Position numbers and translations under genes: made by a program
Notes under the pieces: generated by a model
Seen by the model: the letters and a program-made list of their open reading frames with translations, nothing else
What the model was told of the DNA's origin: nothing
Database searches by the model: none
Shown: positions 1 to 46,192 of the stretch, piece by piece
Layout: every line of letters begins with the position of its first letter
Numbering within the stretch: position 1 is the first letter of the stretch
NCBI GenBank assembly: GCA_003152215.1
Contig: PLZP01000056.1
Location: forward strand, 1-46,192
Direction of reading: 5' to 3'
DNA from: Acidimicrobiaceae bacterium
GTDB taxonomy: Bacteria > Actinomycetota > Acidimicrobiia > Acidimicrobiales > RAAP-2
DNA length: 46,192 bases

Positions 1-61
1 GCTTGACAAACATAGGAGCATCACGCACCCGGCCGAGATTGCCATCCCGTTCACGCTGCGC

Positions 62-1027
62 CTATTCCTCGAAGTCTTTACCCAACGGTTCAGAGTCCAA
101 CTCGGTAAGTAATCCTGGAAAGAACAACTCGGTCCCGCTGCGAATTTCTTGCAACACTTCGCTCGGATAGCCGAGGTATGAAACGAGGTGGTGCATTGAC
201 TGATAATGCGAGATGAGCGCAACAGAAATTTGCAAGTGAAGGTCGTTCAAACTCGTCTCAGTCCGGAGCCTGTTTTCCACTCCACCGTCCAATTCGAAAT
301 ACTCCAACACGCCAATTCCGGGATGCACGCAAGCGCTGAGGTAGTAATAGAAGCCTTCCCAACTTCCCGCCCGAATCCAACGTTTTCCAAAGATCTCGGC
401 AGTCGCGCTGGGGCGTTGAAACTTCTCTTCAAATGCCTGCGGCCCGTCCTCCTCGTTGAACGTCGTTTCTCCGATCACGCTCCACTGGTTTGGCTCATTT
501 GCAACTACCGATGACGGAAACATTTGTAATACGATCGCCCTGGACTTCTTAAGTCTGTTCCTGTAGTGCTTGCGCGTGGCATCCTCCTTGCCAACCGTAT
601 GCGTGGCAGCGATGGCCATCTCGCTCGCGCCGTTTGCATCTTCCAATAGAGCCCTTGCGGCGCGCTGCTCGACGGTGGCATCGTCATCTAGGAGCCAAGC
701 GATGCGCGCGGAATACTCTTCCGCCATTCGCACTAACGGCAAGCAAGAGAATGTGATCTTTTCTTCACTACATAGTGCGCCTATTCCGCCGATCAAATCA
801 GCAACCACCACGCTCCAAGCCTGCGCCAATTGGTAAATGATGTCGAACGGATACTTTGTGCCAAACTTCGCTTCGCAGTACTCAACTTCAACTCGAAATT
901 GACTCTCCGAGATCACAGATCCCTGTTCGAACGATCGTCGTAATTGGGCAACGTAAGTCAGCATTCCAGAGACACCCAGTAGCCATGCCGAGAGCAGCGG
1001 ATGAATGTGCCATTCGTCCTCGTCCAT
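62..1027 (-). CDS. hypothetical protein (321 aa)
   Basis: Long ORF with non-repetitive, globular-looking composition; no family recognised. Lies left of the tRNA-Arg fragment. Confidence 0.6.
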   Translation of the reverse strand: MDEDEWHIHPLLSAWLLGVSGMLTYVAQLRRSFEQGSVISESQFRVEVEYCEAKFGTKYPFDIIYQLAQAWSVVVADLIGGIGALCSEEKITFSCLPLVRMAEEYSARIAWLLDDDATVEQRAARALLEDANGASEMAIAATHTVGKEDATRKHYRNRLKKSRAIVLQMFPSSVVANEPNQWSVIGETTFNEEDGPQAFEEKFQRPSATAEIFGKRWIRAGSWEGFYYYLSACVHPGIGVLEYFELDGGVENRLRTETSLNDLHLQISVALISHYQSMHHLVSYLGYPSEVLQEIRSGTELFFPGLLTELDSEPLGKDFEE

Positions 1028-1071
1028 TTATGATCACCTCCCGCCCGAGCGCCTCACCTCGAAAGGCTAAA

Positions 1072-1398
1072 TCATCGTCCGCCAATGGGTGCCCACGGCT
1101 CAACTCGCCATTCGGAGATTGTGCAAGTCGGCCCTCCGACACGGATCGGTGAAACGCGACACCAGAGCGTTTCGCCAACTTCCATACTCAGCGGTATTAG
1201 CTCAACTCTGTCGTCTGCATGTACCCTGCTGCTCCGAAGTACTGAAAGCACTTCGATCTGTTCTTCGTTATAGAGCGGCCTGTCCAACTGACCAAATGTC
1301 GGCCAGACTCCTGTGGCGTGAAAATGGTCGTAAGCGCGGGTAATTACGACGCGTTGCTCTCGACTTGAACCTTCGCCCAGAACCGACTCGTCGCTCAC
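1072..1398 (-). CDS. small hypothetical protein (108 aa)
   Basis: ORF just upstream of and co-directional with 62..1027; the text 'RAYDHFHATGVWPTFGQLDRPL' looks like a real protein N-terminus. Confidence 0.45.
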   Translation of the reverse strand: MSDESVLGEGSSREQRVVITRAYDHFHATGVWPTFGQLDRPLYNEEQIEVLSVLRSSRVHADDRVELIPLSMEVGETLWCRVSPIRVGGPTCTISEWRVEPWAPIGGR

Positions 1399-1441
1399 CC
1401 ATACCCCCTGTGGTCAACGACGTGTAGGCCGAGTCACTTGA

Positions 1442-2254
1442 ATGAGCCATGCGCTTCACAAGGGGCCAAGGAGTCGTCGCCAGACAGAAGGTATTGCGAG
1501 CAGTCAGTCGCCCTATCGACGGACCATCCGGATACAAGAACATCGCCACTGGCTTCGAGGCGCCTACTTGCCGTCTAAACATGCGCCGCAAGGGTACTCG
1601 ACGAGTAGCCGCGACCGCGGCTCGGAAAGGACACTGAGCGTGTCTATCGAAAACCCGAATGTCCGCCGCGATCGCGACGACAAAAACAAGAAGACTCGTA
1701 AGAAGAATGACCCGAAGGTTTCGCGCATTGAGCCGAGCCTGCTCCCCGTTGCCCTGGTCAACCTAACCAGAATGATGATGAACCTGGCGAACATTGACCC
1801 GGTGAACAACCCTGACATTCCGTTGATGAGGAACCCCAGTGGTTTTGTGACTACACCACGCATCAGAACGGTGGCGTATCTGGCCAAAGCTATCCTGCAC
1901 GACATCACCGTGTGCTCGTATTGCTGGAAGCCGGGTGATCTGCTGCTGGCGCCCGATGGCCTCCCCTGGGGACTCGCCCATGTGATTCCCCTCTGCAAGG
2001 GCGGAATCGAGAATCTGAGCAACATTGTCAAATGTTGCCAGACATGTAACACCTGGAAAGGCCGACGCATTGTGGCCCCACACCCCGAAACTTCCTGGGC
2101 TGCCGCTGACTCCGTAATCGGAACCGACCTATGGACGGACGCCTCCGACTTCTTCAAGGGGACCCTGGTGGTTCAGCCCTTCACCATGGAAATCGCCACG
2201 GAAGAGGAAATGACCGCCCTGACCGCACAGTGGCGACGGACGGCACGCGTCTGA
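1442..2254 (+). CDS. HNH endonuclease family protein
   Basis: HNH signature 'CSYCWKPGDLLL...AHVIPLCKGGIENLSNIVKCCQTCNTWKGRR' with two Cys pairs. The true start may be internal, e.g. GTG near 1639. Confidence 0.8.
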   Translation: MSHALHKGPRSRRQTEGIASSQSPYRRTIRIQEHRHWLRGAYLPSKHAPQGYSTSSRDRGSERTLSVSIENPNVRRDRDDKNKKTRKKNDPKVSRIEPSLLPVALVNLTRMMMNLANIDPVNNPDIPLMRNPSGFVTTPRIRTVAYLAKAILHDITVCSYCWKPGDLLLAPDGLPWGLAHVIPLCKGGIENLSNIVKCCQTCNTWKGRRIVAPHPETSWAAADSVIGTDLWTDASDFFKGTLVVQPFTMEIATEEEMTALTAQWRRTARV

Positions 2255-2259
2255 GTCTC

Positions 2260-2295
2260 AAAAGCACACCCCGTTTGTTCAAGGGGTGTGCTTTT
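2260..2295. terminator. bidirectional intrinsic terminator
   Basis: Perfect inverted repeat AAAAGCACACCCC-N10-GGGGTGTGCTTTT between the convergent genes 1442..2254(+) and 2300..2794(-), with a T run on each side. Confidence 0.85.
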
Positions 2296-2299
2296 GTTG

Positions 2300-2794
2300 C
2301 TAGCTGAGTACCTCTCGAAGAGCATCTCCGTGGTGGGGCAAGCCGGTCTCGTGAGAAACGATGGCCGAAAGCCCGGTGGCGAGCAGAGCGGAGATGAGCA
2401 GATTAACGCTCGAATTCGATGTCTCCAAAAGCCGCTTCGTGCTGGGGTCGACAAAGTTGAGATTTCCTTCGACGTGGCGGGCCAACAACTTCGCTTCGCC
2501 TAACAATTCGTCCTCGGGACGATCCCACATGCCCGTCACAATGCGAGAGGCGAGTTCGCGGATCTCCACCTGAGGGTTAAGTTTCGGGTGCGTCAGCAGG
2601 TGACGCTCTAAGAGACGACCGTTCGCGGCGCTCAGGGTGTTTATAAGACCGAATCGATCTTTGTTCGTGAGCAGAGTGTTCAGGATTGCCGAGGCGTCGA
2701 TCAACTCGGTGGTCGTGAACAGGGTGTCGGCGGCGACGGCCAGTTCAGAAGCGATTTCCGGGCTAATGGTGTGGTTGGGGGCGGCGATGTACAT
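2300..2794 (-). CDS. hypothetical protein (164 aa)
   Basis: ORF converging on the terminator; alpha-helical, Leu-rich composition; no recognised family. Confidence 0.55.
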   Translation of the reverse strand: MYIAAPNHTISPEIASELAVAADTLFTTTELIDASAILNTLLTNKDRFGLINTLSAANGRLLERHLLTHPKLNPQVEIRELASRIVTGMWDRPEDELLGEAKLLARHVEGNLNFVDPSTKRLLETSNSSVNLLISALLATGLSAIVSHETGLPHHGDALREVLS

Positions 2795-2989
2795 ACCATA
2801 GATCGTGCCTACTAGTGACCGAGCACACGAAGACTACGGCCGGCGCATCCCTGGCGCAGGGTTCGGATTGACGAGTGGGCAAATGCTGTTAATAATGGGC
2901 ACGCGTGACCGGGGCCAATCCTCGCTCACGACAAGGCAGTTGCCAATAACGACAAGGCCGTCAGCGTTGTCAGTGGAGAAAGACTTACA

Positions 2990-3032
2990 TTTTCCTAAAC
3001 CGTGTGCGCAGGTTCGAATCCTGCCGGGGGCA
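2990..3032 (+). other. 3' fragment of tRNA-Arg(CCT): candidate integrase attachment site
   Basis: TTTTCCTAAACCGTGTGCGCAGGTTCGAATCCTGCCGGGGGCA contains the anticodon loop (TTCCTAA), 3' anticodon strand, a T arm (GCAGG-TTCGAAT-CCTGC) and the 3' acceptor strand CGGGGGC+A. No matching 5' half lies upstream. Confidence 0.8.
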
Positions 3033-3089
3033 CTGCCGGGGCACGGACGGAGGCGCGTATCGCGACCTCTTGAAAACTCGAGGTCCTAG

Positions 3090-4790
3090 TCATTCGGCCA
3101 AGCGAAGCCAACGCTCTTCCGTCGCGTTCAACTCTTCTAGGAGATCGGCTAACTCCGCACCCAGTTTCGACTGTTCCGCGTGATCGGGCGAGGCCACGAT
3201 TTTCTTCGTTAGCACCGACCGTCGTCGTTCGAGACGTGCCATCTCTTTTTCGGCGTCGCGAATCTGGCGTCCGAGCGGGACGTTTGGGGTCGAGAGGGGC
3301 GCGCTTGCCCCAGTGGGCACCGGCGCACCGGCGGAGCTCTTGGTGGTTTGCGCAATCCACGCGTCGATGCCGCCGGGAACCTCAACTATCGTTCCGCTGG
3401 CCTGCACCTCGAGAAGGCGGTCGGTCGTACGACTAAGGAACGTGCGATCGTGCGAGACAACCACCAGTGTTCCGGGCCACTGACTCAAGAACTCCTCAAC
3501 GAGTCGAATGGTCTCGAGGTCGAGATCGTTGGTGGGTTCGTCGAGGAACAGGACGTTCGGGCGCAATGAGAGGGCCAAAAGCAACTGCAGTCGCCTCCGC
3601 TCGCCGCCCGAGAGATCCTTGGCTTTCGTCATCGGTAGGGCCCCAGTGAACCAAAACCGCTTCATGAGCGCGACGTCGTCGGGTGAACCGGGAATACCCC
3701 GTGGTCCGGCGACGAGTTCTTGAACCGTCGCTTCCAGGTCGAAACCACCCCCATGCTGTTCGAGGAACGAAGCCACGACCGTGGGTCCGCGCTTCACCGT
3801 TCCCTTCGAGGGTGCGAGGAGTTGGGCGAGCAGGTTTAGGAACGTCGACTTACCTGCTCCATTAGGCCCGACGACGCCGACGCGCTCTCCGGGGCCGAGA
3901 TCGAGGTTGACGTCGTGGAGGATTGGCTCTTGACCTTCGTAGGCGAAGGTGACTCCATGGGCCTTGATCACTGTGTTGCCGAGCCGCGGGACGTTGGTTA
4001 CCAGGTCGAGCGTCCCGACTCGCGCCGCGGCTTCGGGTCGAGTCGCCAAGAGGCGCCTGGCGGCGTCGAGTCGGGCTTGGGGCTTTGTGGCGCGAGCTTT
4101 GACGCCTCGGCGAAGCCACGCCAACTCAGTTCTCGCGAGATTGCGACGAATCTGCTCGGCCGTGGCCGCGTGTTCTTCGCGCTCTGCTTGGGCCTCGAGG
4201 AGTTGGGAGTAACCACCCGCGTGCACGTACGTTTTGCCTCGGTCGATTTCGACCATCCGCGTCGTGACCTGATCGAGGAGGAAACGATCGTGGCTTACTA
4301 AGACCACGGCACCTTTGAAGCTCTTGATCTGCTGTTCGAGCCATTGGATGGCGTTGAGATCCAAGTGGTTCGTTGGCTCGTCGAGAATGAGCACGTCGAG
4401 GTCCTCGCTGAAGACGCGAGCGAGTGCGACGCGCTTGAGTTGGCCACCGGAGAGGTTCTCCGTTTCGACGTCGGCTTCACTGAGCATCCCGAGGCGGTCC
4501 AGCGCGGCGTCAACTTTCCATCCGCTGCCCAGAGTTTTTCGAACCGTGCCGGTGGGCAACGTCGGTATCTGCTCCAAGAAGCCAACGTGCGCGTCACGAC
4601 CACGGCGAATGTTGCCGGAGTCTGGACTCAGCGTCCCGGCGATAATCCTGAGCAGCGTCGTCTTGCCAACGCCATTGATGCCCACCACGCCGATTCGATC
4701 TCCCGAGGAGATGGTTAACGACAGATTCTCTAACAGAGTTCGGTCGGCGCCTTCGAGGGTGACCTCTTGGAGGTCGACGAGAATTGTCAC
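3090..4790 (-). CDS. ABC-F family ATP-binding protein (Uup-like)
   Basis: Two ABC ATPase domains (GINGVGKTT / GPNGAGKST), LSGGQ and LSGGE signatures, two Walker B 'LDEPTN' motifs, no transmembrane segments and a charged C-terminal tail. Confidence 0.92.
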   Translation of the reverse strand: MTILVDLQEVTLEGADRTLLENLSLTISSGDRIGVVGINGVGKTTLLRIIAGTLSPDSGNIRRGRDAHVGFLEQIPTLPTGTVRKTLGSGWKVDAALDRLGMLSEADVETENLSGGQLKRVALARVFSEDLDVLILDEPTNHLDLNAIQWLEQQIKSFKGAVVLVSHDRFLLDQVTTRMVEIDRGKTYVHAGGYSQLLEAQAEREEHAATAEQIRRNLARTELAWLRRGVKARATKPQARLDAARRLLATRPEAAARVGTLDLVTNVPRLGNTVIKAHGVTFAYEGQEPILHDVNLDLGPGERVGVVGPNGAGKSTFLNLLAQLLAPSKGTVKRGPTVVASFLEQHGGGFDLEATVQELVAGPRGIPGSPDDVALMKRFWFTGALPMTKAKDLSGGERRRLQLLLALSLRPNVLFLDEPTNDLDLETIRLVEEFLSQWPGTLVVVSHDRTFLSRTTDRLLEVQASGTIVEVPGGIDAWIAQTTKSSAGAPVPTGASAPLSTPNVPLGRQIRDAEKEMARLERRRSVLTKKIVASPDHAEQSKLGAELADLLEELNATEERWLRLAE

Positions 4791-5060
4791 GGGACACCAA
4801 GGCTAATGACCCCCTATCGGAAACGTGCTCTCGGTGACTTTTCGTGCGGCTCAGTTGAAGATGACCTCGAACGATTGCTGGAAGTGTGCCAGGGCGCACA
4901 TACCTCCGGTGCAGCCCGTCGCCCCCTCGGCAGGGTGAGGTCGAGGTCGCACGTCACTTTTCTCTGCCGGTCGCTTCGCGAGTCGTGAGACTGATGACCA
5001 TGCATCTGAAGAAGGTGAACTGCGACTGAATGTCTCGAACTCGTGATGTACATTTGCGCA

Positions 5061-5753
5061 ATGTCGACAACAGAAGAACAGACCTGGGCGTACGAAGACT
5101 CCCGCCGGCGCATCGATGCGCTCGCTCGCCAGCTCAACATTGAGCAACGCGCCACAGTCGTGCCGTGCTGCCCACTGTGGACTGTGAACGATGTGGTTGG
5201 ACACCTGACCGGACTGCTCGAAGATCGACGCGATGCAAATATGCCGAGCGGTTCCTTCGGCGATTGGACTGCCGCGCAAGTTGCCCGTCAACGCGACCTT
5301 CCCATGTCGCAAGTGTTGGACAAGTGGCAAGAACTGGCGGCGATGGAAATTGATGGCCCCCCATCGTTGGCCGCTCTTTCCTTTGACATCGTGACCCACG
5401 AACACGATATTTATCAAGCGCTCGGAATTGCGGGAGACCGCTCCACGTACTGGGTAACTGTCGGCGCCGAGCGTGCCGGGGAGCGGATGAGGTCAATGCT
5501 GACGGAGGGTTCCGCGCCCGGTGTGCTGGCAACGACCGAAGATGGAACGCATCTTTGCGAGGGCGCCGAGACGCCGATTGGACTCGAGACCTCGTGCTAC
5601 GCACTCCTTCGACTCGCGACGGGGCGCATGAGTCGCGCACAGGCGCAATCGCTCGGTTGGGATTCGGATCCATCACCCGTGCTCGACGCGTTATTCGCCG
5701 ACGGCTTCTTCGTCCTCCAGCCGTACGATGTCGCCGAGGTGGGCGGCTTCTAG
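5061..5753 (+). CDS. maleylpyruvate isomerase family mycothiol-dependent protein
   Basis: 'RIDALARQLNIEQRATVVPCCPLWTVNDVVGHLTGLLED' resembles the MDMPI N-terminal domain (DinB-like). ATG at 5061 preferred over 5043. Confidence 0.8.
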   Translation: MSTTEEQTWAYEDSRRRIDALARQLNIEQRATVVPCCPLWTVNDVVGHLTGLLEDRRDANMPSGSFGDWTAAQVARQRDLPMSQVLDKWQELAAMEIDGPPSLAALSFDIVTHEHDIYQALGIAGDRSTYWVTVGAERAGERMRSMLTEGSAPGVLATTEDGTHLCEGAETPIGLETSCYALLRLATGRMSRAQAQSLGWDSDPSPVLDALFADGFFVLQPYDVAEVGGF

Positions 5754-6538
5754 TCGGTTGTCGGAAGACGGCCCCAACGGGGCTGGCGCTTTTCAATGAA
5801 CGCCTTCATTGATTCCTGCGCGTCCGGGTGCAGACTCGCCGAGGCCATCGTGTCGGTCGCGAAGGCGTAGGCGTCATCTTGGTCCATGGCGATCTGCTCA
5901 TAGAAGGCTCGCTTGCCAATGCCCTTTGAGGCTGCGCTGCCGCGCGTGACACGACGAATCATCGTCGACGTCGCTCCATCGAGTTCAGATGTTGGCACGA
6001 CGAGATTGACGAGTCCCCACTCCAGGGCGGTCTTGGCGTCAATCGCGTCGCCGCTCATCGCCATCTCGAGTGCGCGCTTTCGACCAATGGATCGCCCGAC
6101 GGCCACGAGGGGGGTGGTGCAGAAGAGGCCCCCCTTTCCACCCGGCGTGCAGAACGTCGCCTCCTCGCCCGCGACGGCCAAGTCGGCGGTGGCGACCAAC
6201 TGGCATCCGGCGCCCGTTGCGAGAGCGTGAACTCGAGCAACGACGGGTTGGGGAATCGATTGGATGGTCTGCATCATCAACGTGCACACGCCAAAGAGGC
6301 GCTGTAGCGAGGCGAGGTCTTGCCCCGCCATCTCTGTGAAGTCGTGCCCGGCGCAGAAGAGGCGCCCTTTGGCGGCCAAAATGACGCCGGTTGCGTCACT
6401 GTCGCCGACGTCGCGGAAGGCCTGCGTTAATTCGGTCATGAGATCAAGCGAAAGGACGTTCAAGCGCTCCGGTCGATTCAGCCAAATGGTCACGGTATCG
6501 CGATCGCGCTCACTCATGACGTAGTGGAACTCATTCAT
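5750..6538 (-). CDS. enoyl-CoA hydratase/isomerase family protein
   Basis: Crotonase fold motifs: 'LNRPERLNVLSLDL', 'GRLFCAGHDFTEM', 'VARVHALATGAGCQLVATADLAVAGEEATF'. Its stop overlaps the convergent MDMPI stop. Confidence 0.93.
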   Translation of the reverse strand: MNEFHYVMSERDRDTVTIWLNRPERLNVLSLDLMTELTQAFRDVGDSDATGVILAAKGRLFCAGHDFTEMAGQDLASLQRLFGVCTLMMQTIQSIPQPVVARVHALATGAGCQLVATADLAVAGEEATFCTPGGKGGLFCTTPLVAVGRSIGRKRALEMAMSGDAIDAKTALEWGLVNLVVPTSELDGATSTMIRRVTRGSAASKGIGKRAFYEQIAMDQDDAYAFATDTMASASLHPDAQESMKAFIEKRQPRWGRLPTTD

Positions 6539-6655
6539 TTGCAGCTCCTTTAACGATTCGCGAACGAGCCTAATTCGCTCGAGGTAAGGGCATTACGAAA
6601 GCCGATCGGTGAGACGTTGCCTTCGCGGCGAGGGGTACATCGATCGAATCGGGAC

Positions 6656-7057
6656 CTACGCTTCGGGTTGAGGGACCGCAGCGTCGCCGCCGTCTCCTAG
6701 GTAATTGTCAATCAGGGTCAGGAGCAACTTCAGGTCGAGTGGCTTGGTGAGGTATTCATTCGCGCCGGCGTCACGGAACCGACGGACTTGACCGGGCGTC
6801 GCGTCGGCCGAGAGAACGACGATTGGAATGTTGGCTGTCGTCGCATCAGCTCGCAGCCGCTCGAGGACATCGAAGCCATTGATGTCGGGGAGGTGCACGT
6901 CGAGGAGAATCAGATCGGGGTGTCGGGTCTGAGCGATGTTAATCCCGGGATTGCCCTGGACCGAGGTGAGGAGTTGAACGTCAGGCCGCTGAAGAAGGAG
7001 CCGTTCGACGAGTTGGACGTTGTAGAGGTTGTCTTCGATGTAGAGGATGGTGGTCAT
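6656..7057 (-). CDS. single-domain response regulator (REC)
   Basis: 'ILYIEDNLYNVQLVERLL...PDLILLDVHLPDINGFDVLERLR...PIVVLSADAT...GANEYLTKPLD' with phospho-acceptor Asp, Thr/Ser and Lys. No output domain. Confidence 0.93.
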   Translation of the reverse strand: MTTILYIEDNLYNVQLVERLLLQRPDVQLLTSVQGNPGINIAQTRHPDLILLDVHLPDINGFDVLERLRADATTANIPIVVLSADATPGQVRRFRDAGANEYLTKPLDLKLLLTLIDNYLGDGGDAAVPQPEA

Positions 7058-7091
7058 AGTGACTCGTTGGAGCCCCTCTCGGTCGTTGGCG

Positions 7092-9452
7092 TCATACTAG
7101 CGACGGCCCCTCAGTGCTATTGGATATCGGTAACTCGAACCAAAAGGTCGATCCCGCGTCGACCTCGGTCTCAAAGCCAAGTTTGCCGCCCATGGCCTCA
7201 ACAAGGGTCTTCGAGAGTGTCAGTCCGAGTCCGGTGCCTTCGATGCCACGAGACTCCGCATCGAGACGATCGAAGGCGGTGAACAGTCGCTCGCGAAGGT
7301 CGGGTGCGATGCCAAAGCCCGTATCCGACACTGAGAATCTCACGGTGTTCCCATGCAAATTGCACTGGATCGTGACGCTGCCGTGGCTGCGGTTGTACTT
7401 GATCGCATTGGAGAGCAGGTTCAGTATGACCTGCTTCAGACGCAAGTGGTCGGCGAGCACGGCGTAGTCGAAGGAATCGTTGAAGCCAATGTCGACGCCG
7501 CGCTCCTGCGCTTGAGGACCAATGATGTCAAGGCACTCGGACACGACTTCGTGCAGATTGACCGACTCTGGCGTCAGACCGATGTGGCCGCTCTCGACGC
7601 GCGAGATGTCGAGGACTTCATTGATCAACGTAAGGAGGTGCTGCCCGGACTTGTAGACGTGGTCGACGAGTTCTAGGTCGTCAGGGGACTGAAGTTCCAT
7701 TTGAAGAATCTGAGCGAATCCGAGGACCGAATTCAGCGGCGTCCTTAGTTCGTGGCTCATTCGCGACATGAATTCGCTCTTTGCCGCGTTGGCCCGCTCG
7801 GCTTCTTCCTTCGCGGCCGCCAAATCCTCCTCGGCGCCAACGGTGTTTGACACATCGCGCGAGACGAGCACGGCGCGATAAGACTCGCCATCTTCGTCGC
7901 GAAGTAGTCGTCCGCGTGTCTCAATAATGAGCCATCGACCGTCTGCGTGGAGGGCCCGGAAACGATAACTCATCAATTCTTCGTTCCCTTGGGCGAAGAG
8001 ACGTTCCAATTGCGCGACCACTCGAGCCTGATCGTCGGGGTGCATGATCGACATTGCGCTTTGACCCATGCGCTCTTCTTTGGGATAGCCGTAGATTCTC
8101 TCGGTGCCAGGGCTGGCTTCAAGAATCTTGAAGTTTCGGTCAATGACGACAATGGAGTCCGGCGCGGCGTCGAGAATCGCTTTCGTCTTGGAGAAACTTC
8201 GGGCCAACGCGACTTCCCACGCCACCGACTCGGTGATATCGCGAGAGATGAAGACCAACCTCGACGGTGGACCAACGCCGTCGCGAAGTGTTCGACCACG
8301 AATTTCCAACGTCACGATGTGGCCGTCGCGGTGATTCATTTGACAACGAAGGGCAACGGCTTCGTCTCGTTCGAAGGCGGTTCGGAATGATCGTTCCACA
8401 AATTCGCGATCATCGGCCACCACGAATTCGGTTACGAATCGCCCCACGCGGTCCGATGCGGGTACGCCGTGTAGCTCCCGCGTCCCGGGACTGGCCTCAA
8501 GAATAAAGAGATTGCGGTCGATGACGATGATGGAGTCGGTCGCGGCGTCAAGGATTGCCTGTGTAGTTTCTCTACTCTCAGCGAGGTCCGCTTCTGCGGC
8601 GACGTTGTTCGTGATGTCGCGAGCGATGAACACTGCTTGGTGAAAATCCCCGTCGGCGCGTTGGAGTGCTCGTCCGCGCGCCTCCACTACCATCCAGTGT
8701 CCATCCGCGTGCTGGGCTCGGAATCGAAACCCCACAATGTTGTCGCTATCCTGGTCGAACGTTTTTTTGAGCATCTCCTCCACGTCGGCACGATCTTCGG
8801 GATGGATAAGAGTGAATACGCTGGCACCGTTAGCGACTTCGTCGGGGAATCCAAAGAAATTCTGTCCTTGCGGACTGTTGCGCGCGACCACCATGTCGCG
8901 GTCAATGATCACAGTGAGGTCTGCTGCCGCCGCGAAAATGGCCTTGGTCATCTCAATGACCTCGGCGAGTTCGTTGACATCTTCGTTGCGAGCCGTCACG
9001 TCGCGGCCCGTCGCGTAGATCAGATTGTCTCGACGCTGGGACGTCCACTCGATCCATCGATACGAACCGTCACTGGCTCGGATTCGATTCTCGAATCCGG
9101 CGCGAAGGCCCTCTGGGCTCTGCCATTCAGCCTCGGCTTCGGCGATCGTCTTCGCGACATCGTCGGGATGCACGAGTTCGATGAATTTCTGGCCCTTCAT
9201 TGCGTTGACGTCCCACCCAAGGAGCTGCTGCCACGCCGGATTGGTAAACCCGAGTCGTCCGCCGGGCTCGTACACCGACAAGAGGTCAGCGGAGTTCCAG
9301 AAGTACTGGTCCAGATCAGGTGCCGAAGTGCCGCTCTTTGACACCGAAGTGGCGTGGGTACGCGCCACTGCGCGCTTGCGTGCTCGGCGATCACTCAATT
9401 TTGGCCACACACCCCAACTTACAGTTCGTGCAACTTCATTTAGAACCATCAT
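7092..9452 (-). CDS. multi-PAS sensor histidine kinase
   Basis: Four PAS-like repeats, H-box 'FMSRMSHELRTPLNSVLGFAQIL', N box 'NLLSNAIKYN', G1/G2 boxes 'DTGFGI' and 'GTGLGLTLSK'. Confidence 0.95.
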   Translation of the reverse strand: MMVLNEVARTVSWGVWPKLSDRRARKRAVARTHATSVSKSGTSAPDLDQYFWNSADLLSVYEPGGRLGFTNPAWQQLLGWDVNAMKGQKFIELVHPDDVAKTIAEAEAEWQSPEGLRAGFENRIRASDGSYRWIEWTSQRRDNLIYATGRDVTARNEDVNELAEVIEMTKAIFAAAADLTVIIDRDMVVARNSPQGQNFFGFPDEVANGASVFTLIHPEDRADVEEMLKKTFDQDSDNIVGFRFRAQHADGHWMVVEARGRALQRADGDFHQAVFIARDITNNVAAEADLAESRETTQAILDAATDSIIVIDRNLFILEASPGTRELHGVPASDRVGRFVTEFVVADDREFVERSFRTAFERDEAVALRCQMNHRDGHIVTLEIRGRTLRDGVGPPSRLVFISRDITESVAWEVALARSFSKTKAILDAAPDSIVVIDRNFKILEASPGTERIYGYPKEERMGQSAMSIMHPDDQARVVAQLERLFAQGNEELMSYRFRALHADGRWLIIETRGRLLRDEDGESYRAVLVSRDVSNTVGAEEDLAAAKEEAERANAAKSEFMSRMSHELRTPLNSVLGFAQILQMELQSPDDLELVDHVYKSGQHLLTLINEVLDISRVESGHIGLTPESVNLHEVVSECLDIIGPQAQERGVDIGFNDSFDYAVLADHLRLKQVILNLLSNAIKYNRSHGSVTIQCNLHGNTVRFSVSDTGFGIAPDLRERLFTAFDRLDAESRGIEGTGLGLTLSKTLVEAMGGKLGFETEVDAGSTFWFELPISNSTEGPSLV

Positions 9453-9485
9453 TCCGAGATCGATTAGTGGACGTTCTCCTCGAAA

Positions 9486-9524
9486 CAGGAATCCGGCCCG
9501 CCAAGTGGGCGGACCGGATTCCTG
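9486..9524 (-). terminator. intrinsic terminator downstream of the repeat-protein gene
   Basis: CAGGAATCCGGCCCGCC-loop-GGGCGGACCGGATTCCTG, followed on the minus strand by TTTCG; sits between 9549..12389(-) and 7092..9452(-). Confidence 0.75.
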
Positions 9525-9548
9525 CGGAGCCAGGCTCCTTCGTTGTAA

Positions 9549-12389
9549 CTATTGACTCTTGGTGCTCAATACGACCGTCGAGTTCCTCGCCGACGTGTTG
9601 AAGTGCAGCTGAACCCTCACGCGAAGTCGCTGCGTGAGGTACTTGTCGGCGGCCGCCGCACGACTGCGTGCCAGGCGAAGGTTGCCCTTGGCGTAGGCGG
9701 TGATCGACACGACAGAGTGCGTGGTCAACTTACGAATCAGCACGATGATCTGCGTGCGACCGGCGCCCGAGAGTGCACTGGTGTTGCCGGCGAACCTAAT
9801 TCGCACGGCCCCAGGAATCGGGAGCTTCGCGAACGTCACGGTCGTGGCTGACGACGAGATGGTCGCGTACGTCGAGTCGTTAGCCTTGGTCGCGGTAACG
9901 AGGCACGTACCAGCGGTGGCGGACTTGAGCGTGGCGCCCGAGAGAGCGCACCCCGTGGCCGAACCGTTGGTGACCGCGTAGGTCAGAGCGCCCGTACCGG
10001 AACCGCCGCTGGTGTGCAAGGCGAACGTGCGGCCGTAGGTCGCACGAACTGAAGTGACCGCGAGGGCCGCCTGCGCCATGCCAGTGGTGATGGTCTTGGT
10101 GTCAAGGACACGCAGCGCGTCGCCCGAGTAGGTCAGCGTGTAGGCCGTGCCCGGCGTTCCGGTCAAGGTCAGGCCACTGAACGTGGCCACACCGGCCACG
10201 AAGTTGGCGGTTGCACCGGCCGTGACTGTGCCACCCACGCCCGCGGTGATTGCCGCGGTCGCCGCACCGGTTACGACGGTTGTGACGACGTTGCCGCCGG
10301 TGTCCTCAACCTTGATGACCGGCTGTGAAGCGAGCGCAACGCCCGTCGCAACGGACGCACTGGGTTCGGTCGTAATGACGAGCTGCGAAGGCGCGCCCAC
10401 GGTGACCGCGACACTCGTCGAGACCGCAGATGTGAGAGCACCATCTGAGAACGTCACCGTGTAGGAACCGGTAGGTGCGTTCACGGTGAATCCAGAGTAA
10501 GTGGCGACGCCAGCGACAGCAACTTTTGTTGCCGGTGTCACGGAGACGCCACCGGTCGAAATTGAGGCGGTGATGGTTGACACGTCGGTCGCAGCGACGT
10601 TCCCCGCAACATCTTCAACCTTTACAACTGGCTGTTGTGCAAGTACGGCACCACTGGCGGTCGTTGCTGACGGCTGGGTCGTGATGACGAGTTTCGCCGC
10701 GGCGCCTGCGCCTACGGTGATCGGCGTCGAGATTACCGACGTCACACCGGGACCGCTAAAGGTCAGCGTGTACGGGCCAACGAGCTCATTCAGCGTCAAA
10801 CCGGTGAACGTCGCGAGTCCCGTCGTAGCGGACACGACGGCAGTGTTGTTCGTCACGGTGCCCACGGCACTGGTCACGGTCGCGGTAACCGTCGACGTGT
10901 TGCCCAAGATGGCGTTACCACCAACATCTTCAACCTTTACAACTGGCTGTTGTGCAAGGACGGCGCCACTGGCGGTCGTTGCTGACGGCTGGGTCGTGAT
11001 GACGAGTTTCGCCGCGGCGCCTGCGCCTACGGTGATCGTTGTCGAGACAGCCGACGTCAAACCACCATCGGTGAACGTCAAGGTGTAAGCAGCGGCGGGC
11101 GCATTCAACGTGAGGTTGCTGAAGGTCGCGACACCGGCTATTGCCACGGCAGTGCCGTTCACTACGGTTCCGCCGCCCGACGTAAGTGTTGCGGTCACCG
11201 TGGAGGCGTTACTGGTAATCGTGTTACCACCCGAGTCTTGAATGTCGATGACCGGTTCCTGTGTAAGCGCTGCACCAGCCGAGGCCGTTGCAGAAGGCTG
11301 CGTGGCGATGCCCAACTTGGCGGCGGTGCCAGCGGCGACCACCGTCTGAGCGACGGTCGTGGCCGAGGCGAGTGCGCCATCGGTGAAGATGATGCTGTAC
11401 GAGCCGGTAGGTGCGTTGATCGCAAGACCCGAGAAGTTCGCCGCGCCCTGCACGGCGGCCTTGGTATTAGCCGAGATTGAGGAGCCGACCGGACCTGCCA
11501 CGAGCTCCGCGGTGACGGTCGAGGTATCGCCCTTCAAGATCGCGCCGCTGGTGTCGGTGACGTCGACGGCTGGTTGGACCGCGAGGGCGGCACCACTGGT
11601 GGCGGCGAGCGACGGCGGCGTGGCAATTACCAATTTCGCACCTGGACCAGTAATGCCAATGGTGCCAGACGCAATGGTCGGCAGCGCACCATCAGTGAAC
11701 GTCAAGCCGGCAATCGTGGTGTCGAGTGGCGCCGTAATGGCGAGACCACTGAACGTCGCGACACCTGCGGTCACGGTCTTCGTGGCATTGGCCAATGACG
11801 TCCCCGACGTCGTGAACGAGGCGGTCACGGTCGAGGAGTTGTCCGACGTCACAATGTTGCCGCCGGAGTCCACGACGTCAATGACGGGTTGAGGCGCGAG
11901 AGCGACGGTGTCGATTGCACCAGCAGGTACGGTCGCGGCACCAGTAAGTTTGGCGGCGGCACCGACGGAAACAGTGACCGTGTTCGATGCGGCAGACGCC
12001 GCCGGGTCGGCGCTGTCACTAAAGGTCAACGTATAGGGACCGGCCAAGGCATTGAGCGCAACGTTGGTGAACGTGGCAACGCCACTCGCGACGGTCGCGG
12101 TGCCGGACACCGACACGCCCCCGGAAGTGATCGTTACGGTGACAGGCCCGGTTGCACCGGAATCGGGAGTGTTGCCCGTGTTATCGATGTCGACCACCGG
12201 CTGCTGTACGAGGACAGCGCCACTGGCGTCCGTCGCGGAGGGCTGCGTTACGACCACCAAGTGGTACGGCGCTGCGGCTGAAGCGGTGGTCGCGAGTCCG
12301 ACGAGAAAGGTTGCGCCGAGCAGCGCGCTGGCGACGAGTGTGCGTGTGAACACGTGACGCCTTAATACGAATATCTTTTGTGTGTGCAT
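9549..12389 (-). CDS. secreted tandem-repeat protein with OmpA-like C-terminal region
   Basis: Signal peptide 'VFTRTLVASALLGATFLVGLATTASAA'. Seven ~95-105 aa repeats of the type 'AKLVITTQPSATTASGAVLAQQPVVKVEDVGGN...TFSGLTL...YTLTF'. C-terminus 'LSGAGRTQIIVLIRKLTTHSVVSITAYAKGNLRLARSRAAAADKYL'. Confidence 0.85.
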   Translation of the reverse strand: MHTQKIFVLRRHVFTRTLVASALLGATFLVGLATTASAAAPYHLVVVTQPSATDASGAVLVQQPVVDIDNTGNTPDSGATGPVTVTITSGGVSVSGTATVASGVATFTNVALNALAGPYTLTFSDSADPAASAASNTVTVSVGAAAKLTGAATVPAGAIDTVALAPQPVIDVVDSGGNIVTSDNSSTVTASFTTSGTSLANATKTVTAGVATFSGLAITAPLDTTIAGLTFTDGALPTIASGTIGITGPGAKLVIATPPSLAATSGAALAVQPAVDVTDTSGAILKGDTSTVTAELVAGPVGSSISANTKAAVQGAANFSGLAINAPTGSYSIIFTDGALASATTVAQTVVAAGTAAKLGIATQPSATASAGAALTQEPVIDIQDSGGNTITSNASTVTATLTSGGGTVVNGTAVAIAGVATFSNLTLNAPAAAYTLTFTDGGLTSAVSTTITVGAGAAAKLVITTQPSATTASGAVLAQQPVVKVEDVGGNAILGNTSTVTATVTSAVGTVTNNTAVVSATTGLATFTGLTLNELVGPYTLTFSGPGVTSVISTPITVGAGAAAKLVITTQPSATTASGAVLAQQPVVKVEDVAGNVAATDVSTITASISTGGVSVTPATKVAVAGVATYSGFTVNAPTGSYTVTFSDGALTSAVSTSVAVTVGAPSQLVITTEPSASVATGVALASQPVIKVEDTGGNVVTTVVTGAATAAITAGVGGTVTAGATANFVAGVATFSGLTLTGTPGTAYTLTYSGDALRVLDTKTITTGMAQAALAVTSVRATYGRTFALHTSGGSGTGALTYAVTNGSATGCALSGATLKSATAGTCLVTATKANDSTYATISSSATTVTFAKLPIPGAVRIRFAGNTSALSGAGRTQIIVLIRKLTTHSVVSITAYAKGNLRLARSRAAAADKYLTQRLRVRVQLHFNTSARNSTVVLSTKSQ
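10607..10723 (+). repeat. near-identical direct repeat copy A within 9549..12389
   Basis: About 117 bp matching 10922..11038 with about 2 mismatches by eye; offset 315 bp (105 codons). Confidence 0.85.
10922..11038 (+). repeat. near-identical direct repeat copy B within 9549..12389
   Basis: Second copy of the 117-bp repeat (CAACATCTTCAACCTTTACAACTGGCTGTTGTGCAAG...GCGCCTACGGTGATCG). Confidence 0.85.
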
Positions 12390-13006
12390 GACCTACTCCG
12401 TGATTCGCTCAGTACTACCTATAACAACCGTATCGGTCTCAATACGCATTGACACAAATCGACGCGTGTTCTGCGCGCAGTTGTGACAACTTTGTTCGCA
12501 AGAAATGTTCGTTGTTGTTTCGTCGTTACATTATGTATCTACTGTGAGTTGTTAGACAAATAATTTGTGTCATCGTGCACGTAGTCGCGTTCACCTTGCA
12601 ATAGCCGATTATGCGAGACAGCACGAACGCGTTGTGAGGTTGCAACATCGGTTCACAAGCGCCGAGCGACCTGAACCATCGTCGACAATTTCGAATTTTG
12701 GTAACAATGTGAAATTTTCGTTGCGAGCACCTCGCGGGAGGAGAATATTCGTCAATCGAGGCGTCGACGTGCGCGTAACGTCTCACGACTCCACGTTCAT
12801 TCAATGCAGCGACACTGCTCTCGTTCGTTCGCGGACGTGCTCAAAGGCACATCATTTTGCGTACGGGGTGCCGTGAATTCGAGTCATCAACAGCGAGTTG
12901 GTGGCAAACGTTATTGTGGAGTACGGAGACTGGCGACAATGGAACTCGAACTGAAACACTTGCTTCGACACATCACGCTGCGCTGGATTCACGGCCGAGA
13001 CGCCTG

Positions 13007-14473
13007 ATGGATCAACGAACGGACAGGTCGGGTCGTCCACTTCCGTGGCTCATCCAGGGTGGAATGGGCATCGCCATCTCCCACTGGCCGTTGGCGCGCC
13101 GAGTCGCGATGAGCGGACAGCTTGGCGTCGTGTCGGGGACGGGCATCGAAACGGTGTTCGTTCGACGCTTGCAGGATCATGGTGTCGACGAGGGCCTACG
13201 AGTAGTTCTCGACGCGTTCCCTCTCCAGTCTGTCGTTGATCATGTCCTCGCCAAATACGCAAAAACGAAGCGCGCCGCCGGTACGCCTTATCTCGCGGTT
13301 CCGATGCTCACCCATCGAAACGTGCAGAGTTCCCACGACCTCCTCGTCCTCGCTTCGTTCGTGGAAGTGGCGTTGGCGAAGTCCGGACACGACGGCCTCA
13401 TCGGCATCAACCTCTTGACGAAGGTCCAGATCCCGACGGTGCCAACGCTCTACGGTGCCATGCTGGCCGATGTGGACTACGTCCTCATGGGAGCGGGCAT
13501 TCCCGCACATATCCCGAGCATTCTGGACCGCCTGGCATTGGGTGAGATCATCGAGACGTCACTCGTCATGGACGGGAATCCCGAAAGGGATGAGGTGCCC
13601 ACGCTTCGCTTTGATCCGCAGCGGTTCCTTTCGGCGCACGTTCTCACACGACCGAACTTTCTCGCTATCGTCTCATCACACGTGCTGGCGACCGCGTTGA
13701 CCAAGCGCAGCACGGGGACGGTCGAGGGATTCGTCGTCGAGAGTCCCGTTGCGGGCGGACATAATGCACCACCACGGGGCGCACTGTCGCTCGATGGCGA
13801 AGGCAACCCTATATATGGTGAACGCGACCAGGTTGACTTCGCTGTCATGCGTGGCCTTGGCGCACCATTCTGGCTGGCCGGTGGCGTTACCACGCCAACG
13901 CACGTGCGCGAGGCGCTCGAGGTCGGAGCGACGGGCGTGCAAGTCGGCACGCTCTTCGCCTACTGCCGCGAGTCGGGGATGTCGAATGAACTCAAGCAAT
14001 CAGTGATTGCAGGAGCTCGCGCCGGGACATTGAGTGTGAAGACCTCGACCCGAGCGTCATCGACGGGCTATCCCTTCAAGGTCGCCGTTATTGACGGAAC
14101 ACTCTCGGACGAGCGGGTGTACGCCGACCGGCACCGAATATGCGATCTCGGTTACCTGCGAGAGGCGTACTTGAAGGATGACGGATCGGTTGGCTATCGG
14201 TGCCCGAGCGAACCGGTGGACATCTATGTCTCCAAGGGCGGCGAACGCGAAGACACGATTGAGCGGACCTGTCTCTGCAACGCGTTGATGGCGACGGCCG
14301 GATTCGCACAGATTCGAAAGAAGGGCGAGGTCGAGCCCTCCATTGTCACCAGCGGTGACGGCATCAATGAAATCGCGCCACTCCTCGTCGAGCGAGAGAG
14401 CTACGGCGCGCTCGACGTGATTGAGTTCCTCGAACCGGGTCTACGTGACGGTGCCCACTCGAAGGCCGATTGA
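13007..14473 (+). CDS. nitronate monooxygenase family protein
   Basis: 'WLIQGGMGIAISHWPLARRVAMSGQLGVVSGTG', 'ESPVAGGHNAPPRG', 'PFWLAGGVTTPTHVREALEVGATGVQVGTLFA'. ATG at 13007 preferred over ORF-track start 12857. Confidence 0.88.
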   Translation: MDQRTDRSGRPLPWLIQGGMGIAISHWPLARRVAMSGQLGVVSGTGIETVFVRRLQDHGVDEGLRVVLDAFPLQSVVDHVLAKYAKTKRAAGTPYLAVPMLTHRNVQSSHDLLVLASFVEVALAKSGHDGLIGINLLTKVQIPTVPTLYGAMLADVDYVLMGAGIPAHIPSILDRLALGEIIETSLVMDGNPERDEVPTLRFDPQRFLSAHVLTRPNFLAIVSSHVLATALTKRSTGTVEGFVVESPVAGGHNAPPRGALSLDGEGNPIYGERDQVDFAVMRGLGAPFWLAGGVTTPTHVREALEVGATGVQVGTLFAYCRESGMSNELKQSVIAGARAGTLSVKTSTRASSTGYPFKVAVIDGTLSDERVYADRHRICDLGYLREAYLKDDGSVGYRCPSEPVDIYVSKGGEREDTIERTCLCNALMATAGFAQIRKKGEVEPSIVTSGDGINEIAPLLVERESYGALDVIEFLEPGLRDGAHSKAD

Positions 14474-14539
14474 CACCTGCACCGACGCTCGCGAAGGTGG
14501 CTACAGTCAGAGGTCTAGAAGCACACTCCGGAGGACGCC

Positions 14540-15082
14540 ATGACTGATGCCACTCGACCACCCCTAACGTTCTCTTTCTTTCCGGACGTTCCGTCCTTCG
14601 AAGTGACGAGCGATGACATCGCTGATGGAGTGGCTCTGTCCCACGCACAGGTGGCGGACATCATGGGCTACAGCGGTGAGAACAAGTCGCCGCAACTTTC
14701 GTGGAGCGGCTTTCCCGCGGAGACGAAAAGCTTCACCATCACCGTGCATGACCCTGACGCACCGACGGGCAGTGGGTTTTGGCACTGGCTCGCGGTGAAC
14801 ATCCCCGCCGACGTCACCGATCTGGCGACCGGCGCTGGCTCAACCAATCCCGACGAACTTCCCGACGGCGTGCTGCAGGCCCGAAACGATGCGGGAACCG
14901 TTGGCTACGTTGGTGCAGCCCCGCCGTCGGGGGACCCGGCGCACCGCTACGTGCACACGGTCCACGCGCTTGACGTTGAGCAACTGGACGTCGACGCTAA
15001 CTCCAGTGCCGCCGTTGTCGGCTTCAACCTTCGCTTTCACGCGATCGCTCGAGCCCAGATCGTCCCCGTCTTCGGATCGTGA
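14540..15082 (+). CDS. YbhB/YbcL family Raf kinase inhibitor-like protein (PEBP)
   Basis: PEBP motifs 'NKSPQLSWSGFPAETKSFTITVHDPDAPTGSGFWHWLAVNIPADV' and 'HRYVHTVHAL'. Confidence 0.93.
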   Translation: MTDATRPPLTFSFFPDVPSFEVTSDDIADGVALSHAQVADIMGYSGENKSPQLSWSGFPAETKSFTITVHDPDAPTGSGFWHWLAVNIPADVTDLATGAGSTNPDELPDGVLQARNDAGTVGYVGAAPPSGDPAHRYVHTVHALDVEQLDVDANSSAAVVGFNLRFHAIARAQIVPVFGS

Positions 15083-15245
15083 TCTCGCTGTAGCGACGAC
15101 GGCGTCGCTCAACTCTGCCCCGCACGCGGCGGAGATACGCGTGAGCCCTGCTGTCCACCATTAGCGTAAGTCGAACATGGCGATGGCTTCTGCGGGTGTC
15201 CGCACTCTCTCGCTTTCGGTGTGATGTTGACGTTCAGGGGATTCG

Positions 15246-15962
15246 ATGAGTACTGATCAGAGCCCGGGTCCTTTGGCCCTCGTGGGGTCGGGTGAGTACC
15301 TGCCCCAAATGGCTGAGATCGAGGGATCACTCATTGCCGGTCGCCCGCCTCGCTACGTGCAGATCGCCACGGCCGCGGTGCCCGACGGGGAACCGACCGT
15401 CGAACGTTGGCACAATCTCGGAATTGCACAGGCCGAACGACTCGGCGTCGAGCCGGTGATTTTGGACGTCAAGCATCGCGACGACGCCGACAGCGCGGAC
15501 ATTGCGAAACTGGTGGAGGGCGCCGGACTCATTTACCTCTCCGGCGGCCATCCCGGCTTTCTCGCCGAGACATTGCGTGACACTGTCGTGTGGGCCGCAA
15601 TCGTCGAGGCGTGGCGAAATGGTGCAGCGCTCGCGGGATGCAGCGCCGGCGCCATGGCCTTTTCGGCGTGGGTTCCTTCGCTGCGTCACCCCCGTGAAGG
15701 AGGGACTCGGGGACTCGGACTGTTGCACCACGTGCGAGTGATTCCCCACTTTGACGCCTTCGTCTCGCGAATACCAGACATGATGACCCGATTCCTCTTG
15801 CCGCACGATCCCGCGATCACCGTGCTCGGCGTCGACGAAGAGACTGCTCTGGTGGGTGGGCCAAGTGAATGGGTCGTCAAAGGAAAATCGTCGGCGTGGC
15901 GTCTCACTGACTCGGGGCGCGAACAGTTGGTCAGTGGAACGACCGTCACGACGCCGGTGTAG
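15246..15962 (+). CDS. type 1 glutamine amidotransferase-like / peptidase S51 (cyanophycinase-like) protein
   Basis: 'IYLSGGHPGFLAETL' and the nucleophile elbow 'ALAGCSAGAMAFS', typical of S51-type Ser nucleophiles. Confidence 0.8.
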   Translation: MSTDQSPGPLALVGSGEYLPQMAEIEGSLIAGRPPRYVQIATAAVPDGEPTVERWHNLGIAQAERLGVEPVILDVKHRDDADSADIAKLVEGAGLIYLSGGHPGFLAETLRDTVVWAAIVEAWRNGAALAGCSAGAMAFSAWVPSLRHPREGGTRGLGLLHHVRVIPHFDAFVSRIPDMMTRFLLPHDPAITVLGVDEETALVGGPSEWVVKGKSSAWRLTDSGREQLVSGTTVTTPV

Positions 15963-15970
15963 CTCGCTTC

Positions 15971-15993
15971 TTGCCGATCTTCAGGTCGGCAAA
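15971..15993. terminator. candidate bidirectional terminator
   Basis: TTGCCGA-TCTTCAGG-TCGGCAA with an A/T run, between convergent 15246..15962(+) and 15981..17258(-); overlaps the minus-strand stop codon. Confidence 0.55.
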
Positions 15994-17258
15994 AGGTCTT
16001 CGAGTTCACGACTCTTCGTTTCGGGAAGTGCCCAGAACAGCGCGGCGACGAACATCGCGGGCAAGAACGTCAGCGCCGCGGCTAACGCGAAGCGATTGCC
16101 AATGTCCGCAATCGCCCCGAACATGACCAGTCCAGTCACTGCGCCAAGAACACCCGCGGCGAGGAACCAACCCGAAGCCGACGCGCGCACCGACGTGGGA
16201 AAGAGTTCGTTGACGAGTGCACCGCCGGCTGGCGCGAAGATCGAACCGAACATGACGCCCATCACGTAACCAATGACGAGGGCGTACTTCGGACCTGAAT
16301 AGGAAAGCACCCCAAAGAGCGCGAGTCCGGTCATGCCGAGCGCGCCCGTCACACGTCGACCAAAGTGATCGGCCATGGCGCGTCCGAGCAGTAGACCAAC
16401 GAGCCCCGTCGCCCCCGCACCGACAACCATGAGCGCCGTGGTGACGCCCGAAAGATGGTCGATGTTCTGGGCGTAGAGAAAGATGAAACTGTTGGCTGGC
16501 CCCGTGATGAACGAAAGCGCGAATGCGACAATCGAAAGCAGAATCAGGTGCCGTCGAAACTGCGCGCGAACTGCTCCGAGAGCCGGGCCCACATGTTTGG
16601 ATGTTCGCTCTGCCAGCGCGAAGCGATCGGGTTCCGTGGCCCATCGATTGATGAGGGGCAGCAGCGCGAGAGGCACGACGGCGAGAAGAAAGAGCCCACG
16701 AAATCCGAGTGTCTTGGATGCGAGGCTGTGGATTATGGCCGTGAGTCCAGCGCCGACGCCGTAACCGGCGGCGACCAGAGCGAGCGCCTTGGCGCGACTC
16801 GACGTGTCGGTCTGTTCAGCGGCGATGACCTCGGAGAGTGCGTTCGTCGCGCTGAGCAATGGGCGCCCGAGAGCGAAGATGACGACGAACCACCAGTAGC
16901 CGGGACTAGCCGCCGCGAGAATGGTTGCGCAGAGTCCCAGCCCGACGCTCAGCACGAGCATTCGGTGTCGACCGAAGCGGTCAGCCAGCGCGGTGAGGGG
17001 AAGTCCTCCAAGCGATGCCAGCCGGATGATTGCGAGTCCGACGCCCAGCTTCGTGCCGGAAAGACCAGCCTGATCGGCGAGGGTGGCGCCGTGGACCAGG
17101 TGACCGAACGTTCGCGCAACGTCGCCCAGTGCGGTCACGACACCGAACTGTCCGAATCCCGAGGCGAAGGACGCCAATACCGCACCGATCACCACGCGGT
17201 CGTTCCAACGGTGCAGTCTCGGCGTGTTGTCGACCGGATCGAACGTCGGGGAATCCAT
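15981..17258 (-). CDS. MFS transporter
   Basis: Repeated transmembrane segments; 'ALADRFGRHRMLVLSVGLGL' and 'GRAMADHFGRRVTGALGM' MFS loops. The ATG at 17258 overlaps the upstream TGA (TGATG). Confidence 0.88.
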   Translation of the reverse strand: MDSPTFDPVDNTPRLHRWNDRVVIGAVLASFASGFGQFGVVTALGDVARTFGHLVHGATLADQAGLSGTKLGVGLAIIRLASLGGLPLTALADRFGRHRMLVLSVGLGLCATILAAASPGYWWFVVIFALGRPLLSATNALSEVIAAEQTDTSSRAKALALVAAGYGVGAGLTAIIHSLASKTLGFRGLFLLAVVPLALLPLINRWATEPDRFALAERTSKHVGPALGAVRAQFRRHLILLSIVAFALSFITGPANSFIFLYAQNIDHLSGVTTALMVVGAGATGLVGLLLGRAMADHFGRRVTGALGMTGLALFGVLSYSGPKYALVIGYVMGVMFGSIFAPAGGALVNELFPTSVRASASGWFLAAGVLGAVTGLVMFGAIADIGNRFALAAALTFLPAMFVAALFWALPETKSRELEDLLPT

Positions 17259-17983
17259 CAGATGCGCATCGCACTCGACGAAGTCGGTGATGTACGAGTC
17301 GATCGGCGCGCGAACCAGAAGGGGCTGTAAAGGATGACGAAGAAAAGGGGAACGATGATGACGCCTGTCACGAGATACCAAGGATACGGTCCCATCAGGC
17401 GAAGGAGCGTCCACTGTCGAGGTGCGTGACGAAAGAACATGTAGTTCGCGTTCAGTACGACATCCGCCAAGGCGACGACGACGGCGTAGACATACGTAAT
17501 GATCGACGAGCGAAGCACCGATCCCGATCGAGGACTTCGTCGCAGGCCGACGACGAGGAAGAGTGCGGCCAGAATAATTACGGTGTGACCAATGACGTAT
17601 TCGAAGAACTCGACGTGCGGAAAGGGGACGTCGAGATCAGGCGTCACGAGTCCCTGAAAAGCGCCCGCCAATCCCCAGTAGTACGTCAACTCGATGAGTT
17701 GGGGAGTTAACCACCAGCACGCCGCAGCGCCAACCAACAGTGTGAAGTTGCACAACGCCAGTGGCAGCGATGTGTGGAGTGACCAGGTGCCGTCATGGAC
17801 CTGGCGCACCGTGTCGACGACGCAGTCGCTGAGGAGCACGAGCCCGATGCACTTTGCCGCCGACTCGGTCCAGGGACCTGGCGAACGACGAGCGCACACC
17901 AGAAGGACGGCGAAGGTGACGACGAGCACGCCCACGCAAAGCCAGTAGGGCAGCAGAGCAATCGAGGCGGTGAACACTCCCAT
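17258..17983 (-). CDS. TIGR02206/YwaF-like integral membrane protein
   Basis: Six to seven transmembrane segments; 'LPLALCNFTLLVGAAACWW', 'YYWGLAGAFQGLVTPDL', 'HTVIILAALFLV'. Confidence 0.75.
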   Translation of the reverse strand: MGVFTASIALLPYWLCVGVLVVTFAVLLVCARRSPGPWTESAAKCIGLVLLSDCVVDTVRQVHDGTWSLHTSLPLALCNFTLLVGAAACWWLTPQLIELTYYWGLAGAFQGLVTPDLDVPFPHVEFFEYVIGHTVIILAALFLVVGLRRSPRSGSVLRSSIITYVYAVVVALADVVLNANYMFFRHAPRQWTLLRLMGPYPWYLVTGVIIVPLFFVILYSPFWFARRSTRTSPTSSSAMRI

Positions 17984-18018
17984 TCCACATGGGTTTAGCA
18001 GGCACTGTCCACACCAAG

Positions 18019-18041
18019 TCTCGGAACGCTACGTTCTGAGA
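18019..18041. promoter_or_regulatory. operator-like inverted repeat
   Basis: TCTCGGAACG-CTA-CGTTCTGAGA, 9 of 10 paired positions, in the divergent intergenic region 17984..18125. Confidence 0.45.
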
Positions 18042-18125
18042 TATGTTCGACCTGTCCTCCCTCCTTGATATTCGTGGATGGCTGTCGCGACAAGTCCCGT
18101 CGCATAGCTCGAAGGCTTTCGAGCG

Positions 18126-19307
18126 GTGAAGAACGCAGAGGGAACATCGTCCGGGGCGGACAACATTGAGGATGACGAACGGAGAGTCCTCGCTGACGTC
18201 CGGTCGCTTCTCGATCAACTGCAGTTGGACGTCGCTCATGAATTGTCCCTGGACAGTGATCTGTCGAAGGATCTCGGTGTTGACAGCCTCGCTCTCGTTG
18301 AACTCTGCGATCTTCTTGAAGGTTCGTTCGTCGTCACCCTTCCCGACGAAGTCTTTCTCACCGCGACGACACCTCGCGAGTGGCTGGCCTCGATCCGAAA
18401 GGCAAAGGGGACTGACGGCCAGTCGGTCTCTTCTCCCTTTGAGTTGCGAGACGGCCACGAAGGCGTTCGTATCGGAGCACCGACGCCCGGAATATTCCGG
18501 CGGTTGACCCAGGAGGCGCAGTGGCAGCGCCAACCACGGCGAATAGATCCAGATGGTACGAAAAAGTACGGACCTGGTCGGAGCGGATCTCACATTGTCG
18601 AATGGTTGCACCTCATCTATTCGTGGCTACTTCTCGCTCCCTTCGCACTGACCGTATGGACGTTGGCCGTGCTCCCAATCTCTCTGAAAACGCGTAGACG
18701 CATCGGACGATTCTTCGCCCGTGGACTTTGTCGAGCCCTGGGCATTTCATTGTTCCTTGAAGGTTCACTCCCATCATCACCGGCATCCTTCATCGTGGCG
18801 GCGAATCACGGGAGCTTCATCGATGGCCTAGTGCTTTACGTGATGGTGCCCGAGCCGCTCGTCTTCGTGTCGAGCGTCGAGATTGAACGTCAGCCCTTCC
18901 TTGGACGAATTGCGAAGGGTTACGGTTGTCTCTTCGTGGAGCGAGGACGCGCTGAGCGAAGCGCCGCGTCCGTCGAGAAACTCGTAGGCGCGGTGCACGA
19001 GGGAAGGCGACTGGCCATCTTTCCCGAGGGCTCGATCGGCACCGGTAGTGGCGTTCGGGTGTTCCACCTGGGAGCCTTCGAGACCGCGACATCGGCCAAC
19101 TGTCCCGTCGTCCCGATCGGCATTCGCGGGACTCGCGGCATTCTTCGAGCGGGTAGTTATCGACCGTACCCTGGCACGGTTCGCGTCGTCATAGGCTCAC
19201 CCATCGCGCCCGCCGGCAACGACTTCAACGCACGGGTTGCGCTGCGTGATGAAGTCCGCGCAGCGATTGCCGTGCTGTGCGGCGAGTCGGCAATCGGAAG
19301 TGCGTAG
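18126..19307 (+). CDS. acyl carrier protein - 1-acyl-glycerol-3-phosphate acyltransferase (PlsC-like) fusion
   Basis: ACP domain with phosphopantetheine site 'DLGVDSLALVELCDLLE', then an acyltransferase domain with HX4D 'NHGSFIDG', 'FVERGRAERSA', 'FPEGSIGTG' and 'VVPIGIRGTRGIL'. Confidence 0.88.
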   Translation: MKNAEGTSSGADNIEDDERRVLADVRSLLDQLQLDVAHELSLDSDLSKDLGVDSLALVELCDLLEGSFVVTLPDEVFLTATTPREWLASIRKAKGTDGQSVSSPFELRDGHEGVRIGAPTPGIFRRLTQEAQWQRQPRRIDPDGTKKYGPGRSGSHIVEWLHLIYSWLLLAPFALTVWTLAVLPISLKTRRRIGRFFARGLCRALGISLFLEGSLPSSPASFIVAANHGSFIDGLVLYVMVPEPLVFVSSVEIERQPFLGRIAKGYGCLFVERGRAERSAASVEKLVGAVHEGRRLAIFPEGSIGTGSGVRVFHLGAFETATSANCPVVPIGIRGTRGILRAGSYRPYPGTVRVVIGSPIAPAGNDFNARVALRDEVRAAIAVLCGESAIGSA

Positions 19308-19312
19308 CGGAT

Positions 19313-19597
19313 TTACTTTTCTTCGTGCAGCGACTCAAGCGTGATGCCCGTCGCGATAAGCATCTTTCGAAGATCGACAATCTGCTGCACGTCGAGGTCC
19401 TTTCCGCGTGGTCGATCAAAGATCTGCGTTTCATCGCCAATCGTGACGGTGTAACGGCCATTGGCTTCCTCGGTGATCGAGCCAATCTCCACGATGAGTG
19501 CCGCGGCGTCGTGCCACTCGATGTTGTGACTCGTGGGATGGCTGAGTATCTTCTCCGCGGTCACGAGGTGATGGCTCTTGAGCTTCGGGTGTTCCAT
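19313..19597 (-). CDS. conserved-looking small hypothetical protein (94 aa)
   Basis: ORF with coherent soluble composition 'VEIGSITEEANGRYTVTIGDETQIFDRPRGKDLDVQQIVDLRKML'; stop abuts the convergent ACP-PlsC gene. Confidence 0.65.
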   Translation of the reverse strand: MEHPKLKSHHLVTAEKILSHPTSHNIEWHDAAALIVEIGSITEEANGRYTVTIGDETQIFDRPRGKDLDVQQIVDLRKMLIATGITLESLHEEK

Positions 19598-19715
19598 GGC
19601 GTACGCCTTCCTGCTAGGTAGTTCCCTTCAACCTACGGCGACGAGACCGACGTTGGGTTCCCTCGGTACGCAACGTTGGTCTCGATACGGTCACGAGGGG
19701 GAGGCCCTCCGGCTA

Positions 19716-19739
19716 TAGTTGCTTGTAGTCAAGCAACTA
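19716..19739. promoter_or_regulatory. palindromic operator, probable MarR binding site
   Basis: TAGTTGCTTG-TAGT-CAAGCAACTA: perfect 10-bp arms, 20 bp upstream of the MFS gene start; the MarR gene is in the same operon. Confidence 0.75.
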
Positions 19740-19759
19740 AATCACGCGGAAGTGGACGT

Positions 19760-21529
19760 ATGGCAGCCAAAACCATGGACGGAATCCACAGTGATCGCTA
19801 CAAATGGATCGCGTTAACGAACACGACGTTGGGCGTCTTCATGGCGACCATCAACTCTTCGATCATCTTGATCTCACTCCCGGCAATTTTCCGCGGCGTG
19901 GGTATCAATCCGTTGTCGGCGGGAAACGTTGGGTACCTTCTTTGGCTCCTGCAGGGCTACCTTCTCGTCACGGCGGTGTTGGTGATCAGCCTCGGTCGAC
20001 TCGGGGACATCATGGGCCGCGTTCGCATCTACAACCTCGGATTCGCGGTCTTCTCGTTCGCGTCGGTCATCCTTGCGCTCGATCCCTATCACGGCGGAGC
20101 GGGCGCACTTTGGCTGGTGTTGTGGCGTCTCGTTCAGGGGGTGGGCGGAGCGATGTTGTTCGCCAACTCAAGTGCCATCCTGGTTGACGCTTTCCCGTCG
20201 GACCAGCGCGGCATGGCGATGGGAATCAACCAAGTGGCGGCGATCGGTGGCTCCTTCATTGGTCTGATCGCGGGTGGACTGCTTTCAGTCGTTGACTGGC
20301 GCCTCGTGTTTTGGGTCTCCGTGCCCTTTGGCATCCTCGGCACGATTTGGGGTTACCACAGCCTTCGCGACAACGGAAAGCGCGCGCAAGCCAAAATCGA
20401 CTGGTGGGGCAACATCACCTTCGCGGTGGGCCTCACGTCGATTCTTGTCGGCATTGTCTACGGCATCCAGCCCTACGGTTCCCACTCAATGGGCTGGACC
20501 TCACCAAAGGTGCTGGCCTGTTTCGTCGTTGGTGTGGTCTTTCTGACCGCGTTCTTCATCATCGAGACTTGGACCGAGTCGCCCATGTTCAACCTTCGCC
20601 TCTTCAAGATTCGGGCCTTCTCCACCGGGAGTGCGGCCGGCTTTCTCGCATCGATCTCGCGTGGCGGATTGCAGTTCATGTTGATTATCTGGCTCCAAGG
20701 AATCTGGTTGCCGCTGCACGGTTACGCCTATTCCGCGACGCCCCTCTGGGCCGGCATCTACCTCTTACCGCTGACGACCGGCTTCCTCATCGCCGGACCA
20801 ATCTCGGGCTATCTCTCTGACCGACACGGTGCGCGAATCCTCTCGACGTCAGGTCTATTGGTCTTTGGCGCCAGCTTCGTTGGACTCTTGCTCGTGCCGA
20901 CGAACTTCTCCTATCTCATCTTCGCGGTTTTGGTGTTCTTGAACGGCTTGGGCGGTGGTATGTTCTCGGCTCCGAACTCGGCCGCCATTATGAACAGCGT
21001 CCCGTCGGACGAACGTGGAGGAGCGGCGGGCATTCAGGCGGCCTTCATGAACACCGGCTTCGTGCTTTCGATTGGCATCTTCTTCTCACTCATGATCATC
21101 GGGCTGACGAACACTTTGCCCAAAGCAATGTTCAAGGGACTGAGCGCCAACGGAGTGAGCGCGGCGCAGGCCCATTCGATTGCGAATCTTCCCGCGGTCG
21201 GCAGTCTCTTTTCCACGTTCCTCGGCTTCAACCCACTCAAGAGCCTTCTCGGTTCTCAGGCCTCGTCGCACCTGACCAATGCGCAGTGGTCAAAGTTGAC
21301 CGGTAAACACTTCTTCCCGAATCTCATCGAGTCGTCGTTCCACCACGGGCTGGTCATCGTCTTCGGTGCCGCCATCATCATGTCGGTTGTCGGCGCGGTG
21401 TTCTCGGCACTTCGTGGCAAGCGCTTTGTCCACGCCGATCAGTCGCTCGCGGAGCACTTGGGTGACGTTGCGGCGGTCTCGGGTGCGGTGCCCGGTGAGG
21501 TTGCGCTGGAAAGCGAAGTCGTCACATGA
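19760..21529 (+). CDS. DHA2-type (EmrB/QacA-like) MFS drug transporter
   Basis: 14-TM layout; '[26 protein letters not shown]', '[25 protein letters not shown]', '[26 protein letters not shown]'. ATG at 19760. Confidence 0.92.
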
Positions 21530-21969
21530 GGTCCGCTGCGGTGGAATCCGAGCAGTCACTCGAGACGGCGGCACGACTTCGACTCGTACTCGTTCGCCTC
21601 GCGCGAGCCCTGCGCCACCAAGGATCGACGGCGCTGACGCCATCGCAACTCTCGGCACTCGCGACACTCGAAGAACTTGGGCCGCTTCGCATTAGTGCGC
21701 TCGCCACGCTCGAGTCGGTAGGGGCACCCGTCGCCACCCGCGTTGTCGCGAGCCTCGAAGAGCTGCATCTCCTGGAGCGAACTGACGTCCCCGAGGACAA
21801 ACGCGCCTGCCTGGTCAAACTCTCGGACCTCGGGCGCCAGACGCTGACGACAGTGTGGGGTGAGCGCACCGTGGGCCTGAGTTCACGAATGGACCGTCTT
21901 TCGCCAGCTGAACGAAGCCGACTCGAAGCAGCGCTTCCGGCGTTGGAGAAGATTGCTCGCGACAGCTAG
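21526..21969 (+). CDS. MarR family transcriptional regulator
   Basis: '[71 protein letters not shown]' is a MarR wHTH. ATGA overlap with the MFS gene. Confidence 0.92.
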
Positions 21970-21994
21970 TTGTAAGGCCAACAGTTGTTGGTGA

Positions 21995-22408
21995 CTACTC
22001 GGCGGGAACGTCGCCCCCGCAGAACTTGCACCCCGTCGCGGCCAGTGGCAAACCGGCCGAGAGGCACCGGGGACACGTCTTGCTCGCCGCGGGCGCGCCG
22101 AACACCGTCGTGCCGCGCCGCAACATGTACCTGCGATAGGGCACCACGATGATGAAGTACACGACGGCCATGAATGTCACGAAGTAGACGATTGACGAGA
22201 TGAACGCGCCGAGGTTGATTCGTTGACCACTCAACGTCCAGCCGAGTCCCTTGCCCGCGGAGCCTCCACCGGCGAAAGAGTTGATCAGTGGTGTGATGAT
22301 GTTGTCGGAGAACGCTTTGATCAACGTGCTGAAAGCGAGTGCGACGACCAGTCCCACTGCAATCACTATTAATTCACCTTGCATCAAGAAGTTCTTGAAA
22401 CCCTTCAT
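21995..22408 (-). CDS. mscL: large-conductance mechanosensitive channel (MscL) with C-terminal zinc ribbon
   Basis: 'MKGFKNFLMQGELIVIAVGLVVALAFSTLIKAFSDNIITPLI' is an MscL TM1; the C-terminus has two CxxC pairs 'CPRC...CKFC'. Confidence 0.88.
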   Translation of the reverse strand: MKGFKNFLMQGELIVIAVGLVVALAFSTLIKAFSDNIITPLINSFAGGGSAGKGLGWTLSGQRINLGAFISSIVYFVTFMAVVYFIIVVPYRRYMLRRGTTVFGAPAASKTCPRCLSAGLPLAATGCKFCGGDVPAE

Positions 22409-22675
22409 TGTTCTCTCCTCCATTGCTCTCGTCCGATGCATTCGTCCACGAGAGTTCTAGCAAATGTGACGTGGTCGCGTGATCAATCGCTGAGCACGAT
22501 GTGACAACTCATCGCCATCGATGCAGCATCGCGTGTGAATGCTAGACATAGCGGGTCGCGGAGGGTGAAAAGACTGAATCGGTCTCGTCTTGCAGGATTC
22601 AGACTTCGATCCCGGTCACACGGTTTCGTGATCGCGCAACTCACGTTCACCTGGGAGCCGCAGCGCCGCTAGAGC

Positions 22676-23914
22676 TCAGTTCGTGAGATCCTTGGGCAGA
22701 CCGAGGACCCGTTCGCCAATGATGTTGCGCTGTACTTCGGAGGTTCCTCCGCCAATGGTGAGGGCCCGTGCGTACAGAAAGCCGTAGGCCCACGAGGCGC
22801 CGTCGACACCGCTCTCGCCGCCCGGTCCACGTCCGGCGATCATCCCCGCCGTGCCGGCGAGTCGATGGGCGAGTGTCATGACCTCTTGACCGTGATCGTC
22901 AGCGAGCGCCTTACGCACGCTGGCTTCGGCGCCCGGTTCGCGCCCGGCCTGAGCGGCTGCCACGAGTCGCAGGCGCAGCAGTCGCAGGATCTCGCCGTGC
23001 GACCACGCCTTGACGAGGTCGTCGCGGTCCAGTTCGGAGTGCGTAACGTTCCCATCGCGAACGAGTCCTACGAGATCGTTCGCGGTTGGTCCGCGACCCC
23101 ACAGCACGCCTTCGCCCGATAGGGAGACCCGCTCGTTGCCCAACGTCACCTTCGCGAGGCGCCACCCGTCGTTGACGTCGCCAATGAGATAGTCGGCCGG
23201 CAGTCGCACTTCGTCCAGATGAACCTCGTTGAAGGCGTGGTCGCCGGTGATGTCAACGATCGCGCTGACCTGCACACCCTTCGCCTTCATGGGGCAGATG
23301 AAGTAACTTACGCCCTTCTGATGCGCACCTTCTTTCGACGTCCGCGCGAGCAGGATGCCCCACGTGGCGAGATGGGCGTAACTGGTCCAGACCTTGGTGC
23401 CCGAGATGACCCACTCGTCACCGTCGCGCACGGCGGAGGTCGTGAGTGAGGCGAGGTCACTGCCGGCCTCGGGCTCGCTGAACAATTGGCACCAGAACTC
23501 CTCGCCGCTCAATAGCTTTGGCAGCCAGCGCTCCTGCTGTTCGGTCGTACCGGCGTAGAGAATTGTCGGACCGGCCCAGCCGATACCAATCGGGTTAATG
23601 GGGAGGCGCACGTTCTCCCGGCGAAGTTCGTCGTCGACGATGAGTTGGTAGTCGACATCGGCGTCCAGTCCCCACGGTCGGGGCAAGTGGGGGGCGACGA
23701 GTCCGGCCCGGGCGAGATCGGGACCCGAAGGATTGGGATGAAGAGCGAGCCACTCTCGAAGCGCCACCCGGCGCGGGTCGTCTTCATCGGCGACGCTGTC
23801 GTCAAGGACAACGGTCATCGGTGCCAAAAGACCTCGGCCCTCAACGTCGTCCTCGAGCACCGCCTCTGGAGACTTCTTCATTCCCACCTCCCGTTCAACG
23901 GTACTCGCGCTCAC
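22676..23914 (-). CDS. acyl-CoA dehydrogenase family protein
   Basis: 'LFSEPEAGSDLASLTTSAVRDGDEWVISGTKVWTSYAHLATWGILLART' and C-terminal 'ARALTIGGGTSEVQRNIIGERVLGLPKD'. Confidence 0.95.
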   Translation of the reverse strand: MSASTVEREVGMKKSPEAVLEDDVEGRGLLAPMTVVLDDSVADEDDPRRVALREWLALHPNPSGPDLARAGLVAPHLPRPWGLDADVDYQLIVDDELRRENVRLPINPIGIGWAGPTILYAGTTEQQERWLPKLLSGEEFWCQLFSEPEAGSDLASLTTSAVRDGDEWVISGTKVWTSYAHLATWGILLARTSKEGAHQKGVSYFICPMKAKGVQVSAIVDITGDHAFNEVHLDEVRLPADYLIGDVNDGWRLAKVTLGNERVSLSGEGVLWGRGPTANDLVGLVRDGNVTHSELDRDDLVKAWSHGEILRLLRLRLVAAAQAGREPGAEASVRKALADDHGQEVMTLAHRLAGTAGMIAGRGPGGESGVDGASWAYGFLYARALTIGGGTSEVQRNIIGERVLGLPKDLTN

Positions 23915-23961
23915 GGTAGCTCGCCCCCACCACGAGTCTCGAAGTGGCGTCGTTCTCGCGT

Positions 23962-25278
23962 TTACGCGTCGGCGACGAGGCGAAGGATGTTCGTTACGGC
24001 GTCGGGAATCTTCGACGCGTGCGCGTAGGGGGCGAGTGCCGCACCGGCGCGACCGTGAAGGTGCGCCGCGAGCGCGGCGGCGTCGAGAGGACTGTGGCCA
24101 CGAGCAATGGTGGCGCCGATCATGCCGGCCAACACATCACCGCTTCCGGCGGTCGCCAGTGCGGGCGTTCCCGAGCGTACGACCCGGAGTCGACCGTGGG
24201 GGTCAGCGATGACCGTGGTGGGACCTTTCAACAGGACGACGCAGCTGGTCGCTCGTGCGAGCGAGCGCACCGCCTCGAATCGGTTGGCTCCGACGGGCGC
24301 GCCGGTCAGTCGTTCGAACTCACCGTCGTGGGGCGTGAGAACCCATGGTTGGTCGCCGCGCCGTGCTTCGATGAGCGAGCGCTCGAGGCCGTCGGCGTCG
24401 AGCACCACCGGCACCGCAACGTCGCCGAGGGGTCCGGCGAGCCACTGCGTTGCGCCGTCGCCGAGTCCCGGTCCGGCGACTACGCAACGACACCGCCGCT
24501 CGATGGTCTCGTCAGCGGCATGAACAACTTCGGGCGGAAGGTCCACGAGCGGTGCAATATCACCGCGACTCGAAAGTCGAATCATGGACGCACCCGCGCT
24601 GAGCGCACCGCGCACCACGAGGTCGGCCGCTCCGGGCATCAAGGTTGATCCCGCAAACACCTGGAGAGCGTGGGTCCACTTGTGGTCGCTCGTCCCTTGT
24701 TCGACGAGCCCGAGGAGGTCGCGGTCCTCCACGAGTGCGTCGTCGAACTCCTTGACAATGCCGAGTCCCGCGAAGTGGAGTTCGCCGACGAATGCGGCGC
24801 CGGGTCCCGTCAACAGTCCCGGCTTGACCGCGCCGAGCGTGAGCGTGACGTCGGCGTGCAACGGCGAGCCGAGCACCTCACCGGTGTCAGCCTCTACGCC
24901 TGAGGGAAGGTCGACCGCCAGCACCAAGGTTCGCGGCTCAATACCTGGTGCGTCGTAGGGACGAGAGGCGCCGAGTCCGAAGGCCGCGTCGATGACCAGC
25001 GCGTAGCCATCGAGCCGTTCGGGCTGGTGTGCCACCTCGATCAAATCGACTTTTGCGCCGCGCGACGTCAACCACGCGGCGGCAACTCGACCGTCGCCTC
25101 CATTCAGGCCCGGTCCGACGAGGACACCAACACGCGAGCCGTAACACGAACCGAGCATCGCCTGGGCCTCTAGGGCGACCGCCGTCCCGGCCGCAGCGAC
25201 CAGCGCGTCGGTTCCGCGAATCTTGGTCTCGGCCGCGTCAGCGGCCCGCATCTCGGTCGTCGAAAGGATGGGAATCAC
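23962..25278 (-). CDS. nnr: bifunctional NAD(P)H-hydrate epimerase / ADP-dependent dehydratase
   Basis: YjeF N-terminal domain ('VGVLVGPGLNGGDGRVAAAWL', 'AVDLPSGVEADTGEV') fused to a ribokinase-like dehydratase ('VLDADGL', 'VLTPHDGEFERLTG', 'ATAGSGDVLAGMIGATIARG'). Confidence 0.93.
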   Translation of the reverse strand: MIPILSTTEMRAADAAETKIRGTDALVAAAGTAVALEAQAMLGSCYGSRVGVLVGPGLNGGDGRVAAAWLTSRGAKVDLIEVAHQPERLDGYALVIDAAFGLGASRPYDAPGIEPRTLVLAVDLPSGVEADTGEVLGSPLHADVTLTLGAVKPGLLTGPGAAFVGELHFAGLGIVKEFDDALVEDRDLLGLVEQGTSDHKWTHALQVFAGSTLMPGAADLVVRGALSAGASMIRLSSRGDIAPLVDLPPEVVHAADETIERRCRCVVAGPGLGDGATQWLAGPLGDVAVPVVLDADGLERSLIEARRGDQPWVLTPHDGEFERLTGAPVGANRFEAVRSLARATSCVVLLKGPTTVIADPHGRLRVVRSGTPALATAGSGDVLAGMIGATIARGHSPLDAAALAAHLHGRAGAALAPYAHASKIPDAVTNILRLVADA

Positions 25279-25411
25279 GAGACGGGCCCCTTCGCACGTG
25301 TACGGCGTTGTCGTGTGGAATCCATGCGAAACAACCTTAAACGATTGAATTTCCCTGCGATCGGACAGTCATTGGTTCGACTGCTCAGCCACTCCTTCGT
25401 AGGCTGAGGAG

Positions 25412-26494
25412 GTGGAGCACGCTCACGACGATGTCCCTTCCAACACCATTCCTATTGACAGCGCGTCGAAGGGTGTCACTGACGAACTGAGTCGTGCGCG
25501 TGGTGCGCTGTACGGACTCGCCATTGGCGACGCCCTCGGCATGCCGACCCAGATGATGTCGCGCGACGAAGTCGTCAGTGTCTTTGGGCCACTGCTCGTT
25601 GATTTTGAGCCGGCGCCCAGTGATCATCCGATCGCCGAAGGTATGTTGGCCGGGCGCATCACCGACGATACGGAACAGGCAATTCTCTTGGCCGCGCAGT
25701 TGATCGAGGGCAACGGTGAGGTCGACATCCACCATTGGGCCAACGCGTTGATTGCGTGGGAAGAGGCAATGAAGGCGAAGGGTTCGCTCGATCTCCTCGG
25801 CCCATCGACGAAGCGCGCAATCTCCGCACTCGTCGCCGGCGGCGACCCCGAAGAAGTGGGCAGTCGTGGCGACACGAACGGTGCGGCGATGCGCATCACG
25901 CCCGTAGGGATCGCGGTCAAGTCCGCCGACCTGAACGAACTCGTCGCCAATGTGGCGCAAGCGAGTCGCCTGACGCACAACACGAACGTGGCGCTCGCCG
26001 GTGCGGCCGCGGTCGCCGCCGCCGTCAGCGAAGGCATTGACGGATCTTCGATGGAGGTAATGATCAACCGAGCGTGCGACGCCGCGGTGCTCGGATCGCG
26101 ACGTGGTCACTGGATCGCTGGCGCGGACGTGGCGCTACGAATCCGTTGGGCGATCGACCTGGTCCACGGACTCAACGCAGAGACCGTGGTCAATCTCTTG
26201 CCAATCCTGGTGGGCACGAGCCTCGCCACATGGGAGTCGGTGCCGGCTGCGTTTGCTGTTGCGAGCGCGTTCAGCGACGAACCGTGGCTGGCCTGTCGAG
26301 TCGCCGCATCGCTCGGTGGTGACAGTGACACGATCGCCGCGATGACCGGAGCGATTGTTGGCGCGTTCGGCGGCGTCGACGTCTTTCCCACCATCGCCCG
26401 AGAGACGGTGTCTCGAGTCAATGATCTCGACCTCGACGAGATGGCGCAACAACTTCTCTTCTTGCGCAATGGTCATGAACAGACTGCGGCGTGA
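25412..26494 (+). CDS. ADP-ribosylglycohydrolase family protein (YegU-like)
   Basis: 'RGALYGLAIGDALGMPTQMM', 'DDTEQAILLA', 'GDTNGAAMRITPVGI', 'GGDSDTIAAMTGAIVGAFGG'. Start codon uncertain (GTG 25412 is very close to the Shine-Dalgarno-like sequence). Confidence 0.92.
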   Translation: MEHAHDDVPSNTIPIDSASKGVTDELSRARGALYGLAIGDALGMPTQMMSRDEVVSVFGPLLVDFEPAPSDHPIAEGMLAGRITDDTEQAILLAAQLIEGNGEVDIHHWANALIAWEEAMKAKGSLDLLGPSTKRAISALVAGGDPEEVGSRGDTNGAAMRITPVGIAVKSADLNELVANVAQASRLTHNTNVALAGAAAVAAAVSEGIDGSSMEVMINRACDAAVLGSRRGHWIAGADVALRIRWAIDLVHGLNAETVVNLLPILVGTSLATWESVPAAFAVASAFSDEPWLACRVAASLGGDSDTIAAMTGAIVGAFGGVDVFPTIARETVSRVNDLDLDEMAQQLLFLRNGHEQTAA

Positions 26495-27428
26495 GCTGGA
26501 ACCGCGTCTGATTCTCGTTGACAGTGTCGTCGTCGATGTTGTCCTCAACGTCGAGGGCCTACCGGAACGCGGATCCGATACATACGTCGACAGGAGCGCT
26601 TCGTTCGCCGGAGGCGGTTTCAACGTTATGGCTGCCGCTTCTCGCCTCGGCCTTCCCGCGGTCTACGCCGGCGTCGTAGGACTTGGTCCCTTCGCCACGA
26701 TTGCACAGGATGCGATGCGCGACGAAGACATCGTGGTCGCGATTCCTCCGCTCGCGGGTGTGGACACGGGCTTCGTCGTCGCAATCGTTGAACCGGACGG
26801 CGAGCGCACCTTCCTCACCAGCAATGGGGCGGAGTCGACGTTGACCTCATCGCAGCTTGACGGCGTCGACATCCACACCAACGACGTGGTCTACTTCTCC
26901 GGCTACGCCCTGCTGCACCAAAGCAATGCGAGGGCGCTCCTCGCGCTCGTGCAGCGCCTTTCTCCAGAGGTCCTCCTCGTTTTCGACCCGTCGCCTCTCG
27001 TCGCCAACATTGATCGAGGGGCGCTCGAGGTGATCTTTGAACGAGTCGACTGGCTTTCGTGCAACGCTCGCGAAGCCAGTGTGATGACCGGGGCGAGTGA
27101 CGTTATCGGCGCCGCCGAACTCCTGCTCGATCGCCTCGTGCGAGGAGGTGTCATCGTGCGTTGTGGGGAAGAGGGGTGCGTGGTCGCCAGTTCGGGTAGC
27201 CCCCCGGAGAAGATCGAAGGATTCCCTGTCGATGCGGTCGATTCCAATGGGGCGGGTGACACGCACGTCGGCGCGTTCGCGGCTCTACTCAAGCAGGGCC
27301 GAGGTGCCCCTGATGCCGCGAGGTGGGCCAATGGTGCTGCGGCACTCTCTGTGACGCGAAGGGGCCCGGCGACCGGTCCGGTGATGCACGAATTGGAAGC
27401 GTTCATCGCTGCTCACGATCGCTCGTAG
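26469..27428 (+). CDS. PfkB family carbohydrate kinase (copy 1)
   Basis: 'FAGGGFNVMAAASRLGLPAVYAGVVG' and the C-terminal signature 'DSNGAGDTHVGAFAALL'. Overlaps the 3' end of the ADP-ribosylglycohydrolase gene; ORF-track start 26355 is too far upstream. Confidence 0.92.
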   Translation: MVMNRLRRELEPRLILVDSVVVDVVLNVEGLPERGSDTYVDRSASFAGGGFNVMAAASRLGLPAVYAGVVGLGPFATIAQDAMRDEDIVVAIPPLAGVDTGFVVAIVEPDGERTFLTSNGAESTLTSSQLDGVDIHTNDVVYFSGYALLHQSNARALLALVQRLSPEVLLVFDPSPLVANIDRGALEVIFERVDWLSCNAREASVMTGASDVIGAAELLLDRLVRGGVIVRCGEEGCVVASSGSPPEKIEGFPVDAVDSNGAGDTHVGAFAALLKQGRGAPDAARWANGAAALSVTRRGPATGPVMHELEAFIAAHDRS

Positions 27429-27474
27429 CGAGAGTGTCAATGCAACGTGCGGTGTAAAACCGCCCACGCGTTGA

Positions 27475-28506
27475 TCAGAAGAAGACGGAGCAGAGTTCGT
27501 AGATCTCGCGGGGCACTTTGCGCTGACCCCCAATGACCGTGGCGATCGGAACGAGTACCACATTGTTGTCGCGAACGACGGGGATAGTTCCGAATTTTCC
27601 CGCAATGACGGCTTCGTACGCGCCGGCACCCACGCGCGTGGCCCAGATTCGATCGTGTGCCGTGGGGCTGCCGCCGCGCTGGAGATGCCCGAGAACGGTG
27701 GTGCGAACTTCAATTGCAGTGTGCTCTTCGATCTTGGAGGCAACAAAGTGACCAACACCTCGAGTCGCCAGGCGCACGCCACCCACACCCTCTGTCGAGA
27801 GTTCGCCCTCTTCGATACCACCGAGCGTCGAGAGGTTCACGCCTTCGGCGACGACGACGATGGAGAACGCCATTCCCGCCGCGACGCGTCGTTCGAGATG
27901 CGCCATGATCTCATCCATCGTCACGGGGAACTCCGGAATGACGATCATGTCGGCTCCGCCGGCCAAGCCGCCCATGGCGGCGACCCAGCCCGTCAGTCGG
28001 CCCATCGTCTCAACGACCATCACGCGATGGTGCGAGGCGGCGGTCGTGTAGAGCCGGTCGAGTGACTCGGCCACGATGCTGATTGCCGTGTCGAAGCCAA
28101 TGCAGTAGTCGGTGCCCAGAAGGTCGTTATCGAGTGTCTTGGGCACACCGACAATCGGTGCGCCGTGCTGGGCGAGCCACGATGAAATGCGATGGGTGCC
28201 GTCGCCGCCGATCGAAATCAGTGCGTCAAGGTGATCGTTAATCGCGGCCAGCACGCGTTCTCGACCGCCGGGCGGATCGTCGAGGTTGTAGCGTGCGGTC
28301 CCGAGCAGCGTCCCGCCCTGGGCGATGACCCCTTGAAGGTCGCTCGCCAGCAGAGGTTTGCCAACGAATTCCGTCGCGAGGCCGGCCCAACCATTGGCGA
28401 TACCAATGACTTCGTGACCGTCGCGAAGGGCCATTTGGCCAATGGCGCGAATTGCCGCGTTCAGTCCGGGTGCGTCACCTCCCGCGGTAAGAACACCGAT
28501 ACGCAA
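27475..28506 (-). CDS. pfkA: 6-phosphofructokinase (PfkA family)
   Basis: 'RIGVLTAGGDAPGLNAAIRAIG', 'ISIGGDGTHRISSWL', 'IVGVPKTLDNDLLGTDYCIGFDTAI', 'VLGHLQRGGSPTAHDR'. Probable TTG start at 28506, preceded by GAGGAG. Confidence 0.93.
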   Translation of the reverse strand: MRIGVLTAGGDAPGLNAAIRAIGQMALRDGHEVIGIANGWAGLATEFVGKPLLASDLQGVIAQGGTLLGTARYNLDDPPGGRERVLAAINDHLDALISIGGDGTHRISSWLAQHGAPIVGVPKTLDNDLLGTDYCIGFDTAISIVAESLDRLYTTAASHHRVMVVETMGRLTGWVAAMGGLAGGADMIVIPEFPVTMDEIMAHLERRVAAGMAFSIVVVAEGVNLSTLGGIEEGELSTEGVGGVRLATRGVGHFVASKIEEHTAIEVRTTVLGHLQRGGSPTAHDRIWATRVGAGAYEAVIAGKFGTIPVVRDNNVVLVPIATVIGGQRKVPREIYELCSVFF

Positions 28507-28747
28507 TGCAACTCCTCTGAACCCAACTGGGCTTAAGTCTACGAGACTGAACCTCGGCACCCCTTTCGTTTCGCGGGCGTCCTCGAAGTCGCCTCACCGG
28601 GGGAATGTGTCTTCAAAAACCCTCACGTCGGACCGTCGCGTCGCCGCGGGCCACGCTTGGTTATCTAAAGGTTAAATGTGTGACAAAAGTGTGTGTATTC
28701 CCGTACTTTTCGTTCACATACGCGAAATCTCTTGGTATGACTGGACC

Positions 28748-29899
28748 GTGCACAACGTGTTGCTCCTGCTCATCGTCATCGTCGTCGCCCTCGCATTCGA
28801 CTTCACCAACGGATTTCACGACACCGCGAATGCCGTGGCGCCGACCATCGCGACGGGGGCCCTGAAGCCTCGGACCGCCGTCGTGCTCTCCTCGGTGCTC
28901 AATCTCGTGGGCGCGTTTCTCTCACTGAAGGTCGCGGCGACCATTGCGAGCGCACTCGTTGCGCAGAACCTGGTCACGCTGCCCGTGATCTTCGCTGGCC
29001 TCATCGGTGCCATCTGCTGGAACGTGACAACGTGGTACTTCGCAATTCCTTCGAGCTCGAGTCACGCGTTGATTGGTGGCGTCATTGGCGCGATGCTGGT
29101 CCTCGCTGGTGGCCATTCGGTGCTCTGGTCGGGTCTTGTCTCTAAGGTCATCATTCCATCCGGTCTCGCGCCGCTCATTGCCTTGGTCGCGGCCGGCGTG
29201 GCCGTGATCGCCGCACGACGGTTAACAAAAAAGGTTGACGCAGAGACGTCGTCAATGGGTTTTCGAGTTGGTCAGATCGGATCATCGTCACTGCTTTCAT
29301 TGGCGCACGGAACCAACGACGCGCAAAAGACAATGGGCGTCGTCACCTTGGCGTTGATTGCCAACGGCACGTTGCGGGCGGACGCCTCGACGCCGTGGTG
29401 GGTCGTCGTCTCGTGTGCAGTTGCGATTGGACTCGGCACCCTGATCGGTGGTTGGCGAATCATTCGAACGATGGGCAAGGGATTCACGACCCTCACACCG
29501 CAACAGGGCTTCGCCGCACAGATTGCGTCATCGGCGGTGATTTTGACGTCGTCGCACATGGGCATACCGCTTTCGACGACGCACGTCGCCACTGGATCGA
29601 TCGTTGGTGTTGGCGCGGCGACGCCGCAGCAGCCGGTGCGTTGGAAGCTCGTGGGCAACGTCGCGATGGCCTGGATTATCACGCTTCCCTGCGCAGGTTT
29701 CGCCGGTGCCACTGCGTATTTCCTCTCGCACGCCATCGGCGGAACGTTCGGTGTCCTCGTGCTCGCACTGGTTGCGGCCACGTACCTCGGCATCATCTTC
29801 AAGCTCTCGCGCCGGTCGGTGGTGAATGCGTCAAACGTCAACGACGCGCTCGGCGAGCCCCTCGAGGGCGCGCCGCGCGAATCAGTCCTGGCTGCGTAG
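28748..29899 (+). CDS. inorganic phosphate transporter, PiT family
   Basis: 'FDFTNGFHDTANAVAPTIATGALKPRTAV', 'FAIPSSSSHALIGGVIGAML', 'LSLAHGTNDAQKTMGVV', 'GIPLSTTHVATGSIVGVG'. Probable GTG start at 28748. Confidence 0.95.
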   Translation: MHNVLLLLIVIVVALAFDFTNGFHDTANAVAPTIATGALKPRTAVVLSSVLNLVGAFLSLKVAATIASALVAQNLVTLPVIFAGLIGAICWNVTTWYFAIPSSSSHALIGGVIGAMLVLAGGHSVLWSGLVSKVIIPSGLAPLIALVAAGVAVIAARRLTKKVDAETSSMGFRVGQIGSSSLLSLAHGTNDAQKTMGVVTLALIANGTLRADASTPWWVVVSCAVAIGLGTLIGGWRIIRTMGKGFTTLTPQQGFAAQIASSAVILTSSHMGIPLSTTHVATGSIVGVGAATPQQPVRWKLVGNVAMAWIITLPCAGFAGATAYFLSHAIGGTFGVLVLALVAATYLGIIFKLSRRSVVNASNVNDALGEPLEGAPRESVLAA

Positions 29900-29908
29900 G
29901 AAGCACGC

Positions 29909-30163
29909 ATGGCGGCTGGCGGAGCGTCGTCGGCGCCGTTCATTGACTGGTCACTGCTCGCTCGGATCGCCATCATTTCGATCGCCGCGGGCGTAGGACT
30001 GGTCGTGGCATTCTCGATTGGCCTCGCGGCGCTGTCGTTCTCTCGCAGCGAAGAGCACGGGCGGATCGCCCGGACGGGCGCCTGGGTAGTGACGCTGCTG
30101 ATCGGCGCCGCGATTGCTGGCGCGCTCATCTGGGGGCTCGTGCTGATCGTGCGCAAGTCCTAA
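29909..30163 (+). CDS. small two-TM membrane protein downstream of PiT
   Basis: 84-aa ORF 9 bp after the PiT stop; two hydrophobic segments. Confidence 0.7.
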   Translation: MAAGGASSAPFIDWSLLARIAIISIAAGVGLVVAFSIGLAALSFSRSEEHGRIARTGAWVVTLLIGAAIAGALIWGLVLIVRKS

Positions 30164-30176
30164 GAGAGATTTGCCG

Positions 30177-31646
30177 TTAGACGGCGAGCTCCTCCTGGCG
30201 GCGAACGACGGGCTTGGTGAAGAGCACGGTGACGAGGAAACTCAAGAGCAACGCCGCAAACACGCCGAGATTGGCGTACGCCCACGACCCGCTCTTGCCA
30301 CCGAGTCCCAACGGCCCGAGCAGATAGCCCTGCCAGGTCAACCATGACGCGAAAGTGTTGGTGACAAGGCCCCAGCCAATGACGCTCGCAACGACCGTCG
30401 TGAGGAACGCGGTTACGCGAAAGTCGCCGTATCGTCCGGTCGTCGAGAACAGTTCGCCATCGGCGTAGTTCTTGTGTCGAAGCGCCAAGTCGCCAAGAAA
30501 CACCCCGCACCACGCCGCGATGAGGACGCCCACGGTGATGAGGAAGCCTTCGAACTGATTGAGGAAGTTGGCCTTGGCGAAGACAATGTAAATGGTGCCA
30601 ATCAGCATGACGGCCCCGTCAACAGCCGCCGCGGCGTAGCGAGGGATCTTGAGTCCGGCAGAGAGCAACGACAGACCAGAGGAGTAAATATCGAGCACCG
30701 CGCCGCCGACGAGGCCGAGGACCGCGACAATAACGAAGGGGAAGAGGAACCACGTCGGGAGGAGCGGTGTCAGCGCCCCGACCGGGTCGGCACCGATGTT
30801 GGCGCTGAGTGTCGACGAGGATCCAGCTAGGAGGAGCCCGAAGAACACGAGGACGATGGGCGCAACCGACGAGCCAAACGTGGTCCACCACACCACGCCC
30901 GACGAGGACGCGTTTCGCGGAAGGTACCTCGAGTAGTCAGCGGCGACGTTGACCCAACCGAGTCCGAATCCGGTCATCACGAAGACGAGCGCACCGATGA
31001 GGTGCTGGAATGAGCCGCTGGGCAGGTGCGAGACGACGTGCCAACTGATGTGTTTGAACGTCAAGACGATGAAGAACACGGTGAGCACGCCGGTGACGAC
31101 GGTGATGATCGCCTGCATTCGCATGATGAGGTCGAAGCCCATCACGCCGCCTCCGATGATGAGCGCGGCGATCACGATCATCGCAATCACCTTGATGTCG
31201 GTGCCGCCACCCCAACCAATCTTTTTGAAGACCGTGGTCGTGGCCAGGACGGCGATGACCGTGAGGAACGTCTCCCAACCAACGCAGAGCAGCCACGAGA
31301 TGCCCGCGGGAAGACGGTTGCCGCGAACGCCGTAGGCCGCTCGACTTAGGACCATGGTGGGCGCCGATCCGCGCTTTCCCGCAAGCGCAATAATGCCGCA
31401 CAGGACGAAACTCACGATGATGCCGATCAACGCAACGATGAGCGCTTGCCAGAACGAGATGCCAAAGCCCAAGATGAACGATCCGTAACTGAGTCCGAGA
31501 ATTGAGACATTCGCGCCGAACCATGGCCAGAACAGTTCGCGCGGCCGGCCCTTGCGCTCTGTCTCCGTGATGACGTTGATGCCGTTCTCTTCGATGCGCA
31601 ACACACTGGTGCCGCCCGCCCCTTGCACTTCTGAGACTTCGCTCAC
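30177..31646 (-). CDS. NCS1 family (purine/cytosine/nucleobase) permease
   Basis: 'FWPWFGANVSILGLSYGSFILGFGISFWQALIVALIG', 'APTMVLSRAAYGVRGNRLPAGISWLLCVGWETF'; ~12 TM segments. GTG start. Confidence 0.9.
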   Translation of the reverse strand: MSEVSEVQGAGGTSVLRIEENGINVITETERKGRPRELFWPWFGANVSILGLSYGSFILGFGISFWQALIVALIGIIVSFVLCGIIALAGKRGSAPTMVLSRAAYGVRGNRLPAGISWLLCVGWETFLTVIAVLATTTVFKKIGWGGGTDIKVIAMIVIAALIIGGGVMGFDLIMRMQAIITVVTGVLTVFFIVLTFKHISWHVVSHLPSGSFQHLIGALVFVMTGFGLGWVNVAADYSRYLPRNASSSGVVWWTTFGSSVAPIVLVFFGLLLAGSSSTLSANIGADPVGALTPLLPTWFLFPFVIVAVLGLVGGAVLDIYSSGLSLLSAGLKIPRYAAAAVDGAVMLIGTIYIVFAKANFLNQFEGFLITVGVLIAAWCGVFLGDLALRHKNYADGELFSTTGRYGDFRVTAFLTTVVASVIGWGLVTNTFASWLTWQGYLLGPLGLGGKSGSWAYANLGVFAALLLSFLVTVLFTKPVVRRQEELAV

Positions 31647-31660
31647 TGCGCCCCCTTGAT

Positions 31661-31677
31661 GCGACGCCGCGCGTCGC
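31661..31677. promoter_or_regulatory. perfect short palindrome upstream of the NCS1 permease
   Basis: GCGACGC-CGC-GCGTCGC, immediately upstream of the permease Shine-Dalgarno region. Confidence 0.4.
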
Positions 31678-31766
31678 TTGGGAAGATTTTAGGCATGCCC
31701 GGTCCAGTAATTGGCATGTCGTCATCCTTTCATCGGATACCTGGCATCACTCATTAATGTGATCGC

Positions 31767-32717
31767 GTGAGCCCAATACCGCGTCTCTTCTGCCTTGACA
31801 CGGTCATGATCGACGTCGTGTTGAGGATCGATGAAGTGCCCAGGAGCGGCGGGGACGTACTCGCGTCGGAACATCTGACGACCACGGGAGGCGGCTACAA
31901 CGTCATGAGCGCGTGGTCTCGTCAAGGGGTACGCGCGGTCTACGCCGGCCGACTTGGTCAAGGACCGTTCTCCTCGATTGCGCGCGCCGCTCTGGCCAGT
32001 GACGAGATTGCCGCGCCCATCGAAGCGGACTCGTCGCGCGACGTGGGCTTCTGCGTCGCGATGATTGACGCGACGGGGGAACGAACCTTCATCACGTCGT
32101 CGGGCTCTGAGGAGTCACTTCGCGCGGCGGACCTCGCTTCACTCGATGTGCGAGGTGCCGACTACGTGTTGGTGTCCGGCTACAACGTCATGTACCCGGG
32201 TCAAGCGGAAATGGTCTTGCACTGGCTGGCCACCCTCTCGAACGACACCGTCGTCGCCTTCGATCCGAGCAATCGCGTCGCCGACATTCCCGTCGCCAAC
32301 CTGGAGGAGATATTGGCTCGTGCCGATTGGGTCCTCTGCAACGAAATCGAAGCGGCGACGTTGACGGGCACGACGACGATTGAAGAGTCGTTGAAGGCGC
32401 TCGCGTCGCGCACCGGTCGTCGCGGCGTCGTCATTCGCACCGGCGCGGACGGTTGCTGTCTGATCTCTCGTGGACAGAGGCGGACGTTTATCGGGCCATT
32501 CGAGACCGCCGTCGTCGACACTAACGGGGCGGGCGACACACACAGTGGCGTGTTCCTCGCTGAACTGGCACTGGGCACCGACGAACTCGAGGCGGCGCGT
32601 CGGGCGAACGTCGGCGCAGCCGTCGCAATCGCCACGCTCGGCCCGGCGTCATGCCCACCTCGTGACGTCATCTCGGCATTGCTCGAGGAGGTCCAGTCCC
32701 ACGACGTAGTGACGTAG
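31767..32717 (+). CDS. PfkB family carbohydrate kinase (copy 2)
   Basis: 'TTGGGYNVMSAWSRQGVRAVYAGRLGQGPF' and 'VDTNGAGDTHSGVFLAELALG'. Clearly paralogous to 26469..27428. Confidence 0.92.
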   Translation: MSPIPRLFCLDTVMIDVVLRIDEVPRSGGDVLASEHLTTTGGGYNVMSAWSRQGVRAVYAGRLGQGPFSSIARAALASDEIAAPIEADSSRDVGFCVAMIDATGERTFITSSGSEESLRAADLASLDVRGADYVLVSGYNVMYPGQAEMVLHWLATLSNDTVVAFDPSNRVADIPVANLEEILARADWVLCNEIEAATLTGTTTIEESLKALASRTGRRGVVIRTGADGCCLISRGQRRTFIGPFETAVVDTNGAGDTHSGVFLAELALGTDELEAARRANVGAAVAIATLGPASCPPRDVISALLEEVQSHDVVT

Positions 32718-32738
32718 CGTGGCAACGACGAAGGAGAA

Positions 32739-34997
32739 GTGGTGGAGCGCTACGAGCACTTTGAAGGGACGATTGGACGCACGGTCGCCGAATCCGTGCC
32801 GTGGTGGCCGACACCACGGCACCCGAAGAGCGACGCGCCCAACATCGTCGTCATCTTGATCGACGACCTCGGTTTCTCTCACTTTGGCTGCTTCGGTTCG
32901 GACCTGGCGACACCCAACATCGACGCGCTGGCTGAAGGCGGACTTCGCTTCTCGAACTTCCACGTGACGCCACTGTGCTCACCGACTCGCGCGGCCCTGC
33001 TCACCGGTCGCAATCACCACTCCGTGGGGATGCGAGGACTCTCGAACTGGAACTCAGGATTTCCGAACATGCGTGGCCACGTATCGAACCACGCCGCCAC
33101 GATGGGTGAGGTCTTGCGCGAGTCTGGTTACACCACGTTCGCCCTCGGCAAGTGGCACCTGACGTCGATGGAGAACGCATCTTCGGCCGGGCCCTTCGAT
33201 CAGTGGCCGTTGCAACGGGGCTTCGACCGGTTCTACGGCTTTCTCGACGGGGAAACCGACCAGTTCTCCCCGGACCTCATCTACGACAATCATCGCGTCG
33301 AACAACCCAAGAGTGCGCCAGAGGGCTATCACCTCAGCGAAGACCTCGTTGATCACGCCATTGAATTCATCCACGACACGAAGTCAGTTCGACCCGATCG
33401 CCCGTTCTTCACCTACTTCGCCTTTGGCGCGACCCACGCGCCGCACCAGGCGCCGGCCGAGCTGCTCGCCAAACATCGTGGACGCTACGACGAAGGGTGG
33501 GACGTGGCCCGCGACAAGTGGTTCGCACGGCAACGCGAGATGGGGATCGTCCCGCCCGATACCGAACTTGCGCCGCGAAATGAAGGAGTGGAGCCGTGGG
33601 ATGACCTGCCCACCAATCACAAGTTGCTCGCGGCGCGATTGCAAGAGGCGTACGCCGCGTTTCTCGAACACACGGACGCGCAGATCGGACGTCTCGTTGA
33701 CGACCTCGCGGCGCTCGGTGAACTCGACAACACGCTGATCTTGTTGATGAGCGACAACGGCGCAAGTCAAGAGGGCGGACCCTTTGGCGTCCTGCACGAG
33801 ATGAAGTACTTCAACTTCGTGATGGAGAGTCCCGACGAAGCGGTGGCGCATCTTGATGACATCGGTGGTCCGAGCAGTCATTCGAACTATCCGTGGGGTT
33901 GGGCGCAGGCTGGCAACACCCCCTTCAAGTGGTACAAACAGAACACTCACGAGGGCGGTGTCCACGTTCCCCTGGTCGTTCATTGGCCCAAGGGAATCGC
34001 CGCGACGGGGGAGGTGCGAACTCAGTTCCACTACGTGACCGACATCGCGCCGACGGTCTTCGAGGTTGCCGGCGTAACAATGCCCGAAAGCTATCGCGGC
34101 TTTGCGCAGATGCCGGTCGCGGGTGCTTCGATTGCCTACGCCTTCGATGACGCCGATGCGCCCAGTCGAAAGACCACGCAGTATTTCGAGATGGGTGGCC
34201 ACCGTGCGATGTACCACGAGGGTTGGAAGGCCGTGACGCGTCACGTCTTTGGTGTCTCGTTCGACGACGACCGCTGGGAGCTCTATCACGTGGCCGTCGA
34301 TCCCTCGGAGTGCCACGACCTCGCGTCATCAAATAGTGAGAAGTTGGACGAACTGATTGCGATGTGGTGGCAGGAGGCAGAGGAGTTCGGCGTACTTCCA
34401 CTCGACGACCGCGGCCTCGCGCTCTTTGGATCGCGCGCTCGCGACAATTCTCCGCACCCGCTCAGTCGTCACTACACCTATCGACCGCCGCTGAGTCCAA
34501 TCCCGCCACAGGCCGCGGCCGGCATCGGCGGGCGCAGTTGGGACCTTGAAGCGGTGGTCGAGCGCTCGCGTGACAGCGGCGGCGTCATTATGGCGATGGG
34601 TACTGAGAACGCCGGCGTCAGTCTCTTCGTGCAGGACAACCGACTGGTCTTTGACTACAACATCTTCATGGAGCATCACGTGCTTGAGTCGAACGAGGAG
34701 TTGCCCGACGGCGCGTCGGTGCTGGGCGTGCGATTTCGTCGCGGCCAGCGTGACGCGGACGTGACCCTGCTGATTGATGGCAACGAGGTGGGATCGCTGC
34801 ATCTTCCCTTCCTGATGAGAATGTTCTCTTCCATCGCCATGAGCATTGGCCGCGACCACGGTTCACCCGTCTCGCGCCGCTACGTCGATGACTACGTGTT
34901 CGAGGGGCGTATTGATCGCGTCGACATCCAATTGGTCTCGCAAAGCAGTGCCGAGGAGAAGGAGACGGCGGCCCGCGAGGGCATGGCCCGTCAATGA
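32739..34997 (+). CDS. arylsulfatase (type I, formylglycine-dependent)
   Basis: 'NIVVILIDDLGFSHFGCFG', the sulfatase signature 'TPLCSPTRAALLTGRNHHSVGM' (C-X-P-X-R), 'GYTTFALGKWHL', 'LLMSDNGAS'. Confidence 0.95.
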   Translation: MVERYEHFEGTIGRTVAESVPWWPTPRHPKSDAPNIVVILIDDLGFSHFGCFGSDLATPNIDALAEGGLRFSNFHVTPLCSPTRAALLTGRNHHSVGMRGLSNWNSGFPNMRGHVSNHAATMGEVLRESGYTTFALGKWHLTSMENASSAGPFDQWPLQRGFDRFYGFLDGETDQFSPDLIYDNHRVEQPKSAPEGYHLSEDLVDHAIEFIHDTKSVRPDRPFFTYFAFGATHAPHQAPAELLAKHRGRYDEGWDVARDKWFARQREMGIVPPDTELAPRNEGVEPWDDLPTNHKLLAARLQEAYAAFLEHTDAQIGRLVDDLAALGELDNTLILLMSDNGASQEGGPFGVLHEMKYFNFVMESPDEAVAHLDDIGGPSSHSNYPWGWAQAGNTPFKWYKQNTHEGGVHVPLVVHWPKGIAATGEVRTQFHYVTDIAPTVFEVAGVTMPESYRGFAQMPVAGASIAYAFDDADAPSRKTTQYFEMGGHRAMYHEGWKAVTRHVFGVSFDDDRWELYHVAVDPSECHDLASSNSEKLDELIAMWWQEAEEFGVLPLDDRGLALFGSRARDNSPHPLSRHYTYRPPLSPIPPQAAAGIGGRSWDLEAVVERSRDSGGVIMAMGTENAGVSLFVQDNRLVFDYNIFMEHHVLESNEELPDGASVLGVRFRRGQRDADVTLLIDGNEVGSLHLPFLMRMFSSIAMSIGRDHGSPVSRRYVDDYVFEGRIDRVDIQLVSQSSAEEKETAAREGMARQ

Positions 34998-35917
34998 GGA
35001 GAGCAATGCAAAGAGCACGAACCCCCGACGAACGCTTCGAGAACTTACCCGACTTCGCTTTTCAGGCGAACTACGCCGAGGTTGCTGATCCGAGCGGTGG
35101 CGAACCGCTGCGCATGGCCTTCCTCGACGAAGGCCCTCGCGATGGGGCCGTCGTTGTGCTCCTGCATGGGGAGCCGTCGTGGTCGTACCTGTATCGGTTC
35201 ATGATTCCCGATCTCGTTGGCGCAGGACACCGCGTGGTGGCGCCGGACCTCATCGGGTTTGGCCGCTCCGACAAGCCAAGCGATCGTGAGGAGTACACCT
35301 TTGCTCGTCACGTCGAGTGGACGCGCGAGCTGCTCTTCGATCACCTCGATCTGCGTGAGGTGACCCTGTTCGCCCAGGACTGGGGAAGTCTGATCGGACT
35401 ACGCCTCGTCGCTGAGCATCCCGAACGATTCGCACGAGTGGCCATTGGCAACGGCGGTCTGCCGACGGGCGAAGAGCGAATGAGCGAGGCCTTCAAGTCG
35501 TGGCAGGACTTCAGTCAAAGCACGCCGGAACTGCACGTCGGCAATATCGTCTCCGGTGGCTGCACGCAGCGCCTCCGGGACGAAGTCGTCGCGGCCTACG
35601 ACGCGCCCTTTCCGGACGAGTCCTATAAAGAGGGCGCCCGTCAGTTTCCCAAGTTGGTGCCGACATCGCCCGACGACCCCGCGCACGACGCCAACGTGGC
35701 GGCGTGGGCTGTGCTCGCGCAATGGGACAAGCCATTTCTCTGTTGCTTCTCTGACGGCGACGCGATCACGAAGGGTGGCGAACGCAAGTTCCTCGTGACC
35801 GTTCCTGGAACAAAGGGTCAGGCGCACACGACCATCGAGGGTGGCGGACACTTCTTGCAAGAGGAGAAGGGACCCGAGCTGGCCGCGGTCCTCAACGCGT
35901 TTATTGAGACGACCTAA
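34994..35917 (+). CDS. haloalkane dehalogenase-like alpha/beta hydrolase
   Basis: 'VVLLHGEPSWSYLYRFMIPDLVGAGHRVVAPDLIGFGRSDKP', nucleophile 'FAQDWGS', acid 'FSDGDAIT', base 'GGGHFLQEE'. ATGA overlap with the sulfatase gene. Confidence 0.88.
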   Translation: MRRAMQRARTPDERFENLPDFAFQANYAEVADPSGGEPLRMAFLDEGPRDGAVVVLLHGEPSWSYLYRFMIPDLVGAGHRVVAPDLIGFGRSDKPSDREEYTFARHVEWTRELLFDHLDLREVTLFAQDWGSLIGLRLVAEHPERFARVAIGNGGLPTGEERMSEAFKSWQDFSQSTPELHVGNIVSGGCTQRLRDEVVAAYDAPFPDESYKEGARQFPKLVPTSPDDPAHDANVAAWAVLAQWDKPFLCCFSDGDAITKGGERKFLVTVPGTKGQAHTTIEGGGHFLQEEKGPELAAVLNAFIETT

Positions 35918-36372
35918 AAGTACTTTTTGCCTAACTCCTCGCTCCACGCGGGAACGCGCAACTCCCCTTCGGGTCGACTCCAACGATAAACCGGCTTAAT
36001 GTCCAAGACCGGCGTGCCGTCGATGCCATCAAGACCACGCACCGTGAAGGACCGCTCGCTGACGTCGTCGAGAGCCACCGTGGAAAGGAGGATTCGATTG
36101 GGGCGGTCCTTGTTGCGTTGTGCGAAAACACCGATATCGGGCCACTTTTCGTTGCCTCGGGGCCGTCGATGCCACGGGGCGGGCGGTACGTCTTCGGCCC
36201 AGTCGGCGAAGAAAACGATTTCCACGTGTGAAAACTCGTCGAGACCAATGAGCGCATCGCCGGGAACGTCTCGGGCGAGTTCGACGGTGCTGACGACGTC
36301 ACCCCAGTTGTCGTCGATCGCCTCACTTCGCTCATTGTGGATGTAGGCAATCGGACGGACGGTGTACTCCAT
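35914..36372 (-). CDS. TrmO/TsaA (YaeB)-family tRNA methyltransferase-like protein
   Basis: 'VRPIAYIHNERSE...IGLDEFSHVEIVFFADWA...GVFAQRNKDRPNRILLSTVALDDV...GLDGIDGTPVLDIKPVY'. ATG at 36372. Confidence 0.88.
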   Translation of the reverse strand: MEYTVRPIAYIHNERSEAIDDNWGDVVSTVELARDVPGDALIGLDEFSHVEIVFFADWAEDVPPAPWHRRPRGNEKWPDIGVFAQRNKDRPNRILLSTVALDDVSERSFTVRGLDGIDGTPVLDIKPVYRWSRPEGELRVPAWSEELGKKYF

Positions 36373-36472
36373 AACTCCAATGTTACCGACGGGCGTCGAA
36401 AGTTCATCGAAGCCGTTTCGCAAAAGGCCAATGAGTAAACTCGGACGTTTGCACAATGGATGCGAGAGAGCA

Positions 36473-37066
36473 ATGGCAGAACTGACGTTTACCTATGGGA
36501 CGATGGCCGCGGGCAAGTCGACCTTGGCGCTTCAACTCTGCTGGCAGTTGCGCCAGGGACGGGGGGACGTAGCGCTGTGGACCTTCGGCGATCGCAGCGA
36601 CGACGGCATGGTGACGAGTCGCATTGGCATTGAAGCACGTGCTGAGGCCATCGAACCGGGCAGCGATCTTGGCCCCCACGTCGAGCAGTTACGAGAGCGT
36701 CACGTTCACATTCTCGTTATCGACGAAGCACAGTTCGCAAGCGTGGAACAGATCGACGCGCTCGCACGAGTGGTCGACGATCTCGGGATCGACGTGCACG
36801 CCTTTGGTCTCTCGGCTGACTTCTTGCTCAATCTTTTCCCCGGATCGGCGCGCCTCTTCGCGATCTCTGACTGGTCTCACGAACTGCCACTGACCTCGAC
36901 CTGCTGGTGCGGGCAAAAGGGAAGGTGCAACGCCAGAGTCGTGAACGGGATCGTGGCGCGCGAGGGTAGTCAGTTCTTCACGGGCGATGTCAATGAGGGC
37001 GTCGTGCACTACCAAGTGCTCTGTCGCCCGCACTACCGCTCGGGCCAGCTCGGCAACGAGGTCTAA
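36473..37066 (+). CDS. tdk: thymidine kinase
   Basis: P-loop 'FTYGTMAAGKSTLALQL', 'ILVIDEAQFAS', 'VHAFGLSADFLLNLFPGSARLFAISD', zinc-binding Cys 'CWCGQKGRCNAR' and 'LCRPHY'. Confidence 0.95.
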   Translation: MAELTFTYGTMAAGKSTLALQLCWQLRQGRGDVALWTFGDRSDDGMVTSRIGIEARAEAIEPGSDLGPHVEQLRERHVHILVIDEAQFASVEQIDALARVVDDLGIDVHAFGLSADFLLNLFPGSARLFAISDWSHELPLTSTCWCGQKGRCNARVVNGIVAREGSQFFTGDVNEGVVHYQVLCRPHYRSGQLGNEV

Positions 37067-37651
37067 ATGGACCGTATTGTCGTCGTCGACGCCGATCCCG
37101 AGTGGCCGAAGCAGTTCCAAGAAATCGCCGCGCATCTCTCACCATTTCTCGCCGATTCGATCGTGCGCATTGAGCATGTTGGATCGACCTCGGTGCTCGG
37201 ACTCGCCCCCAAACCAATCATCGACATCGACGTCGTGGTGGCGGACGAAGAGCAAGTACCGATTGTGCTGGGTCTGATTGAGTCGGCCGGGTACCGGTGG
37301 GTGGGGGACTTGACCGTCAAAGGCCGCGAGGCATTCGAACCGGAGGACGCACAACATCTGCCAGACCACCACCTTTATTTGGTAGTGGAGAACAATCGAG
37401 CGCACGTGGATCACTGGCTCCTGCGCGACGCGCTGATCGACGATCCAGAGTTGATCGAGCGCTGCGCCGCGATCAAACGCGACAACGCCGTCTTGGCCGA
37501 TGGCGACGGGGAGCTCTACGTCGCCTTAAAGGCTGCTTTTGTCGCCGACGTTCTCACAAAAGCGCGTCGCGATCACGGCTTGGCGCCGGTCGAATACTGG
37601 CAGCCAGAGTTGGTTGAATTTTTGCGGCCATCACCGCGGCGCTGCGACTGA
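37067..37651 (+). CDS. GrpB family protein (UPF0157)
   Basis: 'VVDADPEWPKQFQEIAAHL', 'RIEHVGSTSVLGLAPKPIIDIDVVV', 'HLYLVVENN...DHWLLRDALIDDPEL'. Confidence 0.9.
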   Translation: MDRIVVVDADPEWPKQFQEIAAHLSPFLADSIVRIEHVGSTSVLGLAPKPIIDIDVVVADEEQVPIVLGLIESAGYRWVGDLTVKGREAFEPEDAQHLPDHHLYLVVENNRAHVDHWLLRDALIDDPELIERCAAIKRDNAVLADGDGELYVALKAAFVADVLTKARRDHGLAPVEYWQPELVEFLRPSPRRCD

Positions 37652-37668
37652 GCAACCACAATGGGGAC

Positions 37669-37833
37669 ATGTCCGACATCCTTAATCACAGTGAATTGAC
37701 GATCCCGGTGATCGAATGCGCCAGCCGATTCGCAGTCTTCTCCGATTGCCCTCACTGTGGCGCGTCGCTGAGCCCCGAACACGCACATTTCAAGTGCAGG
37801 TCATGCGGCTGGCGCGATTCCTGTTGTGATTGA
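37669..37833 (+). CDS. small zinc-ribbon-like protein (54 aa), absent from the ORF track
   Basis: Translated by hand: MSDILNHSELTIPVIECASRFAVFSDCPHCGASLSPEHAHFKCRSCGWRDSCCD*. Has CPHC...CRSC pairs; 17 bp after the GrpB stop. Confidence 0.7.
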   Translation: MSDILNHSELTIPVIECASRFAVFSDCPHCGASLSPEHAHFKCRSCGWRDSCCD

Positions 37834-37869
37834 TTACCGCACGATGAAGGTTTTCAAAAATCCTTAATT

Positions 37870-37913
37870 TTTCACTCTGAACGACCCTTTCGCTCACATT
37901 CTGTTTACCTTCG
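37870..37913 (+). promoter_or_regulatory. candidate PHO box array upstream of pstS
   Basis: 11-bp phased units TTTCACTCTGA / ACGACCCTTTC / GCTCACATTCT / GTTTACCTTCG; units 1, 3 and 4 resemble the actinobacterial GTTCACC-type PHO repeat. Confidence 0.6.
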
Positions 37914-37999
37914 ATTCCTAGGTTTCCTAGTGGCAAAACGTTCGAATGTCGAATCGTCGCGTCGCAAATGAATCACTTTCTTTAGGAGGAAAGTTCAGA

Positions 38000-39346
38000 A
38001 TGAAGAATCTATTCAGGTCGCTCGCGGCAGTTGCGCTGGCCGTTGCTGGTCTGCTCGCCGTCGTGTCAGCACCCGCAAGTGCCAGTACCAAAAATAAGGC
38101 GGTCGTCTGTTACCGCCTTAAGTCCAACAAAGTCCAGTCCAAGCGTTACGAATCCAAGGGTGGCGTTTGCCCCAAGGGCTGGTCCAAACACAAGCCCAAG
38201 CCCACGTCGACAGCGCCCTCAGGCGGTCTCCAGGGATCCAACAAGACCGGTGACATCGACCTCGTCGTGCCGAGCAGCGTCTCGCTGGCGATCAACGGCT
38301 CGTCGTTCGACGCGCCAATGGTTGGGGCGACCACGAGTGGCTCGACCGGGTACACCGCCGGTGGCAAGGTGAGCTTCAGTTCGTATCCAGCCGCTGGATC
38401 CGGCGCTGGTCGTACGTCGATTACCAACGGAAGCGTTGACATCGGATTCTCGGACCAGCCCATGACGCCCACGGCCGCCACATTGCCCTCTGGCGCCGTG
38501 GAGGCGAACTACGTCCAAGTTCCCTACATCCTTGGAGGCGCCGTGGTCGGCTACAACCTCGGCTCAAGTCTCAACAACATCAAGTTGACGACCAACGAGG
38601 TTGCGAAGATATTCGACGGACAGATCACGACGTGGTCGAACCTCGCCATCATCAACACGAATGGCGGACTTTCGTCAACGACGGGTAAGGCGCTCCAGGC
38701 GCTCTACACCAGTAACTCACCGGCTGACACGATGAAGGTGATCTATCGATCCGCGAGTTCCGGTACGACGTACGCCTTCACCGACTGGCTGCACTCCTCT
38801 GGCGGCTCGACGCACACCCCGAGTGGCAATCCGATGGAAGGTAGTGGTAACGCCTGGCACGCCACGAACATCCTGGGGGCGGCGAACAACGCGGCCTTGG
38901 CGACCGATATCAACGCGACGCCCGGATCAATTGGCTACATCGAGTACAGCTACCTTCTGATTCCCGGCAACGCTGCCATTCAGTCGGCGTCGCTACAGGA
39001 CCGTGAAGGTCAGTGGCTCCAGCCATCGTTGACGAACATCGCCGCTGCCGCCGCTGCCGCCGGTACGAACATCACGCCCGACAGTTTCTCGATCGTCAAC
39101 GAGCCCGGCAATAAAGTGTGGCCGCTCGCGACCTACAGCTGGGCGATTGTGGCGAAGAACCAGACGAACGAAGCGAAGGGTGAGGCCATCGTCAAGTACC
39201 TCGACTGGGAGACCCACTACGCCCAGAGCGCCTTGGCCAAGGCCGAGGGCTACGTGCCCTTGCCGACAGCAGTCGCGGCCTACTCTCGTCAGCAATTGAT
39301 GAACGTGACCTCGGGTGGGGCGGTCCTGCTCACCAAGACGTCGTAA
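38000..39346 (+). CDS. pstS: phosphate ABC transporter substrate-binding protein PstS
   Basis: Signal peptide 'SLAAVALAVAGLLAVVSAPASA', 'INGSSFDAPM', 'GSGAGRTSITNGSVDIGFSDQPMT', 'IYRSASSGTTYAFTDWL'. RBS AGGAGGAAAG upstream; located before pstCAB. Confidence 0.92.
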   Translation: MKNLFRSLAAVALAVAGLLAVVSAPASASTKNKAVVCYRLKSNKVQSKRYESKGGVCPKGWSKHKPKPTSTAPSGGLQGSNKTGDIDLVVPSSVSLAINGSSFDAPMVGATTSGSTGYTAGGKVSFSSYPAAGSGAGRTSITNGSVDIGFSDQPMTPTAATLPSGAVEANYVQVPYILGGAVVGYNLGSSLNNIKLTTNEVAKIFDGQITTWSNLAIINTNGGLSSTTGKALQALYTSNSPADTMKVIYRSASSGTTYAFTDWLHSSGGSTHTPSGNPMEGSGNAWHATNILGAANNAALATDINATPGSIGYIEYSYLLIPGNAAIQSASLQDREGQWLQPSLTNIAAAAAAAGTNITPDSFSIVNEPGNKVWPLATYSWAIVAKNQTNEAKGEAIVKYLDWETHYAQSALAKAEGYVPLPTAVAAYSRQQLMNVTSGGAVLLTKTS

Positions 39347-39401
39347 CCACAATGAATTACCAATAAAGCTAATCACTAACAAAGAGAGGTAGAGCGCAGC
39401 A

Positions 39402-40385
39402 GTGTCAATCGTCATACCTCCACCTCCAGATTTCACCACGCATGAAGAAGAGGCGGCGGAGTTCAACTCCGCCGCCTCTTCGCGTACGTGGTACCACTAC
39501 CTATTGATTTTCGCGGCCCTCCTGTTCGGGGCCGTGAGCGTCGGCTTCGTCGGAACAATCGTCTGGAACTCGGCCCCTGAATGGGCACATCACACCGGCA
39601 CTCTCCTCGGTGGCAATGGCTGGCAGTCGCCTTTGGGACCGTTCGGCGGCCTCGCGATGATCGTCGGGACTCTCGAAACGTCGGTGATCGCGTTGGTGAT
39701 CGCTGTAGTAATCGGTCTCGGCACGTCAATCTCAATCGTGTTTCTCATTCCGCGTCGATTCCGCAATGTCGTGGCGACGTTCGTCGAACTGCTCGCCGCG
39801 GTCCCGAGTGTGGTTTACGGACTGTGGGGATTCCTCGTACTCGCGCCGTGGATGTTGAAGACGGTCATCCCGTGGCTCAATAGCTGGCCTTTCGCAAAGG
39901 AACTCTTTGGCAACGTCGGCCAGGAAGATGGTCAGTCGCTCCTCTTGGCGTCGATCGTGCTTGCCGTGATGATCCTGCCCACGTTCGTCGCGATCAGCCG
40001 AGAGGTCATCTCAGTCGTTCCGAACGATCTGATTGAAGCCAGCCTGTCCCTTGGCGCAACGCGATGGCAGGTGATCCGTGAAGTTGTTCTGCCGACGGCC
40101 AAGATCGGACTGTTTGGCGCAACGTTCTTGGCACTGGCACGGGCGACTGGGGAAACGGTCGCCGTGGCGTTGGTCGCGGGTGGCGTGGCCAATGTGCAGT
40201 TCCACCTCCTCTATCCCGGAACGTCAATCGCGGCTTGGATCGCGACGGAGTTCGGCGAGGCGCAGGGCAACGAAGTTGCCGCTCTAATGGCGCTTGGTGT
40301 GTTGTTGATGCTCGTGAACTTCGGGCTCTCGTTGATCAGCCGGTGGCTGGTCTCTCGCCAACGTAAGGTCCTGGCGGTCGTATGA
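39402..40385 (+). CDS. pstC: phosphate ABC transporter permease PstC
   Basis: 'FVELLAAVPSVVYGLWGFLVLAPWM', 'PNDLIEASLSLGATRWQVIREVVLPTAKIGLFGATFLALARATGETVAVALVAG'. Confidence 0.95.
   Translation: MSIVIPPPPDFTTHEEEAAEFNSAASSRTWYHYLLIFAALLFGAVSVGFVGTIVWNSAPEWAHHTGTLLGGNGWQSPLGPFGGLAMIVGTLETSVIALVIAVVIGLGTSISIVFLIPRRFRNVVATFVELLAAVPSVVYGLWGFLVLAPWMLKTVIPWLNSWPFAKELFGNVGQEDGQSLLLASIVLAVMILPTFVAISREVISVVPNDLIEASLSLGATRWQVIREVVLPTAKIGLFGATFLALARATGETVAVALVAGGVANVQFHLLYPGTSIAAWIATEFGEAQGNEVAALMALGVLLMLVNFGLSLISRWLVSRQRKVLAVV
39447..39481 (+). repeat. 17-bp perfect inverted repeat (hairpin) inside the 5' end of pstC
   Basis: GAAGAGGCGGCGGAGTT-C-AACTCCGCCGCCTCTTC, codons ~16-27 of pstC. Confidence 0.9.
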
Positions 40386-41314
40386 GCGGCATGATTGAAC
40401 TCGAGGAGCCGAAGGCGGCCGAACATCAAATGCGCGACGAGATTCGCCAGATCTCTGACAAGGTTCGCCGGCGGCGTCAGTTGCGTTCGACGATGATGGT
40501 CGCGCTGTGCGCCATCGCGCTCTGCATCACGGCGGTTCCGCTGTTTTTACTCTTGTACCAACTGTTCAACCGAGGCCTGCCCGTCGTCTTGCACCCTGGT
40601 TTCTATACGCAGTTACCTCAGACGCCCAACCTGATCACCCCGAATGCCACTGGTGGTATCTCGAATGCCATCATCGGCACCCTCGTGCTTTCGCTCTACG
40701 CCTCGATTATGGCGATTCCTGTCGGTGTTCTCGTCGGAATCTACTTGGCCGAATCCGACTCGAAGCTGGCGGCGTCGCTGCGGGTTATCGCCCAGACGAT
40801 GGCCGGCGCCCCGTCAATCCTGATGGGTCTCTTCGCCTTCTCCTTCATCATTCGCGACTTGCATATCGGCTTCTCGGCGCTGGCCGGGTCATTCGCGTTG
40901 GCCGTGTTGATGCTTCCGGTCATCATCATTTCATCCGAGATTGCGGTAAGGGGAGTTCCAAACACCCTCCGCGAGGCCGGTCTGGCACTTGGGGCCAAGC
41001 CCCACAAGGTTTCCATGAAGATCGTTCTCCCGGCGGCGCTGACCGGAATCGTGACCGGCATCATCTTGGCCATCTCGCGAGCAATCGGCGAGACCGCGCC
41101 CGTACTTTTGGTCATCGGCGGCGGTTACATTAATTCTTGGAAGCCGTTGGATCCCGTTGCCGCCATGCCGCTCTCAATTTACGAGAACGCCAAATCGGAA
41201 TGGCCCAGTCTGCGAACCGAAGTGTGGGGTATTGCGCTGGTGCTCGTTGTGTTCGTTTTTGTTTTGAGTTTAAGCGCCCGAATTTGGGCATCGAGAAAGC
41301 AACAGGCAAGGTAA
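40382..41314 (+). CDS. pstA: phosphate ABC transporter permease PstA
   Basis: 'NTLREAGLALGAKPHKVSMKIVLPAALTGIVTGIILAISRAIGETAPVLLVIG'. ATGA overlap with pstC. Confidence 0.95.
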   Translation: MSGMIELEEPKAAEHQMRDEIRQISDKVRRRRQLRSTMMVALCAIALCITAVPLFLLLYQLFNRGLPVVLHPGFYTQLPQTPNLITPNATGGISNAIIGTLVLSLYASIMAIPVGVLVGIYLAESDSKLAASLRVIAQTMAGAPSILMGLFAFSFIIRDLHIGFSALAGSFALAVLMLPVIIISSEIAVRGVPNTLREAGLALGAKPHKVSMKIVLPAALTGIVTGIILAISRAIGETAPVLLVIGGGYINSWKPLDPVAAMPLSIYENAKSEWPSLRTEVWGIALVLVVFVFVLSLSARIWASRKQQAR

Positions 41315-41317
41315 CCA

Positions 41318-42157
41318 ATGGACCAGGAATTTATGGCACAAGTCGAGACGAAGGTCACGGCGCCCACCGAGACACCCGAACGTGGGGCGTCCGCGATGCA
41401 GTTGAAGAACGTCGCCGTGTCCTTTCACGGTCGCACGGCCGTTCGCGACTGTACGTTCAACATCACAAAGAATCGCGTTACCAGTCTGATCGGACCGTCC
41501 GGCTCGGGTAAGACGACGTTGCTGCGCGCACTTAACCGTCTGCACGACCTCACGCCCGGCGCGAAGGTCGCGGGACAGATCCTCTTGGAGGGCACCGACA
41601 TCTATCGCGGCGACATCACGGTGACTGAACTGCGCACGCGCGTTGGTATGGTCTTCCAGCGCCCGAATCCCTTCCCGACGATGTCGATCTACGAGAACGC
41701 GGTCTCCGGTCTGCGATTCAACGGCGTGAAGAAGAAGGCCCTCCTCGACGAAGCGGCCGAGACGTCGCTCAAGTCTGCGGCCCTCTGGGACAGCGTGCAG
41801 AACCGACTGAAAGTCGCGGCCTCCAACCTCTCTGGTGGCGAGCAGCAGCGCCTGTGCATCGCGCGCGCCCTCGCCATGGACCCTGAGGTCCTTTTGATGG
41901 ACGAGCCCACGTCGGCCCTCGACCCGATTGCGACGCTGAAGATTGAAGAGTTGATGACCGAGTTGAAGAAGCGCGTCACCGTCATCATCGTGACCCACAA
42001 CATGCAACAGGCCGCGCGCATCTCGGATGATTGCGCGTTCCTTCTCATGGGCGAGGACCGGGCCGGAGAATTGATCGAGTTCGACACCACCGAGAAGATC
42101 TTCAACAATCCCATCGACCCGCGCACGCTGGACTACACACTCGGTCGCTTCGGCTGA
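41318..42157 (+). CDS. pstB: phosphate ABC transporter ATP-binding protein PstB
   Basis: 'LIGPSGSGKTTLLRALNRLHDL', 'GMVFQRPNPFPTMSIYENAVSGLR', 'LSGGEQQRLCIARALAMDPEVLLMDEPTSALDPIAT'. Confidence 0.96.
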   Translation: MDQEFMAQVETKVTAPTETPERGASAMQLKNVAVSFHGRTAVRDCTFNITKNRVTSLIGPSGSGKTTLLRALNRLHDLTPGAKVAGQILLEGTDIYRGDITVTELRTRVGMVFQRPNPFPTMSIYENAVSGLRFNGVKKKALLDEAAETSLKSAALWDSVQNRLKVAASNLSGGEQQRLCIARALAMDPEVLLMDEPTSALDPIATLKIEELMTELKKRVTVIIVTHNMQQAARISDDCAFLLMGEDRAGELIEFDTTEKIFNNPIDPRTLDYTLGRFG

Positions 42158-42209
42158 TTTAGACACGCCAGGCGCGTGACAAACTACCCTGAGTGGTTTT
42201 GACAGGGGG

Positions 42210-43616
42210 TTGAACGTGGCGAAGGAACTATGGCAGGAATCGGCGTCGTCGTTGGCGCAAATGATCCGAAGTGGTGCCACGACATCGCGAGAGGTGATCG
42301 ACGCTCACCTGGACCGCATTGACGCGGTGAACGGCGCCATCAACGCCATTGTCGAGGTTCGCCCCGAAGAGGCGCGAGCCGAAGCGGACGTCGCTGACGC
42401 GAAACAGAGGGCCGGAGAGCCACTCGGGGCGCTCCACGGCGTGCCCTTCACGATCAAGGTCAACCTGGACCTCACCGGTTACACGACCAACCAGGGTTGC
42501 GAGACACTGAAGGACTTCATGGCTTCTGCCGACTCACCACCGGTGGAGCGACTGCGCCAAGCCGGCGCGGTTGCACTCGCGCGTACCAATATGCCTGACC
42601 TCGGACTGCGCATTAATACCGAGTCCTCGCTGTATGGTGCGACCCACAACCCTTGGAAGCACGGCATCACGGCCGGCGGATCGTCGGGCGGTGAGGCCGC
42701 GGCCATTGCGTCGGGGATGAGCCCGCTCGGCCTCGGCAATGACATTGGCGGATCGCTACGCAACCCGGCCTACGCGTGCGGCATCGCGTCGATCAAGCCA
42801 ACGAGGGGACGCGTCCCCCAAGGCAATCCCTCGTCACCCTTGGACATGTCGATCAATGAACAGATTCTGTTGGTGAACGGCGTGCTGGCGAGGACCGTGG
42901 CGGACGTTCGTCTTGGTCTCGAGGCCGTCATGGGCGCGCACCGCCTCGATCCCCAGTCCGTCGACGTACCTCTGAACGGTCCGCCCGCGTCGCGGCGCGT
43001 GGCGCTCGTCGCGACCCCGACGGGCGGCGACACCGACCCCGACGTTGCCGAGGGAGTGCGCATCGCTGGTCGCGCGCTCGAAAAGGCCGGCTACGAGGTC
43101 GAGGAGATCGATCCGCCAATGGTTTTCGAGAGCTACCTCGCGTGGACGGAGCTCATGATGACGAGCCTCAAGGTTGTCAATCCCTTGCTCATGATGATTC
43201 TCGGCGAAGGGGGACAGCGATTCCTCGAACTCACGACCATCGAGTTTCCTCCGGCCACGCCCGAGTCGATGGCACTGATGCATGAGAACCGTTACAAGGT
43301 GGAGAAGGCGTGGCGCCTGTTCATGACGACCTACCCACTGATCGTCGGGCCCGTGTGGACGCAACCTCCTTTCGCGCACGGTTACGACATCATCGACCGC
43401 GACACGGCAATGAAGGTGGTGGAACTCTTCCGATTCATCATGCCGGCGAACCTCATGGGACTCCCGGCGGCGTGCGTGCCCACGGGCGTGGCCAATGGAC
43501 TCCCGACGGGCGTGCAGATTATGGGGACACTCTTTCGCGAGGACCTCTGTCTTGATGCGGCGCAGGCCGTCGAGCGCGAGATTGGCGTGCTCACGCCAAT
43601 CGATCCACGGGGTTAG
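42210..43616 (+). CDS. amidase (amidase signature family)
   Basis: 'GGSSGGEAAAIASGMSPLGLGNDIGGSLRNPAYACGIASIKPTRGRVP' with the Ser-Ser-Lys triad context 'GVPFTIKVNLDL'. Confidence 0.95.
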   Translation: MNVAKELWQESASSLAQMIRSGATTSREVIDAHLDRIDAVNGAINAIVEVRPEEARAEADVADAKQRAGEPLGALHGVPFTIKVNLDLTGYTTNQGCETLKDFMASADSPPVERLRQAGAVALARTNMPDLGLRINTESSLYGATHNPWKHGITAGGSSGGEAAAIASGMSPLGLGNDIGGSLRNPAYACGIASIKPTRGRVPQGNPSSPLDMSINEQILLVNGVLARTVADVRLGLEAVMGAHRLDPQSVDVPLNGPPASRRVALVATPTGGDTDPDVAEGVRIAGRALEKAGYEVEEIDPPMVFESYLAWTELMMTSLKVVNPLLMMILGEGGQRFLELTTIEFPPATPESMALMHENRYKVEKAWRLFMTTYPLIVGPVWTQPPFAHGYDIIDRDTAMKVVELFRFIMPANLMGLPAACVPTGVANGLPTGVQIMGTLFREDLCLDAAQAVEREIGVLTPIDPRG

Positions 43617-43625
43617 TGCGCGGCG

Positions 43626-44069
43626 GTGCGGATTCGACCGATCAACGAGGACGACCTCGCAGCGGCCGTACGCGTCTTGTTGGGCGGGTCACTCACGCCG
43701 GAATTTGAAGAGACTGACCGTACGCGCGACTACTGGGCCGCGGTTAAAGAGACTCGCCGCCAACGTGGCGACGTTCTCATCGCCGAAGAGGATGGCGAAG
43801 TGATTGGCGTCTGCCAAGTGATTATCTTTCAACACTTCCAACACGCTGGTGGGTGGTGTTGCGAGCTCGAAAGTGTCCACGTGCGCGATGATCGGCGCAG
43901 CCGCGGTGTCGGCTCGAAACTGCTCGAGGCGGCGGAGGCGTTGGCCCGCGAGCGCGGCTGCTATCGCGTCCAGTTGACCAGCCGCAACGTCCGACTCGAC
44001 GCACATCGGTTCTACGTCGCCAATGGCTACGACCAGACCAGTCTGGGATTCAAAAAGTTCTTCAATTGA
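43626..44069 (+). CDS. GNAT family N-acetyltransferase
   Basis: 'CELESVHVRDDRRSRGVGSKLLEAAEALARERGCYRVQLTSRNVRLDAHRFYVANGY' is the acetyl-CoA binding region. Confidence 0.93.
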   Translation: MRIRPINEDDLAAAVRVLLGGSLTPEFEETDRTRDYWAAVKETRRQRGDVLIAEEDGEVIGVCQVIIFQHFQHAGGWCCELESVHVRDDRRSRGVGSKLLEAAEALARERGCYRVQLTSRNVRLDAHRFYVANGYDQTSLGFKKFFN

Positions 44070-44218
44070 GAACGAATTCCAACAGGGCGAGATGAAAGTT
44101 TGGTAGGTCGGCCGATACTTCTCGGGGTTGGGACCTGCGCCTAACTCTCAGATCGCCGAAGGTGTGTATCTGGCTATGGCGGGTCGAGATCGCCCTAGCT
44201 ACGAGTCCGTCGCAATCT

Positions 44219-44917
44219 TCAGCACGCAGCTCCCGGGGAAGTGTTGATGCTTCCAGGGCACCACGTGAAGGCCTTACTGGACGTCACTCGACCCGGATTG
44301 TCAAACCCGATTATGCGCCCGAGGGCAACCTGATCGCGGCTCCAAGGTGCGTGCCAGTGCGGCCACGTCGCCATCGGGATGAGCAACACCTCGAAGCCGC
44401 CACCGTGCGCCAGCACCTTGGAGCGCGACTCCGCCGTGGTGACAACAACGGACGTCGTCTGTTTGGCGAGATGCACGAGCATGAGTACGTTGCTGGTAAG
44501 ACTGCCGTCAACGACGGCGACGGGCGCACCGACCGCCGAGCGCATCTGAGCATCGGTGATCGCCCCGGTGGCGAGACCCATCCCATCGAAGCACCATCGC
44601 AAGCCGGAGGGCGTCTCAAAGGTAGCAATCGACGCCACCGAGCCGAGTCCGACGACACCTGGTCGCAGGCTTGTGGCCGGTGGTGGAGTGGCGGAGTCTT
44701 CGAACGAGTGAGAGCAGTCCGCCACTGTCGCGCTGATCGTTGGTCCGCTGGCGCGCGAGAGTCCGTACCACAGGCCGCCGAGGACGACGATGGTTGCGGC
44801 ACCACCCCAGAGAGCCCATCGACGCTTGTGGTGGAAGGCATTCCTTGCAGGCGCGCCACCACGCCCCCTCGTCTCGGCGTCATCGCTTGTCAGGATGGAT
44901 GCGGTCACTTCCGTCAT
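44219..44917 (-). CDS. hypothetical single-TM protein with an extracytoplasmic domain
   Basis: Charged N-terminus, then TM 'WALWGGAATIVVLGGLWYGL', then a soluble Cys-containing domain. Confidence 0.65.
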   Translation of the reverse strand: MTEVTASILTSDDAETRGRGGAPARNAFHHKRRWALWGGAATIVVLGGLWYGLSRASGPTISATVADCSHSFEDSATPPPATSLRPGVVGLGSVASIATFETPSGLRWCFDGMGLATGAITDAQMRSAVGAPVAVVDGSLTSNVLMLVHLAKQTTSVVVTTAESRSKVLAHGGGFEVLLIPMATWPHWHAPWSRDQVALGRIIGFDNPGRVTSSKAFTWCPGSINTSPGAAC

Positions 44918-45076
44918 CTAAGCAGACGGTACTGAGGACGGTTATCGCGGCCTTCGAGCGACACTCTGAAGAGCCGTCAACCCGGTCCTCCAAACTCACG
45001 CGAATTCGGCAACGGGCAAAGCAAAGACGGTCCAGAAATCTGACCTTCCAATCATTGTCGCACCTCGCCGCCACAC

Positions 45077-45568
45077 TCAATTGAGAATCTCTCGCAGATC
45101 ACCATCATCGACGCTGAAGACGAAACCCCGGATTTCAGTACTGTCGACGAATGGACTCGACCTGAGTGTCTCGACCGTTCTGCGGACGTCGTCGTCGACG
45201 TCGCGATAGGCGCCCAGTCGAAACGGGGGCCGCGCCCCGAGTGACGCTTCAATGTCGTTGGCCAACTCCTCTTCGTCGAATGTCTCCAGTCCGCAACGAG
45301 TGTGGTGGATCACCATCACCACTCGGGTTCCTAACAGCCATTGACTGAGGAGGAGTGAGCGAACGGCGTCATCCGTGGCGAGACCTCCGGCATTTCGTAT
45401 GAGGTGCGCCTCACCGAGGTTCAGCCCGAGGGCGCCGAAGAGGTCGAGTCGCGAGTCCATGCAGGTCAGCACCGCCAAATGGAGTTGCGGCGACGTCGCC
45501 ATCTCGCGGTGTCCGTGTCGATCGACGTAGGCGCGATTATGGGCGATGAGTTCATTGATCACGGACAT
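45077..45568 (-). CDS. beta-class carbonic anhydrase
   Basis: 'LAVLTCMDSRLD' (CxDxR) and 'VVMVIHHTRCGLETF' (HxxC) zinc-binding motifs. Confidence 0.92.
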   Translation of the reverse strand: MSVINELIAHNRAYVDRHGHREMATSPQLHLAVLTCMDSRLDLFGALGLNLGEAHLIRNAGGLATDDAVRSLLLSQWLLGTRVVMVIHHTRCGLETFDEEELANDIEASLGARPPFRLGAYRDVDDDVRRTVETLRSSPFVDSTEIRGFVFSVDDGDLREILN

Positions 45569-45638
45569 CGGACAATCCTACGAAACCGAGCGAGGGGTTC
45601 GATTTTCACTGTCGCTACGCTCATTCTCGGAGGTGGTT

Positions 45639-45989
45639 ATGAACAGCATGGATGAGATTCGTGAAGAGTTGCGACAGCCGGCTCAGGATTTGCGAGAGTT
45701 GATTCCCGACGTGATGAAGAGCTTCGCGGCGTTGTCGCAGGCGTCGTCAGCCGAAGGTGAACTTTCTCGACTCACCAAGGAACTTCTCGCATTGGTGATT
45801 TCGGCCACGCGAGAGTGTGACGGTTGCATCGTCGCGCACGCGAGGGGAGCCCTTCGTGAAGGGGCCACCCGCCAACAGATCGCCGAGGCGATGGGTGTGT
45901 TGATCGCACTGAATGGTGGCCCGGGCACGGTGTGGGGTCCTCGGGCCCTCCACGCGTACGACGAGGCGGTGGCCGCGCGGAAGTCCTAG
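45639..45989 (+). CDS. carboxymuconolactone decarboxylase / AhpD-like family protein
   Basis: 'LTKELLALVISATRECDGCIVAHARGALREGATRQQIAEAMGVLIALNGGP' with CxxC-x3-H. ATG at 45639 preferred over 45546. Confidence 0.9.
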   Translation: MNSMDEIREELRQPAQDLRELIPDVMKSFAALSQASSAEGELSRLTKELLALVISATRECDGCIVAHARGALREGATRQQIAEAMGVLIALNGGPGTVWGPRALHAYDEAVAARKS

Positions 45990-46038
45990 TGGTGGCAGCG
46001 CTCGTCCAGTGCCGGAAATAAAGTGTTGTGCGAATCCC

Positions 46039-46192
46039 TAACCACCGAGCGTGACGTCTTGATCTTGGTACCAGGCCAGTGCATCGTGAAACTGGGCAAG
46101 TGAAAAGTCCGGCCACAGTTCTTCGACCACGTAAAAGTCGGCGTAGATCGACTGGATGGGCAAGAAGCCACTGAGTCGCCGACCGCCGCCCC
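46039..46192 (-). CDS. polyprenyl (undecaprenyl-type) diphosphate synthase, C-terminal fragment truncated by window end
   Basis: Hand translation of the minus strand: ...RRLSGFLPIQSIYADFYVVEELWPDFSLAQFHDALAWYQDQDVTLGG*, matching the cis-prenyltransferase C-terminal motif R-x-S-x-F-x-x-x-Q-S-x-Y-x-E/D. Confidence 0.85.

Follow-up and report, generated by a model that had tools for sequence, protein, structure and literature searches.

In the Islander collection, 2083 of 3919 islands belong to sublocation class A (insertion at the anticodon loop) and 3760 show a 3' fragment (PMC4383910), and islands of reverse orientation, which displace the 5' half of the tRNA instead, number 159 of 3919 (PMC4383910). 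Elements of this reverse orientation are known from Zhao and Williams 2002, which we take here as cited in PMC6563490. In this work we analysed a stretch of 46,192 nucleotides (hereafter the window) from the genome of an Acidimicrobiaceae bacterium (GCA_003152215.1, contig PLZP01000056.1), whose positions 2991-3033 are very probably the right attachment site (attR) of a tyrosine-integrase island inserted in the anticodon loop of tRNA-Arg(CCT). The locus resembles the Islander tRNA islands in having a direct-orientation 3' fragment and an intact tRNA at the ends, an integrase beside the restored tRNA and a crossover in the anticodon loop, and differs from them in that its ends are split between two contigs of a draft MAG and that its tRNA has also been invaded on the 5' side. 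Compared with the reverse-orientation elements, the element in the window is of the ordinary 3' type (its fragment is a 3' half, the 5' halves being found at other elements of the genus), whereas the 5'-side elements of the genus are alike in displacing the 5' half and supplying a new 5' half with upstream sequence, and differ in that their scars are frequent and stand in tandem at one tRNA. An island inserted in a tRNA is a known kind of event, and the added point is the two-sided use of the same seven bases within the genus.

The features around the junction, in window coordinates, are the following (C14 denotes another contig of the same genome, and the G numbers other genomes):

1..2990, no strand: right end of the integrated element, low in GC and with cargo not common to the genus; the rest lies on C14 (1-13797) and possibly also in unassembled DNA between
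62..1027, minus strand: ORF of 321 aa, no family, within the element
1072..1398, minus strand: ORF of 108 aa, no family, within the element
1442..2254, plus strand: HNH endonuclease-like gene (PF14279/PF01844 above cut-off), cargo at the right end of the element
2300..2794, minus strand: ORF of 164 aa, no family, the element's gene closest to attR
2955..2990, plus strand: probable element-derived P side of attR, adjoining the crossover, of which 29 bp match the P side at the right end of the G023 island
2991..3033, plus strand: probable attR core, the displaced tRNA-Arg(CCT) 3' half from the anticodon loop (TTCCTAA) to the 3' end, collinear with the G114 empty site from 2991
2992..2998, plus strand: TTCCTAA, the 7-nt anticodon loop and putative strand-exchange (overlap) region, the sole stretch common to all undecayed 3'-half and 5'-half fragments that were read in the genus
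3034..3089, no strand: native chromosomal flank of the tRNA (B' side), inside the G114 empty-site alignment
3090..4790, minus strand: ABC-F ATPase gene, the first chromosomal gene past the element

The segment at 2991-3033 (plus strand, TTTCCTAAACCGTGTGCGCAGGTTCGAATCCTGCCGGGGGCAC) repeats exactly, over 43 bp (E 5.6e-16), the 3' half of this genome's tRNA-Arg(CCT), where the corresponding positions are C14:13755-13797 (43/43 identity). An earlier note, made from the letters of the window, had recognised here the 3' end of this tRNA from the anticodon loop onwards, and the comparison bears it out with the coordinates moved one base to the right of the 2990-3032 then given. The note had also read the truncated end as the scar of a tyrosine integrase, and had taken the DNA to the left of about 2990 as mobile, or formerly so, and the core chromosome as beginning at the ABC-F gene; all three readings gained support. 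The first is supported by the intact tRNA with its integrase and by an empty site in G114, all described below. For the second, the left side is accessory in content, the HNH gene having no match in any of the 99 other genomes of the genus nor in plasmids, and its GC (0.556) is lower than in any 2990-bp segment on the chromosome side (minimum 0.578, mean 0.611). Swings of AT skew in the window were considered as a separate signal and rejected, since several ORFs with T-rich coding strands account for them. These results fix, in a largely uncultured soil lineage, where a mobile island with defence genes ends; annotating the genes of 1-2990 as core would be wrong there.

On the chromosome side, an ABC-F orthologue is present in 67 of 100 genomes of the genus (E <= 1e-180). 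The earlier note had proposed a comparison with related genomes lacking the content of 1-2990, and among about 100 genomes of the genus such an empty site was found in G114, where an intact tRNA-Arg(CCT) (contig C14 of that genome, 1133-1205) is followed after 37 bp by the ABC-F gene (3' end first), oriented as in the window. The alignment of this DNA with the window starts exactly at 2991 and runs unbroken to 4129 (the end of the short G114 contig) with 83.8% identity. In G007, G048 and G054 the 3' end of the ABC-F gene adjoins short or decayed remnants of the tRNA 3' half, which suggests that the site has been used repeatedly. The relative order of the two genes varies: in several genomes of the genus (G019, G022, G057, G043, G071, G021, G052) the ABC-F gene lies 5' of the tRNA and divergent from it, and in the genome studied here (G000) and in G114 it lies instead 3' of the tRNA and convergent with it, as it lies beside 3' remnants in G007, G048 and G054. 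One possibility is that the tRNA moved together with its flanking elements.

The other end of the island is found on C14, which carries the only intact tRNA-Arg(CCT) of the genome (C14:13752-13828, minus strand, called by ARAGORN; 63.9 bits against the Rfam tRNA model). Downstream of this tRNA and on its strand come, within about 1.8 kb, a 59-aa HTH_17/AlpA-like protein, likely an excisionase, and then a tyrosine integrase gene (Phage_integrase, PF00589 at 1.3e-14; C14:12030-13391, about 0.4 kb downstream of the tRNA). The sequence of the integrase (about 445-453 aa) shows all of the R, K, R, H and Y residues that a tyrosine recombinase should have, and the enzyme's relatives among phage integrases are distant (about 24-26% identity); a single-protein search of genome contigs returned none. 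The earlier note had placed an intact tRNA and an integrase to the left of the scar and had proposed searching for such a tRNA with the same 43-bp end: the tRNA is present with the integrase directly downstream, so that this part of the claim holds, and the leftward position, the pair being on another contig, can only be presumed. Further along C14 there are adjacent type III modification and restriction genes (MTase_III, C14:6797-8467, 1.5e-137; REase_III, 8464-10890, 2.9e-63), which together form a type III system, as well as an Abi_2/AbiD protein, an N6 adenine methyltransferase and several ORFs without family. Like anti-phage islands, this cargo matches PADLOC models (MTase_III, REase_III and AbiD), and the type III restriction-modification, AbiD, methyltransferase and HNH genes would serve phage defence.

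C14 and the window fragment most likely represent attL and attR of a single integrative island, whose ends we infer to be joined and whose length is at least 16.7 kb (at least 13.75 kb on C14 plus 2.99 kb in the window). The genome, a draft of 127 contigs, holds both an intact target tRNA and a displaced 3' fragment identical to it, with their relative orientation across the contig gap presumed; it also has an integrase near one end of the element, with an empty site in a relative. The two contigs have no end-to-end overlap and are not joined in the assembly, and a search of the genome with C14:1-600 for a bridging contig returned only C14:1-600 itself. C14 terminates within an ORF bearing a HELAHVLGL metalloprotease-like motif and, since it ends inside a gene, the assembly lacks some of the DNA that separates C14 from the window. 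No arm-type repeats common to the C14 end and the window end were found above chance.

In the proposed mechanism, the element would bring its own copy of the tRNA 3' half, and strand exchange within TTCCTAA would join the chromosomal 5' half to this copy, so that a working tRNA would be restored beside the integrase (on C14) and the original 3' half pushed to the far end (in the window), next to the ABC-F gene. The C14 integrase would have made this insertion. By analogy with characterised tRNA-targeting integrases and with Islander sublocation A, the loop TTCCTAA (nt 32-38 of the tRNA) would be the overlap region of the exchange; in every undecayed 3' fragment read from the genus (a decayed remnant in G054 was left out of this comparison) the identity to the tRNA begins at nt 29 to 32, that is, at or just before the loop.

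Two homologous islands, in G023 and G070, have both ends on one molecule, unlike the island studied here with its ends on separate contigs. On contig C10 of G023 the intact tRNA and the integrase stand at 51.9-50.3 kb and the tRNA 3' half at 33.2 kb, giving an island of about 18.6-18.7 kb in which the integrase, 0.35 kb downstream, runs in the direction of the tRNA (it is a homologue of the C14 integrase, with 37% identity) and the cargo includes a complete type I restriction-modification system. The 29 bp to the left of its 3' half match the P side of the window, and none of 20,000 shuffles gave a match as good. The G070 island spans 9.8 kb of contig C3, which contains its tRNA, its integrase and the 3' half. 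Judged from membership of the gene families, elements of this family seem to transport cargo that varies and is mostly defensive.

Several elements may also have accumulated in tandem. Because the ends lie on unjoined contigs, the left end of the window could belong to a second element downstream of the one on C14, in which case the C14 integrase would not be the maker of this attR. There are examples of accumulation in relatives of this genome (G008 has two 5' fragments, one contig of G025 several 3' halves, and G054 a double 3' remnant). We regard this arrangement as possible but rather unlikely, since a single 3'-half CCT fragment was found in the genome and since the P side of the window resembles the end of the G023 island, whose 3'-side integrase is the homologue of that on C14. 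As a separate observation, the G025 contig (C186:17106-47815, L020, in another family) holds four tRNA-Arg 3'-half matches within 31 kb, which suggests tandem islands there too.

The P side bears on the remaining alternatives to a single island with an ordinary attR. One is that the attP had once contained a complete tRNA copy whose 5' half degenerated later, and both in the window and in G023 the P side is weakly like a tRNA D arm; this likeness to the tRNA 5' half is marginal against shuffles (p about 0.02-0.05) and the 3' fragments of G021, G053, G107 and G070 have P sides that are not tRNA-like, which makes a decayed full tRNA improbable. Still less probable, to a degree that we consider very low, is a chimera in which unrelated contigs were fused at the 43-bp repeat. 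A repeat of this length can mislead short-read assemblers and many contigs of the genus break at tRNA-Arg(CCT), but the P side agrees with the right end of the complete G023 island, that is, in two independent assemblies, which argues against misassembly; moreover, the right flank is collinear with G114 and the same junction of the ABC-F gene with tRNA remnants recurs in G007, G048 and G054. Finally, that 2960-3033 is a second functional tRNA-Arg(CCT) gene is hardly credible, for although ARAGORN calls a tRNA-Arg(cct) there and the 5' side has the marginal likeness just mentioned, window 2960-3032, whose acceptor, D and anticodon stems contain mispairs, scores 18.9 bits against the Rfam tRNA model (gathering threshold 29), short of a full cloverleaf, and the 63.9-bit gene is present elsewhere in the genome.

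The ARAGORN call was therefore rejected as a false positive, and it arises because the intact 3' half is combined with a P side of weak tRNA likeness; an annotation made automatically would go wrong at this point. The same low score agrees with the earlier note, which had held that the 5' strand and the rest of the tRNA were missing, and no Rfam family reached its gathering threshold anywhere in the window.

Besides the single island with its attR in the window, the genus shows invasion of the same tRNA from the opposite side. At least 27 displaced 5' halves of tRNA-Arg(CCT), all cut at the 7-nt anticodon loop, occur in about 19 genomes of the genus (25 were read out and two more come from G008; G102 and G018 were left out as possible contig-end cuts), and these fragment counts are lower bounds, with possibly a few intact tRNAs among them that a contig end has cut. 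Example loci are L100-L119, L123-L125, L127, L072 (G005) and L071 (G008). The identity of the 5' halves to the tRNA extends from nt 1 (or 6) through nt 38 and then gives way to divergence, and the segment they have in common with the 3' fragments is TTCCTAA. Islands of this 5'-half kind are rare in Islander, yet frequent at the tRNA-Arg(CCT) of this genus.

In G008, G009, G023, G055 and G077 an integrase gene lies divergently upstream of the tRNA (loci L065, L064, L063, L077 and L078). These five integrases form one clade with 100/100 support, apart from the 3'-side integrases, including that of the element in the window. Named relatives with a 5'-side integrase are Acidimicrobiaceae MAGs (with 'palsa' and 'fen' in their isolate names) and one Actinomycetes MAG. 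The G008 enzyme (L065:1483-2865) reads KHFVKRV where its relatives have KHYVKRV, with phenylalanine in place of the expected catalytic tyrosine, and may be inactive.

The genome studied here appears to have been invaded in this way as well. An 8-nt 5' stub lies on C14 (L004:16745), separated from the intact tRNA downstream by 2.9 kb that include a pentapeptide-repeat gene; the flank of the stub is common to G054 and G005, and the present upstream sequence of the tRNA is similar to that of 5'-side elements. We take the stub as the remnant of a 5'-side insertion.

Taken together, a two-sided hot spot is, in our judgement, a probable description of this tRNA: two branches of one integrase family would use the same 7-nt crossover with opposite chirality, one branch replacing the 3' half and the separate, well-supported clade replacing the 5' half together with the upstream sequence, so that islands would stack on both sides of an essential tRNA whose promoter would come repeatedly from mobile DNA. 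The less ordinary part is the density and tandem stacking of 5'-side elements at a tRNA which also takes 3'-side islands, and a search of the open-licence literature (weak evidence in itself) returned no paper describing such dense, two-sided use of one tRNA. At this site, tRNA-targeting integrases of one family can be set side by side to learn what makes an element carry and restore the 5' half of a tRNA or its 3' half.

A last observation concerns contig C24 of G048 (L097:1970-2009), where a tRNA-Arg(CCT) has suffered an internal deletion that leaves a 17-nt 5' stub fused to a 21-nt 3' piece, near an upstream flank of the 5'-element type; it is possibly the scar of an imprecise loss.
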